Shown here one piece after another: positions 1 through 64,000 of a DNA stretch of 64,000 nucleotides (the first letter of the stretch is position 1; each line of letters begins with the position of its first letter). A program made the translations under genes and the position numbers. Source of the DNA: Vreelandella neptunia (lineage in GTDB: Bacteria; Pseudomonadota; Gammaproteobacteria; Pseudomonadales; Halomonadaceae); the NCBI RefSeq assembly GCF_034479615.1, contig NZ_CP140255.1, positions 992,001 to 1,056,000 of the forward strand, written 5' to 3'. Below the pieces are notes generated by a model. That model made no database searches, was not told where the DNA came from, and saw only the letters and a list, made by a program, of their open reading frames with translations.

Positions 1-354
1 GTCTGAGCCAGGCGCACGGCCTAAGCCCAGATCAATACGACCAGGATAGAGCGTTTCCAGGGTGCCGAACTGCTCAGCAATCACTAGCGGCGGATGGTTA
101 GGCAGCATAATCCCACCGCTGCCCACGCGGATGGTGGATGTTTGCCCCGCTATGTGGCCAATCAGAACAGCGGTGGCTGCACTGGCAATGCCGGCAATAT
201 TGTGGTGTTCGGCGAGCCAGTAACGGGTATAGCCTAGCCGCTCGATTAATTGCGCCAAGGCGACACTATCCCGGAAGGTCTCTGCGGCACTGCCGCCCTG
301 GCGAATAGGCGCCAGATCGAGGACGGAAAGTGCCGTGGAAGCTAGTTGGCTCAT
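1..354 (-). CDS. LLM-class flavin-dependent oxidoreductase, N-terminal 118 residues (cut by window edge)
   Basis: Only the first 118 codons are present; the rest lies left of the window. I read the minus strand from the ATG at 354. The visible part begins with a short beta strand (LSVLDLAPI), has RYWLAEHHN at residues 44-52, and has an [15 protein letters not shown] segment followed by [11 protein letters not shown]. These are typical of the MsnO8-like subgroup of bacterial luciferase-like flavin monooxygenases, which form TIM-barrel enzymes using reduced FMN. The substrate cannot be inferred. It lies downstream of the SDR gene on the same strand with a gap of about 140 bases, so co-transcription is possible but not shown. 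Confidence 0.85.
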
Positions 355-492
355 GGGTCACCTGCAAATTAATTCGTGGGCGCGTAGCGTGAAAAATTAC
401 TTAGCGCGCTTGGTAATTACACGTTATGCGGCCAGTGTAGATGAATTGCAAGGTGTTGCCTGCTTAGGTGTACATTGGAGTAGTGCTAATCC

Positions 493-1179
493 TCACTCAA
501 GCGGCGGTGTGGGGCGAATAAGGATTTCATTGACGTCTACATGGGCAGGCTGAGCAAGCGCATACACCACTGCATTGGCGATGTCGCGATCTTCGAGGGC
601 ATGGGCCGGCGGTTCATCAAAAAAGGGGGTGTCGACCATCCCTGGTTCAATCAGCGTCACGCGCATGCCAGTGCCACGGAGTTCTTCACGAAGGTTATAG
701 CCGATGCCCGTTACCGCCCATTTGGTCGCGCTATACATAGAGCCTGGGATGGTCGTGCGGCCTGCCGCTGAGCCGGTGAGCAATACATGGCCTTTGCTGC
801 GTTTAAGGGCGGGCAAACAAGCTTGAATAGTGAGGCCCACCCCATAGATATTGGTGAGAATCATCTCACGCCATGCTTCGTGGTCGGCTTCACTAAAGCC
901 GCCGGGCGAGCCACCACGACCAGCGTTGGCAAAAATGCCATCCAGACGGCCAAAGGTTTCCAGTGCTTGCTCAACCATGGCCTGCTGCTGTTCCATATTG
1001 GTCACGTCCAGCCCGCAGGTCAGCACGTTTTCCGGCCCTAGCTCTTGCGCCAGTGCGGTGAGCTTGTCGCTAGAACGTGCAGCGAGTACTAACTTATAGC
1101 CTTCACGCGCGGCTGCACGGGCGGTGGCTGCGCCAATACCGCTAGATGCGCCGGTGATTAATAGCACGCGGTGTTGCAT
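493..1179 (-). CDS. SDR family NAD(P)-dependent oxidoreductase
   Basis: A classical short-chain dehydrogenase/reductase of 228 residues, cytosolic. The cofactor loop TGASSGIG is at residues 9-16, NAG at 85-87, the catalytic Ser near 137 and the YSATK active site at 149-153 (Y149, K153). Classical SDRs interconvert alcohols and ketones; the substrate is not predictable here. The closest well-known relatives by layout are YdfG-like serine/3-hydroxy acid dehydrogenases. The start is supported by AAGGAG about nine bases upstream. It stands between the nitrate regulator gene and the flavin oxidoreductase, all on the minus strand, but with gaps over 100 bases. Confidence 0.9.
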   Translation of the reverse strand: MQHRVLLITGASSGIGAATARAAAREGYKLVLAARSSDKLTALAQELGPENVLTCGLDVTNMEQQQAMVEQALETFGRLDGIFANAGRGGSPGGFSEADHEAWREMILTNIYGVGLTIQACLPALKRSKGHVLLTGSAAGRTTIPGSMYSATKWAVTGIGYNLREELRGTGMRVTLIEPGMVDTPFFDEPPAHALEDRDIANAVVYALAQPAHVDVNEILIRPTPPLE

Positions 1180-1310
1180 GGGGGTGCGCTCCTTGCTTGG
1201 TCAGTCAAGTGAGCTTTTAGCATGGCTAAGGTGACAGCATACTGCAAATATAGGCTTAACCAGCTTGATACTGTGCTGCTAACTGACGGCTAACGGGAAC
1301 CCCATCTACT

Positions 1311-2588
1311 TTACGCTTTAGCATCTTTACGTTTTAGCATTGCGGAGAGATCGAGAATAGCTTGGGCCATATCCGCCATGCTTTTGCTTTGATCCATCGA
1401 GGTTTTACGCAGAAAGCGGTAGGCCTCCTCTTCGCTCATTTCCTGATGAGCCATGATCAGGCCCTTGGCGCGTTCAATCAGTTTGCGTTCTCTTAGCGCT
1501 TTGCGGGTATTTTCGAGTTCATCGCTAAGCCCCTGTAAGCGACTGGCCTGTGCCTGGGTGAGCTCAATCAGAGAGCGACCTAATGGTGAGGTTAAGGCGT
1601 TGGCGGTCAAATCACCTAACGGTTGCCCATCATTAAGCGCCAGCAGCTGTTCGCACGGAGCCGGTGCATACGTATAAGGCTGCGTTTTAGCTTTCTCTAA
1701 AGCATCCTCGGCTTGAGCAATTTTGCGGTGGCAAAGCACGCTCAGCTGTGAGATTAGCGCATCTTCCACCATTTTCATTGAGTCGATACGCAGAGTCGTC
1801 AATTCGTACCAAGTTTCACCCAGCTTGTCAGGTGTCTCTTTGGGCGGAGATTGCGTTGCCGACGAGCGCTGGCAGGCGATATCGCGCAGGTGGCAAATAC
1901 CTGACAGCGTGCGCGGGGAAAGCTCCTTTTGCCATGCCTGCTGCGCTTCAGGTGTCGCAAACTCTACAAAGGTGTCAAAGCAGCGCTGCTGATCTGTCAT
2001 TAGCTGGTTAAGCAGGGCACGGTGGGGCTCGTCGAAGTGACCATGGGTAAAACCAAAGGCGCCGCAGGCGCGCTCTTGGCCCGCCAACTCCTTGCCTTGC
2101 ATCAAGTGGAAAATGGCTACTAGCGTACGGGTGATGTCGGGATCGATAGAGGTGTCAGCGGCCTCAAATACAATGGATAGCAGTCCGCTGGTCAGCTGGT
2201 TAAAGGCCTGAGTCGCCGCATCGGGCGTGATTGCAAAGGTGTCAATGGCTTGGCGAAGGGCGCCAAGTTCGTCAAGCGCATACCAAACGGCGGCGATCCG
2301 GCGCAGTAAGCGCGCGGCGGCCTGGGGACGGGCCTCCTCGCTGAGCGCTTCCAGCCGTTGGCGCATTAATGTTTCGGCTTGCTGGCTGTGCTGCCGGTAG
2401 GTATCGCGGCGGGTTTTGAAACGTTGCCCCTGGGAAACCAGGTAAATCGTCGATGCGCCCCGTTCACGCTGGAGCATATGAATAAAGCGACTGATGTCGC
2501 CAACAATATCGACGGTGGTGGCAAGGTGAGTAAGGTTGTCGATATCGCAACGAATGGCGGTTAAGAGCAGTTGCTGCGCTGAAGACAT
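1311..2588 (-). CDS. nasR: NIT-domain / ANTAR-domain nitrate-responsive antitermination regulator (NasR type)
   Basis: The N-terminal half carries the nitrate/nitrite-sensing NIT domain, with the signature LQRERGASTIYL followed by long helices. The C-terminal ~55 residues are an ANTAR RNA-binding domain (ERAKGLIMAHQEMSEEEAYR onward). In Klebsiella NasR this architecture senses nitrate and binds leader RNA to prevent termination. An upstream ATG at 2633 is open, but the ATG at 2588 has AGGAA six bases before it, so I start there (425 residues). The gene follows the nitrate transporter on the same strand by about 90 bases. Its likely RNA target is the double hairpin in that transporter's leader. 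Confidence 0.88.
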   Translation of the reverse strand: MSSAQQLLLTAIRCDIDNLTHLATTVDIVGDISRFIHMLQRERGASTIYLVSQGQRFKTRRDTYRQHSQQAETLMRQRLEALSEEARPQAAARLLRRIAAVWYALDELGALRQAIDTFAITPDAATQAFNQLTSGLLSIVFEAADTSIDPDITRTLVAIFHLMQGKELAGQERACGAFGFTHGHFDEPHRALLNQLMTDQQRCFDTFVEFATPEAQQAWQKELSPRTLSGICHLRDIACQRSSATQSPPKETPDKLGETWYELTTLRIDSMKMVEDALISQLSVLCHRKIAQAEDALEKAKTQPYTYAPAPCEQLLALNDGQPLGDLTANALTSPLGRSLIELTQAQASRLQGLSDELENTRKALRERKLIERAKGLIMAHQEMSEEEAYRFLRKTSMDQSKSMADMAQAILDLSAMLKRKDAKA

Positions 2589-2681
2589 AGAAAGTTCCTT
2601 AGTGGCTTGCCACCTAAATGAATACACTCCCATACTGCTAAGTAGCTAGATGGGAGTGTACGCGAGTGTACTGGAAAGCGT

Positions 2682-4034
2682 TTAACGTAACGACAGAGCG
2701 CCCGCGCCTACATCATCACCTACTGCGTCGCTATACGCTTTAGCCTCTTCTGCTTCGGTAGCATCGCTAAAGCGTACCAGCAACACACATGAAGCCAGGA
2801 TCAGTACCGTAAGGCCTAAATAGAACAGACCTTGCTGATAGGTCAGGCTTTCGCTGCGGAACAGAAAGGCAGCGCCTACAGCGCCCACGTTACCGCCAGC
2901 GCCAACAATCCCTGCGACAGCTCCCAAAGCTTTTTTGTTAATAAAGGGGACAACACCGTAGGTAGCGCCTTCAGCCATCTGCACAAATAGACTGAACACT
3001 AGCATGATGCCAATTGCGAGGCTCAAGACGTGCATCTGCGAGAACGCCACCAGCGCAATACCTTCGCAAACCAAGGCAATAAACAGCCAACGAACGCGTC
3101 CTTTTAGCCCCCCTTGCTTAGCGAAAAGATCCGAGAAGACGCCGCCAAGGGTACGCGCAAAAATGTTCATTAACCCGAACAAACCAGCGATCAGACCCGC
3201 TGTGGCCAGGGTAAGGTCAAATTTATCAAAGAAGTAGATGGCGGCGATATTGTTGATCGTCAGCTCCACGCCAAAGCAGAGACCATAGACAACGAACAGC
3301 GCCCAAACACGAATATCCTTGGCGGCGGCTAGAAAGCTTTGCGCGGCACCATTTTCGCCTGAAGCTTCAGGCAGTTCACCCCGTGCACGTAGATCGCTGA
3401 AATTACCGTTGGGCGCATCCTGGGTGAAGAACCAGTAGCCAATGCCGGTGAAGAACATCACTACGCCAGGCACCATCATCGCCAAGCGCCAGCCAAAGGC
3501 TTCATTAACGCCCAGCATCAGCATGCCAGAGAAGATCAGGGGCATCAGAATTTGCGTCGTGCCGCCACCCAAGTTGCCCCAACCCGCGCTGGTTGCATTG
3601 GCGGTGCCGACCACATTGGGGGCGAACATCATCGACGTGTGGTACTGGGTAATCACGAAGGAGGCGCCAATAGCTCCAATGGCCAGGCGCGCCAATAGAA
3701 AGGTTTCAAAACTGTCGGCCAAGCCAATGCCCATCACCGGGATAGCGCCCAGCAGCAGTAGCCCGGTATAGGTTTTACGCGGACCGATACGGTCACATAG
3801 CACGCCAATCGCTAGGCGCACAATCACCGTGATCGCCACCGAAGCAATAATCGTATTGCCGATTTGTGTTTGGGTTAGTGAAAGATCTTCACGAACGATC
3901 GCCATGAGGGGGGCGATGCCGAACCAGCCGAAGAAACAGATATGAAACGCGAACCATGAGAAGTGGAAAGCTCGCATCTGAGGGGTAGAGAAGTTAAATA
4001 ACCGAATGCGGTTGGCTTTGTTGCGTATGTCCAT
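2682..4034 (-). CDS. narK: NarK/NasA-type nitrate/nitrite MFS transporter
   Basis: A 450-residue inner-membrane protein of the major facilitator superfamily, nitrate-nitrite porter branch, with about 12 hydrophobic segments. Both halves carry the glycine-rich nitrate signature: SAGWGNLGGGTTQ in TM5 and GIVGAGGNVGAVGAA in TM11. It should import nitrate or exchange it for nitrite. No nitrate reductase genes lie in the window, so whether it serves assimilation or respiration is open; the NasR-type gene downstream argues for assimilation. The leader between 4035 and about 4200 holds an ANTAR-type double hairpin, so read-through into this gene is probably controlled by nitrate. Confidence 0.9.
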   Translation of the reverse strand: MDIRNKANRIRLFNFSTPQMRAFHFSWFAFHICFFGWFGIAPLMAIVREDLSLTQTQIGNTIIASVAITVIVRLAIGVLCDRIGPRKTYTGLLLLGAIPVMGIGLADSFETFLLARLAIGAIGASFVITQYHTSMMFAPNVVGTANATSAGWGNLGGGTTQILMPLIFSGMLMLGVNEAFGWRLAMMVPGVVMFFTGIGYWFFTQDAPNGNFSDLRARGELPEASGENGAAQSFLAAAKDIRVWALFVVYGLCFGVELTINNIAAIYFFDKFDLTLATAGLIAGLFGLMNIFARTLGGVFSDLFAKQGGLKGRVRWLFIALVCEGIALVAFSQMHVLSLAIGIMLVFSLFVQMAEGATYGVVPFINKKALGAVAGIVGAGGNVGAVGAAFLFRSESLTYQQGLFYLGLTVLILASCVLLVRFSDATEAEEAKAYSDAVGDDVGAGALSLR

Positions 4035-4071
4035 GGGATGGCCTCACGGGGCATAAAACGAGTTGATCGCT

Positions 4072-4101
4072 ACGCAACGCAAACGAGTTAGCGCGTTACG
4101 C
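4072..4101 (-). promoter_or_regulatory. candidate attenuator stem in the narK leader
   Basis: On the minus strand CGTAACGC pairs with GCGTTGCG (one G-U) across a 12-base loop, about 40 bases before the narK start and just after the second ANTAR hairpin. A short T run (CGTTTTAT) follows some distance later. This could be the terminator that ANTAR binding prevents, but the U tract is poor, so the call is tentative. Confidence 0.3.
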
Positions 4102-4121
4102 AAACAATTGACGAGAACATG

Positions 4122-4196
4122 CCTTCATCGTTGAAGGTCAGGTTCGACGCACTCGTACCCAGCTGGGCCTGGTCCACGCCTACCACCACTGGTAGG
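4122..4196 (-). promoter_or_regulatory. ANTAR-responsive double-hairpin leader RNA
   Basis: Read on the minus strand, the first hairpin is CCTACC-AGTGGT-GGTAGG (4196-4179) and the second is CCTTC-AACGAT-GAAGG (4137-4122). Both are perfect stems closing six-base loops with A at loop position 1 and G at position 4, which is the published recognition rule for ANTAR protein targets. The hairpins are separated by 41 bases containing a small CCCAGCTGGG palindrome. The element sits in the leader of the nitrate transporter gene, and an ANTAR protein gene lies immediately downstream of that transporter. Binding should favour elongation into narK-nasR when nitrate is present. Confidence 0.82.
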
Positions 4197-4202
4197 AGTT
4201 AT

Positions 4203-4217
4203 GCAGGTAGTTTGCCA
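4203..4217 (-). promoter_or_regulatory. sigma-54-like -24/-12 element
   Basis: Minus-strand TGGCA-N7-TGC, with the GG and GC elements 12 bases apart as sigma-54 promoters require. Sigma-54 control would suit a nitrogen gene. However, a start 12 bases downstream would fall in the 5' arm of the first ANTAR hairpin, so this may be a chance match. Confidence 0.3.
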
Positions 4218-4294
4218 ATTGAATATTTATTTCTAAAAATCATCATCTTAATTTATTTTTGTTGTGAGTTTTAGCGACAAGTGATCAAGGCTAT

Positions 4295-4316
4295 GCTGCA
4301 TGATTGGGCATGCAGC
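4295..4316. repeat. inverted repeat GCTGCATG-N6-CATGCAGC
   Basis: A perfect 8-bp inverted repeat with a six-base spacer lies between the patatin gene stop and the nitrate transporter leader. It could end the patatin transcript, although no T run follows, or be a protein-binding site for the nitrate unit. Confidence 0.5.
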
Positions 4317-4376
4317 GACTGTTTTGCGGCATCTTGGTGCTAGAGGGGTGTGATGCGTGAGCCGATCATGTAGCTA

Positions 4377-5396
4377 TTATTCATGTAAATAGACGGCATC
4401 AATATCAAGGGTGGAGTGGTTACCGATGGCCTCAAAGTGCTCGCTTAGCCAGCGTTCAGCGGCGGCTTGGCCCTGTTCAAATAGATGGCATAGAAAAGGC
4501 CACTCGGAATTGGATTTACTCGAGACAGAGAGCCCCTCAAGCGCCTGCTCGCCGCTGATGCGGTGGAACAACGCCTGTTGGTAGCAGTTTTCGATGCCTT
4601 GTTCATCGAGGGCGTGCTTTAGCAGGGCTATCATGCGGATCTCTTTAATCAGTGCTGAATTAAAGGTTATCTCGTTGAGGCGGTTCATAATGGCCGAGGC
4701 TGAAGTGGGGACTTCGTTACGGCTGATCGGGTTGATTTGTATCAGCAGAATATCCCTTGCGCTGCACTCCTCCATGAGTGGGAATAGCGCCGGATTACCC
4801 ATGTAGCCACCATCCCAATACGCTTCGCCGTCGATCTCCACCGCTTGGAACATAAAGGGCAAGCAAGCGGAGGCCATTACCGCGTCAACGCTCATCTCTT
4901 CACGGCGGAACACCCGCTGTTTCCCCGTGCGTACGTTAGTCGCCGCCACAAACAGCTTAAGTTGTTGGCATTGTCTCACTCGCTCAAAATCAATGTGATC
5001 GGCCACGATATCGCGCAGCGGATTTATGTTGAGCGGGTTGAGTTGATAGGGGGAGGCCACCCGGCTTAACAGATCCATCGCAATAAAACCGGGCGAGTGA
5101 TCCAGGCTCCAGTTGCCGGTTAATATATCCATGGGGGAACGGCGGATAGGGCTGGCCATACCCGCACGACTCACTGCTTGCCAAAAATCGTGCAGCGCTT
5201 GCCGTGCGGTCTCTTTATCGCCTCTTGTTAGCGCATCGGCCATTACCACGCCATTCATTGCCCCGGCGCTGGTGCCGCTGATGCCCTCAATTTCAATTCG
5301 GTCATCTGCCAGCAGGCAGTCAATGACACCCCAGGTATAAGCCCCGTGGGCGCCGCCGCCTTGTAACGCGAGGTCTAGCTTTTTGACCTTTGCCAT
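4377..5396 (-). CDS. patatin-like phospholipase (RssA/YchK type)
   Basis: A cytosolic patatin-fold serine hydrolase of 339 residues. The oxyanion loop GGGAHG is at residues 13-18, the nucleophile motif GTSAG at 41-45 (Ser43), and the catalytic DGG at 195-197, so the Ser-Asp dyad is intact. Family members hydrolyse acyl esters of phospholipids or other lipids; the actual substrate is unknown. An earlier in-frame ATG at 5453 exists, but its 19-residue extension is not family-like. The ATG at 5396 puts the conserved beta strand at the usual place and has GGGAA upstream. Confidence 0.88.
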   Translation of the reverse strand: MAKVKKLDLALQGGGAHGAYTWGVIDCLLADDRIEIEGISGTSAGAMNGVVMADALTRGDKETARQALHDFWQAVSRAGMASPIRRSPMDILTGNWSLDHSPGFIAMDLLSRVASPYQLNPLNINPLRDIVADHIDFERVRQCQQLKLFVAATNVRTGKQRVFRREEMSVDAVMASACLPFMFQAVEIDGEAYWDGGYMGNPALFPLMEECSARDILLIQINPISRNEVPTSASAIMNRLNEITFNSALIKEIRMIALLKHALDEQGIENCYQQALFHRISGEQALEGLSVSSKSNSEWPFLCHLFEQGQAAAERWLSEHFEAIGNHSTLDIDAVYLHE

Positions 5397-5498
5397 ATGC
5401 TTTTCCCATTGCAGCTGGTGAGGAAATCGGTTCCAGTGACACCAGCATGGCATAGGCGGCGAGATAAGACGAAAGGCTATTTAGCGCACTGGGTTTAT

Positions 5499-6617
5499 TT
5501 AAGGCGCACCCGCGAGCGGTGAGTGATGGTTGGTTGAGTATGGCGCCTCAAATATGGCGTGCTCCATGAGGTTGTCCAACTGCAGGGCGAGCTGCTGGCT
5601 GGCTTCTTCCATTACACCTAAGGCAGCCAGTTGGCCATTGCGGTCGCCCAAGCGGGCAAACTTCAGTGCTTCGGCACCGCTTTCGTGCATGCGGCGATGG
5701 GGTGCGGCCAGCGCTCGATAAGCATCGGTGCGAGCATAGCGTTGGTGGCCTTCACCGTGTTGATGCCAACGGCCCAAACGGCATTGGTGATGATCTTCTA
5801 GCAGGGTGTCTGTATTAGCAGACAGTAGCTGCTTATAAAGTCGGCATTTCCACACCGCATGATCAAGCTTAGCCGAGTGTAAAAAAGCAGCGGTGGCGCT
5901 GTGATGAATGACCTTATGCATATGCTGAGCCTGGTCAGCAAGCTGACCCACTGTCTGTTTAGCTGTTTGTGCCGAGCGGGCAATCTCATCGTCGGCCAAA
6001 CGCTTTTTCAATACGGCTTGGGAGTGCTCTCTTACCTGGCTATTAATTTGCTCCATCAGAAGACTGAGCTGGTGGCTCAATTGGTGCATATTAAGTGCTA
6101 AGCGGTGAACGTCGTCAGCAATGGCTGCCAACCCTGGCGCTTCCTGGGCAGCGGCGTCAGCGCTACCCAGTAGACCTTGGCTATGGGCCGTTTCAAGCGC
6201 CGTGCTAACTGCTAACGCTTGGGCGTGGCCCGCATTACGTGCGAGGGCAACCTGCAATTGGCTTAGGGTATGTAAGGTTTTGGCTAGCACTAACGGGGGC
6301 AATGCTTCGGCATGCGCAGTGTCGAGGCAGCGCTGATCAAGGGTATTAACCGCTAGTTCAGCAGCGGCGATTAAATTACTAGTCTCCGTCAGGGTAGCGC
6401 GCTCTCCGGCAAGCTGGTCGGCGTATTCCTGAATGCCGCTGTTTAGCGCAGCCAGCATATCCGCGCCTCTCGCCTGAAGCATGCCAATGGATTGTGCTGG
6501 TTTCATCAGGCTTAACAGGCGGCAACTGGGGGTGGCAGCGTCAAGCTGAGTGCGTAACTCGGCAACTTCCTGCTCCAGGCGACGAATTTTTTGATACGGG
6601 TGAATAAAGGTGAACAT
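5499..6617 (-). CDS. CZB-domain soluble chemoreceptor-like sensor protein
   Basis: A 372-residue helical protein without a clear membrane anchor. It begins with a predicted coiled coil (KIRRLEQEVAELRTQL) and has a long helical middle resembling a degenerate chemoreceptor signalling region. Its end is a chemoreceptor zinc-binding (CZB) domain recognisable from LDHAVWKCRLYKQLL and the CRLGRWHQHGEGHQR segment, followed by a conserved PHRRMHESG. CZB domains bind zinc through one Cys and three His and sense zinc or hypochlorite. A TTG start 27 bases upstream is open, but the ATG at 6617 is more likely. No chemotaxis genes are nearby, so partners are unknown. Confidence 0.75.
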   Translation of the reverse strand: MFTFIHPYQKIRRLEQEVAELRTQLDAATPSCRLLSLMKPAQSIGMLQARGADMLAALNSGIQEYADQLAGERATLTETSNLIAAAELAVNTLDQRCLDTAHAEALPPLVLAKTLHTLSQLQVALARNAGHAQALAVSTALETAHSQGLLGSADAAAQEAPGLAAIADDVHRLALNMHQLSHQLSLLMEQINSQVREHSQAVLKKRLADDEIARSAQTAKQTVGQLADQAQHMHKVIHHSATAAFLHSAKLDHAVWKCRLYKQLLSANTDTLLEDHHQCRLGRWHQHGEGHQRYARTDAYRALAAPHRRMHESGAEALKFARLGDRNGQLAALGVMEEASQQLALQLDNLMEHAIFEAPYSTNHHSPLAGAP

Positions 6618-6784
6618 GGCAGAGACACCTACGGCAGATAGCAATGCTTTGTGTTAATTTGTCACGAAGTATTGCAGAGGGTTCCCCTCTACGCTTGATC
6701 TAACGGCCGTAAATGATGAAATTGAGCTGTCAATTGCCTGCGAGACTGAGGTTGTTAACGCTCACCTTGACTAAAAGCCCCACA

Positions 6785-7507
6785 TTAGCGCTGGGCAAGC
6801 TGTGCCGCGGCGGCCGTGCAGCCTAAAAATGCGGAAGTGGCCAGCCACTCGGCATCGGGATAATAAGCGAAAACGTACTGATCTTCTTTCAAGCTGTTTA
6901 TTAGCGGGTACGTGACGTCTTCACGCACTGCTGGGCAGCCATGGCTGCGTCCGAGTCTTCCCGTTTGGGTGATAAAGGCATCGCTTACATAGTCAGCGCC
7001 GTGGATCACAATAGCGCGCTCAAACGCCAAGTCATTAACGTTAGGTTCAAGCCCCTCCAAGCGAAGCGAATAGCCGTTGCGGCCGTAATAGCTGTTCATG
7101 GTGCGAAATAGGCCGATGCTGGATTGGTGGCTGTCGGGGGTGTTGGAAAACGTCTCTGCTTGGGCGTCGCCGGAACCTTGGCCGTGGGAGACAAGCTCTT
7201 CGAAGAGTAACTTATGCTGGTGCAAATCAAATACCCACATGCGCGGCTCGGTAGACGGTAAGGAGTAATCGATCACCGCCAAGCGCTCGGCATTGGGTTC
7301 TGCGCAGTTAAGGGCTTGAGCGGCTAAACGCAGCGCATCGGGAGACGCCTGAGGGGCGAGCTGCTGCAGCTGATGGTGTAAAGGCAGTATGCCGCGGGGC
7401 GGCGTTGAATCAACTTGGGCAAAGAAACTGGCAGCGTGTAGCGGTAATGTAAATAATGTAAAAGGTAGAGAAAATAATAACGTGGCAACATTTAAACGCA
7501 GAGCCAT
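6785..7507 (-). CDS. exported L,D-transpeptidase catalytic domain protein (YkuD_2-like)
   Basis: A 240-residue periplasmic protein with a signal peptide (residues 1-26, ending LHA). The catalytic region shows H169 in IVIHGADYV and H189-G190-C191 in GRSHGCPAV, the L,D-transpeptidase arrangement with Cys191 as nucleophile. Such enzymes make 3-3 peptidoglycan cross-links or attach ligands to murein; this shorter branch is uncharacterised. It faces away from a second, larger L,D-transpeptidase across about 100 bases, so the two may share a divergent promoter region and related cell-wall roles. Confidence 0.85.
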   Translation of the reverse strand: MALRLNVATLLFSLPFTLFTLPLHAASFFAQVDSTPPRGILPLHHQLQQLAPQASPDALRLAAQALNCAEPNAERLAVIDYSLPSTEPRMWVFDLHQHKLLFEELVSHGQGSGDAQAETFSNTPDSHQSSIGLFRTMNSYYGRNGYSLRLEGLEPNVNDLAFERAIVIHGADYVSDAFITQTGRLGRSHGCPAVREDVTYPLINSLKEDQYVFAYYPDAEWLATSAFLGCTAAAAQLAQR

Positions 7508-7613
7508 AAAAGTCGATCCTTAAAGCAATATCAGTCATTATGAAGATTAGCCGACTAAGATAAAAAAACAGGGTCGGTGATGTGGAAGGCTATAGTAACG
7601 CAAGGAGAGGGCG

Positions 7614-9248
7614 ATGAACGAGATACAGCCACTAAGACAATGGGCGATAGGGGTCGCTCTATGTCTCACGCTTACCCACAGCCCTTTAGGCATTAGCCAT
7701 GCGTATGCGGATTCAGCGCCATTGCAACAGGCGCTGAATCAACAAGTAAGCGCGGTGGAAGCGCACCCGTTGCCCATTGCTGAATTTTACCAACTGCGCG
7801 ATGGTCAGCCCGCTTGGCAGGCAGTCAGGGCGGTGGAATCACTGGTTGCCGCACTCAACAGCTTGGAAACCGACGGTTTAACGCCTGAGGATTACCATGC
7901 TGACAGGCTGCTTGATGAGTTTCAGCGCAGTCAGGCAAGCAGTGAATCCGCCCAGGCGGCGTTTGATATTAAAGCGACGCGGTCGCTACTGCTGGCGCTG
8001 GATCATCTAGAGCGCGGCAAGGTGAACCCGCGAGATGTCGAGCCCCAGTGGGATGCGCCACGCCCTGAACGTAGCTACTCTCTGATGCGCGTTGTGCATG
8101 CCGTCGATGATTATGCGCTTGATAACGCTATCGCGCTGGCCCGGCCTTCATCAGCGGCATATCAACAGTTGCGCGACGCTTTGAAGCAGCATTATCAACT
8201 GGTTAACTTGGGGAGCGTGCCCTACTTGGACGCGCGGGATGAGTCGCTTCGGCCTGGGGATGAAGACGACGATGTGAGCGTGCTGCGTCAACGGTTAGCG
8301 CTGTGGGGTGAGGCTGATTTACAGGTAGCTGACAGCAGTGCTTATCCCATGATTGGGGTACAGGCGGCGTCTAATCGGCGCATCTTTGACGCACCGCTGG
8401 AAGCCGCTGTGAGACGTTTTCAGCGCCGTCATCTGCTACAGGAGGATGGTGTGGTAGGCGAACAAACTCGCCTGGCGTTGAACACCTCGGTGGCGTCGCG
8501 AATCGATCAGCTGCGGGTCAATTTAGAACGCGCGCGGTGGATCCGTCCGATGCAGTCTTCCGAGCCACGGGTATGGGTTGATATTGCAGGCTACCGGATG
8601 CACTACGTGCGTCCTAACGGACAGCACTGGGATGCCCGTGTAGTGGTAGGAACGCCGCGTCGTGAGACGCCGATTATCCATTCCACGATCAGCCATTTAA
8701 CCATTAATCCTTCCTGGACAATCCCACCGACGATTATGCGCGAGGATGTATTGCCCCAGGTGCGTGCCGATATCGACTACTTGGCGCGTAAAAATATCCA
8801 GGTGATTAGTCCCATGGGCGAACCGCTCGCTGCAGAGGAGATCGACTGGCAGCGCCCTGGCGGCGTTATGTTGCGCCAAGTGGCGGGTGCGGGTAATCCG
8901 CTAGGTCGCGTCGTGGTGCGGTTTCCCAACGATGACATGATCTATTTGCACGACACCCCTGCGCGTGGCTTGTTCCGGCGCGATCAGCGTGCACTCAGTT
9001 CAGGTTGTATTCGGGTTGAAGGTGTGGCTGAGCTGGCGCAAATGCTGCTGCAAGATACCGGCAGTCGTTACCAAATGAGTTCGCTGTTAAATGGGGGGAG
9101 TGATCGTAATGTGAACTTATCCCAGCGTATACCCATTGCACTGCATTACTTAACCGCGTGGCCGAATGCGGAAGGTGAAGTGGAGTTTAGGCCTGATATC
9201 TACCGCCGTGATGCAGCGCTACTGGCCGCCCTGCAGCGGCCAGTTTAG
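7614..9248 (+). CDS. L,D-transpeptidase with peptidoglycan-binding domain (YcbB/LdtD-like)
   Basis: A 544-residue exported enzyme with an N-terminal signal region. A helical scaffold domain covers roughly residues 60-190, a peptidoglycan-binding domain (AAVRRFQRRHLLQEDGVVGE) lies around 260-285, and the YkuD catalytic domain follows from about 315. The catalytic signature is ALSSGCIRVEG with Cys465, preceded by IYLHDTPARGLF. LdtD-like enzymes form 3-3 cross-links in the murein and matter under envelope stress. Start chosen at the ATG with AAGGAGAGG upstream. A miniature mobile element has inserted just downstream of the stop. Confidence 0.9.
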   Translation: MNEIQPLRQWAIGVALCLTLTHSPLGISHAYADSAPLQQALNQQVSAVEAHPLPIAEFYQLRDGQPAWQAVRAVESLVAALNSLETDGLTPEDYHADRLLDEFQRSQASSESAQAAFDIKATRSLLLALDHLERGKVNPRDVEPQWDAPRPERSYSLMRVVHAVDDYALDNAIALARPSSAAYQQLRDALKQHYQLVNLGSVPYLDARDESLRPGDEDDDVSVLRQRLALWGEADLQVADSSAYPMIGVQAASNRRIFDAPLEAAVRRFQRRHLLQEDGVVGEQTRLALNTSVASRIDQLRVNLERARWIRPMQSSEPRVWVDIAGYRMHYVRPNGQHWDARVVVGTPRRETPIIHSTISHLTINPSWTIPPTIMREDVLPQVRADIDYLARKNIQVISPMGEPLAAEEIDWQRPGGVMLRQVAGAGNPLGRVVVRFPNDDMIYLHDTPARGLFRRDQRALSSGCIRVEGVAELAQMLLQDTGSRYQMSSLLNGGSDRNVNLSQRIPIALHYLTAWPNAEGEVEFRPDIYRRDAALLAALQRPV

Positions 9249-9260
9249 ATAGGTGAAAAT

Positions 9261-9524
9261 ATCGTAAGGGTTCTTCGTCATTCAGTGTGGAATTATTTCT
9301 GACAGCCTGACAGTTAACCTGTGGGAGGGAGCTTTAGCTCGCGACCGTTTAGGCTGCCAGCCTGACAACATCGGGATACCTTCGGTACCCTTCGCCGAAG
9401 TGTCGGACTACCACTGTAAGCGGCCTCCCAGAACAGACAGTTGGCTTGGTGGTTTGTGTCTGAACCGTGAGAAATGTGCCGGTTAATACTAAATCCACTG
9501 TAGATGACGAATAACCATCGTAAG
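9261..9524. mobile_element. miniature non-autonomous element (copy A), ISL3-like ends, with 8-bp target duplication
   Basis: The element proper is 9269-9516 (248 bases) and has no coding capacity. Its left end reads GGTTCTTCGTCATTCAGTG and the right end, reverse complemented, GGTTATTCGTCATCTACAGTG, an imperfect terminal inverted repeat of about 25 bases. It is flanked on both sides by the identical octamer ATCGTAAG (9261-9268 and 9517-9524). Ends starting GG-TCTTC and an 8-bp duplication are features of the ISL3 transposase family, so an ISL3 element elsewhere in the genome probably moves it. The interior, with GTGGGAGG and palindromic blocks, is shared with copy B at 32407-32604. Confidence 0.85.
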
Positions 9525-9530
9525 CCAATG

Positions 9531-9558
9531 CAAAACACCGCCTAGTGGCGGTGTTTTG
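9531..9558. terminator. bidirectional rho-independent terminator
   Basis: CAAAACACCGCC-TAGT-GGCGGTGTTTTG, a 12-bp perfect stem with A and T runs at the two sides. It lies between the convergent L,D-transpeptidase and M23 peptidase genes and can serve both. Confidence 0.88.
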
Positions 9559-9590
9559 CGTTTGAGTTTCCGGTGGCTATAAAGCGGTCG

Positions 9591-11303
9591 CTAGTCGTCG
9601 CTTTCCTGCTGATAATTAGCCACGCTAACCGGCCCTGTTTCGCCGCTTTCCAGTGTGGCTAATATTGGCGCTGCTTGGTTCTGGAACGCAATAAGCGTGT
9701 CGCCGCTCAAACTGGTGTTCTCGGGTAAGGGAACGGTCATCGCATTCACCGGCGAATTGTTAACGATGACTTCATAATGCAGATGTGGACCGGTGCTCCG
9801 GCCTGTGTTACCTGACAAGGCAATACGCTCTCCCATGGTCACGTGTTCACCTTGCTTCACCAGCGGGCGGGAGAGGTGCAGGTAGCGCGTCCGGTAGCCA
9901 TTGTCATGACGGACGACAATATAGCGTCCTGCGGCGTGATGGTTACTGACGCGCTCAACAACACCATTGGCGGGAGCCGTTACCGGCGTGCCAATGGGCA
10001 TAGCAAAGTCGGTGCCGTTATGGGGGCTAATGCGGCCAGTCACCGGGTGCTTCCGGCGTGGATTGAAACCTGAGCTTAACCGATAGCTGCCTTCAAACGG
10101 GTGGCGGGCAAAGGCGGGATCCAAACTTCCGCCCTCAGGGGTATAGAAATTATCGTCGTTGGCATTGCGCACTACGGTTAAGTCCATGCGTTCGCCGTCG
10201 TATTGCACCGCGAGTACGCGAGAATCAAGCGTTTCCCCATCGATCATGTCTGACTCGACTAGAACCTGGAAGCGATCACCGCGGCGGCTGTCACGCCGAA
10301 AATCGAGTTTCTTTTCGAGCAGCTTTGTTAGTTCCGTTACCGAGCCGCTGTTCAAGCCTGTTGCCTGGGCGGAGCGTGCAAAACTACCGCTGACGCTACC
10401 TGCATAGAGACGCTGAACAGGTTCGCCCTGGCGCTCTATAGTGGTAATGGCAAAGTGGTCTGCATCTTTCTCCAACAAAATGCCATCGCGGGTGTTTTTC
10501 ATCATCCGCAGCGATAGCAAGCGCCCATCTTCATCTAACTGGTAATCGAAACTATGCCCGGCGCGCCAATTAGTTAACATGCGCTGGTCGGGTAAATCTT
10601 CCAGTAGGGCCATCACTTCGCTGTAGCCAAGGCCTAGTTCATTCTGCGCCAGTACGGCAAACGTTTCGCCGGATTCGACAATATGTGTTTCCCATTCAGG
10701 TACAAACGGCTCTTCTGCCGCCAGCTCTAATTCCAGGAAAGAGATATCATCAAATAGCTCAACCCCGTAGTCCTCATAAGAAGTGGCATCGGCTATTTCC
10801 ACGGAGGAGGAGTCATCTACATCCAACATGCCACTGGATATCGTTCCCAGTACAATCGCCATATGCAGCGCGCCGTCATCAATACCGCTACTGGCTAGCG
10901 TTGTGGTGTTCAGTACTGCGGTATCGCTGCCCAAAACAGGTTGGTCTGCTATATCGGCTTCCGCACTAGATATATCGGCTTCCGCACTAGAAATGACGTC
11001 AAGATCAACGATCTCGGTTGCGGTGAGTTCACTGAGGGGGATATTTTCGCGGGTAGCGTCGAGGGCACGTGAGGCGCGGTCGATAGCTTCTGCCACCGGA
11101 GTGCGTTCCTGACGCAGGGAAGGAACACCCGGAGTAGAGTCGCTTGGAAGCGGTACCAGCACGCTTTCAAGCGGTGTGTTTATTTGATTTAAATCTTGGT
11201 ATGTCGTCAATAATTTTTGTGTGCCCAGCACTGTGACCATTGTGGCCACGGGTAACAGTAATAATTTATGCGTACGGGGCAGCGAATGGAGGATTCGCAA
11301 CAT
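9591..11303 (-). CDS. M23 family murein DD-endopeptidase (MepM/OapA-like)
   Basis: A 570-residue envelope protein anchored by an N-terminal hydrophobic segment (HKLLLLPVATMVTVLG). A long acidic, low-complexity linker covers about residues 45-200, a LysM/OapA-like region follows (ETHIVESGETFAVLAQNELG), then a lipoprotein/LytM-type middle, and the zinc peptidase domain lies near residues 425-540. Zinc ligands and catalytic residues are visible in HNGTDFAMP and HLHYEV. MepM-type enzymes cut D-Ala-mDAP cross-links during wall growth. The linker contains an exact in-frame duplication of SSAEADI. The gene is monocistronic, ending in a bidirectional terminator. Confidence 0.9.
   Translation of the reverse strand: MLRILHSLPRTHKLLLLPVATMVTVLGTQKLLTTYQDLNQINTPLESVLVPLPSDSTPGVPSLRQERTPVAEAIDRASRALDATRENIPLSELTATEIVDLDVISSAEADISSAEADIADQPVLGSDTAVLNTTTLASSGIDDGALHMAIVLGTISSGMLDVDDSSSVEIADATSYEDYGVELFDDISFLELELAAEEPFVPEWETHIVESGETFAVLAQNELGLGYSEVMALLEDLPDQRMLTNWRAGHSFDYQLDEDGRLLSLRMMKNTRDGILLEKDADHFAITTIERQGEPVQRLYAGSVSGSFARSAQATGLNSGSVTELTKLLEKKLDFRRDSRRGDRFQVLVESDMIDGETLDSRVLAVQYDGERMDLTVVRNANDDNFYTPEGGSLDPAFARHPFEGSYRLSSGFNPRRKHPVTGRISPHNGTDFAMPIGTPVTAPANGVVERVSNHHAAGRYIVVRHDNGYRTRYLHLSRPLVKQGEHVTMGERIALSGNTGRSTGPHLHYEVIVNNSPVNAMTVPLPENTSLSGDTLIAFQNQAAPILATLESGETGPVSVANYQQESDD
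10950..10991. repeat. two exact tandem copies of a 21-bp unit inside the M23 peptidase gene
   Basis: Units at 10950-10970 and 10971-10991 are identical. They add seven residues (SSAEADI) in frame to the acidic linker, consistent with recent slippage. Confidence 0.95.
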
Positions 11304-11722
11304 GGGTAAATGGACCGCCGAGTTCGTGATTAAAAGTAACTATAAAGTGAATAAACCCGGAAACCATACCCCATGAAGGCGGGAGTGCATAGACTGTATA
11401 TCTATACATAAAATGTAATTAAATACAAAAATGGTAACAATAGATAGAGATTACTATTTATAAACACCGTTTGCTAACAAATGTAACCAATAGAGCGTGC
11501 TAACTAAATATTCTGAGTGCACTATAGACGAAAACTATGTTTTTAAAAACTCAAATATAACCTGTGTCGAATATTTTTCTGCCGCTAGCCGCTAATCTTA
11601 AGCATTTTACAAGCATGGGCGGAAGTGTTGGCTGTTTCCTGGCATCCTAGCCATGTTTTCGAACACAAGTTTTTTCGAACATTAAGCGCATTGTTTCGCT
11701 GTATTGCGTTGAGGAAATCGAA
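11304..11722. other. AT-rich divergent intergenic region
   Basis: About 420 bases, clearly AT-richer than the flanking genes, separate the M23 peptidase gene from the divergent LysR gene and must hold both promoters. The only structure I find is a direct repeat of TTTTCGAACA at 11656-11665 and 11672-11681, centred 16 bases apart just upstream of the LysR start. It could be an autoregulatory site. I see no open reading frame or RNA gene here. Confidence 0.5.
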
Positions 11723-12646
11723 ATGTCCCGGGTAACACTTTCACAATGGCAAATGCTGGCTGCCGTGGTTGACCACGGTGGGTTTGCGCGTGCGGCAGAG
11801 GCGGTACATAAAAGCCCCTCCACATTGAACCATGCCGTTCATAAGTTAGAAGAGCAGTTAGGTGTCCAGGTGTTGGAGCCCATTGGCCGACAAGTGCGTT
11901 TAACTGAAGCGGGCGAGCTGCTGCTTCGGCGTGCGCGTCAATTAATAGAGAGCGCGGCGTCACTGGAAGATGTCGCTACCCGGCTGGCCGCGGGCTTAGA
12001 AGCAGAAGTGGTGTTGGCAATCGATCAGGTGTTTCCTGCCGCCGCCCAAGCCAAAGCGTTAGAACGCTTTTCTGAGACATTCCCCCAAGTACGTGTTCAG
12101 TTACACGAAAGTGTGCTCAATGGTGGCATTGAAATGCTTTACGATGGCCGCGCAGACTTGGTGGTCTCCGGGATTGAGGCGCAGGGCTTCTTGGGCGAGC
12201 CGTTAGTAACCGTGCGTTTTGTTGCGGTGGCGCATCCCCAGCATGCGCTGCACCAGTTGGGTCGCTCGTTGGATCTGCGCGATTTGGCCCAGCATCGGCA
12301 GTTGGTAGTGCGTGATTCAGCACTGCGCCAATCAACTAACGCTGGCTGGTTAAAAGCTGAACAGCGCTGGACCGTCAGTCACCTAAACACCTCGCTGGAT
12401 ATGCTAAGGCGTGGTCTAGGCTTTGCCTGGATGCCGGAAACCCGCATTGCTGATGAGTTAAAAAGCGGTCAATTAAAGCCGCTGCCCCTGCCAGCGGGCG
12501 GTATTCGTGAAGTGCCGATTCAGATGATATTTCGCGACCGTGATCGGGCAGGGCCTGCGGCCCATGCGATGGCCGCCGCTCTGAAACAAGCTGTGGTAAG
12601 CGAGTGCGCGCTGCATGATTCGACTGACTCGAATGAAAGGCCGTAA
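11723..12646 (+). CDS. LysR family transcriptional regulator
   Basis: A 307-residue LysR-type regulator. The winged helix-turn-helix occupies residues 1-60 (AAVVDHGGFARAAEAVHKSP), followed by the linker helix and a periplasmic-binding-like effector domain from about residue 90. LysR proteins act as tetramers and usually control a divergent or adjacent gene. The downstream neighbour on the same strand is a glutathionyl-hydroquinone reductase gene 88 bases away, so regulation of quinone detoxification is a reasonable guess but not shown. A repeated TTTTCGAACA motif lies just upstream. Confidence 0.88.
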   Translation: MSRVTLSQWQMLAAVVDHGGFARAAEAVHKSPSTLNHAVHKLEEQLGVQVLEPIGRQVRLTEAGELLLRRARQLIESAASLEDVATRLAAGLEAEVVLAIDQVFPAAAQAKALERFSETFPQVRVQLHESVLNGGIEMLYDGRADLVVSGIEAQGFLGEPLVTVRFVAVAHPQHALHQLGRSLDLRDLAQHRQLVVRDSALRQSTNAGWLKAEQRWTVSHLNTSLDMLRRGLGFAWMPETRIADELKSGQLKPLPLPAGGIREVPIQMIFRDRDRAGPAAHAMAAALKQAVVSECALHDSTDSNERP

Positions 12647-12734
12647 AACATCCGCTTGAGCCTCCCTGAAGCGGGCGTATGCTGAAAAAAGTAACGCGAT
12701 ATAAGACCCCAAAAGACTTTTCAGGAGACGCCTC

Positions 12735-13745
12735 ATGGGATTGCTTGTAAACGGCAAATGGCAAGATCAGTGGTATGACACCAAAAAACACGGCGGCGAG
12801 TTTGTACGCGAATCCGCTCAGTTACGCGATTGGGTGGGTGACCAGCCCGAAACAGAGGGTGACTGCTACCCAGCGGAAAAAGAGCGTTACCATTTATATG
12901 TCTCGCTCGCCTGCCCCTGGGCGCATCGAGCGCTGATTATGCGTAAGCTGAAAGGGCTGGAGCCAATGATCGGCACTTCCCATGTTAGCCCCTTAATGCT
13001 CGACCAAGGCTGGACGTACAACCAGGACGAAGGTGCCAGCGGCGACCCCATTAACGGCGTCGACTTTCACCACCAGCTGTATACCATGACCGACCCACAC
13101 TATACCGGTCGTGTCACCGTGCCCGTGCTATGGGACAAGCAGCGCAGCGCCATCGTAAATAATGAGTCTGCGGATCTATTGCGTATGTTTAACCATGCGT
13201 TTGATGAGTTGACCGGCAATGATTTGGATTTTTACCCAGAAGACCTGCGTGGCGTCATTGATGATGTAAACGCCGATGTCTACGACCATATTAATAACGG
13301 TGTCTATAAATCAGGCTTTGCCACTGAGCAGGCGGTTTATGAGAAGCATGTGAAGGCACTGTTTGACGCGCTAGAGCGTATGGAAGCGCGTTTGGCCGAA
13401 CATCGTTACCTAGCAGGAGAGTGGTTAACCGAAGCAGATATCCGTCTGTTTACGACGCTGATCCGTTTTGATGCGGTTTACTATGGTCATTTCAAATGCA
13501 ACTTTAAGCGCATTGAGGATTATCCCAACCTTGCCAATTACGTGAGGGAAATCTATCAGTGGCCCGGGGTGGCTGAGACCGTCAATATGGATCACATCAA
13601 ACGCCACTACTATTATAGCCACGACACAATTAACCCGACGCGGATTGTGCCAGCAGGTCCACTGCTCGATTTTCAGCGGCCCCATGACCGCGAGCGTTTG
13701 CCGGGCAAGGGTGTACGGCGTAAACAGGCTAGTAGAGAGGTATAA
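12735..13745 (+). CDS. yqjG: glutathionyl-hydroquinone reductase (omega-type GST)
   Basis: A 336-residue cytosolic enzyme of the Xi/omega glutathione transferase class. The active-site motif CPWAHR starts at Cys60, within a thioredoxin-like domain. The C-terminal helical domain runs from about residue 190 and contains the typical AGEWLTEADIRLF segment. These enzymes reduce glutathionyl-hydroquinones to hydroquinones using glutathione, recycling quinone adducts. Length matches YqjG/PcpF. Start is supported by a good upstream AGGAGA. A strong terminator follows the gene, so it is probably transcribed alone or with the LysR gene. Confidence 0.92.
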   Translation: MGLLVNGKWQDQWYDTKKHGGEFVRESAQLRDWVGDQPETEGDCYPAEKERYHLYVSLACPWAHRALIMRKLKGLEPMIGTSHVSPLMLDQGWTYNQDEGASGDPINGVDFHHQLYTMTDPHYTGRVTVPVLWDKQRSAIVNNESADLLRMFNHAFDELTGNDLDFYPEDLRGVIDDVNADVYDHINNGVYKSGFATEQAVYEKHVKALFDALERMEARLAEHRYLAGEWLTEADIRLFTTLIRFDAVYYGHFKCNFKRIEDYPNLANYVREIYQWPGVAETVNMDHIKRHYYYSHDTINPTRIVPAGPLLDFQRPHDRERLPGKGVRRKQASREV

Positions 13746-13790
13746 ATAGGTCGGGTATCGCCAAGCGATGCCCATCAAATAAGCCCATCA

Positions 13791-13822
13791 AAAAAGGGCC
13801 GCCCAATTGGGTGGCCCTTTTT
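13791..13822. terminator. bidirectional rho-independent terminator
   Basis: AAGGGCCGCCC-AATT-GGGTGGCCCTT with A and T runs flanking. It sits between the convergent hydroquinone reductase and PRC-barrel genes. Confidence 0.88.
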
Positions 13823-13879
13823 AATAGCGTTACGATTTTTGGCTAGCGCTAGGATATTCCTAAACGCTGCAAATTATCG

Positions 13880-14383
13880 TTAACCATTATCATCGATATC
13901 TAATGCTTCACGGGTACGCTGCCAAGCGCTTTCAGCACCTTCTTGTGTGGTTTGCCAAGCGTCGCGAGCGTTCGCTTTGGTCTGTTCCCACCACTCGTTG
14001 TTATAAGCGGGGAAACCTTCTACCTCTTCCTGGCTGGCTTCGACCATGATGCGATGTTCTGTATCACCGTCGGCTTCCGTTTCGGTTTCGAGGGTGAAGT
14101 AATCGGTATCTACAACGATCTCGCGACCACCGAGGCCCAATACTGAACCGCTTTCGATCACAATCGCGGTAATGCGCATCTCTTCATCAAACAGGATGTC
14201 ATCGACGTCGCCAATCTCTTCACCGGAACCGCCAGCAAAATAGACTTCTGCATCGAGAATATCATCGGCAGAATACATGCCTTGGGGTTCGTTGGATGCA
14301 TTGGCACTCATGGCGACGCTGCCCATTAAGGCCGTGCCGATAGCGGTTGTCAAAATCGTCTTTGTTAAAGTCGTCTTACGCAT
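13880..14383 (-). CDS. exported PRC-barrel domain protein
   Basis: A 167-residue protein with a signal peptide ending near residue 29 (VAMSANA). A PRC-barrel follows at about residues 35-115, with the typical IGDVDDILFDEEMRITAIV strand pattern. The C-terminal tail is acidic and Trp-rich (repeats resembling AWQTTQEGAESAWQ). PRC-barrels bind protein partners or RNA; exported versions in halophiles are often linked to osmotic or envelope stress, but the function is unknown. It is followed upstream on the same strand by a CsbD-type stress gene, about 110 bases away. Confidence 0.82.
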   Translation of the reverse strand: MRKTTLTKTILTTAIGTALMGSVAMSANASNEPQGMYSADDILDAEVYFAGGSGEEIGDVDDILFDEEMRITAIVIESGSVLGLGGREIVVDTDYFTLETETEADGDTEHRIMVEASQEEVEGFPAYNNEWWEQTKANARDAWQTTQEGAESAWQRTREALDIDDNG

Positions 14384-14491
14384 AGCATCTCTCCATGTGG
14401 CTACGATAGATGGTAGGCCGCCTATTGAGTGCGGATAAAATCGCCGACCTACTTAAAACGGAAACAGAGCATTGAAGGTGCAGTAAAAATG

Positions 14492-14689
14492 CTACTGCTT
14501 GTCAGCCCAGTCATCGGCTTGGCGCTCTGCTTCTTCGCGCTCAAGGCCATACTTTTGCTGAAGCTTGCCCACCAGCTGATCTTTCTTACCACCGATCTGA
14601 TCCAATTCATCGTCGGTAAGCTCGCCCCAGCTAGAACGTGCTTTGCCCTTCATCTCTTTCCATTTGCCTTCGATTTGATCCCAGTTCAT
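14492..14689 (-). CDS. CsbD family stress-response protein
   Basis: A 65-residue hydrophilic protein beginning MNWDQIEGKWKEMKGKARS, the conserved CsbD core (cf. E. coli YjbJ). CsbD proteins are abundant small proteins induced by general stress; their biochemical role is not established. The gene lies just upstream of the PRC-barrel gene on the same strand, and both are typical stress genes. A second, unrelated-looking CsbD protein is encoded at 52445. Confidence 0.9.
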   Translation of the reverse strand: MNWDQIEGKWKEMKGKARSSWGELTDDELDQIGGKKDQLVGKLQQKYGLEREEAERQADDWADKQ

Positions 14690-15221
14690 TGCGTCGCTCC
14701 TTGAGAATAGTGAACTTGATTAGGCACTTTCCAGGTTAGACCATATGTGCATGAGTGCAAGTCCTTGTTCCAATGTGGTGTAAGTTAAAAGTACTGGTCA
14801 GACGCCAAATGCAATGGTAGGATGCGCCCTCCTCGCATGTGTTGACCCCTCCATCACGACGGTAAGCGTTTAACTGCATAGTTATTAATGAGTAGATGTT
14901 GATAGTTATATGTAGTGTCGCTTGCGGGAACATCTCGCCAATTGCTAGATGTTCATTGCTGTGTAGATGGCGCGCCTCCAGTATTTCACCACACGGGTGA
15001 AATCGGCGCAGAAGGTCGCCACAACGGTTGGCCCGCTAATGCGTTGTTTGCCAACCGGATGCTAGGTGCGACCGGCGTCTCCGACTCCACTGATGGCTTT
15101 GACCGCTATGGCGGTGCCTGTTATCGACGATGACCACACGTTATGTCGTTGTACGATGACTGAGTCAGAGACGCTTATGATGTTTTTTGCCGGTACTTGC
15201 CGGCCTACCAAGGTGTGATTA
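14690..15221. other. intergenic region with structured deaD leader
   Basis: About 530 bases separate the CsbD gene from deaD. The right half contains several short inverted repeats, for example TTTCACC/GGGTGAAA near 14990 and GTTGGC/GCCAAC at 15027-15054. Long structured leaders are known for cold-shock helicase genes, so this may be a regulated 5' UTR. Open frames here lack family-like content and I do not call them genes. Confidence 0.4.
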
Positions 15222-16937
15222 ATGACCTCGACTTCTGTCGCCTCGCCGAGCTTCGGCGATCTGGCTCTTTTGCCTGCCGTTCTGTCTGCTGTTGAATCAC
15301 AGGGCTACCTAGTTCCCTCGCCGATTCAGGCGCAAACCATTCCTGCGCTGCTTGAAGGCCGCGATATGCTGGGCCAGGCCCAGACGGGTACCGGCAAAAC
15401 CGCAGCGTTTGCATTACCGTTACTGTCACGTTTAGAACTAACTCGCCGCGAGCCGCAGGTGTTGGTAATGGCACCAACCCGCGAGCTTGCTCAGCAAGTA
15501 GCTGCCTCGTTTAGTAAGTATGGCCAAAACCTGAAAGGTCTCGAAGTGGCGACCCTATGCGGTGGTCAAGAGTACCGTGAGCAGTTGGGCGCCCTTAAGC
15601 GTGGTGCGCAAGTAGTAGTAGGCACCCCAGGCCGTATTATTGATCACCTGGATCGCGGTAGCCTGAAGCTTGATGGCCTCTCCGCCCTGGTGCTGGATGA
15701 AGCTGATGAAATGTTGCGCATGGGCTTTATCGACGACGTAAAACGCGTGGTCGCCGATACCCCGAAAGATGCTCAGCGCGTGTTCTTCTCGGCGACACTG
15801 CCGACTGAGATTGAGCGCATCGTTAACCGTTACTTGGTTAACCCTGTGAAAGTTGCGATTGAGTCGGGCACCACGACCGGCGAAAACATCGAACAGCGCA
15901 TTGTCCGCGTTGACGGTGGCGCTAAGCTTGAAGCGCTTTCGCGCATTCTTGAAGTCGAGCCGGTTGATGGGGCCATCGTCTTTGTGCGTACCCGTGCAGC
16001 TTGTACCACGCTCGTTGAGCAGTTGACTGCTCGTGGCGTTAACGCCGCTGGCCTATCGGGTGATCTTGATCAGAGCCTGCGTGAGCGCACTATTACACGC
16101 TTGAAGCGCGGCAAAGTCGACGTGCTGATCGCTACCGATGTAGCTGCCCGTGGTCTTGACGTGTCGCGCATCACTCACGTTATCAACTACGATCTGCCTC
16201 AGGATGCAGAAGCTTACACGCACCGTATCGGTCGTACCGGTCGTGCGGGTCGTAGCGGTATCGCGATTACCTTTGCTGGCTTCCGTGAAGGCCGCAAAGT
16301 CGGCTGGATGGAGCAGGCGACTGGTCAGAAAATGACCGAAATGCCGCTGCCTGACGAAGCCGCTATTCGTGCCCACCGCGATGACGTCTTCTATCAGCGT
16401 GTCACTGCCTCCCTGACCAAGGGTGCAGAAGAGCAGCGTGCGCTGATTGAGCGTCTGATCGAAGAGGGCCATGACCCGATCGAGCTGACCTGTGCGTTTG
16501 CCGCGATGGCTCGCGCTGACGAAGCGCCTATCGGTCGCCTACAGGCGCCGCGCAAAGAGAAGCCCATGCGTGAAGGTGCGTCTGGTGGTAAACCGGGTGC
16601 ACGCCGCGAACGCACTGGCGCGCCGACTGAAGGCATGACACGCTACCGCGTATCGGTTGGCCATAAAGATGGCGTCAAGCCTGGTCAACTAGTTGGTGCC
16701 CTCGCCAACGAAGGTGGCATTGAAGGCGCGCGTATCGGTCGTATCGATATTCGCAACGCTTTCTCTGTGGTCGAACTGCCGAGCGGCTTGCCCTCGACGA
16801 TTCTGACCAAGATGGCCCGTGCCCGTGTGGCTGGCCGTCCGCTGGAAATCAGCGAAGACAGCGCACCGGCTGAGCGCGCCCCGCGCCGTCGTCGTGACGA
16901 AGGCGATGCGCCGGTTCGTCGTCGCGAACGCGCATAA
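15222..16937 (+). CDS. deaD: DEAD-box ATP-dependent RNA helicase DeaD/CsdA
   Basis: A 571-residue helicase with all core motifs in order: Q motif near residue 37, AQTGTGKT (Walker A), PTRELA, TPGR, DEAD (in LVLDEADEM), SAT, ATDVAARGLD and HRIGRTGRAGR. The C-terminus carries the DbpA/CsdA-type RNA-binding fold (YRVSVGHKDGVKPGQLVGAL) and ends in an Arg-rich tail. It unwinds RNA during cold adaptation, ribosome assembly and mRNA turnover. It is somewhat shorter than E. coli CsdA. A strong terminator follows within 60 bases. Confidence 0.93.
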   Translation: MTSTSVASPSFGDLALLPAVLSAVESQGYLVPSPIQAQTIPALLEGRDMLGQAQTGTGKTAAFALPLLSRLELTRREPQVLVMAPTRELAQQVAASFSKYGQNLKGLEVATLCGGQEYREQLGALKRGAQVVVGTPGRIIDHLDRGSLKLDGLSALVLDEADEMLRMGFIDDVKRVVADTPKDAQRVFFSATLPTEIERIVNRYLVNPVKVAIESGTTTGENIEQRIVRVDGGAKLEALSRILEVEPVDGAIVFVRTRAACTTLVEQLTARGVNAAGLSGDLDQSLRERTITRLKRGKVDVLIATDVAARGLDVSRITHVINYDLPQDAEAYTHRIGRTGRAGRSGIAITFAGFREGRKVGWMEQATGQKMTEMPLPDEAAIRAHRDDVFYQRVTASLTKGAEEQRALIERLIEEGHDPIELTCAFAAMARADEAPIGRLQAPRKEKPMREGASGGKPGARRERTGAPTEGMTRYRVSVGHKDGVKPGQLVGALANEGGIEGARIGRIDIRNAFSVVELPSGLPSTILTKMARARVAGRPLEISEDSAPAERAPRRRRDEGDAPVRRRERA

Positions 16938-16979
16938 GGATTAATCAGCTGCCGCCAAGCGGCAACTGAGGACATCTCA

Positions 16980-17017
16980 ACGCCCCCGCACCTTTACTGG
17001 TGCGGGGGCGTTTTTTT
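16980..17017 (+). terminator. rho-independent terminator of deaD
   Basis: ACGCCCCCGCACC-N5-GGTGCGGGGGCGT followed by a run of seven to eight T. It overlaps the region just before the nfi ribosome-binding site. Confidence 0.93.
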
Positions 17018-17056
17018 GCTACCTTATTCATCATTAACCGTTTCAAGGAGGAAACC

Positions 17057-17743
17057 ATGTCCTCACCACTACACGAATGGAGTTTGGCTCCGCGAGAGGC
17101 GAGGATGCTGCAGTCGCAACTGGCAAAGCGCTTGGAGCTAACTGATCGCCTGGCGCCGATAACGCATATCGCCGGGGTGGATATTGGGTTTGAAGAGGGC
17201 GGTGAAATCACCCGGGCAGCGGTGGTGGTATTGAAGTGGGATCCTGCCACTGCACCCGATTTAAGCGTGGTAGAGCAGGTGGTGCACCGCGAGCCCACCC
17301 GAATGCCGTACATCCCCGGTTTGCTTTCGTTTCGCGAAATCCCCGCCGCGCTAGGGGCGTTTGAAAAACTCAGCGTGATGCCGGAACTGGTGATGGTCGA
17401 TGGCCAAGGGATTGCCCACCCACGCCGGTTAGGCGTGGCGGCCCACTTGGGGCTATGGCTGGATTTGCCCACCATCGGCATTGCCAAGTCACGCCTATAT
17501 GGCCAACACGCTGAGGTGGGCGAGCAGCGTGGCGACTGGGAGCCGCTCTACGCGGGACAGGAAACCATTGGTGCCGTTTTGCGCTCCCGCACCAAGGTCA
17601 AACCCGTGTACGTATCGCCTGGTCACCGAATCACTTTAGAAACCTCGCTGACCTGGGTGCTGCGCTGCTTAGGGCGTACCAAGCTACCTGAGCCAACGCG
17701 CCTGGCGGATCGCTTAGCCTCGCGGCGCGATCAGCGGAGGTAG
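17057..17743 (+). CDS. nfi: deoxyribonuclease V (endonuclease V)
   Basis: A 228-residue DNA repair enzyme that nicks DNA 3' to deoxyinosine and other deaminated bases. Family features are HIAGVDIGF (first metal-binding Asp), the wedge segment PYIPGLLSFRE, and VDGQGIAHPRRLGVA with the remaining catalytic Asp and His. The reading frame is open from 17000, but that start would lie inside the deaD terminator. The ATG at 17057 follows AAGGAGG with ideal spacing. The gene is convergent with an amidotransferase gene, with four bases between the stops. Confidence 0.93.
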   Translation: MSSPLHEWSLAPREARMLQSQLAKRLELTDRLAPITHIAGVDIGFEEGGEITRAAVVVLKWDPATAPDLSVVEQVVHREPTRMPYIPGLLSFREIPAALGAFEKLSVMPELVMVDGQGIAHPRRLGVAAHLGLWLDLPTIGIAKSRLYGQHAEVGEQRGDWEPLYAGQETIGAVLRSRTKVKPVYVSPGHRITLETSLTWVLRCLGRTKLPEPTRLADRLASRRDQRR

Positions 17744-17747
17744 TCGG

Positions 17748-18464
17748 CTATAAAAACGCCAAAAAGCGCCGCAGTAGGCTCGAAGCATCGTGGCAGTCGG
17801 CAATGTTTGCCAGTAGGGTGTCCGGCTCTTCGCCTTGGTCGCGTAGGGCGACGCGTTGGCGTTCAAGGTAGGCACGCATCACCGGCGCAGTAAACTCGGG
17901 GTGAAACTGCACGCTCCACTGACGCGGGCCGTAGCGCAGCGCCTGATGGGCGTCGTGGCTGTTATGGGCCAGCACCGTGCAACCTTGAGGCGCCTGCATC
18001 ACCGACTGGGCGTGGGTCAGGTGGGCGGCAAAGCTTTCCGGTAGTTGGCTAAACAGCGGGTCTTGTTGGCCTGCTTGAGTTAGCCGCACGGTGCGCGTGC
18101 CGGATTCACGGCCCGCCGGATGGTAGTCGCTCACGCCACCAAAAGCGGCGGCCATTAACTGGTGACCATAGCAAACGCCTAGCATCGGCGTGTCGCTTGC
18201 CAATGCCTCTTGCAGCCACGGCTTAAGCGCTTCGCTCCAGGGTTCGGCCTCGCTGACCATGCTGTGCGAGCCCGTAATCACAATACCCGCGAGTGTATTA
18301 AGCTCAGGAGCGCTGGGTTGCCGGGTTGCATCCCACACCTGTAATTCTAAATGCGCAGGTAGCGCAGTGCTAAGCTGCTTTATAAATAGCGTTTCAAAAT
18401 CACCATGCTGGTCGGCAACTTCCGGAAAAGCGTCGCCGGTTTTAACGATTAATACGCAGGCCAT
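17748..18464 (-). CDS. class I glutamine amidotransferase (GMP synthase-like, unassigned)
   Basis: A 238-residue single-domain protein with the class I amidotransferase nucleophile elbow GVCYGHQ (Cys98) and the WSVQFHPEF catalytic His/Glu. The family includes stand-alone hydrolases that remove gamma-glutamyl groups or release ammonia from glutamine. No synthetase domain or adjacent acceptor enzyme is present, so its substrate is unknown. The ATG at 18464, preceded by GAGGGAG, is preferred over an earlier one at 18503. It stands divergent from the thiol peroxidase gene. Confidence 0.85.
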   Translation of the reverse strand: MACVLIVKTGDAFPEVADQHGDFETLFIKQLSTALPAHLELQVWDATRQPSAPELNTLAGIVITGSHSMVSEAEPWSEALKPWLQEALASDTPMLGVCYGHQLMAAAFGGVSDYHPAGRESGTRTVRLTQAGQQDPLFSQLPESFAAHLTHAQSVMQAPQGCTVLAHNSHDAHQALRYGPRQWSVQFHPEFTAPVMRAYLERQRVALRDQGEEPDTLLANIADCHDASSLLRRFLAFL

Positions 18465-18555
18465 ATCACTCCCTCGGTAGGATGAAACGCAAACATTGAA
18501 CAAAGGCCTTTCAGGAAGAGCGCAAAGGCGTGAAGATAGCCTACCATGGCTTCTC

Positions 18556-18597
18556 AGTTGGTAAGAACGAGTTGGTAAGAACGAGCTGGTAAGAACG
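18556..18597. repeat. three tandem 14-bp repeats upstream of tpx
   Basis: AGTTGGTAAGAACG occurs three times head to tail, the third copy with one change (AGCTGG). The array ends about 30 bases before the tpx start and lies in its probable promoter region, so copy number could affect expression. Confidence 0.92.
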
Positions 18598-18628
18598 CAT
18601 CAATTATTAACGTCATAAGGAGACAATA

Positions 18629-19129
18629 ATGCAACAGATTACCCGCGCAGGCGAACCGCTGGATGTGGCTGGCACTTTGCCCGCAAAAGGGCAGGCGGCA
18701 CCTGAAATGACGCTGACCAACACCGATTTGCAAGACGTTACCCTCGACACGTACGCAGGCAAGCGTAAGGTGCTCAATATCATCCCCAGTGTGGATACGC
18801 CCACCTGTGCCATGTCCACGCGCCACTTCAACGAGCTGGCGTCTAACCTTGCTGATACCGTGGTATTGGTTGTCTCAGCGGACTTACCCTTTGCGGCCAA
18901 ACGCTTTTGTGGCGCCGAAGGGTTGGATAACGTCGAAACACTGTCTACTTTCCGCCACCCCGAGTTTCGTGAAGCCTGGGGCGTGGCATTGTGCAACAAC
19001 CCTATGGAAGGCCTTTGCGCCCGTGCAGTCGTCGTGCTGGATGCCGACAACCGGGTGCTGCACAGCGAGCTGGTGAGCGAGTTGAAGAACGAGCCTGATT
19101 ACGAAGCTGCCTTAGCGGTGTTGGGCTAA
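18629..19129 (+). CDS. tpx: thiol peroxidase (Tpx, atypical 2-Cys peroxiredoxin)
   Basis: A 166-residue peroxiredoxin that reduces hydrogen peroxide and lipid peroxides with thioredoxin. The peroxidatic Cys60 is in TPTCAMS and the resolving Cys94 in KRFCGAEG, matching the E. coli Tpx spacing. Length is that of the family. Start is supported by AAGGAGA eight bases upstream. Three 14-bp tandem repeats precede it. The gene is convergent with the C26 amidotransferase gene with only nine bases between. Confidence 0.95.
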   Translation: MQQITRAGEPLDVAGTLPAKGQAAPEMTLTNTDLQDVTLDTYAGKRKVLNIIPSVDTPTCAMSTRHFNELASNLADTVVLVVSADLPFAAKRFCGAEGLDNVETLSTFRHPEFREAWGVALCNNPMEGLCARAVVVLDADNRVLHSELVSELKNEPDYEAALAVLG

Positions 19130-19138
19130 TTCGTACTG

Positions 19139-19819
19139 CTAGCCTCGCCGTTTAGCATGTCGTTTTGACGCCCTCACCAGCGCGCGAATCAAGCGCTGCT
19201 GGGGGCGATTGAAAATCAGCCACTCCGGATGCCACTGCACGCCAATCAAGAAGTCGTGCTCCCGTGACTCAATGCCCTGCACTAATCCATCTCTGTCGCG
19301 TGCAACGATTTCAATCCCTCTGCCCGCCTGATAAACGGCTTGATGATGCAGGCTGTTAACTCGGCACCAGGTAACCCCTAGCAGGCGGTGCAGCTTACTC
19401 GCTCCCACGATATCAACGGTTTTGCGCGGCAGAACGGTGCGTCGCCGTTTTAGCCCTTCATGGGTGGTGTAGATATCCGGATCCAGAGTGCCACCAAGAT
19501 GCACATTGATTAATTGCGCCCCCCGGCAAATACCCAGCACCGGTGTATGTAGAGGAATAAAGCGTTCAAGTAGGGCTAGCTCTAGCTCATCCCGTGCGGG
19601 GTCTAAACGAACATCCAACTGCACTTCGCCCCCGTATAGGTGGGCCTGGATATCGTCGCCGCCGCCAATGATCAAGCCGTCCAGACTTTCCGGCTGCGGG
19701 CGCGAAGGTGATAAACGCAACGGTTTGCCGCCATGCCGCCAGACGGCGAACCAATCAAACCACCACGCTAAGTGGCTTTTTTTGTCAGAGGTAGTAATTC
19801 CGATAAGCGGCCGAGTCAT
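19139..19819 (-). CDS. class I amidotransferase / gamma-glutamyl hydrolase-like peptidase C26, paired with amidoligase
   Basis: A 226-residue protein with GIGGGDD-like N-terminal turns, the nucleophile elbow GICRGAQ (Cys98) and the GVQWHPEW motif with His197 and Glu199, so the triad is complete. PuuD-like members cleave gamma-glutamyl amides. It lies 59 bases downstream of an amidoligase gene on the same strand. Comparative genomics has described such amidoligase/amidotransferase pairs as predicted systems for making or trimming amide-linked metabolites or peptides. The actual product is unknown. It could either supply ammonia or hydrolyse the ligase product. Confidence 0.85.
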   Translation of the reverse strand: MTRPLIGITTSDKKSHLAWWFDWFAVWRHGGKPLRLSPSRPQPESLDGLIIGGGDDIQAHLYGGEVQLDVRLDPARDELELALLERFIPLHTPVLGICRGAQLINVHLGGTLDPDIYTTHEGLKRRRTVLPRKTVDIVGASKLHRLLGVTWCRVNSLHHQAVYQAGRGIEIVARDRDGLVQGIESREHDFLIGVQWHPEWLIFNRPQQRLIRALVRASKRHAKRRG

Positions 19820-19878
19820 GCGGGTAGTTACTCACTGTGACAGAAAATGAAAGATGCAACATTGGGCGCTTTAAAAAA

Positions 19879-20889
19879 TTAGCGCTTACGACGAAGCCAA
19901 CGAACCAGCTTCTCTTTTACACGGGTCAGCATCGGTCGGTTATGGTCGGCGATATACTTACCGCAGCGAGCAAGCAACACCTCAGAATTAGCGGCAAGTT
20001 TCTCAACTTCCACCCAGCGATTCCACTCGGTCACTGAGCCCCACCCCGGCTGGGAAAGCTGAGCATTGGGTAAGCGGTAGTGAAAGGTGGGGCGCGGCTT
20101 GGTAAGCTGCGTATGCAGCAATTCATGAGAGTGGTCGGGGCGTAGATAGGCAAATAGCGGCAGCATATCCAGCTCGCGATTGCGCGTCGGATTGTGGTGC
20201 AAGTAGTCGTCAATCAGTGTATCCAGATCAGGCGAATAGCGGCTATCCAGTACTTTTAGCGCATAAGCTTTATGGAATGGATTGGCATGGGGCAGCATCT
20301 CACGGGTAATATCGACTTTGATTTCGTCGCGCAGCCAGCCAGCCAGTAGCAGGTAAGCGCGCAGCATGGCGAGTAAGTAGTCAACGTCAAAGCGCTCCGC
20401 TTCAGGGTTTAGGTGCAACCCAAACCCATACAACAGGCTGGCATCGGTGCCCTTAGCGCCATGCTTACGCAGTGCTTCAAATAGCGCGTCTAAATCTTCC
20501 AGCTCATTCCAAGGTATCGGTGGGCAAACAATTTCGGTAGGTACCAGGCCGGTGACCATATCACCAATCAGTTCGCGGGTTTTTTGGTGAAACTCGATTC
20601 GCCGTTGATGCTGATGTCGGGCCCACTCGCTATCTTCTGCGTGAAGGTCATCGACCAGCGACTTGTCGGGGTGCGCGTACTGGGTGTCCAGCTCAATCCC
20701 AAATTCACCCCAACGGGTATCTTCAACTAGTAGCCGATGGGGGCTTACCACGTTAAGCTCCCCGCCAAACAGCTCACGTACGATCATCGCCGTGTCTCGG
20801 GGCGGCAGGCCAGCGAATTCAATTTCGACGCCAACTTGCCGGATTTTCCCGTGGCTATTTAAGCGATTAGGTGGAGCTTGAAGCGTCAT
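19879..20889 (-). CDS. putative amidoligase (COOH-NH2 ligase, glutamine-synthetase-like fold)
   Basis: A 336-residue protein of the 'putative amidoligase enzyme' family. The first catalytic strand shows GVEIEF at residues 20-25, matching the metal-binding Glu pair of glutamine-synthetase-like ligases. Further conserved blocks are TEIVCPPI and GTDASLLYGFGLHLNPE. The C-terminus is strongly basic (VKEKLVRWLRRKR), perhaps for nucleic-acid or membrane contact. The family is predicted to join a carboxylate to an amine using ATP, and to work with a class I amidotransferase, as encoded directly downstream. Substrate unknown. Confidence 0.82.
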   Translation of the reverse strand: MTLQAPPNRLNSHGKIRQVGVEIEFAGLPPRDTAMIVRELFGGELNVVSPHRLLVEDTRWGEFGIELDTQYAHPDKSLVDDLHAEDSEWARHQHQRRIEFHQKTRELIGDMVTGLVPTEIVCPPIPWNELEDLDALFEALRKHGAKGTDASLLYGFGLHLNPEAERFDVDYLLAMLRAYLLLAGWLRDEIKVDITREMLPHANPFHKAYALKVLDSRYSPDLDTLIDDYLHHNPTRNRELDMLPLFAYLRPDHSHELLHTQLTKPRPTFHYRLPNAQLSQPGWGSVTEWNRWVEVEKLAANSEVLLARCGKYIADHNRPMLTRVKEKLVRWLRRKR

Positions 20890-21032
20890 CTCGGCATCCT
20901 TGAGGTGAACGTTTAAGCCACCAGCCTATCATAGTCACGCGTTGAGACTGAGCGTATCAGTGGTTTCAGTAAACCGTAGCGGCGGCAAACGATATGCAGG
21001 ACGCCATCAAAGCTAATTTTCAGGAGTGAGGC

Positions 21033-23567
21033 GTGCGACAGCACTGGTTAATTAAATCGTTCATAGGTTTTGTCTTGCTTGTCTTGGCAAGCCTAGCAGT
21101 GACGAGCATGGCAATAACCCAGGCTCAGGCGCAAACGGTGTCGCTACCCGGGCTGAGCAGCAGTTCCGAAGAGCAAACGGCCGAGGTCAGTGGCGAAGAG
21201 TTTCAGCAGTCGCTAAATGACGTCATCACCATGCTCGAAAATGAGCAGCAGCGCACCGAGTTGCTTAAATCGCTACGTGAGTTGCAGGTCACTGCCGGCG
21301 CTGCCAGCGAAGATGAAGGGGTCGTGCATCAAGGGCTGCTGGGCGCACTCGCCGATACGTTAAGTGACTTGGGGGATCAGGCCCAATCCGGCGACTCGCC
21401 AGTTGATCAGTGGTCACGTCAATTGGTTCAGGGCGTAGAGGATATGCGCGCGCTTAACGATGATGCCGACCAGGGCGAGGCGGTGCGGGCAGTTGCCGAG
21501 GGCGCCGTGCTGGCCTTTATTTGGGGCGTGCTGCTGGTAGTAATGATTGCCTTTGGACGTATGGTGGCCACTCGACGGGAGTGGCCGCTGGATCTACCCA
21601 GGGATCCAAAGGGCTGGTTGATGGCGGTGCACTTCTTGCGCCGTATGTTGCCCTGGGCATTGTCGTTTGCCATTACGTTGGGTATCGGACAAGTGCTGCC
21701 CGATAGCCCTGGGCGAACGCTGGTACTGGTGGTGGCCTACATTTGCGTGTGTGGTCGTGCGCTCTCGGTGGTGTTTGAAACGGTCATCGCGTTCTTTAGC
21801 CGTGGCCACCGTTTTACCGCGGTTCAACTGCTTCAACAGCGCGCGCTGCGCGGGCTGTTTGTGATTGGTGCCTTGATTGCACTTGGCGATGCGGTCAACT
21901 CCTCACGCTTGGTCGAAATGCTCGGCAGCGAGCTATCGAGCCTAGTGTCGGTGCTTTCCAATATGCTCGCGGCGCTGCTCGCGGCGCGGTTTATTATCAA
22001 ATTCAAACGGCCCGTACGTCATTTGATTTGCAACCGGCCGTTTAAGCAGCGCCGTGATGCCAGTACTGCCGTCGAGATGATTCGCTCGCTGGGGGGGCTA
22101 TGGCACATACCCGCGCTGCTACTGGTGAGTGGTTCGCTGCTGGCGATTTTTATTACTGTCGGTGATGTGGGCACCGCGCTGGCGCGCTCGATTATTTCCG
22201 CCAGCCTGCTGGTGCTAACGCTGGTGGTCACTGGATTGTTGCGCCGCCAAGCGGAACGGATGGGCAAGCGTCGCCACCGACACCGCCAGAGCCAGTACCG
22301 TAAACGTTTGGAGCGTTTCGGCTTTGTTCTCGCGCATATTTTCGCATGGATGGTGTTTGCCGAGCTCTCGATGCAAGTGTGGGGCAGTTCGTTCTTTGGC
22401 CTGGGTCAGCAAGCAGTCGCTAGTGCCCGTATTGGGCAAGCGCTAGTCAGTCTTGGCGCCACAGTGTTGTTGGCGTGGCTGGTGTGGATTTTTGCGGACA
22501 CTGCTATTCAGCGGGCGCTTACATCGTCGGCACGCTCACGCGGGCGACGGGTCAATCAGGCTCGAGCGCAAACTATTACGCCGATGATTCGTAACGTGAT
22601 TTTCGTCACAATCCTGATTATTGCCGTTATCGCCGGGTTGGCCAATTTGGGCGTCAACGTTACACCATTGCTGGCCGGTGCCGGTGTGATCGGTTTGGCG
22701 ATTGGCTTTGGTGCGCAAACGTTAGTGCAGGATTTGATTACCGGTATTTTTATTTTGATCGAAGATTCGCTAGCGGTAGATGACTTTGTACAGATCAATA
22801 ACCATATGGGCACGGTCGAGGGGCTGACGTTGCGCACCGTGCGGCTGCGCGATTTGGATGGGATTGTGCATATCATCACCTTCAGTCGTATTCAGTCGAT
22901 TCATAACATGTCCCGCCAGTTCGGCATTGCGCTGATGCGTATCCGCATTCCGTTTGATATGAAAATCGACGATGCGATTACGCTGATGCAGGAGACCGCC
23001 CAGGAACTGCGCCGCGACCCGATGATGCGCCACTACATCTGGTCGCCGCTGGAAATGCAGGGCGTTCAGGGCTTTGAAGATGGCTGCCCCATTTTACGCA
23101 TGCGCTTTCGCACCGCGCCGGAGATGCAGTGGGATGTCTCGCGGGCGTTTAACCTATTGCTGAAGCAGCGTATGGAAGCACAAGAGATTGACCTGGGCGT
23201 GCCGCGTCTGAGTGTCAGTATGGAAGCGCGTGCCGAAGACCGCATGGAGGCCACCGCGGGTACTTCGTTCTCTTTAGAAGAGGGCTCGCAAGAGCAAGCC
23301 GGGCAAGAAAATGGCTCGTCTGAGAATGAGCAGGGCAAGGGGGAGGTGACGCAAACAGGTGATGCAAACCCCGAAGATCATAAGAAACCTGCACCGCCGA
23401 AGCCCGCACCGCGCCCGACAAAAGCCGAGATTCGCCAGGATGAGCAGACGCGTAAGCATGATGAGACGGCTAATCGTGCTGCGTCACATCGGCAAAAGCC
23501 CCAGGCACAGGGCAAGCCCCAGAGCGATTCCTATGCCAGCACCGGCGGCGAATACGGCGATGAGTAG
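21033..23567 (+). CDS. MscS-family mechanosensitive channel, large YbiO-like type
   Basis: An 844-residue inner-membrane protein. It has a signal-like first segment, a periplasmic helical region (about residues 30-150), then roughly ten membrane segments. The MscS pore and beta domain lie near residues 545-650 (AGVIGLAIGFGAQTLVQDL, RLRDLDGIVHII). This matches YbiO-type moderate-conductance channels, which release solutes on hypo-osmotic shock, useful to a halophile. The last ~110 residues are a disordered Glu/Gln/Lys-rich tail. The final 84 bases overlap, antisense, the end of a J-like membrane protein gene. Confidence 0.9.
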   Translation: MRQHWLIKSFIGFVLLVLASLAVTSMAITQAQAQTVSLPGLSSSSEEQTAEVSGEEFQQSLNDVITMLENEQQRTELLKSLRELQVTAGAASEDEGVVHQGLLGALADTLSDLGDQAQSGDSPVDQWSRQLVQGVEDMRALNDDADQGEAVRAVAEGAVLAFIWGVLLVVMIAFGRMVATRREWPLDLPRDPKGWLMAVHFLRRMLPWALSFAITLGIGQVLPDSPGRTLVLVVAYICVCGRALSVVFETVIAFFSRGHRFTAVQLLQQRALRGLFVIGALIALGDAVNSSRLVEMLGSELSSLVSVLSNMLAALLAARFIIKFKRPVRHLICNRPFKQRRDASTAVEMIRSLGGLWHIPALLLVSGSLLAIFITVGDVGTALARSIISASLLVLTLVVTGLLRRQAERMGKRRHRHRQSQYRKRLERFGFVLAHIFAWMVFAELSMQVWGSSFFGLGQQAVASARIGQALVSLGATVLLAWLVWIFADTAIQRALTSSARSRGRRVNQARAQTITPMIRNVIFVTILIIAVIAGLANLGVNVTPLLAGAGVIGLAIGFGAQTLVQDLITGIFILIEDSLAVDDFVQINNHMGTVEGLTLRTVRLRDLDGIVHIITFSRIQSIHNMSRQFGIALMRIRIPFDMKIDDAITLMQETAQELRRDPMMRHYIWSPLEMQGVQGFEDGCPILRMRFRTAPEMQWDVSRAFNLLLKQRMEAQEIDLGVPRLSVSMEARAEDRMEATAGTSFSLEEGSQEQAGQENGSSENEQGKGEVTQTGDANPEDHKKPAPPKPAPRPTKAEIRQDEQTRKHDETANRAASHRQKPQAQGKPQSDSYASTGGEYGDE

Positions 23568-23915
23568 CCATGGCCCGCGTAAACGACGCCAGCGGTTATA
23601 CAGTGAGACCGCGTGGCTAACGCGGTCGACCAGTTCGTCGTGACGGGAAATGGCGTGATCCGGAGGCAGCGAAAAGTCGTTGGCGACATCGCCCTGCCAG
23701 TGGGCACCGTGGCTGAGTCCCAGGCGCGCTCGTAGCTTGCCGATATCGCTGACGGTGTCATGCAGCGTGTCGTAGGTTTCGCGGCGTTCGGCAACCGTGA
23801 AAACCGCCTCGGCATCCTGACGTAGCGCGCTATGCTGGCAGCTAGCAACGGCTTGGCTTATTTCTTGTTCGTTGGCCTCGGGGGAAACCGCGAGGCGCTG
23901 GTACAAATCGCGCAT
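23484..23915 (-). CDS. small membrane protein with degenerate J-like N-terminus
   Basis: A 143-residue protein. The first ~55 residues read like a J-domain start (MRDLYQRLAVSPEANEQEI, later ERRETYDTLHD) but there is no HPD motif, so it cannot stimulate DnaK in the usual way. A basic stretch (LYNRWRRLRG) leads to one or two C-terminal membrane segments rich in Gly/Ala/Leu. Start ATG is weakly supported. Its end overlaps the mscS end by 84 bases on the opposite strand. The next gene upstream on the same strand encodes a true J protein, so the two may work together. Specific function unknown. Confidence 0.7.
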   Translation of the reverse strand: MRDLYQRLAVSPEANEQEISQAVASCQHSALRQDAEAVFTVAERRETYDTLHDTVSDIGKLRARLGLSHGAHWQGDVANDFSLPPDHAISRHDELVDRVSHAVSLYNRWRRLRGPWLLIAVFAAGAGIGIALGLALCLGLLPM

Positions 23916-24023
23916 AGGGGGCTATTGTTTCTCTTGGGACTTGTTGCTCATAGGACTTGATTCTCATAGGGCTTGATTCTCGTGGCCCAGCGCATAGCGC
24001 GAAACCTCTAGCTTTACATGCTC

Positions 24024-25058
24024 TTAGTAAGTTTGCATCAAATAATCATAGGCGTTTTTAATACGCTGAAATCGCGCTGAAGCCAAGGCGACCTGTTGTT
24101 CGCTTTCCGAATAGAAGCGATCCGGATGGTGGAGCTGCGCCATCCGCCGATAAGCGTGGCGAACCTCTATCCGGGTAGCTCCTGGGGTGAGACCCAGCAC
24201 CGAAAGCGCACGCGTGGTGCGGTCGGGTGGTGGCGGTGAAGCGCGCTGTTGGCGATGCTGTTGACGAGAGTCTTGCTGGCGAGAACGTTGCTGAGAAGAG
24301 TGATCGCGAGAGCGGCGTTGTTCGCGTTCGGCCTGTTCGCGCTGCTGTTGCTGCCTTTGCCGTTCCTGCTCCTGTTGGCGTGTCTGTTCCCGCTGGCGCT
24401 GCTGTTCCTGTTCTCGCGCCTGGCGAGCCTGCTCCTGGCGCTGCTGCTTCTCCTGCTGTTTTTGCTGCTTCTGTTTGTGGCGCTGCTCTTTCTTTCGCTG
24501 CTGTTGTTCGGCCCGTGCGTTGGCCTGTTGGTGCTGCTGCTCAGCGGCTTCAGCCTCGCGTGCTTTGCGAGCATGGTAATCTGGATCGTGAGTTTGCCAG
24601 TAGACATCGCGGCTAGGGTCTTCGGGGTTGCCAAGCGGGGTGCCGGTGAGTTCCTTAAACAGGGTGTTTAAGGTCATCGGTGTAACGCCGAGCAAATCAG
24701 CCAAAAAGCGCAAAATATAGTGGTTGGCCAGCGACAGCTCGCCGTCATCGGTGGCGACGGTAATGGCTTGATGAATAACGCTCAGGCTACGTTCTGTGCC
24801 GCACTCTTTGCGAACGACCTCTGCGGCTAGTTGGATCGCCTGCAGGTCTTGGCTATGGGCAATGCTCATCACCGGGCCAAGCTCATGCCCGTGGCGAAAC
24901 TGCGCGGTCACCTGGGCCAAACGGCGCCGCCGCTGACCTTCCGAGACGTGTTGGCGGTGCACCAGCACCCAGGCCAACAGCAGCAGGGTTGCCGTATCCA
25001 CTTGGCTGCGGCTCTTTAACAGCAGCAGCTCAAAGGGTGAAAAACGGGCAATGGACAT
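24024..25058 (-). CDS. TerB-like / DnaJ-domain co-chaperone with long Gln/Arg-rich linker (DjlA-like layout)
   Basis: A 344-residue protein. Residues 1-150 are helical and TerB-like (PVMSIAHSQDL, VIHQAITVATDDGELS), as in DjlA. Residues about 170-275 are an extreme low-complexity Gln/Arg/Glu linker expected to form a single alpha helix or coiled coil. The last ~65 residues are a J-domain with intact HHPDRF, so it should recruit and stimulate DnaK. Unlike E. coli DjlA it lacks an obvious N-terminal membrane segment. The 109-base gap to the J-like membrane protein gene downstream suggests one transcript. The client is unknown. Confidence 0.82.
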   Translation of the reverse strand: MSIARFSPFELLLLKSRSQVDTATLLLLAWVLVHRQHVSEGQRRRRLAQVTAQFRHGHELGPVMSIAHSQDLQAIQLAAEVVRKECGTERSLSVIHQAITVATDDGELSLANHYILRFLADLLGVTPMTLNTLFKELTGTPLGNPEDPSRDVYWQTHDPDYHARKAREAEAAEQQHQQANARAEQQQRKKEQRHKQKQQKQQEKQQRQEQARQAREQEQQRQREQTRQQEQERQRQQQQREQAEREQRRSRDHSSQQRSRQQDSRQQHRQQRASPPPPDRTTRALSVLGLTPGATRIEVRHAYRRMAQLHHPDRFYSESEQQVALASARFQRIKNAYDYLMQTY

Positions 25059-25172
25059 TTCCTAGCTCCACAGATGAAGAGGTGAACACAGGGCGGTGGC
25101 TTTATGCGGCACCATGATCATTTTAGCCATGGTATATCATCACGTTAGGCAAAGGAGTAGGAGATTGATGAG

Positions 25173-26603
25173 TTGATCAACGTTGAGCGTAAAAACAGCT
25201 TTCAGCTGCGTCTTACCCGGCGACTCAAGGAAGAGACATCGCATAACCTTGACGTCTATCTTTTTGTGCCTGGCGATTTGGGTTTAAGCACCCAGCTTAT
25301 CTCAGAAGAAGCCTTTTATCATGCTGCTATTAATGTCTCGCGCACCTACTACAGTGACGAGTACCTCCTGCCGCTGGTGCATAGTCGACTGGCCAGTCGT
25401 AATCGGCTCGGCAGCGACTCGTATCGATTGAGTCTGAGCCTCTATGCCTACCAATACGTGGAAGCGATGGAGCGCACTACCCGGTCAATGCTAGTGAGTG
25501 CCAATAAACTGCGCCATGCTCGCCAAGAGGAGCGGGAAGAGAACAGTGAGGTACAGGAGAGTGCCGCCGGCCTGCGCGATCAACTGCATGAAATGATCGA
25601 CCTAAGCGACGGTATTCTTAAGCGGTTGAGACGGCACCAGCCCGATGATGAAAGCTTTAATAAGTATTTTGCCAATATTGATAACTACCTCTCCTGGTTT
25701 ACCGAACAGCAGTTGCTGGCGCTGGTGGCACACATGCCCCGTGGCGGTGAGTTTACCGATATTCGTCGACGCTTTATTAGCGTATGTCACCGTGAGGGGG
25801 AGTATCGACGGGAACAGCAGTACAACGCCGAACGGGTCATGGCCGACCCGACGCGAATGTCGAATAAAATGCGTTTACTTCGGCGCCTGATTGAGCACCC
25901 GATTACCCTGAAACAGGAGGCGTTGGAGCTGGGGGGCGGCGAGCAGAAAGCGGTTAAAGCGCTAGCCACGGCAGTGGTAATGGCTTTTGTGTCGTTAGGT
26001 GTGCTGCAGTTGCGTAATGCGTTGGGAGATATCACCGCACTGTTCGTATTAGCCATGGCGCTGCTCTACGCCATGCGTGAGGTGTTTAAGGATGATTTAC
26101 GCAATACCCTTTGGCGCTGGTTGCGTAAAGGCCGCCCCAAGTGGCGCCGCCAGTATTTAGACCCCACTCGCAATGCCGTTGTGGGACGCCAATTGGAGTG
26201 GTTTGACTACAAGCGCTTTGCATCGCTGGGCGAAGATATTCAAAAGATGCGCCGCCGAACGGTAGCTCAGCGAGAAGAAGTGGTGCTGCACTACCGTTCA
26301 AGCTCACGTATGTCGCCCACGCGTTTTTTAAGCGGCTACGAGCATACCCGCGAAACACTCAATCTGGATATCTCCATGCTGACGCGGTTAATGAGTAAGG
26401 GCAAGCATCATATCTACCGTTTAAAAGATGGCCAAGCGGTGCGTGAGGGCGTCGAGCGCCGCCATCTGTTCAACTTGGTGATTAGGGAGACAGGGAGTGA
26501 GGATACGCCCTACCTCGCCCGTTGGAAGGTGGTCGTTAGCCGCTCGGGTATTGTCGATGTTGAGAAAGTCGAAGAGAGTAGTGTGGTGAAGGAGCAAAAA
26601 TAA
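25173..26603 (+). CDS. uncharacterised membrane protein with central hairpin
   Basis: I do not recognise this 476-residue protein family. It starts at TTG with GGAG upstream; no in-frame ATG is better placed. Residues 1-255 are hydrophilic and helical with many Arg and Glu, including a coiled-coil-like stretch (ARQEEREENSEVQESAAG). Two hydrophobic segments occur near 262-300 (ATAVVMAFVSLGVLQL and ITALFVLAMALLYAM). A basic cytoplasmic domain ends in a beta-rich part. Both soluble parts probably face the cytoplasm. It is divergent from the TerB-J gene and may share its promoter region. Confidence 0.7.
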   Translation: MINVERKNSFQLRLTRRLKEETSHNLDVYLFVPGDLGLSTQLISEEAFYHAAINVSRTYYSDEYLLPLVHSRLASRNRLGSDSYRLSLSLYAYQYVEAMERTTRSMLVSANKLRHARQEEREENSEVQESAAGLRDQLHEMIDLSDGILKRLRRHQPDDESFNKYFANIDNYLSWFTEQQLLALVAHMPRGGEFTDIRRRFISVCHREGEYRREQQYNAERVMADPTRMSNKMRLLRRLIEHPITLKQEALELGGGEQKAVKALATAVVMAFVSLGVLQLRNALGDITALFVLAMALLYAMREVFKDDLRNTLWRWLRKGRPKWRRQYLDPTRNAVVGRQLEWFDYKRFASLGEDIQKMRRRTVAQREEVVLHYRSSSRMSPTRFLSGYEHTRETLNLDISMLTRLMSKGKHHIYRLKDGQAVREGVERRHLFNLVIRETGSEDTPYLARWKVVVSRSGIVDVEKVEESSVVKEQK

Positions 26604-26768
26604 GAAAGGGGCAAATAAACTGCGCCAGATCAACGCAGCCTCAATGCGTTCTTTGATATCGCCTCTCGGCATGGGCAAATTTCCAGCAGCGAACTAGTCT
26701 CAAAGTACAGGCAGACTAACCTGCATCTGCGGCTCAGTCTTTAAAGGTTGAGCGTAAGGAGGAGAACC

Positions 26769-27458
26769 ATGCAAGCTATCGATATTATGACGCCCAAAGT
26801 GGTGAGTGTGGGGCCTGACACTGAAGTGCGAGAAATTGCCCAGCTGTTGCTCAGTCACCGTATCAGTGCGGTTCCCGTAGTGGATGAGGCTCACCAGGTG
26901 ATTGGCATTGTCAGTGAAGGCGATTTAATGCGCCGGGTAAAAGGCGACGGTGACCATCGCGACTCCTGGTGGTTATCGCTGTTTACCGGCGGCAAGGATG
27001 CTGGGGACTATGTTAAGTCCCATGGCCGTAAAGCCCACGAGGTCATGACCCCGAATCCAATGACCGTCGAAGAGAACACGCCGCTGCATACCATTGCGCG
27101 CATGTTGGAAAAACACCATATCAAGCGGGTGCCTGTGTTGCGTGAAGGTAAACTGGTGGGCATCGTGAGCCGTGCAAACCTGCTACAAGGTATTGCCAAT
27201 GCGGCGGTGGCGCCGACCCAGTCACCCACGGATGATCGGCAAATTCGCGAGGCTATTCTCAACGAGGTTGAGCATAATACCGGCGTACAGGTTGAAGGTA
27301 TTAGCGTGATTGTGGATGGCGGTACTGTGGAGGTCTGGGGGCTGGTCGAATCCCTTGAACAGAAGCAGGCGGTAACCGTTGCTGCGGAAAACGTGCCTGG
27401 GGTCACCCAAGTCGAAAACCACCTGGGCATGATGCCGCGAGGCGTAGGCTATATGTAG
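26769..27458 (+). CDS. CBS-pair and BON domain protein
   Basis: A 229-residue protein with two CBS motifs (residues 1-60 and 85-145; MTPKVVSVGPDTEVREIAQL and MTPNPMTVEENTPLHTIARM) and a C-terminal BON domain (ISVIVDGGTVEVWGLVESL). CBS pairs bind adenosine nucleotides and sense energy state; BON domains bind membranes or lipids. Such proteins are thought to be stress sensors, but the target is unknown. An earlier GTG start at 26748 is open, but the ATG at 26769 follows AAGGAGGAG with good spacing. A terminator follows at 27617. Confidence 0.88.
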   Translation: MQAIDIMTPKVVSVGPDTEVREIAQLLLSHRISAVPVVDEAHQVIGIVSEGDLMRRVKGDGDHRDSWWLSLFTGGKDAGDYVKSHGRKAHEVMTPNPMTVEENTPLHTIARMLEKHHIKRVPVLREGKLVGIVSRANLLQGIANAAVAPTQSPTDDRQIREAILNEVEHNTGVQVEGISVIVDGGTVEVWGLVESLEQKQAVTVAAENVPGVTQVENHLGMMPRGVGYM

Positions 27459-27616
27459 CCTTTTACAGCGCATCCCCAACGGTCTGATCAACCCTATGCG
27501 GGGGCGCTGTAGACCCATCCATGGGCGCTAAATTCGCCATCCCTGGCCGAATAACCCCCGCTACGGGTTGATGCAGACCTTAGCAAATAGGTGTTGATGG
27601 GTTTGGCATTAATCTG

Positions 27617-27644
27617 GCCCGCTACTAAAATAGCGGGCTTTTCC
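27617..27644 (+). terminator. rho-independent terminator
   Basis: GCCCGCTA-CTAAAA-TAGCGGGC followed by TTTTCCTTCC. It lies about 160 bases after the CBS-BON gene and just before the convergent aminotransferase stop. Confidence 0.8.
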
Positions 27645-27668
27645 TTCCTTACTCTCTTAAGCTCTGTC

Positions 27669-28793
27669 TTAAACCACTGCTTTAATCGCCTGCTCCAAGC
27701 TGTTTACGCTGCGCTCTGTGTGATGCAGTTTATCGAGGCCAAATAGACCTATGCGGAAGGTTTGGAAGTTATCGCCTTCATCGCACATTAGCGGTACGCC
27801 GCCCGCCACTTGTACGCCCGCTTGGGCAAGTTTGCCCACCAAGCTGCTATCGTCGCTATAACATACCACCACACCCGGGGCTTCAAAGCCTTCCGCAGCA
27901 ACGCTCACAAAACCGTGGCGATTAAGCATGGCGCGGACTTCCCGGCCAATCGCTTGCTGCTCCTCTTTTACCTTGGCAAAGCCATAAGCGCGGGTCTCCT
28001 GCATGATATCCCGTAACTGCCGCAGTGCATCGGTAGGCATGGTGGCGTGGTAGGCGTGCCCGCCATTTTCATAGGCCTGCATAATGCTGTGCCACTTGCC
28101 CAAATCGCAGGCAAAACTGTTGCTCTGGGTCTCGCTCAAACGCTGGGTGGCACGCTCTGAGAGCATCACCATGGCGCAGCAGGGCGAGCCGCTCCAGCCT
28201 TTCTGCGGTGCGCTGACCACCACATCAATGCCTAGCGCCTGCATATCCACCCACAGGGTGCCCGCCGCAATAGCGTCCAGCACGAACAGACCACCTACCT
28301 CATGAGTTGCTTCGGCAAGCGCCTGAATATAGTCGTCCGGGAGCAGCAAGCCAGCGGAGGTCTCCACTTGCGGGGCAAACACTACGGCAGGTTTCTCGCT
28401 ACGAATTTGCGCCACGGCCTCATCAATGGGCACCGGCTGAAAAGGCGAACGCGGGTCATTGGCCTTCAGACGCCTTGCTTTCAGCACTGAGTGCTGGTCG
28501 GTTAAGCGACCCATCTCAATAATTTGCGTCCAGCGGTAGCTGAACCAGCCGTTGCGAATAACCATGGTTTTCTGGTCAACGGCAAACTGGCGCGCCACCG
28601 CTTCCATGCCAAAGGTGCCGCTGCCGGGCACAATCACCGCTGCATGGGCGTTGTACACCTCTTTCAGCGTGGCGGAAATATCCCGCATTACACCTTGAAA
28701 CTGCTGCGACATGTGATTCAGTGAGCGGTCTGTGTAGACCACCGAGTATTCAAGCAGACCCTCGGGGTCGACGTTTGGCAGTAAACCAGCCAT
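27669..28793 (-). CDS. class V aminotransferase (alanine-glyoxylate / serine-pyruvate type)
   Basis: A 374-residue PLP-dependent fold type I enzyme. The PLP lysine is in SAPQKGWSGSP, the cofactor Asp in FVLDAIAAGT, and the phosphate-loop segment GSGTFGMEAVARQF lies near residue 58. Relatives transaminate alanine, serine or aminoethylphosphonate with glyoxylate or pyruvate. It is divergent from thuA-thuB, with twin LacI-type operators in between but nearer thuA. Start ATG follows CAGGAGAACGCC. The leader holds three degenerate 17-bp tandem repeats, the last of which supplies the ribosome-binding site. Confidence 0.88.
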   Translation of the reverse strand: MAGLLPNVDPEGLLEYSVVYTDRSLNHMSQQFQGVMRDISATLKEVYNAHAAVIVPGSGTFGMEAVARQFAVDQKTMVIRNGWFSYRWTQIIEMGRLTDQHSVLKARRLKANDPRSPFQPVPIDEAVAQIRSEKPAVVFAPQVETSAGLLLPDDYIQALAEATHEVGGLFVLDAIAAGTLWVDMQALGIDVVVSAPQKGWSGSPCCAMVMLSERATQRLSETQSNSFACDLGKWHSIMQAYENGGHAYHATMPTDALRQLRDIMQETRAYGFAKVKEEQQAIGREVRAMLNRHGFVSVAAEGFEAPGVVVCYSDDSSLVGKLAQAGVQVAGGVPLMCDEGDNFQTFRIGLFGLDKLHHTERSVNSLEQAIKAVV

Positions 28794-28796
28794 GGC

Positions 28797-28847
28797 GTTC
28801 TCCTGTTTTTAGAAACAGCCTGTCGTTAGGAACAGCCTGTTGTTAGA
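28797..28847 (-). repeat. degenerate 17-bp tandem repeats in the aminotransferase leader
   Basis: On the minus strand CTAACAACAGGCTGTTC, CTAACGACAGGCTGTTT and CTAAAAACAGGAGAACG follow one another. The first two are nearly identical; the third carries the AGGAG ribosome-binding site. Confidence 0.8.
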
Positions 28848-28983
28848 AGCAAATAATTAAACACGCATCGTTAGCCACGCTAAAGCGTGAGGTAGCGTTT
28901 CAGAATACGGATAACCTCGGCGCGATGCCAATAGTGATGGCCTCCACAGTAGAGGCGAGGGCGGCGACTAAAGTTGCATGTAA

Positions 28984-28995
28984 GTAAACGTTTAC
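28984..28995. promoter_or_regulatory. LacI-type operator O1 upstream of thuA
   Basis: Perfect palindrome GTAAACGTTTAC with the central CG step of LacI/GalR-family operators. Its centre is 21 bp, about two helical turns, from an identical second site. The probable ligand is the LacI regulator encoded downstream of thuB. Confidence 0.85.
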
Positions 28996-29004
28996 GTCAT
29001 TAAG

Positions 29005-29016
29005 GTAAACGTTTAC
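29005..29016. promoter_or_regulatory. LacI-type operator O2 upstream of thuA
   Basis: A second exact GTAAACGTTTAC palindrome on the same helix face as O1, 68 bases before the thuA start. Two sites in this phasing suggest cooperative repressor binding over the thuA promoter. Confidence 0.85.
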
Positions 29017-29083
29017 TTTATGTATTGGGTGTCACTTTTAAGCCGCTTTTACGCTGTTAGGCCGTCATGGCTAAGGAGAAAAT

Positions 29084-29863
29084 ATGACTATTAACGTCAC
29101 CGTGTGGGGTGAAAACGTTCACGAGCAAACCAATGAAGTTGTAGCCAGAATTTATCCAGAAGGTATGCATCACTGCATCGCAGAAGGTTTAAACGAAGCG
29201 AAGGGTATCCACGCCAACGCGGTTACCTTGCAAGATCCCGAGCAGGGTTTAAGTGAAGATACTCTCGAAAATACCGATGTGCTGCTGTGGTGGGGCCACG
29301 CCGCCCACGGCGATGTGCTTGAAGAGACCGTCGACCGAGTTCAGGCGCGTGTGTTACAGGGGATGGGGCTAATAGTGCTGCACTCTGGGCACTACGCAAA
29401 GATCTTCAAACGCCTGATGGGCACGACCTGCTCACTCAAGTGGCGGGAAGCGGGAGAGCGCGAGCGGCTATGGGTCGTTAACCCTGGTCACCCTATCGTT
29501 CAGGGCCTGGGCGACTATATCGAATTGCCGCATACCGAAATGTACGGCGAGCCGTTTGCGGTACCCAACCCCGATGAAGTGATCTTTATCAGCGCCTTTG
29601 AGGGCGGTGAGGTATTCCGCTCAGGGCTGACCTACAAACGCGGCAATGGCAAGATTTTTTACTTCCGCCCTGGTCACGAAACCTACCCAATCTACTACGA
29701 CGCACAGGTGAAAACGGTACTGAAGAACGCTGTGAAATGGGCGCGCCCGGAAGGCTCTCGCTGGATCGACAGTTGCCCTAATATTCCTGCTGACCAGGCA
29801 CCCAACCCGGTGGAAATCAAAGGCGAAGGGCTGCATAAACCCGGCGAGGAGGGCTTCAAATGA
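29084..29863 (+). CDS. thuA: ThuA domain-containing protein (sugar utilisation)
   Basis: A 259-residue cytosolic protein of the trehalose-utilisation ThuA family, a class I amidotransferase-like flavodoxin fold without the catalytic Cys elbow. Conserved parts are [30 protein letters not shown] and [12 protein letters not shown]. In rhizobia ThuA acts with the oxidoreductase ThuB on keto-derivatives of disaccharides such as trehalose. It overlaps thuB by four bases (ATGA), and a LacI gene follows, so these form one sugar-inducible operon. The sugar itself cannot be read from the sequence. Confidence 0.9.
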
Positions 29864-30909
29864 TCCGTTTAGCGATAATTGGCGCTGGCAGTATGGCTGG
29901 TGAGCACGCCAAGCACTTTAGCCGGATCGAGGGAGTGGAAGTGGTGGCGGTGTGCGATATGGAGCTGGCCAAGGCCCGCGACTTTGCTGGCCGTCACGGT
30001 ATTGCAGATGCGTATGACGACCTGGGGGTCATGCTAGCGCGGACGGATATTCAAGCTGTGAGCAACGTCACGCCGGATGGCGTTCATAAGCTAACGTCAC
30101 TGGCCGCGATCGCCGCAGGCAAGCACATTCTGTGCGAAAAGCCGCTGGCGACGAATGCAGATGATGCTCATGAAATGGCCCAAGCGGCGCAGGCCGCCAA
30201 GGTCATCAATATGGTCAATTTTAGCTATCGCGATGCCCCGGCCATTCAGCACGCTCGTGCGCTGATTACCGCTGGGGCGATTGGTCAGGTTCGCCATGTA
30301 GATGCCAGCTATCGGCAAAGTTGGTTGGTCAGCAATGAGTGGGGACGCTGGGATCAGGAGAGTCAGTGGCTATGGCGGCTTTCGGAATCCCATGGCAGCA
30401 AAGGCGTGTTGGGCGATGTGGGCGTGCATATTGTCGATTTCGCCAGCTTTCCGGTGGGCGATATTAGCCGCGTAAACTGCGAACTGACCTGTTTTGAAAA
30501 AGCTCCGAATAACCGCATCGGCGATTATCTACTGGATGCCAACGATACCGCGCTAATGCGAGTGACTTTTGCCAATGGGGCCAAGGGCACCATTCAAGCC
30601 ACCCGTTGGGCGACCGGACACCATAACTCGCTAACCCTGAGCGTGCACGGCGATAAAGGTGCTATTCGCGTCGATTTAGACGCCTCAAAAGACGACGTGC
30701 AGGTGTGTTTGGACGATGACGTTCACCCAGCGCGTTGGAGCACAGTGAAGGCACCGCCAACGCCCAGTATCTATCAGCGGTTTGTGGAAAGCATCCGCAG
30801 TGGTGAAAACGACCAGCCGGACTTTGCCCGAGGGGCAGCGATCCAAACTGTGCTTGATGCCTGCGTTATCTCCAGTCAGGAAGACCGCAGTCTGGAAATT
30901 GCAGTGTAA
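29860..30909 (+). CDS. thuB: Gfo/Idh/MocA family oxidoreductase (ThuB-like)
   Basis: A 349-residue NAD(P)-dependent sugar dehydrogenase. The Rossmann nucleotide-binding loop is [13 protein letters not shown] at the N-terminus, the family motif CEKPLATN lies near residue 93, and the substrate domain contains [11 protein letters not shown]. It probably oxidises a sugar or its derivative to a keto form, in partnership with ThuA. Translation is coupled to thuA through an ATGA overlap. The LacI regulator gene starts 74 bases later. The ThuB name rests mainly on the pairing with ThuA. Confidence 0.88.
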
Positions 30910-30983
30910 TCAGCGTCGCAACGCCGGGCGTTTTTCGGCACACTGGAGGCATTCCAGGTGAAAAATAGGGCGGGAAATAGCCG

Positions 30984-31985
30984 GTGAGAGATTCGGTGAT
31001 AAAGAGCAATCAAAGCGCCCAAACGGCCACCATCCGAGAAATTGCCCGGCGGGCCGAAGTATCGATTGCCTCGGTCAGCCGGGCCCTGAACGGCAAACCA
31101 GGGCTCAGTGACGCCCTGCGTGAGAAAATTTTGGCGATTAGCCAAGAAGTGGCCTACCAGCCCAGCGCCGCGGCTCGTCAGCTAATAAGCGGTAAAACGG
31201 CGGTGGTAGGCATCTCTCTCGGCCGTCAGGATATCGAGCTGCGTCCTTACTATATCTTGCTCTACCAGCACCTTACCGTTGCCCTTCATCAGCAGGGTAT
31301 GGTGCCGGTGTTCTTTAATCACCAGCAAACCGCCGAATTACCCGAACGCGCGGGGGCTGCTATTTTGCTTGGTGAAGCCCCAGACGATGAGCGCCCGGCG
31401 CTGCTTAAGGCCGCTGCGATTCCTTTTGTACGCATAGGTGACGCCGGGGAAGGCTTTTCTGTCGCCCCGGATGATAGGCAGGGTCTGTATGAGATGACCC
31501 ACCACCTCATTACTCACGGGCGCCAACGGCTGGCCTTTATGGGCGGCGAGCTAGAGGTGCCGCGTCCCCATAGCCGCTTGGAGGGCTACCGGCGGGCATT
31601 GGCAGAGGCGGGGCTCGCCGAACGCTTGATCAGCCTACCGCACCGCTTGGCGTCAGACTCCCTTAACAGCTATCGCTATCTAAATCGCTATTTAGACGAA
31701 GAGGGCGCCCAACCACTGCCTTTTGATGCGCTGGTATGCGCCACCGACGAACTAGCGTTGGGCTGTGTGGCCGCGCTGGAAGACCGCGGGATTGAAGTGC
31801 CTTTTCAGGTCGCGGTAACAGGCTTTGATGACCTGCCCACCCTCGCCACTGGGCTCACCACCGTACGGCAGGATATTGCCGAGATAGCCGAGACGAGCAT
31901 GGCACTACTGGCAGAAGCGAGGGCGGGGGAAGCGTCCCGGCACGTATCGCTGCCGGTGACGCTGGTGGTGCGCGAAACTGGGTAG
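30984..31985 (+). CDS. LacI family transcriptional regulator of the thu operon
   Basis: A 333-residue repressor. The helix-turn-helix is at about residues 13-33 (IREIARRAEVSIASVSRALN), the hinge helix ends in AAARQLISGKTAVVGIS, and a periplasmic-binding-type sugar domain follows. Start is GTG; another GTG 12 bases later is possible. It most likely binds the twin GTAAACGTTTAC palindromes ahead of thuA and is released by a sugar. Its stop abuts the convergent cdd stop with no gap. Confidence 0.9.
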   Translation: MRDSVIKSNQSAQTATIREIARRAEVSIASVSRALNGKPGLSDALREKILAISQEVAYQPSAAARQLISGKTAVVGISLGRQDIELRPYYILLYQHLTVALHQQGMVPVFFNHQQTAELPERAGAAILLGEAPDDERPALLKAAAIPFVRIGDAGEGFSVAPDDRQGLYEMTHHLITHGRQRLAFMGGELEVPRPHSRLEGYRRALAEAGLAERLISLPHRLASDSLNSYRYLNRYLDEEGAQPLPFDALVCATDELALGCVAALEDRGIEVPFQVAVTGFDDLPTLATGLTTVRQDIAEIAETSMALLAEARAGEASRHVSLPVTLVVRETG

Positions 31986-32396
31986 TTAACGCGGTGGCAA
32001 TTGCTCAGGCCCGAAGGCGTCGGGCAGCAGCGTTTCCATGGTGTAGGTTTTCATCAATTCGCCGCTGCCGGAAAGCACCTTGATCTGCGTGTCTGGCGTG
32101 GCGAACTCACGAATTCGCTGACGGCAATCGCCGCAGGGCGTGCACAGGTGATCAGCTGGGCCCATGACGTAGACGGTCTCCAACTGGCGTTGGCCTGCAG
32201 TCACCATGGCGGAAATGGCCGAGGCTTCAGCACACAGGCCTTTGTAGTGCGCCACTTCCACGTTGGTGCCGGCAAACTGCTGACCATCGGGGGTCACCAT
32301 CACCGATGCCACCGGATGATTAGAGTAGGGCACATAGGCGTTAGCCCGGGCGCTGAATAACTTCTGAACGATCTCTTCCGATACCTGTTCCATCAT
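31986..32396 (-). CDS. cdd: cytidine deaminase
   Basis: A 136-residue homotetrameric-type cytidine deaminase that converts (deoxy)cytidine to (deoxy)uridine in nucleoside salvage. The zinc motifs are CAEASAI (with catalytic Glu) and PCGDCR. The ATG at 32396 follows AAAAGGAAAA; an adjacent ATG at 32393 is equally possible, and a longer open frame upstream runs into repeat sequence. It is the last gene of the nucleoside cluster but is separated from deoD by an inserted miniature element filling nearly the whole gap, so its expression may depend on read-through. Confidence 0.93.
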   Translation of the reverse strand: MMEQVSEEIVQKLFSARANAYVPYSNHPVASVMVTPDGQQFAGTNVEVAHYKGLCAEASAISAMVTAGQRQLETVYVMGPADHLCTPCGDCRQRIREFATPDTQIKVLSGSGELMKTYTMETLLPDAFGPEQLPPR

Positions 32397-32406
32397 TTTT
32401 CCTTTT

Positions 32407-32604
32407 GGTTCTTCGTCATCTCCCACCGGTGCAACTATCAGGCTGGAAGCTAATTGTGGGAGGCCGCTTCCAGCGGGCGAAGGGTGCCGAAGGTACCCCG
32501 GTGTTGTCAGGCTGGCAGCCTAAGCGGTCGCGAGCTAAAGCTACCTCCCACGGGTGCAACTATCAGGCTGGTAGAGATAATTCCATACTGAGCGAAGAAG
32601 AACC
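32407..32604. mobile_element. miniature non-autonomous element (copy B) between deoD and cdd
   Basis: A 198-base element related to copy A at 9269-9516. Its ends are GGTTCTTCGTCATC (left) and, reverse complemented, GGTTCTTCTTCGCTCAG (right). A core of about 85 bases, from GGCGAAGGGT through CGCGAGCTAAAGCT, is nearly identical to the reverse complement of copy A, and homology extends into the right end. The block CTCCCAC-GGTGCAACTATCAGGCTGG occurs twice inside it. Flanking octamers TTCCTTTT and TTGCTTTA match at six of eight positions, suggesting an older insertion. It carries no gene. Confidence 0.8.
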
Positions 32605-32627
32605 TTGCTTTAGGCCATGTCAGCGCT

Positions 32628-33353
32628 TCAAGCGCGGGCAGCGTCGTCGCGTAGAACGGTGTCCAGTGCTATAAGCATCATGTCGTCAAAGGTAGTTTGA
32701 CGGTCGGCGCTGGAGAGCGAGTCGCCTTTCAGGATGTGATCCGACACGGTGCAGATGGTCATGGCGCGGGCGCCAAACTCAGCGGCGACGCCATAAAGGC
32801 CAGCGGCTTCCATCTCAACACCGACAATGCCGTAACGCTTGAGCATTTCCGCCATTTCGGTTTGCGGATTGTAAAACAGGTCCGCTGAGAAAATGTTGCC
32901 CACTTTGACCGGCACGTTCTTAGCCTTGGCGGCGGCCACAGCGTGCTGGGTGAGCTCAAAGTCAGCAATCGCGGCGAAGTCATGGTCGTTAAAGCGCATG
33001 CGATTGACCTTGGAGTCGGTGCTGGCGCCCATGCCGATGACCACATCGCGCACGTTGACATCGTCGCGCACCGCGCCGCAGGAGCCCACGCGAATCAGTG
33101 ATTTAACGCCGTAGTCGGTGATCAGCTCTTTGGCGTAGATGGAGACCGACGGAATGCCCATGCCGTGGCCCATCACGGAAATCTCGCGGCCTTTGTAGGT
33201 GCCGGTATAACCGAACATATTGCGTACATCGTTGACCTGGCGAACGTTCTCCAGGTAGGTGTCGGCGATATATTTGGCGCGCAGCGGGTCGCCGGGCATC
33301 AGTACGGTATCGGCAAAATCACCGGGGGCAGCGTTAATATGCGGGGTAGCCAT
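32628..33353 (-). CDS. deoD: purine-nucleoside phosphorylase (DeoD type)
   Basis: A 241-residue hexameric-type phosphorylase that splits purine (deoxy)ribonucleosides into base and (deoxy)ribose-1-phosphate. Family blocks are [12 protein letters not shown] at the N-terminus, the [17 protein letters not shown] motif, GSCGAV, and [15 protein letters not shown] use the ATG at 33353 behind AAAGGAGA; a TTG codon directly before it is open but unnecessary. It follows deoB by nine bases, within deoCABD. Confidence 0.95.
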
Positions 33354-33365
33354 CAAATATCTCCT

Positions 33366-34610
33366 TTAAGCGGCTTCAGGAAGAAAGCTTTTGCCATCGG
33401 CCATGGCCGGGAGCAGGAAAAAGTCGGCCAGGGTTTGGCCAATGTCGGCAAAAGTGCCGCGCTCGCCCAGCGGGCCGGGGGAGAAGCCGGGGCCGTGTAC
33501 CAGAATGGGGATGTACTCGCGGGTGTGCTCGGTGCCGTGCCAGCTGGGGTCGCAGCCGTGATCGGCGGTGAGAATCAGCAGGTCATCTTCGCTTAGCGCA
33601 GCCAGCAGCTTAGGCAGCTTGGCGTCGAAATCTTCCAGTGCGGCGGCATAGCCCGCCACGTCGCGGCGATGGCCATAGACCGAGTCAAAATCGACAAAGT
33701 TGGTCATGATCATGGCGCGCTCGCCTTCGTCGCGTTGGTTGGTGCGCTCGATCTCTTTGAGCGTGGCGTCCATCAATGCATCGTGACCGCTGGCTTTTAC
33801 CTTGTGGGTAATGCCGCAGTGGGCGTAGATATCGGCAATTTTACCAATCGAGACCACTTCGCCGCCGGCATCATCAAGCTTTTGCAGCACGGTGGGAGAG
33901 GGCGGCTCAACGCTGAAGTCGCGACGGTTGCCGGTGCGGGCGAAGGTGTTGCTGTCGTCGCCAATAAACGGACGCGCAATGACGCGGCCAATGTTATAAG
34001 GCTCCAGCAGCTCACGGACGGTTTCGCACAGCTTATAAAGCCGCTCCAGGCCGAAATGCTCTTCGTGGGCAGCAATCTGGAACACCGAATCCGCCGAGGT
34101 ATAAACGATGGGTTTGCCAGTAGCGATGTGCTCTTCACCCAGGCGGGCGATGATCTCGGTGCCTGACGCGTGGCAGTTGCCAATCACCCCAGTGAGGTCG
34201 GCTTCTTGCACGATGGCGTCGAGCAGCTCAAGGGGGAAACTATCGGTTTTATCCAGAAAGTAGCCCCACTCGAAGCGTACCGGAACGCCGGCAATTTCCC
34301 AGTGGCCGGAGGGGGTATCTTTGCCGCTGGAAATTTCTTTGGCATGGGCGTACGCGCCTTCCAGGTTTTCCGGCAGTGTGACGCCTTCGGCAACGCTTCC
34401 CGTGGCATCGCGGTGGGCGTGAAATAGCCCCAGCTTGGCCATGTTGGGCAGCTTGAGCGGGCCTGAGCGGTTGGCGTTATCCGCTTCGCCACGGGCGCAG
34501 GCGGCGGCGATATGACCCAAGGTGTCGGAGCCTTCATCGCCAAAGGTGGCGGCATCCGGGGCGGCGCCAATCCCAAAGGAGTCAAGTACCAGGACAATCG
34601 CGCGGCTCAT
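33366..34610 (-). CDS. deoB: phosphopentomutase
   Basis: A 414-residue alkaline-phosphatase-superfamily mutase interconverting (deoxy)ribose-1- and -5-phosphate. The first metal Asp is in [13 protein letters not shown] at the N-terminus; further metal ligands are in [18 protein letters not shown] and [14 protein letters not shown]. It links deoD and deoA, which release sugar-1-phosphates, to deoC, which cleaves the 5-phosphate. It overlaps deoA by four bases, indicating translational coupling. Length is typical of the family. Confidence 0.96.
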
Positions 34611-35953
34611 AAGGCTTCTCCACGGAAAGTGTCTTGTAGCAGGGTATCGGCGCTGGCGGTACCTTCGCCAATCGTAAACGCCGCGCGCAACTGCTCGGCG
34701 GCACGGTCGGCGGCGGCTTCACTGCGGGCGTGTACCATGGCAATGGGGCGCTGGCTATCCACGCTCTCGCCGATTTCGACGATAGCCGTAAAGCCGACGC
34801 TGTGATCGACGCTGGCGTCGTTACGCAGGCGGCCGCCGCCCAGTTCCACCACGCTCATGCCCACCGCGCGGGTGTCGATACGCTGGACGACACCTGGTTT
34901 TTCGGCATACACGGGCTTAATCACCTCGGCTTTGGCCAAGTAGTGCTCCGAGCGCTCAATAAAGTCGCTGGGGCCGCCGAGTTCGCGCACCATGCGGGCG
35001 AATACTTCAGCGGCCGCGCCAGAAGTTAGCGCCTTCTCAAGCTGAGTAAGCGCTTCTTCACGTGAGCCTGCGAGTTTGCCCGCAATCAGCATTTCCACTG
35101 CCAGTTCTCGGGTAACTTGCATTACGCGGCTGTTGGGGCGGTCGCCGCGCAGCAGCGCCAGGGTCTCGACGATTTCAACGGCGTTACCGGCGCAGGGGGC
35201 AAGCGGCTGGCTCATGTCGGTAAGCAGAGCAGTCGTGGGCGTACCCGCTTGGGTGGCCACATTGGCGATACTTTTAGCCAGCTCGCGGGATTTTTCCGGC
35301 GTGGGCATAAAGGCGCCGCTGCCGACTTTAACGTCCATTACCAGCGCATCCAGTCCGGAGGCCAGTTTCTTGCCTAGAATAGAGGCGGTAATCAGCGGAA
35401 TCGATTCCACAGTGGCGGTCACATCACGCACGCCGTAGATGCGCTTGTCGGCGGGGGCGAGATCACCCGTTTGGCCAATAATCGCCACACCGGTGGATTT
35501 CACGACGTCGCGGAAACGCTCCGGGGCAGGATAGGGGTCGTAGCCGGGGATTGATTCGAGTTTATCCAGGGTGCCGCCAGTGTGACCTAAGCCGCGACCG
35601 GAAATCATCGGTACAAAGGCACCACAGGCGGCCACCCAGGGGCCCAGCACCAGCGAGACCAAATCGCCTACGCCGCCGGTGGAGTGCTTATCGACAATCG
35701 GGCCGGGCAGGTTGAGGTCGCTCCACTGCATTACGTGGCCGGAGTCGCGGGTCGCGGTGGTCAGCGCAACGACTTCTTCACGGCTCATGCCGTTGAGAAA
35801 TACTGCCATGGTGAAGGCGCCAATCTGAGCGTCGCTGATGCGATCATCTGCAATGCCCTGCACAAAGGCTTTAATCTCTTCCGCGGGCAGCGGCTGGTTG
35901 TCACGCTTTAGGCGAATCAGTTCCTGGGGGAGTAGGGTGTGTTTGGCAGACAT
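34607..35953 (-). CDS. deoA: thymidine phosphorylase
   Basis: A 448-residue enzyme that phosphorolyses thymidine and deoxyuridine to base and deoxyribose-1-phosphate. The pyrimidine-phosphorylase signature is visible at [20 protein letters not shown], with the phosphate-binding KHSTGGVGD before it and [12 protein letters not shown] later. It starts one base inside the deoC stop (TAATG) and overlaps deoB, so deoC-deoA-deoB are tightly coupled. The order C-A-B-D is the classical enterobacterial one. Confidence 0.96.
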
Positions 35954-36747
35954 TAGTAACCTCCGTCAGTGGTGGCAGCGTTGGTGTTGCCGGTCAGCGT
36001 CGCCAGCAGATTACCCAGCAGGCTAGAGGCACCAAAGCGGAAGTGAGCTGGGGTTACCCAGCCTGGGCCCATGATATCGTTGGCAAGAGCCAAATATTCC
36101 GCTGCGTCTTCGGCGGTTTTAACGCCACCTGCTGCTTTAAAACCAACGTCTTGGCCACTGGCCTTGATGGCTTTGAGCATAATTTCAGCGGCTTCCAGCG
36201 TAGCGTTAACCGCCACTTTACCTGTCGATGTTTTAATGAAATCCGCGCCGCCTTCAATAGCCAGTTCGCTGGCGCGTTTGATCAGCGCAGGCTCTTTGAG
36301 TTCGCCGGACTCAATGATCACTTTGAGCAGTGCTTGGCCAGCGCAGGCGGCTTTGCACATTTCAACCAGCTCAAGGCCGGTCTCTTCGTCGCCTGCCATC
36401 AGCGCGCGGTAGGGAAAGACCACATCGACTTCGTGGGCACCGGATGCAACGGCGTCACGGGTTTCCCGAGCAGCGCCCATGATGTCATCACCACCATCTG
36501 GAAAATTGGTGACCGTGGCGATCTTGACCTGGTCATTGAGTGTGTGAGCAGTGAGCGCACGCTGGGCCGTGACAATAAACTGGGGGTAGACACAGACTGC
36601 AGCCGGGGTGCCAAAGGGTGTCTTCACCTGCTGGCAGAGCGCTTCAATGGTGCTGTCAGTATCGCTGTCGTTCAGGCTCGTCAGATCCATGAGGGTAAGC
36701 GCTTGGCGGGCGGCTTGGACGATATGGGGGGAAGCAGTCGCAGTCAT
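35953..36747 (-). CDS. deoC: deoxyribose-phosphate aldolase
   Basis: A 264-residue class I aldolase cleaving 2-deoxyribose-5-phosphate to glyceraldehyde-3-phosphate and acetaldehyde. The Schiff-base lysine is in [10 protein letters not shown], with a second conserved Lys in [10 protein letters not shown]. It is the first enzyme gene after a rho-independent terminator that separates it from nupC, with only about 25 bases between, so its transcription depends on read-through from tsx-nupC or on a compact promoter overlapping that terminator. Confidence 0.95.
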
Positions 36748-36772
36748 GGAATTCTCACAAATCAGTAAAAGA

Positions 36773-36808
36773 TAAAAACGGGCACTGCGGATAAAGCCGC
36801 AGTGCCCG
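36773..36808 (-). terminator. internal terminator between nupC and deoC
   Basis: On the minus strand CGGGCACTGCGG-N6-CCGCAGTGCCCG is followed directly by TTTTTATC. It is a strong hairpin inside what would otherwise be one operon and should make the transporter genes more abundant than the deo enzymes. Confidence 0.9.
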
Positions 36809-36831
36809 TCACCTTCAGTAAGCCCGCTGCA

Positions 36832-38115
36832 TTAAGCAGTGGCGTTACTTAGGGCGATAAAGAAGCCAGCAATCGAGGCCGACATCAAGTTGGACAGTGT
36901 ACCGGCCAACACGGCTTTGACGCCAAAACGAGCAATCTCTTTGCGGCGGGTAGGGGCAATGCTACCCAGACCACCCAGCAGAATCGCAATGGAAGATAGG
37001 TTCGCAAAGCCACACAGCGCAAAAGAGAGGATCGCCATGGTGTGCGGTGTCATCATTTGACCCGTCGCAGCCACCACCTGTTCCCCATCAATGTAGGGCG
37101 CAAGGTTGATATAGGCGACGAATTCGTTGACCACTAATTTTTGGCCGATGAAGGACCCAGCCAGAGTAGCCTCTTCCCAAGGTACACCCAAGAGGAAGGC
37201 CAGCGGGGCAAACAGCCAGCCCAAGATCAGCTCCAGACTCAGCGAGTCAAAGCCCACCCAGCCGCCAACGCCGCCTAGAATGCCGTTAACTAACGCAATC
37301 AGGGCGATAAAGGCGAGTAGCATGGCGCCCACGTTGGCAGCCAGCATTAGACCCGAGGTGGCACCCGATGCCGCCGCATCCAAGACGTTGGCAGGTTTAT
37401 CTTCCTGGGCTTCAATCTCTTCTTCCACCTTGGTAACGCTGTCGCTGTCGGTAACGTCCTGGGTTTCCGGCATGATCAGCTTGGCGAACAGCAACCCGCC
37501 CGGCGCCGCCATAAAGGAGGCTGCCACCAAGTACTCCATGGGAATACCCAGCGCGGCGTAGCCCGCCAATACTGAACCGGCGACCGACGCCAGACCACCA
37601 CACATAACGGCAAACAGCTGCGAAGGCGTCATGCGGGCGATAAACGGACGCACCACCAACGGTGCTTCGGTTTGGCCGACGAAAATATTGGCGGTTGCGG
37701 AAAGCGACTCCGTGCGTGAGGTGCCCAAGGCTTTCTGCAGAGCGCCGCCCAGAATACGAATCACCCACTGCATAATGCCGATGTAGTAGAGCACGGCGAT
37801 CAGCGAGGAGAAGAAGATAATGACGGGGAGTACTTTGATCGCAAATACAAAGCCGACATTATCCACATCGGCTAAGCCGCCGAACAGAAAGCCGATACCA
37901 TCGTTGGCATACACCAAAATTTGGCTAACGCCGGAGGAGATGGCCTGTAGTACCGCTTGGCCAAACGGCACATAGAGTACAAAGGCACCAATCCCCGCTT
38001 GAATAGCAAAGGCGCCCAGCACGGTACGCAGCCGGATAGATTTACGGTCGTAGGAGAAGATCAGGGCAATGGCCACCAGAGTGACCATGCCCACCAAGCT
38101 CATAAGGAGTGTCAT
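36832..38115 (-). CDS. nupC: NupC-type concentrative nucleoside transporter
   Basis: A 427-residue inner-membrane protein of the CNT family, with about ten hydrophobic segments and re-entrant loops. Recognisable blocks are [15 protein letters not shown] and the C-terminal [18 protein letters not shown]. It imports nucleosides with protons or sodium. The ATG has AAGGA seven bases upstream. It follows tsx by 36 bases, giving an outer- plus inner-membrane nucleoside uptake pair ahead of the catabolic genes. An acidic cytoplasmic loop ([12 protein letters not shown]) lies mid-protein. Confidence 0.94.
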
Positions 38116-38151
38116 AAGGAGATCCTTCGAGTCCGCGAGTAAGAAGCGCGT

Positions 38152-38997
38152 TTATAGTAAGTTGAGCTTGACGGAGTAGATCATCGCGTTCTGATAATCG
38201 TTGGGGGTGCCCAACTTATTCTCAGAGTAGCGGTACTGAATGCCGGTGGTGATCAAATCGCTCGGATGCCACCATAGGCTCAGTGCACCGTTGGTGCCCA
38301 CACTACCTGCCGTGTCGCCCACGTAGTTCTGCTCCAGGTATTCATCGTCACGGCCAAACGTCTGTTCGTGCCAGTTGGTGACGCTGAAGTTCTGGTTGAG
38401 CGCGTTGAAATCATAACCCGCGACCCAGCCTGCCATATAGCCGTTCATGCCGGTATAGCTATTACTTTGCACCCGCGCCGCGCCAATAAAGGGTTTAAAC
38501 CATAGGCCGTTATCAAAGGTGGTACGGTAACCCAAACCCAGAATCTGATCCTGCTCGCGGCTGTTATAACCGTAATCGCGGAAGTCATACAGGTGGGCGT
38601 AAATCGATAGCGGGCTATCACCCAGGTAAATGTGAGAGGTCACTTTACCCGCGGTGCGGAAGTTGTCTTTACCACCGCTGGACTCATCGAACTGGTCGTT
38701 GGTGGGGTTCTCGAAATCAAAGAAGCCGTAGAACTCGCCCCAGCTAAAGCCAGCGCCGCCTTCGATTTCGAGAAACATAAAGTCGCTTTTCGCCGCGTTG
38801 GACGCGGTGCGCGCCTCGGTGCCGTTTGACCAATCCAGGTAGTTAACTGAAACGTTGGCGAATGACCATAGCCGATCAAGGGGATGCGGCTGAGCAGCCT
38901 CGTCTGCCATTAGCGGCGTAGTCAGCATTGCCCCTAATACGCCAGCGCCAAGCGCGATCTTAGACGAAGGGGTGCGAGAGTGTGTACGAGCAGTCAT
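38152..38997 (-). CDS. tsx: nucleoside-specific outer-membrane channel Tsx-like
   Basis: A 281-residue outer-membrane beta-barrel with a signal peptide (about residues 1-31, ending LMADE). The sequence alternates in the barrel pattern, contains WSFANVSVNYLDWSNG near the mature N-terminus, and ends in a short hydrophobic strand as barrel proteins do. The Tsx family passes nucleosides and deoxynucleosides at low concentration. It is the first gene of the nucleoside operon, divergent from deoR, with two DeoR-type operators upstream. Confidence 0.9.
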   Translation of the reverse strand: MTARTHSRTPSSKIALGAGVLGAMLTTPLMADEAAQPHPLDRLWSFANVSVNYLDWSNGTEARTASNAAKSDFMFLEIEGGAGFSWGEFYGFFDFENPTNDQFDESSGGKDNFRTAGKVTSHIYLGDSPLSIYAHLYDFRDYGYNSREQDQILGLGYRTTFDNGLWFKPFIGAARVQSNSYTGMNGYMAGWVAGYDFNALNQNFSVTNWHEQTFGRDDEYLEQNYVGDTAGSVGTNGALSLWWHPSDLITTGIQYRYSENKLGTPNDYQNAMIYSVKLNLL

Positions 38998-39074
38998 GAG
39001 AGCCTCAACAAGGGTTGTCGCGGAGCCACTTAGGTGTGGCTATCCGAGGTTATAGTCGTGCGGGCTGGCGTTAA

Positions 39075-39090
39075 TGTTAAAATTATAACA
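39075..39090. promoter_or_regulatory. DeoR-type operator 1 between tsx and deoR
   Basis: TGTTAAAATTATAACA, a 16-bp near-palindrome that matches the E. coli DeoR operator (TGTTAGAATTCTAACA) at 14 of 16 positions. It lies about 80 bases upstream of tsx and should control tsx-nupC-deo, and possibly deoR. Confidence 0.82.
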
Positions 39091-39095
39091 TTCAG

Positions 39096-39111
39096 TGTTA
39101 TTTTTCTAACG
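39096..39111. promoter_or_regulatory. DeoR-type operator 2 between tsx and deoR
   Basis: TGTTATTTTTCTAACG, with the TGTTA and TAAC arms in the same 16-bp layout and one arm mismatch. It is offset by 21 bp from operator 1, two helical turns, which suggests cooperative binding. Confidence 0.7.
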
Positions 39112-39373
39112 TTGATTTGCAAGTATTGTCACATCAACGCTATTTAAATGTCATATCTCTCACGGGAATCAGGCAGAGACTGGATGGTTCAAGGGTTGTG
39201 ATAGCCGTGGAGACATGGCCATAGAGACATCGCATGATGATATAGCAGTGGAAATTCCGCCGTTGCTCACGCAGCATAGAAATGAACGCTGACTATTTAT
39301 GAAGGCAGCATCGCCAAGACATCGACACGATATTTACGTTTAGCTTCACACAACAAGAGGGGTTTGCAAGGAG

Positions 39374-40150
39374 ATGCCCACTACCAATGGCCGAAGCGCG
39401 CTGCGCCTTGCCAAACTTCAGGAAGCGCTTGCCAGTGGCGGCACTCTGCACCTGCGCGATGCCGCAGAGTTGTGCGATGTTTCAGAAATGACTATCCGCC
39501 GCGATCTGAGTACCCAGAAGACCACTATTAGCCTGCTGGGGGGGCGGTTAGTGATGGCAAATTACCCAGGCGTAACCCCTATTTATGACTTGAATGAACA
39601 GCAGGCCAGCCACTATCAAGCCAAGCATCGGCTCTGCCAACGAGCCTTAGCTTATATACAAGAGGGCGATACGCTGTTTATTGACTGTGGCTCAACGCTA
39701 ATGCCGCTGCTGAGCCAGTTGAGTCATTTTCATGAGCTAACGGTAGTCACCTATGCGCTTAACGTTGCTAATGCCGTTGCCGCGCTACCCAACGTGCGTT
39801 TGGTACTATTGGGCGGGCTGTTTTATGCCGCCTCTCAATCTTTTGGCAGCGATAATATGGCCGCCGCTGTCGAACGGCTAGGCATTAATAAAGCGCTGAT
39901 CTCCGCTGCAGGGGTGGATTTAGAGCGCGGAGTAAGTTGCTTTCACTTTCACGAAGTGGCCCCTAAACAGGCTGCCATTGCCACCGCCATACAGCGGCTG
40001 TTGGTGGTAGATGCCAGCAAGTTCGGTGTGGTTCGGCCTGCCTATTTCGCCGCACTGGACGATTTTGATGTGGTGGTCACCGACGAAGAGGGCGCACCGC
40101 AACTATTAGATGGCCATGGAAGTGATGTGCCAAAAGTGACGGTAGCCTAA
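39374..40150 (+). CDS. deoR: DeoR family repressor of the nucleoside catabolism genes
   Basis: A 258-residue DeoR-type regulator. The helix-turn-helix is at about residues 20-45 (LRDAAELCDVSEMTIRRDLS), and the C-terminal sugar-phosphate-binding domain contains DTLFIDCGSTLMPLL and KALISAAGVDLERGVSC. DeoR is released by deoxyribose-5-phosphate, the deoC substrate. The divergent position next to tsx and the two operators between support this role. AAGGAG abuts the ATG; AAGAGGGG further upstream is a better-spaced ribosome-binding site. Confidence 0.92.
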   Translation: MPTTNGRSALRLAKLQEALASGGTLHLRDAAELCDVSEMTIRRDLSTQKTTISLLGGRLVMANYPGVTPIYDLNEQQASHYQAKHRLCQRALAYIQEGDTLFIDCGSTLMPLLSQLSHFHELTVVTYALNVANAVAALPNVRLVLLGGLFYAASQSFGSDNMAAAVERLGINKALISAAGVDLERGVSCFHFHEVAPKQAAIATAIQRLLVVDASKFGVVRPAYFAALDDFDVVVTDEEGAPQLLDGHGSDVPKVTVA

Positions 40151-40508
40151 GAGAGTGGGGCGTTGTTGATGGTAGTCAATGCCTTGGGTGCGGCAATGCG
40201 CCACTTCTTTCATGATCTCGATCAATAGAAAATACTTTAGTCTTAGTTGATCTAATCTTTCGTGATTGGGCCAGCTTGGCTCGTCGCCAATTCCCATCCG
40301 GCGACGCATATTTTTCCCGGAGCAATGACGCTCACTGCGATACGCATTGTTTTTAGCAACGTTTTTAGCTGTGTGCTTACGAGCATGTTTTGGGAAGAGT
40401 ATGGGGTGGTAGTTAGCCTGCTATTTATATAAATGGCGTGGCTGGCTAGTTTCTAATCAACCTGTTGTTTTTAAAACCTTACTTTTAAAACCTGGACGAG
40501 ATCACACC
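40151..40508. other. intergenic region upstream of cyoA
   Basis: About 360 bases, AT-rich toward cyoA. A direct repeat TTTTAAAACCT at 40469-40479 and 40483-40493, period 14, lies directly ahead of the cyoA start and may be part of its promoter. I see no ORF, RNA gene or convincing FNR/ArcA site. Confidence 0.4.
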
Positions 40509-41534
40509 ATGCAACGAAGCTCTCTTTGGCGCAGGCGAGGCACCTTGGTGCTCCTTGCGCTGTGTCTGTTTCTAGCAGGCTGTAGTTCAGCGCTGCTAGA
40601 CCCAAAAGGCCAGGTTGGCGCTGAACAGCGAACGCTGATTCTGACCGCCTTTGGCCTCATGTTGATTGTGGTTATTCCTGTTATTGTCATGACGCTGCTG
40701 TTTGGCTGGCGCTACCGGCGCAGTAATAGCGTAGCTAATTACATGCCTGACTGGGCGCACTCCAATGTGATCGAGGCAGTGGTGTGGATCGTACCCTGTG
40801 CGATTATCGCTGTACTCGCCCTGTTGACCTGGAAAACCTCCCATAGCCTTGACCCTCACAAGCCGCTGGAAAGCGACGTGGCGCCGATCGAAATACAGGC
40901 CGTAGCGCTGGATTGGAAGTGGTTGTTTATCTACCCCGAGCAGGGCATTGCCAGCGTTAATGAAGTGGCCTTCCCTGTGGATACCCCGGTGCGCTTTCGG
41001 GTGAGCTCCGGCTCGGTGATGAATGCCTTCTTTATCCCTCACCTTGGCAGTCAGATCTACGCCATGGCGGGTATGGATAACGATGTTCATCTTATCGCCG
41101 ATGAAACGGGTAGCTACCCTGGCCGCTCCACCAACTACAGTGGCGCAGGCTTCTCCGGCATGACCTTTGACGCCAAGGTGACCACGCCCGCCGATTTTGA
41201 TGCCTGGGTGGAAACGGTGCGCGGCGCCCCACAAACGCTGACCTACCCCGAAGGTTATGAAGCGTTGGCTGAACCCAGCGAATCGAATCCGGTGGAGTAC
41301 TTCTCGGCCGTTTCGCCGTCGCTGTATGAAAGCATTTTGAAAAGCTTCCACACCGGCGGTGAACACTCTATGGGCGGCGACCACCAGCTGAGCGGCGATC
41401 ATGCTGACTCGCACGATGGTGAAAGCGCTCACGCTACCGATCACGCGGCCGAATCAGGTCATGTCACCAACAACCATGCTAGTCAGGATCATGCCATGCG
41501 CAGCCACTCCTCTAGCGTAGAAGCGGGAGGTTAA
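40509..41534 (+). CDS. cyoA: cytochrome bo3 ubiquinol oxidase subunit II, with His-rich C-terminal tail
   Basis: A 341-residue membrane-anchored lipoprotein. The signal peptide ends in the lipobox LAGCSS (Cys near 25), then two membrane segments and a periplasmic cupredoxin domain lacking the CuA ligands, as in quinol oxidases. Sequences such as [16 protein letters not shown] and [19 protein letters not shown] are diagnostic. The last ~60 residues are an unusual extension with eleven His, many as D-H or S-H pairs. It is the first gene of cyoABCDE, with four bases to cyoB. Confidence 0.94.
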
Positions 41535-41537
41535 GCC

Positions 41538-43532
41538 GTGTTTGGAAAACTCAGTTTAGAGTCAATTCCCTATCATGAGCCGATCATCATGGTCGTCGCA
41601 GCCTTTATGGCCATTGGCGGGATCGCACTGTTTGGTTTGATAACTTACTACCGTAAATGGGGCTGGCTGTGGAACGAGTGGTTTACCTCCGTTGACCATA
41701 AAAAGCTCGGCATTATGTATTTCATTGTTGCCCTGGTCATGCTGCTGCGTGGCTTCTCGGATGCGATAATGATGCGTACCCAGTTGGCTATGGCCGCCGG
41801 GGATGCAGCGGGCTATTTGCCCCCTGAACACTACGACCAGATCTTTACCGCCCACGGCGTTATTATGATCTTCTTTGTCGCCATGCCCATGGTCATCGGC
41901 CTGATGAACCTGGTGGTGCCGCTGCAAATTGGCGCCCGCGACGTCGCCTTCCCTTTCCTGAATAACTTAAGTTTTTGGCTGTTTGCCGTAGCGGCGATAC
42001 TGGTCAATATCTCGCTGGTGGTGGGCGAATTCGCCAAAACCGGCTGGCTTGCCTATGCGCCTTTATCGGGGATCGAGTTTAGTCCCGGGGTGGGGGTCGA
42101 TTACTGGATATGGGCGTTGCAGATATCCGGGATAGGTACGACGCTCACCGGTATCAACTTCTTCGTGACCATTATTAAAATGCGCACCAAGGGCATGACG
42201 ATGTTCCGCATGCCGATCTTCACCTGGACATCGCTGTGCGCCAACGTGCTGATCATCGCTTCCTTCCCGATTTTAACCGCGACCATCGCACTGCTCACCC
42301 TGGATCGCTATTTGGGTATGCACTTCTTTACCAATGATTTTGGCGGCAACATGATGATGTACGTCAATCTCATCTGGGCCTGGGGCCACCCGGAAGTCTA
42401 TATCCTGATTCTGCCCGCCTTTGGCGTGTTCTCTGAAGTTATTTCGACCTTTGCCCGTAAGCGCCTGTTCGGCTACGCCACCATGGTGTGGGCGACCATC
42501 GCGATCACCTTGCTGTCGTTTATTGTTTGGCTACACCACTTTTTCACCATGGGGGCAGGGGCCAACGTCAACGCCTTCTTCGGCATTATGACGATGATCA
42601 TCGCCATTCCTACCGGGGTGAAAGTCTTCAACTGGCTGTTCACCATGTTCCGCGGCAGCCTCGAGCTCACTTCGCCGGTGCTGTGGACGCTGGGCTTTAT
42701 TATCACCTTTACCCTGGGCGGTATGACCGGCGTCATGCTGGCGGTGCCCGCAGCCAACTTTGTGCTGCATAACAGCCTATTCGTTATCGCTCACTTCCAT
42801 AACGTCATTATTGGCGGTGTGGTGTTCGGCATGATGGCGGGCCTGACCTTCTGGTTCCCCAAAGCGTTCGGTTTCACGTTGAGCGAGAAGTGGGGCAAGC
42901 GTTCGTTCTGGTGCTGGTTTATCGGCTTCTACGTCGCCTTTATGCCGCTTTACGTGCTGGCCTTCTTTGGCGCCGTGCGCCGCATGCAGTCCTACGCCAA
43001 CCCCGAATGGCAGCCGTGGATGATTCTGGCTTGGGTAGGCGCGGTGATCATCATGATGGGTATTGTCTGCACAGTTATTCAGTTCTGGGTCAGCATCCGT
43101 GACCGTAAACAAAACGCGGATGTCACTGGCGACCCCTGGGATGGCCGTACCCTGGAGTGGTCAACCTCCTCCCCTGCGCCGTTCTACAACTTTGCGCGTT
43201 TGCCGGAAGTGGGCGACATCGACAGCTTCTGGTCGCAGAAACAGCGCGGCGAAGAGCAGCTTGAAGAAGCCCCCTATACCGATATTCACATGCCGCGTAA
43301 CACGGTGGCAGGTCCGGTGATTAGCCTGTTCGCACTAGTGATTGGTTTCGCGCTGGTATGGCATATCTGGTGGTTAGCGGGTGTAGGTGCCGTAGGTGTA
43401 TTTGTGAGCTTTATGGCACGGGTATTTAACGACGATATCGATTACTACGTTCCCGCCGCAGAAGTTGAGCGCATCGAACGTGAGCATCAGCTCAAATGTG
43501 AACAAAAACTAGGCGTGGAGGCGCAAGCGTAA
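41538..43532 (+). CDS. cyoB: cytochrome bo3 ubiquinol oxidase subunit I
   Basis: A 664-residue heme-copper oxidase subunit with about 15 membrane segments. It carries the His ligands of the low-spin heme, CuB and heme o: [27 protein letters not shown] (with the cross-linked His-Tyr) and the WLHHFFTMG pair, plus [15 protein letters not shown]. It reduces oxygen to water with ubiquinol and pumps protons. The GTG start follows cyoA immediately, and it overlaps cyoC by one base. Confidence 0.96.
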
Positions 43533-44152
43533 TGTCGACTGATACGCTAAATCATAGCTCACACCACCCGGTAGAGCACGAGGAAGAGCATCACGATGCC
43601 ACGGGCACGAAATTGTTCGGGTTCTGGGTCTACTTAATGAGCGATTTGGTGATCTTCGGATCACTCTTCGCCACCTACGCCGTGTTGATCAAGGGCACGG
43701 CAGCAGGCCCCTCAGCGGCGGAAATTTTCGAGCTGCCGTTTGTATTGGTCGAAACGTTTCTGCTGTTGTTCAGTAGTTTTACTTTCGGCATGGGTGTGCT
43801 GGCGATGAACGCCGAACGCCTTGGTCAGGTAAAAGCGTGGCTCGCCGTGACTTTCCTACTGGGAGCGGGGTTCGTGGGCATGGAGATCTACGAATTTCAG
43901 CATCTGATTCATGAAGGCTATGGGCCGGATAAAAGCGCATTTTTGTCGTCGTTCTTCACTCTGGTGGGCACCCACGGGCTACACGTGACCTTTGGTTTGA
44001 TCTGGATTTTGGTGATGCTGGTACAGCTGTACACCAAAGGGTTGAACGATATGACCCGGCCGAGGATTTTGTGCCTAAGTCTGTTCTGGCACTTCCTGGA
44101 TATTGTCTGGATCTGTGTCTTCTCATTCGTCTATCTGATGGGAGTGCTGTGA
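43532..44152 (+). CDS. cyoC: cytochrome bo3 ubiquinol oxidase subunit III
   Basis: A 206-residue integral membrane protein with five predicted helices. Family blocks are [20 protein letters not shown] and [18 protein letters not shown], ending in [20 protein letters not shown]. It stabilises the oxidase and lines its lipid cleft. The N-terminus is unusually His/Glu-rich ([17 protein letters not shown]). Start ATG overlaps the cyoB stop by one base, so the subunits are made in stoichiometric coupling. Confidence 0.95.
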
Positions 44153-44153
44153 G

Positions 44154-44483
44154 ATGAGTCATTCTTCGTCTAGTTCACCCAATGCCCATGGCAGCGTTAA
44201 GTCGTATGTGACAGGACTGGTATTGTCGCTGATACTGACCATCATCCCCTTTGCGGTAGTGATGAGTGGCGCACTCAGCACACTGGCTACCGTCATCGTG
44301 GTCGTGGTGACCGCTGTGCTGCAGATATTGGTACAGCTGGTTATGTTCATGCATATGAATACCAAAGCCGACGAGGGCTGGAATCTGATGTCCTTCGTCT
44401 TCACACTGACGATTCTCGTCTTAGTGGTAGGAGGCTCGCTGTGGATCATGCAGCATCTGCATCTCAACATGATGATCGGCTGA
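44154..44483 (+). CDS. cyoD: cytochrome bo3 ubiquinol oxidase subunit IV
   Basis: A 109-residue protein with three membrane helices and the conserved QLVMFMHMNTKADEGWN segment of CyoD. It aids assembly of the CuB site. It starts one base after the cyoC stop, and its last 43 bases are shared with the start of cyoE in another frame. Confidence 0.94.
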   Translation: MSHSSSSSPNAHGSVKSYVTGLVLSLILTIIPFAVVMSGALSTLATVIVVVVTAVLQILVQLVMFMHMNTKADEGWNLMSFVFTLTILVLVVGGSLWIMQHLHLNMMIG

Positions 44484-45364
44484 TTTCAGCACCTAGCCGC
44501 TGGCGGGATCTGCTTGAGCTGACCAAACCGGGCATTATCGGGGGCAACCTGATTGCTACTCTAGGCGGCTATTTCCTGGCCGCCCAGGGGCAGTTCGAGT
44601 GGCTCAGCTTTGTCGCGGTCATGGTGGGGATTGCATTAATCATTGCGTCGGGCTGTGCGTGTAACAACGTCATTGACCGGGATATTGATGCATTGATGGC
44701 GCGTACGCGCCATCGCCCCCTGGTCAGAGGCAGCATTTCCATCACCCAAGCGCTGGGCGTTTCGGCGCTGCTGGGTGTGTCGGGGGTGGTGTGTCTGGCG
44801 CTGGGCACCAACGGGCTAACCGTTGCCTTGGCAGTCACTGGCTGGGGCGTGTATGTAGGGCTTTATAGCCTCTATATGAAACGCCGCTCAGAGTACGGCA
44901 CTTTGGTAGGCAGCCTCTCCGGCGCGATGCCGCCGGTGGTGGGCTACTGCGCCGTGACGGGGCAGTTCGACAGCGGTGCCATTATGCTGCTGGTGATTTT
45001 CTGCCTGTGGCAGATGCCGCACTCCTATGCCATTGCTATTTTCCGCTACGCCGATTACCGCCGCGCCTCGATTCCGGTGCTGCCGGTGGTGCGCGGGGTC
45101 AAAATGGCCAAACACCATATTCTTGGCTACATCGTGGCGTTTATTCCCGCTTCGCTGGCGCTAGGTCTGGCCAGCCAGGCGGGCGCGGGGTATCTGTGCG
45201 TGGCGCTGACTATGGGCGGTTACTGGCTCTACTTGGCACTGCGCGGCTACCGTTTAGACGACGATGTGCGCTGGGCCAAAAAGGTGTTTGGCGTCTCTAT
45301 CCTTACCATCACCGCGATGAGTTTAGTCATGGTGTTGGAATCGATGGTGCCGATGTGGGTCTAG
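44441..45364 (+). CDS. cyoE: protoheme IX farnesyltransferase (heme O synthase)
   Basis: A 307-residue UbiA-family membrane prenyltransferase with about nine helices. It farnesylates heme B to heme O for the CyoB active site. The first Asp-rich motif is NNVIDRDIDALMARTRHRPL and the second region contains FRYADYRRASIPVLPVV. The GTG start is supported by TAGGAGG six bases upstream, inside cyoD, giving a 43-base overlap. The operon ends at a strong terminator about 30 bases later. Confidence 0.95.
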   Translation: MDHAASASQHDDRLISAPSRWRDLLELTKPGIIGGNLIATLGGYFLAAQGQFEWLSFVAVMVGIALIIASGCACNNVIDRDIDALMARTRHRPLVRGSISITQALGVSALLGVSGVVCLALGTNGLTVALAVTGWGVYVGLYSLYMKRRSEYGTLVGSLSGAMPPVVGYCAVTGQFDSGAIMLLVIFCLWQMPHSYAIAIFRYADYRRASIPVLPVVRGVKMAKHHILGYIVAFIPASLALGLASQAGAGYLCVALTMGGYWLYLALRGYRLDDDVRWAKKVFGVSILTITAMSLVMVLESMVPMWV

Positions 45365-45390
45365 CCCTCTCATACCGTTAAGCCGTTAAT

Positions 45391-45428
45391 AAAACGCCCC
45401 AAGCAGACAACTGCTTGGGGTGTTTTTA
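45391..45428. terminator. bidirectional rho-independent terminator
   Basis: AAAACGCCCCAAGCAG-ACAA-CTGCTTGGGGTGTTTTT. A ten-pair GC-rich core flanked by A and T runs, placed between the convergent cyoE and pta genes. Confidence 0.93.
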
Positions 45429-45453
45429 TTGGCTAGGGAAAAGTTTCTGTAAC

Positions 45454-47637
45454 TCAGCTTTCCCGCTGGCTGGCCTGAATAGCCGTCAACGCAATGGTAT
45501 AAACGATATCGTCGACCAGCGCGCCTCGGGAAAGGTCGTTCACCGGCTTGTTCAACCCCTGCAGCATGGGGCCAACGCTTACTACGCGGGCGCTACGCTG
45601 CACCGCTTTGTAGGTGGTATTGCCGGTGTTGAGGTCGGGGAACACAAACACGGTGGCTTTACCTGCCACCGGCGAGTCGGGCGCTTTCTGCTTGCCCACG
45701 CTCTCGATGGCGGCGGCGTCGTACTGTAGCGGGCCGTCGATGGCCAGGTGCGGCGCGCGTTCTTTAGCAATGCGGGTGGCTTCGCGGACTTTATCTACAT
45801 CCGCACCGGTGCCGGAGTCACCGGTGGAGTAGCTGATCATGGCGACGCGTGGCTCAATACCGAAGGCTTCAGCGGAGCGGGCGCTTTGCAGGGCGATTTC
45901 CGCCAGGGTTTCAGCGTCCGGGTCGGGATTAACCGCGCAGTCGCCGTAGACCACCACCTGCTCGGGCAGCAGCATAAAGAAGATCGACGAGACTTGGTTA
46001 TACTCCGGCGCGGTTTTAATCAACTGAAAGGCGGGCCGCACGGTGTTGGCGGTGGTGTGTACGGCGCCGGAAACCAGCCCGTCGACTTCATCCAGCTGCA
46101 GCATCATGGTGCCGAGCACTACGTTGTCTTGCAGCTGCGCTTCGGCGGTTAGCTCGTTGAGCTTGCCACGACGACGCTCGACCATCGGGCCAATATAGCG
46201 CGCGCGGCTGCTTTCGGGATCGATGATCGTCAGCGCTTTGGGCAGCGTGAGTCCGCGGTTACGCGCTACGTTTTCGATATCGTCACGCTTACCCAGCAGC
46301 ACGCAGTCGGCAATGCCGCGGCGCTGGCAGATAATGGCCGCTTCTACGGTACGTGGCTCATCACCCTCTGGTAGCACCACGCGCTTTTTAGCCAATTGAG
46401 CGAGTTTAACCAACTGATGGCGAAACGCTGAAGGCGAAAGGCGGCGGGTATAACCGCTGCTCAGGTGGGCTTTCAACCACTCAAGATCTATATGGGCGGC
46501 GACGTAACGAGCCACCTGTTCGGCGCGCTCGAAATCGTCCATAGGGATTTCGCTGCTTAACTGGCTGAGGTTCTGTGCCGTGGTCAGGCTGTCGGTCTCT
46601 ACCGCCAATACCGGTAGGCCCGTTTTGAGCGCGGGGCGGCACATTTCAATCATGCTGTCGTTAGGCATAAAGCCGTTGGTCAGCAGTACGCCCGCTAGCT
46701 GAATACCGTTCATGGTCGCTAGCGCTGAGGCCAGTACCACATCGTCGCGGTCACCTGAGGCGACTACCAAGCTGCCAGGAGTGAAAATATGCAGGGCGTT
46801 GGCAGCACTGCGTGCGCAGAGGCTGGTGGAGAGCACCCGGCGGCTGGCTGCCTCGCCTTCGTTCAGCAGCTTGGCGTTAAGCGCTCGGGCCACATCCAGG
46901 GTGCGCAAGGCGCTAAGGGTTTTGCTGTAAGGCACCACGCCAATCAGATGGAATTTATCGGTTGCCAGGGCAGGGGAGTACTGGCGTAGCTCAGTGAGTA
47001 CCGACTCTTCCAGCTGCGGTTTGAAGGTGCCCGGCGCGGCAGAAAGATCGTCTTCCTGAGCGTAAGGCAGGTTCTTCATGCGCATCAAAATGCCGCCCAG
47101 GGTGCGGCTGGAGCTAACTCCGCCAAAGCTGCGTGCGTGCATATCAAGCTGTTCGGCCAGTGCCTGGGGCTCGTTTAAGTCACCAGATCCGACAAGAATA
47201 ATCCGCGCATTCAGCGCGTTGGCGAGTTGGGCATTGGTTTGAGTCGCATAGGTGGTGTGCTGGGTGGGCACCACGCCCTCTACCACGACAAGGTCTAAGG
47301 TGCTGCCATCGCGGTGGGCCTGCTGGACAACCTGCTCATAGAGCTCAACGGCGTTTTCCATTAGCTCATCGGTTTGGTCGTCGCGCAGCAAGCGCTCCAG
47401 CCGCGCCTGGGAAATCGGCGACGGCGGGCGTTGGTTTAGGGCCCGGGAGACCAACGCGGTGGAACGATCCAAACCTGGGCCGTTCAGCTCGTTCTGCATA
47501 AACGGCTTTAAAAATCCGGCTTTCAGGCCGATGGTATCCAGCGCTTGAATTAAACCCAGACAGGCGGAGGTAAGCCCGACGCCCTGGCTGGTAGGCACTA
47601 ACAGAATCGCTTGTGGCTGATCGGGGTGGGGAGTCAT
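45454..47637 (-). CDS. pta: phosphate acetyltransferase, long form
   Basis: A 727-residue enzyme that interconverts acetyl-CoA and acetyl phosphate. It is the long type: an N-terminal BioD/DRTGG regulatory part ([17 protein letters not shown]) spans about residues 1-390, and the catalytic PTA domain occupies the last ~330 residues ([45 protein letters not shown]). The start overlaps the ackA stop by four bases, so acetate kinase and Pta are co-translated, controlling acetate overflow and acetyl phosphate. Confidence 0.96.
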
Positions 47638-48818
47638 ACACGTGTCTCTAAGCAGTGACGGGTTTCCAGGGCTATGCGACCCTCTTCATCGGTAGGGATC
47701 ACCCACACCTGGGGGCCTTCATGACCAGCGCTATCCAGCTTGCCCTCTTTGCCGCGAATAGTCGTTTCGTTAGCATCTTTATCCAACGCAAAGCCGAAGT
47801 GGGGCATAAGTGACAGCACATGAAGGCGCACAATAGGCGAGTTCTCGCCGATGCCACCGGTAAAAATAACCCCGTCTAATTGGGGTAGTGCGCAGGAGAG
47901 CGCCGCTAACGATTTGGCGATACGGTAACAGAACACCTCCATGGCTAACTGTGCGGTGGCGTGCCCTTGTTCAGCCGCCTCCTCAATTTCGCGCATGTCG
48001 TTGGTTAAGCCTGAAAGGCCCAGTAGGCCGCTCTCTTTATTGAGCACGTTGTCGATTTTGTCTAACGACCAGCCCAGTTGGCGGTGTAGATGGGCGTGCA
48101 GGCCGGGGTCGACGTCGCCACTGCGGGTGCCCATCACCAAGCCTTCCAGTGGGGTAAGGCCCATGCTGGTATCCTGGCTTTGATTGTTCCAAACCGCGCT
48201 GGTGGAGCAACCATTGCCCAAGTGGGCGGTCAGCCAGCCGCCTGCGCCACGGCTACTCAGTTCGCCCGCCCGCTGGCTAACGTAAGCGTGGCTGGTGCCA
48301 TGAAAGCCGTAGCGGCGAATGCCATGCTCAACGTAGAGGCTTTCTGGCAGGGCGTAACGGTAGGCACGCGGCGGCATGGTTTGGTGGAAAGCGGTATCGA
48401 ACACGGCCACTTGGGGCAGTTCAGGAAAGACGTTTTGGGTCGCAGCAATGCCGGCCAAATTCGCGGGGTTATGCAGGGGGGCAAGCGCTGCGGTAGTTTG
48501 GATAGCGGCGATGACGCTGTCGTCAATGAGTGCAGCCTGGGTGAAATGCTCGCCTCCATGCACGATGCGATGGCCCACTGCCACGGGTAATCGGCCCTCC
48601 ATACGCTCAAGTATGGCATTCAGTGCTTGGGTATGGTCAGCACCAGGAAGTGGCTGAGTAAAACGTTCACCGGTACTGTTTTTGCCCTTTAAGCCAGCCT
48701 CATCGCTACCCAGGCGCTCAGCTATGCCTTCAAGACGTGGTGCCTGAGGGTCTGAGTCAATCAACGCGTATTTAATAGAGGAGGAACCGCAGTTAATTAC
48801 CAGCACCGGTGCATTCAT
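47634..48818 (-). CDS. ackA: acetate kinase
   Basis: A 394-residue ASKHA-fold kinase forming acetate and ATP from acetyl phosphate. Signatures are [15 protein letters not shown] at the N-terminus, [20 protein letters not shown], and the C-terminal [12 protein letters not shown] follows AAAAGG. It is the first gene of ackA-pta. The upstream gap to the divergent EamA gene is about 110 bases and should hold both promoters. Confidence 0.96.
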
Positions 48819-48931
48819 AAAAACCTTTTCGCTAGGAGGTTAGTGAGCAAAGAGATAGACTTTAGTTTAACATGCTGCGCTGCGGAAAAGCAGCGCCTGG
48901 AATTCGTTAGCCTACTATGTAACTGCGAGGC

Positions 48932-49930
48932 ATGCTGAGCTATCGATGGCTACACGCCCGATCTTCGCCTTACTCTTTCTTAACTCCCTTAATGAGCCGT
49001 TCTGTTCTTATGTCAGCGTCCCCTTTGCCTAAACTACTGCCGCGCCATTTGGCCATTCTGTTAATGATGACCGTGGCCACTATGTTCGCCGCCAATCATG
49101 TCTCGGCGCGGCTTGCGTTTGATAATGGCACCGGGCTGTTACTGGCGGTATTAACCCGCTCGGGGGTGGCCTGCCTGATTTTAGTGGCATTAGTCATCGT
49201 ACAGAGAAAGCGACTGTGGCTGCCCGCAGGCTCTTGGCCGTGGCAACTCGCCGTGGGGCTGTTGATCGCGATCCAGAGCGTTAGTCTCTACTCGGCGGTG
49301 GCCAGACTGCCGGTGGTGATCGCACTGCTATTGGTCAATACCTTTCCTATTCAGCTGGCGCTGCTCAGTTGGGCGTTGGGCGGCCCGCGTCCTACTCTGC
49401 GTAGCTGTCTGATTATGGGCACGATTTTAATCGGCTTACTGGTGGTGCTGGATATTCCCTCATGGATTGCCAGCGCCGATGGCATGGGGCCGGGGTGGAT
49501 AGCAGGCATTGGTTTTGGATTAATGGCGGCCTTCGTATTTGCCTGCGCGCTGTGGGTTACCGAGCACCGCCTTGCAGGAGTGGGCAGCACCCTGCGCAGC
49601 CTGTTGACCATGCAGACCGTGTTTATTGTCATGATCATTGGCGGCATCGCCGGTGTGGTGCCAGGGGGTATGAGCCTGCCGGATAACAGTACCGGCTGGC
49701 TAGGGCTGACGCTGCTTGGTCTGCTGTATGGCTCGGCGTTTTCGACGCTGTTTATTTTTGTGCCGCGACTCGATATGGCACGCAACGCACCGGTGATGAA
49801 TATCGAGCCGGTTGCCTCCCTGGTGCTGGGTTACTTTGTGTTGGGGCAAATGCTTAGCCCCGGCCAGTTGGTAGGTGGGGCAGTCGTGGTTGGCGGCATT
49901 GTCGTGCTGAGTTTATCCAAGGGGCGGTAA
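48932..49930 (+). CDS. EamA/DMT family transporter
   Basis: An integral membrane protein with about ten hydrophobic helices in two EamA repeats (first ~45-165, second ~190-330). It ends NIEPVASLVLGYFVLGQ followed by two helices, the usual end of drug/metabolite transporters. Substrate unknown; relatives export amino acids or metabolites. The start is uncertain: ATGs at 48992 and 49010 are also in frame, and the 49010 start gives a more family-like N-terminus, but none has a good ribosome-binding site. Confidence 0.85.
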   Translation: MLSYRWLHARSSPYSFLTPLMSRSVLMSASPLPKLLPRHLAILLMMTVATMFAANHVSARLAFDNGTGLLLAVLTRSGVACLILVALVIVQRKRLWLPAGSWPWQLAVGLLIAIQSVSLYSAVARLPVVIALLLVNTFPIQLALLSWALGGPRPTLRSCLIMGTILIGLLVVLDIPSWIASADGMGPGWIAGIGFGLMAAFVFACALWVTEHRLAGVGSTLRSLLTMQTVFIVMIIGGIAGVVPGGMSLPDNSTGWLGLTLLGLLYGSAFSTLFIFVPRLDMARNAPVMNIEPVASLVLGYFVLGQMLSPGQLVGGAVVVGGIVVLSLSKGR

Positions 49931-49956
49931 ATATCACCGTGAGATTTATTCGATAT

Positions 49957-49996
49957 AAAGCCCTGTAGCTAAAAATTGGCTATGGGGTTTTTATTT
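49957..49996 (+). terminator. probable rho-independent terminator of the EamA gene
   Basis: An imperfect hairpin (AAAGCCCTGTAGC ... GGCTATGGGGTTT) is followed by TTTATTTTC. The stem has internal mismatches, so confidence is moderate. Confidence 0.5.
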
Positions 49997-50134
49997 TCAT
50001 CATTACAACACCTATATTGTTAGCGCGCTAATTAATTGTTAGACTAAAGTCCCCTATGCGATTCCCTACACGATACGTGCCCGTTGAGAGGCGCTGGCCA
50101 GGTAGTTGCCTGGTGGCTAACAAGTGAGCTCTGC

Positions 50135-51196
50135 ATGACCCCTGATCAAACATTTGCCCGCTGGGTGAAGGTAGCCCTTGCTGCCTTTGTACTGCTTTTT
50201 ATCTATTTTCTGTTAGCCGATAGCTTTATGCCCATGACGCCGGAGGCGAGGGTGATGCGGCCGGTAACGCGTATAGCGCCCGAACTCAGCGGCCCAGTGA
50301 GTGAGGTGCTGGTGAGTGATCATCAACATGTGGCCAAAGGTGACGTGCTGTTTCAGATAGACCCGGCGCCGTTTCGCTTAGCCGTTGAGCAGGCGGAGCT
50401 TAACCGCGAACAGGCCGGGCGAGAGAATGCCCAGCTGGAAGCAGAGCTAACCTCTGCACAAGCGGAGCTGGCGTCTGCTGAGGCGACGGCTGCCGAGCGG
50501 CGGGGTGAACTGCAGCGTGCTGAAACTCTTGTGGCGCAGCAGAGCGTATCGCGCCAACAGTACGAACAGCAGGTGGCCGCTGAGCGCACCGCTCAGGCTA
50601 GCGTAGCAGCAGCCAGGGCTAAAATCGTCAGCCTGGAAGTGCAGTTGGGCGATGCTGGCGAGACAAATCTGCGTTTGCGTCAAGCAGGCAATGCGCTCTC
50701 CCAGGCGCAGCTGGATCTTGCCCGTACTCAGGTGCGCGCCGCGCAAGCCGGTCGTGTTGCCAATCTGCAGCTAGAGGTGGGTGACTACGTTCAGGCGGGG
50801 CAGCCAGCAGTAGCGATAGTGACCGATGGGATGGATATTATTGCCGATTTTCGTGAAAAGAGCCTTCGCCATGCGGCCCCTGGTGATTCAGCGCAGGTAG
50901 TGTTTGATGCCTGGCCGGGACAAGTATTTGATGCGCAAGTAATCAACATGGATGCCGGTGTTCGCGAAGGCCAGCTGGCCGCCGATGGTCAACTGGCCGA
51001 TATTCCCACCACCGACCGTTGGGTGCGCGATGCCCAGCGTATGCGCGTACACCTAGCGTTAACTCAGCCAATCGAGAATTTGTTACCCAGCGGCGCCCGC
51101 GCCACGGTGCAGCTTCAGCCTGGCGATGCTGCTTTGGCCAAGCCTTTTGCATGGTTACAGGCGCATCTCATCAGCTGGCTGCACTATGTTTATTAA
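50135..51196 (+). CDS. HlyD-family efflux periplasmic adaptor (AaeA/EmrA-like)
   Basis: A 353-residue membrane-fusion protein: one N-terminal membrane segment (ALAAFVLLFIYFLLA), a lipoyl/barrel-sandwich half (RIAPELSGPVSEVLVSDHQH), a long coiled-coil hairpin rich in Ala/Gln/Glu (residues ~85-200), and a C-terminal beta-barrel. It bridges an inner-membrane exporter to the outer membrane. The next gene, overlapping by 11 bases, encodes a DUF2955/FUSC-like membrane protein, as in aromatic-acid efflux systems. A TTG frame extension to 50084 exists but is less likely. Confidence 0.88.
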   Translation: MTPDQTFARWVKVALAAFVLLFIYFLLADSFMPMTPEARVMRPVTRIAPELSGPVSEVLVSDHQHVAKGDVLFQIDPAPFRLAVEQAELNREQAGRENAQLEAELTSAQAELASAEATAAERRGELQRAETLVAQQSVSRQQYEQQVAAERTAQASVAAARAKIVSLEVQLGDAGETNLRLRQAGNALSQAQLDLARTQVRAAQAGRVANLQLEVGDYVQAGQPAVAIVTDGMDIIADFREKSLRHAAPGDSAQVVFDAWPGQVFDAQVINMDAGVREGQLAADGQLADIPTTDRWVRDAQRMRVHLALTQPIENLLPSGARATVQLQPGDAALAKPFAWLQAHLISWLHYVY

Positions 51197-52310
51197 CAGC
51201 CCGTATATTAAGCGCATGTTGTTGACCCCGTTTAAAGGTTGGTGGGGGAGGCGCGGTGAGGCTAATGTCAAGGGAACTGCTCGCCCGGCGTTAACCCAAA
51301 ACGGCCTGCGTCAGTGCCTGCGGGTAGCTGGCGGCGGCACGTTGGGGTTTGTGGTCAGCCAACTGATGGGCTGGAACTACGGGGTGTTTTTTACCGTTTT
51401 TCCAATGTTCTTGCTGGGCATGGTGCCGATTCTTAATGGCCATATTATTCGCCAGTTTTTAGCCAACGTATCGCTTAACGTGCTTGAAGTCAGCCTGGTG
51501 GTGGGGCTGCTTAAACATATGCCGCCAGTGATGACCCTGGTGGTGATGGGCATGTTTCTGTTTCGCTTTAACCTGATGGCGAAAGGCCCCCTGTTTCTGT
51601 TTGGCGCAAACGGCGTGCTGACGCTCAGCATCCTGCTCCACTTTGCCAGCTACCCCAATGTAGACTTGAGCGATTTACTGGCCTGTAATCTCGTCGCCAG
51701 TGGTTTGGCGGTGTTTATTGCCATGCTGATGCATACGCTGTTTCCTGACGTGGAAGCCCGCAAACCGCCGCCCAGAGCCACCAAAACATCCTCGCAAATT
51801 CGTCATGAAACCTTAATCGGTGGATTAACCGCCACGCTCTCGTTTGTGGTGTTTCAGGTGTTCGACTTGCAGGGGTCGCTCTCGGCGCAGATGGCTACCA
51901 TCCTGGTGCTATTTACGCTGGGATACTCTGGCGCGAAAGTATCAGCCGGTAAGCGAGCTATAGGAACGCTGCTGGGGTGTAATTTGGCACTACTAATGCA
52001 GCTACTCCTGTATACCCAGAGTCACCATTTTTTGCTGGTGGTGATGCTCTACTGGCTGGGGCTAATACTCTTCGCTCGGGAGCATATTCATGAAGGGGGC
52101 GGATCAGGGATTGGCTTTGGTGGGCTTACCACCTTGGGAATTCTGTTCGGCCAGTCGCTAGGCCCGCAGCAGGATCTGGTTTACAGCGCGCTCTATCGCT
52201 TCTCTTCCATGAGTGTGGCACTGATCCTTACGCTGCTGGCTATGGCTTGCCTGCACTTCGTCTTGAACCGCTGGGCACCAACGCGTTTACCCGCGATCAA
52301 CCCCAAATAA
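51186..52310 (+). CDS. DUF2955 inner-membrane protein, FUSC-like efflux component
   Basis: A 374-residue protein with about ten membrane helices in two similar halves (NGLRQCLRVAGGGTLGFVVS and IRHETLIGGLTATLSFVVFQ), each resembling the AaeB/FUSC permease repeat. Together with the adjacent HlyD adaptor it probably forms an exporter for aromatic or other organic acids; the substrate is not known. The ATG at 51186 lies just inside the adaptor gene end; the frame is open further upstream but that part reads as the adaptor gene's shadow. Confidence 0.83.
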   Translation: MFINSPYIKRMLLTPFKGWWGRRGEANVKGTARPALTQNGLRQCLRVAGGGTLGFVVSQLMGWNYGVFFTVFPMFLLGMVPILNGHIIRQFLANVSLNVLEVSLVVGLLKHMPPVMTLVVMGMFLFRFNLMAKGPLFLFGANGVLTLSILLHFASYPNVDLSDLLACNLVASGLAVFIAMLMHTLFPDVEARKPPPRATKTSSQIRHETLIGGLTATLSFVVFQVFDLQGSLSAQMATILVLFTLGYSGAKVSAGKRAIGTLLGCNLALLMQLLLYTQSHHFLLVVMLYWLGLILFAREHIHEGGGSGIGFGGLTTLGILFGQSLGPQQDLVYSALYRFSSMSVALILTLLAMACLHFVLNRWAPTRLPAINPK

Positions 52311-52444
52311 ACCCGCCATAAATTAAGTAGCGCAACTTTTTTAATAAAGGCTACTCTGATGAATGTGTCGATGTGTGATCAGCAGTGCCATTCGCACCTT
52401 TCACATACGGCGTTTTCCCTACTAACGGATTAGAGGTGTTCGTC

Positions 52445-52630
52445 ATGACAACTGGTAAAGATGATAAAGCTAAAGGAACGGCCAACAAAGCAGCAGGTAA
52501 AGTGAAAGAAGCCGCGGGCAAGGCAACCGGTAGCACCAAAACTGAAGCCAAAGGTAAGGCCCAGCAGGCGAAAGGCGAACTGCAAAAAGGCAAAGGCGAC
52601 GCCAAGGAGAGCCAGAAAAAACAGCGCTAA
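52445..52630 (+). CDS. CsbD-like small stress protein
   Basis: A 61-residue, extremely hydrophilic Lys/Ala/Gly-rich protein with repeated KGKAxxAKGE-like heptads (MTTGKDDKAKGTANKAAGK at the start). It is CsbD-like with composition reminiscent of LEA desiccation proteins. ATG has AGAGG eight bases upstream. A UUCG-capped terminator follows, so it is a stand-alone unit. Role presumed in osmotic or general stress, unproven. Confidence 0.82.
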   Translation: MTTGKDDKAKGTANKAAGKVKEAAGKATGSTKTEAKGKAQQAKGELQKGKGDAKESQKKQR

Positions 52631-52646
52631 TCATGTAACACAGATA

Positions 52647-52680
52647 CCAACAGGGGGCTTCGGCCCCCTGTTGGCGTTTG
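52647..52680 (+). terminator. UUCG-capped terminator after the CsbD-like gene
   Basis: CCAACAGGGGGC-TTCG-GCCCCCTGTTGG, a 12-bp perfect stem with a stable tetraloop, followed by a short CGTTTG tail. Confidence 0.8.
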
Positions 52681-52797
52681 AATGGCTTTGAACTGTTGTT
52701 TTGCTCTGTATGTATGGCTTGCTATTAGCTTTATTGAGGGTTTGTTAATGCCAGCTTCTGCCTTTTGCAGATAGTGTCTAATGCGATGCTATGAGCG

Positions 52798-52828
52798 AAA
52801 ACCCCACTACCAGAGGTAGCGGGGTTTT
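52798..52828. terminator. bidirectional terminator of the lipoprotein gene
   Basis: AAAACCCC-N2-TACC-AGA-GGTA-N2-GGGGTTTT; the minus strand gives a clear T run after the stem. It ends the lipoprotein transcript arriving from the right. Confidence 0.82.
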
Positions 52829-52850
52829 CAAATGACAGAACAGCTAGGTA

Positions 52851-54560
52851 TCAGTTTAATTCCAGCGAGAAACTCATTTCGATGCCTGCGTCATCCACTC
52901 TGAACCAGTACTCCATGTTCTTGTAGACGTCGCCATATTGCTTGAGCATTTCAATATCGAACTCTGACGCATCATTTGCTGGCATCTGCTCCATCACTTT
53001 AACCATTGATTGATAAAACTCGCCTGTCATGTGGCCATGAAGCAGCAGGTCACGCTCTGAAGCAGGAGCTTCCAGCTCTTTCTGTAGTACCGACGAATCG
53101 CTGATGCCTGCACTCAGTGCAATAGCCGTGTCCGACATGGCGACGTAGAGCTCCGGTGTGTCTGGTGGCAGCATCGTACTCTCGACTTGCTTGGCTTCTC
53201 CGCCGGGTTCCAGTCCAAGCGCCCCTAACTCAGGCGCGAAGGAACTTGCTGTAGATAGCAGTGTTAGCGGGTTTTGTGAGGCGAGTGTGAGGATGCCGGT
53301 CGCAAAGGGTTCGCCGTTTTTCATTGTCAGGCTGTTAATACGCGCGTTGAAGCCAGACAGCGATGGGCCCATCATCATCATGATCGGATTATTGATCGCT
53401 AGGTTAGCCTCGTTCCAGGCGCTGTTTAGTTCCTGCAGCTCATCACAGCTGAAGGGGTTTTCGCGCACTTGCTGAGCATATTTCTGTACGGTCTGAACTA
53501 GTACCGGCAGGTTCAGGCCCAAACCAATGCTGGCCATGCCCTCTGTATTGCCAAGACCTGGAACCTGAGTGATCAGGGCACGGAGGTCGCTGACAATCTC
53601 CTCATCGGTCTCCAGAATGAGATTCATTTCCATATTTTCGAGATCGTTCTCGCGCGTCCCCATAACAACGCCGGGGAAACGGCTGGTAATACGGTCGATG
53701 TCTGCCTGGCAGCTGGACAGATCCAATTGCTCAGTATCAGTCGCTTCCAGCATTGCCTGAGTCCCTGTATGAGTGGGGTTACTCAACTCATTAAGCAGAC
53801 GTGCAAACGAGAGCTGGCCAGCACCGTAAGGGGTGAAGCCATGGCGCTGTTCAAGTTCTGCCAGCGAGCCGGTATCTCCGATGCTACTTTCGGGCAGCGT
53901 GTTACCCAGCACCTGCGTGAGCAGCTCGTCGCTGGCATCCTGTGGCACCATCGATAGCACTAGTTGTTGATCTTCGATAGCGAGGATCGCCTTGACCGGA
54001 GCCTCAGGCGTCAACACCCAGTAGTTGGTGCCGTTGGTGGAGGCCTCGTTTGGAGTGATATCGGCCTTGGTCAGGATACGCTGCAGCGTTTCGCGAAAAG
54101 CATCTTCATCGTGCAACTGTATGCGCATAACAGGCAAAATACCTAGCCCGTAAATAGCGATTTGGGGGCTTATTTTCAGGCCCAGTGCATGGACATCATC
54201 CAGAGTTTCAACATCGAGTAGTTCTTCACCCGTTGCGATTAACAACGTCATCATCGAGCGAAGGGCTTCATCATCGACATCGGCCAGCGAGGCGCGCAAT
54301 TCATCTAGATCAGACTCAAGGTTAGCTATGGGCTGCGTGCGCTGATAAAGATCAAAGACATCTTGTTCCGGAAATGAGTCGCGCGAGGCCATAAAGTAAG
54401 GAGAGTCAGCCGGAATATATTTCAGTATGGGGGCTGCGTTATTTTTCGGCGCTTCCTCCTGTGTGGCTGCTGACGTTGATTCGTTATCATCACTGCAGCC
54501 GGTTAACAGGCCTGCGCTGAGCAGAGCCGCGGTTACCGCCAAGGAAAGTTTGGTTTTCAT
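52851..54560 (-). CDS. large uncharacterised lipoprotein
   Basis: A 569-residue secreted lipoprotein; the signal peptide ends in LLTGCSDD (Cys22), and the Asp at +2 could retain it in the inner membrane. The mature part is acidic, predicted mixed alpha/beta, starting ILKYIPADSPYFMASR, a pattern seen in large uncharacterised periplasmic proteins of gammaproteobacteria. It has two internal cysteines in separate segments (SSCQADID, FSCDELQEL) that could pair. No enzymatic motif is visible and I do not assign a function. A Fur-like box lies 65 bases upstream. Confidence 0.8.
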   Translation of the reverse strand: MKTKLSLAVTAALLSAGLLTGCSDDNESTSAATQEEAPKNNAAPILKYIPADSPYFMASRDSFPEQDVFDLYQRTQPIANLESDLDELRASLADVDDEALRSMMTLLIATGEELLDVETLDDVHALGLKISPQIAIYGLGILPVMRIQLHDEDAFRETLQRILTKADITPNEASTNGTNYWVLTPEAPVKAILAIEDQQLVLSMVPQDASDELLTQVLGNTLPESSIGDTGSLAELEQRHGFTPYGAGQLSFARLLNELSNPTHTGTQAMLEATDTEQLDLSSCQADIDRITSRFPGVVMGTRENDLENMEMNLILETDEEIVSDLRALITQVPGLGNTEGMASIGLGLNLPVLVQTVQKYAQQVRENPFSCDELQELNSAWNEANLAINNPIMMMMGPSLSGFNARINSLTMKNGEPFATGILTLASQNPLTLLSTASSFAPELGALGLEPGGEAKQVESTMLPPDTPELYVAMSDTAIALSAGISDSSVLQKELEAPASERDLLLHGHMTGEFYQSMVKVMEQMPANDASEFDIEMLKQYGDVYKNMEYWFRVDDAGIEMSFSLELN

Positions 54561-54889
54561 CTGGAATCAGTTCTTTGAATGGTGTTGGTTTTAAATAGAA
54601 CGCTATGAACAGAGCGCGACGTAAATGATAATCATACACGAGCAATGTATAATTAATCTACTTGAGCGATAAATACTTTTAGAGAAAATTCAGTAAATGG
54701 TTATTTGTACTTAGAAGCCTGATCGCGCCAACAGTTGAGGTCGCTGAACGGGAGCTCTATAAGGAATTGCAAAGCCAGAGAAACATGCAGTGTCTGATCC
54801 GTTGCAAGTAGATATGTAAAGTGGCCCTTGAGTTTTGCTAAGACTCAAGAGCCACATATAGTCACGACACTGTTCAGTAAGTCGCTATT
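54561..54889. other. intergenic region between thiC end and the lipoprotein gene
   Basis: About 330 bases, AT-rich. Apart from the Fur-like box next to the lipoprotein gene I see no ORF, RNA or strong hairpin. The inverted segments near 54830-54850 (CTAAGACTCAAGAGCC after CCTTGAGTTTTGC) are a possible weak thiC terminator. Confidence 0.4.
54621..54639. promoter_or_regulatory. Fur-box-like site upstream of the lipoprotein gene
   Basis: The 19-base site has the perfect core palindrome ATGATAATCAT and matches the classical Fur box at 14 of 19 positions. It is 61-79 bases before the lipoprotein start, a position suited to repression by iron. Confidence 0.6.
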
Positions 54890-57509
<2,620 letters not shown>

Positions 57510-57640
57510 GACTTCTCCGGTGGTAATGATCCGGAGGGTGGGCGAAAAAGATCGAGGAAATGGCGTGAAAGGTGGCGTGAAATGAAGCCGTGGCCATCGC
57601 TTGATCCCTACGCCGGTACCCGCGCTGCGACTTGTGTAAG

Positions 57641-57742
57641 TAGCAGTGCATTAGCCGGATCAGGTTCAGCGGGACCAGCGCTTGGCAGCATTAATTGCTA
57701 CGCCCTGCGCCATCTCAGCCGGATATCACCGGCACCCCGTCA
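57641..57742 (-). promoter_or_regulatory. TPP (thi-box) riboswitch ahead of tenA-thiC
   Basis: On the minus strand the aptamer runs GGGGTGCC ... GGCTGAGA ... then CTGAACCTGATCCGG and CTAATGC, all conserved thi-box elements in order. It lies 132 bases before tenA; the expression platform (57510-57640) may hide the ribosome-binding site or end transcription. It should switch tenA-thiC off when thiamine pyrophosphate is abundant. Confidence 0.95.
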
Positions 57743-57898
57743 AGCTGTTCGTGGGTGGAGTGTAGGAGGCGGGTGGGGGAGATGCAAGGGGGGACTGCCG
57801 AATTAGGCTTTGCTTGGTTGTGAAAGAGTGGAGTAGAGTCAAGCTAGAGTTGATAGAACTTCAATGGAAGAGCCGCCACCACTGGAGAAAAAGGCGAT

Positions 57899-58066
57899 AT
57901 GAACACGGCTCCCGATCCGCTCGACACGCCCGGCGCTCTGCCGTTCGTCGATCAGCATGCTGTGGATTATGTGGGCAGCGTCAACTTGCTGGTGGCGCCT
58001 GTCCGCGATCGTGTACTGTTACCTCTCGACCTAGACCGGAGAACGCCATGTCTTCCCCCCTTGTGA
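57899..58066 (+). CDS. short ORF upstream of the sulfurtransferase (leader peptide or gene remnant)
   Basis: A 55-codon frame, MNTAPDPLDTPGALPFVDQH at the start, has GGAG upstream of its ATG and overlaps the sulfurtransferase start in another frame by 19 bases. It matches no family I know. It might be translated to couple the next gene, or be the start of a longer gene that has been lost. Confidence 0.35.
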   Translation: MNTAPDPLDTPGALPFVDQHAVDYVGSVNLLVAPVRDRVLLPLDLDRRTPCLPPL

Positions 58067-58896
58067 CCACCGACTGGCTGCAGGACAACCTGGATAACGA
58101 ACATTTGGTACTGATCGACGCTAGCATCGCCAATGTCGTTGGCAAGGAGCCGATCGTTTATGACCGTCCGATGTTGATCCCGGGAAGTTTCCGGATCGAC
58201 CTGGAAGGAACGCTTTGCGATACCGGAGCTTCTCAAATTCACGCCTTCCCGACGGAAGAGCAGTTCACTGCGGAGATCCGTAGATTGGGCATCGAGCCCG
58301 AGAGCCTGGTGGTGTTGTACGACGATCAGGGGATCTACTCGGCACCACGCGCCTGGTGGATTCTGCGGGCTATGGGCCTCAAACAGGTGTTTGTTCTGGA
58401 TGGCGGCCTGCCGCTGTGGTTGGCCGAAGGGCGGGAGGTCGATTCTGCTTCGGTGGCAGATGCGGCCAAGCATGGCAGCGTGGTTGGCAAACTCGACCAC
58501 ACTCTGGTTCGAGATGCTGTCTATGTTTTCCAGCATCTGGAGGACGAGCGAGTAACTGTCATCGATGCGCGATCACAGGCACGTTTCCTGGCGCAAGCGC
58601 CAGAACCCAGACCTGGTGTGCGCGGTGGCCACATCCCCAACTCCCTTAACCTACCGTTTACAGAGGTGCTGGAGGGCTATCGGTTCAAGCCAGCCAGCCA
58701 GCTGGCGTCAACGTTTGCCCGCCTCGCTCCCTCCCTTCAGCCCAGCAACGGGCACCAACTGGTGTTTTCCTGTGGTTCTGGCATCACCGCCTGCATCATC
58801 CTACTGGCGGCCGAGCTGGCCGGGTATACTCAGCTGTCGCTGTACGATGGTTCTTGGGCCGAATGGGGCAGCAGTGAATCGTTGCGTGTGGCGTAG
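58048..58896 (+). CDS. sseA: 3-mercaptopyruvate sulfurtransferase (two-domain rhodanese)
   Basis: A 282-residue protein with an inactive N-terminal rhodanese domain and an active C-terminal one. The catalytic loop is CGSGITA near residue 245, the CGSG[IV]T form typical of mercaptopyruvate sulfurtransferases rather than thiosulfate ones. VIDARSQARFLA and GHIPNSLNLPF are further rhodanese blocks. It moves sulfur from 3-mercaptopyruvate to thiols or cyanide. The frame is open from 57814 but the ATG at 58048 follows GGAGAA and fits the family start. Confidence 0.88.
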   Translation: MSSPLVTTDWLQDNLDNEHLVLIDASIANVVGKEPIVYDRPMLIPGSFRIDLEGTLCDTGASQIHAFPTEEQFTAEIRRLGIEPESLVVLYDDQGIYSAPRAWWILRAMGLKQVFVLDGGLPLWLAEGREVDSASVADAAKHGSVVGKLDHTLVRDAVYVFQHLEDERVTVIDARSQARFLAQAPEPRPGVRGGHIPNSLNLPFTEVLEGYRFKPASQLASTFARLAPSLQPSNGHQLVFSCGSGITACIILLAAELAGYTQLSLYDGSWAEWGSSESLRVA

Positions 58897-59206
58897 CGGA
58901 CATGATCCCACTATGACAGGAATGGGCAGTTCCTAACAATCACAGGCACGGTACGTCTACTCCATAGGGGCTTCGTCTCCATGGCGCAGCCGCAGGTGCT
59001 GTCTGCGTTAAATCAGTAGTGGTACCTAAGTTGAGCAATAAGCAAAGCTTCATCCGTGACTTGTAAACCATTCGGGGTTCTTCGTTGATTCGCCGAGACG
59101 AGTAACCGGCGAGGCTGTGTTTGAGAGGCGCTGGTTTGCCGACCCCTTCAAACGGCTCTCGCTGGGTCTCTTTGATGAACTTTTTTCAGCTCTGAGTCGA
59201 TTATCG

Positions 59207-59240
59207 AAGCGCCTCTACTTTCCCGGTAGAGGCGCTTTTG
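59207..59240 (+). terminator. orphan rho-independent terminator
   Basis: AAGCGCCTCTAC-TTTCCCG-GTAGAGGCGCTT followed by TTG. It is 310 bases past the sulfurtransferase stop and 180 before the next gene, so it may end a long 3' UTR or a small RNA. Confidence 0.85.
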
Positions 59241-59327
59241 TAACAAAAACTTACCTATCGCAATCGAATCCTCCTTGTTATCGAACAGTGTTTTTCCTAT
59301 ATTTGATACGTGTGAATCAAACGACTG

Positions 59328-59340
59328 TCACATTATGTGA
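59328..59340. promoter_or_regulatory. palindrome TCACATTATGTGA upstream of the outer-membrane gene
   Basis: A perfect 13-bp palindrome about 80 bases before the ATG, suggesting a dimeric regulator site. It resembles half-arms of CRP-family sites but with shorter spacing, so the regulator is unknown. Confidence 0.4.
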
Positions 59341-59417
59341 ACCAAGGCAGGATCGCCTTTCAATACCATGACGATTCATAGAATCTTTCATAGCAAGTCG
59401 TCACAAGGAGAAGACAC

Positions 59418-60023
59418 GTGAAACTCAGAACCCTACTTACCGCCTCGTTTGCCTCTACCGCGCTGCTCGCCGCGGCACCGTCGGCATTCGCCGCACCCAA
59501 TGCTGATGGACTCTATCTGGGCATCGGTACCGGTTTCAGCTCGCTGGAGAATGACGACGACGAAGTCGACAATTTCATCTCCGATGGCGCTGAAGATTTT
59601 GATCTGGATGATGACGAAGACAACGTCTTCAAAGGTTTCGTCGGCTACGAAATCAATCCTTATTTCGCTACCGAAATCTTCTATGCCGATCTGGGTCGTA
59701 CGCGCCTAGAGGGTAACAGCGGCGCCAATACCGATTTGGAATCCAACGCCTACGGGGCGAGCTTGGTCGGTCAATTGCCCGTCACCTCCTGGTTTACCGC
59801 TTTCGCCAAGGCCGGTGTGGCCAAGTGGGAAACCGACGTCGACGGTAACCTTGGCGGTGCTAGCGTTGATCTTGAAGATCAGGACGGCACTGACCCGGTC
59901 TACGGTGTCGGCGCGCAGTTCAACTTCGACCCCTTCCTGGTTCGTGCTGAATACGAGCGCTACGACTTTGACAGCGACTACAGGATCGACACCTTTACCG
60001 CGTCAGCCGGTATCCGCTTCTAA
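59418..60023 (+). CDS. acidic outer-membrane beta-barrel protein (OmpA-N/OmpW-like)
   Basis: A 201-residue protein with a signal peptide ending AFA (about residue 26), GLYLGIGTGFSSLEN at the mature start, an eight-stranded barrel pattern, and a terminal strand ending in Arg-Phe (ASAGIRF), the outer-membrane sorting signal. A strongly acidic loop (DLDDDEDN and similar) follows the first strand, fitting a salt-adapted surface. Start is backed by AAGGAGAAG. Terminator follows. Ligand or role unknown. Confidence 0.87.
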   Translation: MKLRTLLTASFASTALLAAAPSAFAAPNADGLYLGIGTGFSSLENDDDEVDNFISDGAEDFDLDDDEDNVFKGFVGYEINPYFATEIFYADLGRTRLEGNSGANTDLESNAYGASLVGQLPVTSWFTAFAKAGVAKWETDVDGNLGGASVDLEDQDGTDPVYGVGAQFNFDPFLVRAEYERYDFDSDYRIDTFTASAGIRF

Positions 60024-60052
60024 CCGTCAATCTGTTTTGCCATGTACGATAT

Positions 60053-60087
60053 CAGCGCCGGGGCTTGCCCCGGCGCTGTCGTTTTAT
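60053..60087 (+). terminator. rho-independent terminator of the outer-membrane gene
   Basis: CAGCGCCGGGGC-TT-GCCCCGGCGCTG followed by TCGTTTTAT, a very GC-rich 12-bp stem. Confidence 0.9.
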
Positions 60088-60268
60088 CTCACGCAACTCT
60101 CCCATACTTCCAGGCGGTACGCTGTCAGCGCGTTAAGGCGCTGGGCTAGCTTCGGCTCATAATCATGATCGGCCGCGTTACGATGCAACTTGCACTGATC
60201 GTGCTGTTATGGATGCCAACGTCTCTGGCAAATTGTCGCTGGAACATACAGTAAACAAGGGAGCATCT

Positions 60269-60607
60269 ATGAACCTTCTATTCATATGCAGCGAAAACAG
60301 GCTGCGCAGTCCGACGGCGGAAAGTGTCTTTGCCGCTTATCCCGGCATCCAGGCAATCGGCGCTGGTACAGGGGTACATGCTCAAACGCCCGTTTCCCGG
60401 GGTTTGATTGAGTGGGCGGATATCGTCCTGGTGATGGAAAAGCACCACCAGGATGAGGTCGCCAGGACGTACAAGGACGTGTTGAAGGAGAAGCTGCTGG
60501 TCTGCCTGGATATTCCTGATCACTATGAGTTCATGGAGCCGGAACTCATCAACTTGCTCAAGGAAAGGGTGCCAGAGTATGTACGATTATCGACGGTTGA
60601 AAAGTAG
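60269..60607 (+). CDS. small predicted tyrosine phosphatase (COG4551-like, atypical LMW-PTP)
   Basis: A 112-residue protein. The P-loop is C7-S-E-N-R-L-R13 followed by SPTAE, the CX5R signature of low-molecular-weight phosphatases. The usual Gly and second Cys of the canonical CxGNxCRS loop are Glu and Leu here, and the protein is shorter than classical LMW-PTPs, as in the COG4551 group. The later DIPDHYEFM may supply the acid. The ATG at 60269 follows AAGGGAG. Substrate unknown. Confidence 0.8.
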   Translation: MNLLFICSENRLRSPTAESVFAAYPGIQAIGAGTGVHAQTPVSRGLIEWADIVLVMEKHHQDEVARTYKDVLKEKLLVCLDIPDHYEFMEPELINLLKERVPEYVRLSTVEK

Positions 60608-60688
60608 CCAAGTTAACTACAGTGACAACGATCCAGACCCATAGGGTAGTCCTCGTGCCTCAGTGTCGAAAGTACTGGTGCTGAGTCG

Positions 60689-61360
60689 CTATCGCTTGGA
60701 CGCAATGCTCTTCCAAACAAGCCCAACCAGCGCAATCACCAGTACGGCGAACAGCACAGCGGCACCCGTCGACTCTAGAACCTGCAACGTCAGTCCAGAC
60801 ACGACCAGCCAGAGCGCTGGAATAATGACGGCGATCCAGAGGGCGAAGCCCCGCAACATAATAAGCATCAGGCCCAGCGTGGTCACCGCCGTGGGGTCGG
60901 CATGAATGCCGAACACTTCTGCCTGGTACCAGGAGCCGCCGCTCAGGGGCGCCATCAGCGGCATGATGATCAGGCCGAAGAGGGTGATGGCGGTGCCCAT
61001 AACGACGGGTAGGCTGGTGCGGCTCGAAGTTTTATCCATTCCCCAGCCCGTTAACGCCATCACTACCAACAGAACGGTCTGGACGATGAAAGCGTATCCA
61101 ACATAGCCCCCCGCCCAGTTAAGTTCTGCATAGCGCTGAATGAAAAACGCGACGGCGACGAAGGCCCAGAGTGGGGCGGGTAGCAGGCGGGCGAGTCGCG
61201 TGCGGTATCTCAGCGCCAGAAAAAGGGTGGTGGCGCCCATTGCAAAGGTCAGCAGGTGCAGCGGCCAGAAGGTTTCGCCCATTCGCTCCAGTAAGCGAAA
61301 GTAAACCTCCGCTGTGAAGGGAATAAAGTCCTGTAGCTGGTAGCTTGTCCACGCGTTCAT
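60689..61360 (-). CDS. DUF6064-like multi-span membrane protein
   Basis: A 223-residue protein with about seven membrane helices, starting MNAWTSYQLQDFIPFTAEVY. It resembles the DUF6064 family, function unknown. The ATG at 61360 overlaps the preceding aldo/keto reductase stop (ATGA), so the frame's longer N-terminal extension to 61555 is the shadow of that gene. Translation coupling suggests it works with the exported reductase, possibly as its membrane partner. Confidence 0.78.
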   Translation of the reverse strand: MNAWTSYQLQDFIPFTAEVYFRLLERMGETFWPLHLLTFAMGATTLFLALRYRTRLARLLPAPLWAFVAVAFFIQRYAELNWAGGYVGYAFIVQTVLLVVMALTGWGMDKTSSRTSLPVVMGTAITLFGLIIMPLMAPLSGGSWYQAEVFGIHADPTAVTTLGLMLIMLRGFALWIAVIIPALWLVVSGLTLQVLESTGAAVLFAVLVIALVGLVWKSIASKR

Positions 61361-62316
61361 AGCGACTCGATATAGGCGGCCATCCGTTGCCGGGCATTGG
61401 CCGAAGGCATTGGGTCGTGGCCAGCGCGCATATTCTCGCGCAGGTGCTCTACCTGGGTGGTGGCGGGTATCGCGCAAGTTACGGCTGGGTGGCTGACGAT
61501 AAATTTCAGCAGAAAGTCCGCCCAGGTTGTGCAGCCACATTCCTCGTTGGCCCACTCGGGCAATGGCGCGTCACGCCGTTTGAGGTTCTGGATCAGGCTG
61601 CCGCCATCGTAAGGGCGGTTGGCGATCACGCCGATGCCCCGTTCTTCTGCCAGGGGCAGTAGCCGGTTTTCAGCCTCGCGGTGGGTGATGTTGTAGGTCA
61701 GCTGAACGAAGTCGATATCCTCTGACGTCATGATCTGCTCGATCTCGCGGTGGCGGCGACTGTGGGAGGTAGTGATACCGACATGGCGGATGATGCCTTC
61801 GGCTTTCATCTCCTGCAGCGCTGCTAAGTGCTCCCGCCAGTCGGTCAGATTATGCACCTGTACCAGGTCGAAGTGTTCCACCTTCCAGCGCTCTTTCAGC
61901 TCGGCCACCTGTTCACCGGCAGAACCACCGGCGGGGCTCCAGACTTTCTCTGCGGAAAACAGACTTTCGGGCGTGCCGAGCTGTTGCAGGGCATAGCCCA
62001 TCACATCCGGCGCCGAGCCATACATGGGCGAAGAGTCTATGAGGCCGCCGCCATACTCGAAGAATGCCTTAACCACCTCGGTACGCGCATCGAGCAGCTC
62101 AGGGTCGCTGCCAACGTTGAACGTGCGCCAGGTGCCCATGCCAATCACGGGCAGCGTTTTGTCCGTGCCCGCAAAAGTCTTGTGGCGCATCCCTCCCGTG
62201 TTGGCAAAAAGCGATGCGGTGGGGAGCGCCATGGCGGCGAGCGTGGCGCCGATGAGCGTAAGGCTTTGTCTGCGCGTGATGCCATGCTTGATGCGATGCC
62301 TGATGTGATAGTTCAT
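61357..62316 (-). CDS. Tat-exported aldo/keto reductase
   Basis: A 319-residue protein with a twin-arginine signal (TRRQSLTLIGATLAAMAL) followed by an aldo/keto reductase barrel. The tetrad is visible: Asp and Tyr in DSSPMYGSAP, Lys in SAEKVWSP, and His in VQVHNLTD. Tat export implies a folded, cofactor-containing enzyme in the periplasm, unusual because the fold normally uses cytosolic NADPH. It overlaps both neighbours by four bases, forming a tight three-gene operon with two membrane proteins. Confidence 0.85.
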   Translation of the reverse strand: MNYHIRHRIKHGITRRQSLTLIGATLAAMALPTASLFANTGGMRHKTFAGTDKTLPVIGMGTWRTFNVGSDPELLDARTEVVKAFFEYGGGLIDSSPMYGSAPDVMGYALQQLGTPESLFSAEKVWSPAGGSAGEQVAELKERWKVEHFDLVQVHNLTDWREHLAALQEMKAEGIIRHVGITTSHSRRHREIEQIMTSEDIDFVQLTYNITHREAENRLLPLAEERGIGVIANRPYDGGSLIQNLKRRDAPLPEWANEECGCTTWADFLLKFIVSHPAVTCAIPATTQVEHLRENMRAGHDPMPSANARQRMAAYIESL

Positions 62317-62726
62317 AGCGGTCGCTCCTTCAGGTTTTGTTGAATCGGCACCGTGGCAGCCAACACCAGCACAAAGCAGGTCAGTACAAATACCTTATTC
62401 ACAAACCAGTTGGTGCGCCAGATCGACCACTCAGGGTCGGCGAGAAAACGGGCGAAAAGCGTGCCGATGATGAGGATTTCAATGACGGACATGCCCACCG
62501 CCAAGGCACGCGTATAGCGAGGCCGTTCGAGCAGCGCCCAGCCTAGCCAGACGTGCGCTAATGGCCATAGATCCCAATAGATATAGCGTGCCCAGGGCTC
62601 GCCGTATGCCAGCGCGTAACCAACGGGAAACAGGTATTTGATGAACAGCGTCCACGCGGCAAGGATAAACAGCAGGTGGGCGAGGAAGCTAATCCAGGCG
62701 TTGGGTTGTCGGGCGTGCAGTGACAT
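62313..62726 (-). CDS. small four-helix membrane protein of the reductase operon
   Basis: A 137-residue hydrophobic protein with four predicted helices (for example FLAHLLFILAAWTLFIKYL and VFVLTCFVLVLAATVP). No assigned function. ATG has CAGGAG upstream, and its stop overlaps the Tat reductase start. By position it could be a membrane subunit or anchor for the exported reductase. Confidence 0.75.
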   Translation of the reverse strand: MSLHARQPNAWISFLAHLLFILAAWTLFIKYLFPVGYALAYGEPWARYIYWDLWPLAHVWLGWALLERPRYTRALAVGMSVIEILIIGTLFARFLADPEWSIWRTNWFVNKVFVLTCFVLVLAATVPIQQNLKERPL

Positions 62727-62777
62727 GGCAGCGCTCCTGTCCTAGTCCGTTAATCCTGATCCGTTAATGGCGCGTCC

Positions 62778-63599
62778 TCACACCATCTGCAAAGAGTGCT
62801 TGCGCGTTGGTGGAGGATAGGCGGCGTCGATCTGTGCCAAGTCATCGTCGTCGAGTCTGACGTTACCTGCATCAAAGTTCTGTTTGAGGTGATCCAGATT
62901 CACAGCCTTAGGAATTGCTATCACACCGGGGTGGCGCAGTGCCCAGGCGAGGGCGACTTGCGCGGTGGTGGCGCTGTGTTTGTCGGCTATGTGTTGGAGT
63001 GTGGCATCATGCAGTAGCGCGCCGCCTTGCCCGATCGGGCAATAGGCCATGAGCGGCATGTTGTGTTGTGCTTGCCAGGGCAGCAGGTCGTATTCAATGC
63101 CCCGTGCTTCGGGGTTGTAGAGCACCTGATTGGTGGCGCAAGCGGGCGCGTCGAACTCTGCCAAGTCGTCAATGTCAAAGTTAGACACGCCCCAGCGCAT
63201 GATCTTGCCCTGCTCGCGCAGCCGTTCGAATGCTTCCACTGTTTCGCTCAGCGGGTACTGGCCGCGCCAGTGCAGCAGGTACAGGTCGATAGTGTCGGTG
63301 CCCAACCGGCGCAGGCTGCGCTCGCAGGCGGCTTGAACACCCTGGGTACTGGCGTTGTGTGGGTAGACCTTGCTGACCAGATACACCTCATCGCGCCGAC
63401 CGTGGATTGCTTGGCCAACGACATCTTCAGCACCGCCCTCGGCATACATCTCGGCGGTATCGATCAGCGTCATGCCCAGATCCAGGCCTTCACGCAGCGC
63501 CCTGACCTCAGCCTGCCGCTGCCCGGCATTCTCGCCCATATGCCAAGTGCCCTGGCCTATACGGGGTACGCTTTCTCCACCTAGCTCAATCATCTGCAT
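62778..63599 (-). CDS. cytosolic aldo/keto reductase (DkgB-like)
   Basis: A 273-residue NADPH-dependent aldo/keto reductase without signal. The tetrad is in DTAEMYAEG, LVSKVYP and YLLHWRG, and the cofactor loop includes IAIPKAVNLDHL near the C-terminus. Relatives reduce aldehydes and keto sugars. The frame opens earlier at 63692, but the ATG at 63599 follows AGGAGGAGA and gives the usual N-terminus. It is the first of the four same-strand genes here, with a 51-base gap to the next. Confidence 0.88.
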   Translation of the reverse strand: MQMIELGGESVPRIGQGTWHMGENAGQRQAEVRALREGLDLGMTLIDTAEMYAEGGAEDVVGQAIHGRRDEVYLVSKVYPHNASTQGVQAACERSLRRLGTDTIDLYLLHWRGQYPLSETVEAFERLREQGKIMRWGVSNFDIDDLAEFDAPACATNQVLYNPEARGIEYDLLPWQAQHNMPLMAYCPIGQGGALLHDATLQHIADKHSATTAQVALAWALRHPGVIAIPKAVNLDHLKQNFDAGNVRLDDDDLAQIDAAYPPPTRKHSLQMV

Positions 63600-63808
63600 A
63601 CCGCTGTCTCCTCCTGTATTGACTGCTGTGATACTGGCTCTGACTTCCCCTCGCCATTGCAGTTCATGGATCAAAACCAGCACCTTATGCAAACCTACTA
63701 TCGCTATTGATAGAGCGTTGTGCAGCTTGAGGAAGTGCTGTTTGTTACCCTACTTCTCGGCGGTTTTGTCACCGGAGATAAGCGTCGTTAAATGCGTATT
63801 GGAGTCCC

Positions 63809-64000
63809 ATGTTTAGGATCGAACTCACAGCGTTAGTTACTGGTTTAGCAAGTATTGTAATTGCTTTGCTCATCCATTTTGCCTGGAGTTTGTTTCCAGA
63901 AATAATGCGCGCCTACCTTCTCGGTGGCGAGCCAGGGGCGATAGTTGTTGGATTAGGTGTTTTAGTTGGGATGGTAGGAAGTATGCTGTTTGTTATAAAC
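63809..64000 (+). CDS. small membrane protein, N-terminal 64 residues (cut by window edge)
   Basis: Begins MFRIELTALVTGLAS with GGAG five bases upstream and runs open to the window end. At least two hydrophobic segments are visible (SIVIALLIHFAWSLF and IVVGLGVLVGMVGSMLFVI). Function unknown. It is divergent from the aldo/keto reductase gene. Confidence 0.7.
   Translation, partial: MFRIELTALVTGLASIVIALLIHFAWSLFPEIMRAYLLGGEPGAIVVGLGVLVGMVGSMLFVIN

Follow-up and report, generated by a model that had tools for sequence, protein, structure and literature searches.

A conserved hairpin and a single ANTAR-type hexaloop in the narK leader of Vreelandella neptunia and other Halomonadaceae

The narK locus and its leader

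The DNA analysed, referred to here as the window, is a stretch of 64,000 nucleotides from Vreelandella neptunia. Its minus strand carries narK, which encodes a nitrate/nitrite MFS transporter of the NarK family, and, 48 nt further downstream on the same strand, the gene for a NIT-ANTAR regulator (Table 1). The domains and the adjacency of the two genes on one strand confirm the gene neighbourhood given in the original prediction for this locus, and transporter and regulator genes probably form one operon. The regulator is of the NasR type, as it contains both the NIT and the ANTAR domain and resembles NasR over its full length (match to structure 4akk, E 7.9e-51). A domain search of the 4.95-Mb genome identified it as the sole ANTAR match.

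The original prediction described a dual ANTAR hairpin in the leader. Both minus-strand hairpins, CCTACC-AGTGGT-GGTAGG (P1) and CCTTC-AACGAT-GAAGG (P2), are present as claimed, separated by a linker of 41 nt (4178-4138), and A1 and G4 are seen in both hexaloops. A scan for adjacent hairpins with C:G-closed A1/G4 hexaloops and perfect stems (5 bp or more) found P1 and P2 to be the only neighbouring pair of its kind in the 64 kb; the chance expectation was a mean of 0.00 in 40 dinucleotide-preserving shuffles.

The leader is preceded by a sigma-54 promoter pattern, and the promoter is probably NtrC-driven. The transcription start predicted from this pattern would coincide with the last base of the P1 5' arm. 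Such a pattern lies upstream of all aligned leaders except one, and in its fixed form, with the same GG/GC spacing, it is found in 111 of 117 distinct leaders. Where it occurs, the -12 GC is mostly 22-24 nt before the hairpin H1 described below.

Table 1. Features of the narK locus (positions in the window).
Feature	Position	Strand	Basis or remark
NIT-ANTAR regulator (NasR-like)	1311..2633	-	PF08376 171.5 bits; PF03861 72 bits
narK, NarK-family nitrate/nitrite MFS transporter	2682..4034	-	PF07690; TIGR00886 314.3 bits, cut-off 311.7
Shine-Dalgarno (SD) sequence GAGG of narK	4042..4045	-	sequence; 7 nt before ATG at 4034-4032
AACTCGT, complement of ACGAGT in H1; candidate alternative pairing in the genus	4058..4064	-	MFE fold
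GTTC, 3' side of long-range helix LR, pairs with GAAC 4142-4145	4115..4118	-	this leader
P2, CCTTC[AACGAT]GAAGG, ANTAR-type hexaloop with A1/A2/G4 and C:G closure	4122..4137	-	conserved
Linker GAACCTGA, GAAC being the 5' side of LR	4138..4145	-	covaries with downstream segment
H1 hairpin, outer stem GGCGTG (4175-4180) / TGCGTC (4146-4151)	4146..4180	-	covariance model
H1 internal loop GACCAG / ACGAG	4169-4174 / 4152-4156	-	identical in 67/67
H1 apical stem GCCC / GGGT	4165-4168 / 4157-4160	-	changes on both sides
P1 of the original prediction, judged outside the system	4179..4196	-	not conserved; 5' arm at or upstream of predicted start
Sigma-54 -24/-12 promoter TGGCAAACTACCTGCAT	4201..4217	-	pattern match; predicted start near 4191

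Conservation and distribution of H1 and P2

Comparison of the narK leaders in 79 fetched loci encoding NIT-ANTAR relatives showed P2 in nearly all, but P1 in no more than roughly a dozen species, the closest ones. Loop conservation, which had been named beforehand as a check able to refute the dual hairpin, is thus given for the P2 loop and lacking for the P1 loop: P2 is a real, conserved hairpin, and the other half of the predicted pair falls away. As P1 is limited to the closest species and the predicted start lies at its 5' arm, it is probably fortuitous, with part of its DNA lying outside the transcript.

The conserved neighbour of P2 is a different hairpin, H1. The extra palindrome noted in the linker by the original prediction exists, as the variable apical stem of H1 and not as a feature of its own. 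The consensus of H1 is GRCGUR-GACCAG-(variable hairpin)-ACGAG-UGCGUC. All 67 family matches agree fully in the internal loop and in the outer-stem 3' strand; the 5' strand of the outer stem shows only G/A changes, at two positions opposite U, and insertions are tolerated at the tip alone. No conserved A1/G4 hexaloop hairpin besides P2 was found in H1-P2 leaders, which consequently lack the second such hairpin upstream of P2 that a dual-hexaloop target would have. H1 itself has no A1/G4 loop, so that its sequence does not imply ANTAR binding. A heptaloop hairpin, CG[AGUGCGU]CG, was considered as a hidden P1 and discarded: no base of its loop varies, and the outer stem of H1 accounts better for the variation seen.

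The P2 consensus is CCUUC[AANGNN]GAAGG. Among the sequences with letters at the position, A1 is found in 60 of 61, A2 in 62 of 62 and G4 in 62 of 62, A1 and G4 being the bases that mark hexaloops of ANTAR-target RNAs. Three pairs of the stem show two-sided changes in the family alignment, and in two matches from another order the stem reads CGCC/GGCG. Six pairs in the H1 apical stem and in P2 change on both sides (43 cells), a value reached by none of 500 shuffles, and in slid-alignment controls the paired fraction dropped to 34-52%; the alignment was fitted to the covariance model, which favours structure, but the both-sided changes still exceed the controls. P2 is not always needed, as H1 persists where P2 is degenerate (group g5) or absent (g9 and g10).

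The bases following H1 (GAAC and variants) are complementary to a segment downstream of P2, with which they would form a long-range helix, LR. Compared with permuted linkers in 57 representatives, this complementarity gave p of about 0.004 by helix length and 0.018 by the count of helices of at least 5 bp. An earlier, smaller test had given p 0.003 for 4-mers and a null result (p 0.45) for Watson-Crick 6-mers. Compensated versions are CGUCGCC/GGCGACG (L198), UCGAUUC/GAAUCGA (L200) and UCGAUGA/UCAUCGA (L239). In L200 and L202, GAAUCGA, the partner of UCGAUUC after H1, adjoins the GTG start. Since LR shares bases with the 3' strand of H1, the two can compete. The candidate alternative partner of H1, AACTCGT, is conserved in most Vreelandella leaders.

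A covariance model built from 22 sequences detected H1-P2 in 175 of 275 Halomonadaceae genomes and 15 of 24 genera, and strong matches precede narK wherever inspected. An order-wide sample had H1-P2 in 14 of 391 genomes, the sole match outside the family being weak and without narK; these large scans used stricter filters, by which weak matches are lost. A search with the exact H1 pattern led to one genome outside the family with the whole arrangement: a sigma-54 site, H1, P2 (stem GCCCUUC/GAGGGGC), narK and divergent genes for NasT and NasS. The H1 element is found in six of 54 genomes of the order to which this genome belongs, spread over three families. Four of the matches in this order precede narK and have a NasT-like gene nearby, and three precede an nrtA-like gene. 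The latter context, a gene for a nitrate-binding protein, is seen in L240, L241 and L242 (near 1500); in L240 and L241 the nrtA-like gene and its H1 element lie downstream of a NIT-ANTAR gene, and in L240 the U-G pair of the H1 outer stem is replaced by U-A. In L200 and L202 (near 1500, minus strand) the gene after H1 encodes another NarK-type transporter; a P2 hexaloop is missing, and a NasT-like gene lies divergently.

Searches of the V. neptunia genome revealed no second copy of the narK-leader core. The Rfam models gave no match to the leader at gathering score, and at E values up to 10 they gave one microRNA model, outside the element. A cluster 41 kb from narK (L096, 9931-17774) contains nasA and the divergent genes for nirB, an FAD-reductase and nirD. 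This nirB operon has its own sigma-54-like promoter near the gene, and scanning it revealed neither a dual hexaloop nor an H1-P2 motif. The window also contains a TPP riboswitch (RF00059, 57588-57749, minus strand, 64.3 bits). In L027 and L210, a narK leader from a MAG, unrelated sequence precedes GCATGTTCTCGT, which probably marks an assembly or recombination junction.

Association with ANTAR proteins and the terminator test

ANTAR proteins were found in 200 of the 275 Halomonadaceae genomes. They are present in 172 of 175 motif-positive genomes as against 28 of 100 motif-negative ones, in a raw comparison of lists that ignores kinship. The three motif-positive genomes without an ANTAR protein are G019, where the match is weak and not before narK; G167, where the locus is decaying, with a mutated H1 and a frame-shifted narK; and G237, which keeps H1, has lost the LR complementarity and has no detected ANTAR protein. 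The last two, both linked to narK, thus have a degenerate appearance.

We tested 80 genomes, most of them motif-negative, for narK. Fifteen of them encode an ANTAR protein and have a narK ortholog whose leader is of the canonical type (partly masked in one); the hexaloops are of the AACGGC type, and the last one is overlapped by a GC-rich terminator hairpin. Two genomes with narK and without an ANTAR protein have neither the H1 motif nor a canonical leader. Canonical P1-P2-terminator leaders precede the same narK in the related genera g10, g11 and g21; members of the single genus g10 have an ANTAR protein with the H1 motif, an ANTAR protein with a canonical attenuator, or, though narK is present, no ANTAR protein and no motif. 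As narK orthologs carry either an H1-P2 or a canonical leader, the same transporter is found under ANTAR-type leaders of two designs. Regulators are NIT-ANTAR proteins in the genus of the window and shorter ANTAR proteins elsewhere. The open frames of the latter (about 200-330 residues) are consistent with REC-ANTAR proteins (NasT), and NasT-like sequences lie beside the element in several genera. Taken together, a link of the leader to ANTAR regulation is well supported by inference.

Both leader types occur together in Billgrantia (L051-L054 and L061, near 7434-7445): H1-P2 precedes narK, and a canonical attenuator with a terminator is found downstream of the NIT-ANTAR gene. In L211-L225, the stretch between the NIT-ANTAR gene and narK holds canonical attenuators; they have two or three hexaloops of the AACGGC type, in some cases spaced by 80-90 nt.

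No intrinsic terminator was detected in 102 of 117 H1-P2 leaders. The 15 matches are weak sites, none of them strong and conserved; most have four U and belong to near relatives of the window. Applied to canonical leaders, the test was positive for 23 of 27, nearly all with hairpins of -30 to -47 kcal/mol. The terminator expected in the window, called weak in the original prediction, is indeed not a conserved one, and an intrinsic terminator overlapping P2 in the manner of nasF or eut leaders is lacking. Intrinsic attenuation is therefore not supported. From the proposed nitrate-controlled attenuation circuit there remains the ANTAR-linked leader, to which the genomic association and the canonical leaders of orthologous genes point, without its attenuation step. 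The suspicion of a mechanism unlike that of the Klebsiella nas system is supported, given the missing conserved terminator and H1 in the place of P1; with H1 instead of a second loop and terminator, the switching route is probably a different one from that of the textbook system.

Possible modes of action and comparison with known systems

Our model builds on what was computed: the element with its conservation and covariation, its association with ANTAR genes and the lack of a conserved terminator. Protein binding, the sign of regulation and the translational output are what we infer. The narK/NIT-ANTAR operon would be transcribed from the sigma-54 promoter into a leader with H1, about 8 nt, the single ANTAR hexaloop hairpin P2 and no conserved intrinsic terminator. 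With nitrate, the NIT-ANTAR protein (NasT in other genera) would bind P2. Binding may also depend on H1, which is placed where the recruitment hairpin P1 stands in canonical leaders. The 3' strand of H1 could pair either in the H1 stem or in LR (CGUCGAAC-type with GUUCGACG-type sequences, the latter downstream of P2). By biasing this competition the regulator would change access to the narK start and thereby translation, so that nitrate is expected to raise expression of narK and of the regulator's own gene. We regard a terminator-less, ANTAR-linked leader of new architecture, sigma-54-driven, with NasR or NasT as sensor and probably acting near the ribosome-binding site through H1/LR competition, as an evenly balanced proposition.

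The output step is less well supported than the link to ANTAR. Simple unmasking of the SD sequence by H1 and P2 was tried as an explanation and is not generally supported, as ensemble folding showed no average rise in accessibility: the mean predicted value fell from 0.39 in the free to 0.27 in the constrained leader when both hairpins were forced. H1 is rarely found in the predicted free ensemble or ground state. This result is not decisive, because the invariant internal loop may adopt a fold to which energy models assign no score. The distance from LR to the SD sequence varies among leaders. Complementarity to the region before the SD shows no more than a mild enrichment, reaching p below 0.05 in 24% of leaders. 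Anti-SD pairing by the P2 5' arm was also discarded, being confined in its strong form to the Billgrantia desiderata group (UGACCUUCAACGGA pairing with UCCGUACGAGGUCA).

ANTAR binding might instead control Rho-dependent termination or pausing of RNA polymerase in the leader, and not translation. The leaders have no intrinsic terminator and ANTAR proteins are classically regulators of elongation (PMC3369931), but P2 lies 31-93 nt before the start codon, and the shortest leaders offer Rho hardly any space to load ahead of the gene; we consider this unlikely. Equally unlikely in our view is that H1 is an independent receptor, be it a small-molecule aptamer or the site of another protein, with P2 as a second, dispensable input. 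Such a role would fit the internal loop and 3' strand of H1, which are more conserved than P2, and the survival of H1 where P2 has decayed; against it, H1 tracks the ANTAR genes and is itself decaying in G167, which has none. A further reading, in which H1 is an RNA receptor motif not described before and read through its asymmetric GACCAG/ACGAG internal loop by the ANTAR regulator or another ligand, is tentative, and we lean somewhat against it; the ANTAR system would then work with one hexaloop, in some genera with none, and without a terminator.

A canonical Klebsiella-type attenuator, in which P1 and P2 (4122-4196) bind a NIT-ANTAR dimer and prevent a terminator hairpin, is very improbable. 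Both hairpins have A1/G4 and C:G closure, and the closest relatives show a GC-rich hairpin, a gap and four U; yet P1 is not conserved and has its 5' arm before the predicted start, and no U-tract terminator is conserved or overlaps P2. The restriction of EutV to short linkers (PMC3369931, PMC8934654) also speaks against it, but linker length by itself does not exclude a P1-P2 pair, because predicted canonical leaders of the family space their hexaloops up to about 80-90 nt apart. A reading of the conserved block as a leader peptide, or as an element acting at the level of DNA, can practically be dismissed: one frame of the window is open across H1 and P2, but apical-loop indels that are not multiples of three break the frame and rule out the peptide, the stems show paired changes, and the block lies downstream of the promoter.

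No description of the H1-P2 element was found in the open-access literature; an earlier listing in the supplementary tables of PMC3369931 is possible. What appears to be new is H1 replacing P1 together with the missing terminator. H1-P2 is a natural leader that combines one hexaloop with a different, invariant hairpin; it occurs in many species and under two sensor types (NasR and NasT), and sister genera have the same gene under canonical attenuators. The role of the second RNA partner thereby becomes directly testable. The element is also a candidate case of ANTAR control over nitrate uptake in proteobacteria that needs no terminator and may work at translation.

Translational action of non-attenuating ANTAR RNAs has been suggested (PMC3369931), and repression was reported for mycobacteria (PMC8164766). 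The actinobacterial RNAs are ANTAR-linked and proposed to act at translation like the leader described here, but their dual loops overlap the ribosome-binding site and binding represses (in mycobacteria), whereas P2 here lies 31-93 nt before the start codon and activation is expected. The NmPAL riboptoregulator (PMC11381354) shares the principle that a regulated RNA-binding protein relieves a block of the SD sequence; it is artificial and light-controlled. NasT-type genes, as in the NasS-NasT system of Bradyrhizobium (PMC6759348), stand beside H1-P2 in several genera; the Bradyrhizobium leaders, however, act by terminator prevention. EutV-type dual-hexaloop RNAs (PMC3369931, PMC8934654) have in common with H1-P2 the P2 hexaloop, an ANTAR protein in the genome and an upstream hairpin at a distance of about 8 nt. 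The linker between hexaloops must be short for EutV. The rule of two similar hexaloops per ANTAR target is debated, one crystal structure arguing for the single hexaloop as binding unit (PMC8934654). H1-P2 differs by its one hexaloop, the invariant internal loop of the neighbouring hairpin and the absence of an overlapping terminator. Another close counterpart is NasR with the nasF leader of Klebsiella oxytoca (PMC7496416). NasR selects two C:G-closed A1/G4 hexaloops, and P2 agrees with the selected consensus in A1/G4 and C:G closure. Both systems combine a NIT-ANTAR protein, a nitrate uptake gene and a P2 of this form; in the leader described here, H1 stands for P1, no conserved terminator follows, and the genes for transporter and regulator are adjacent.
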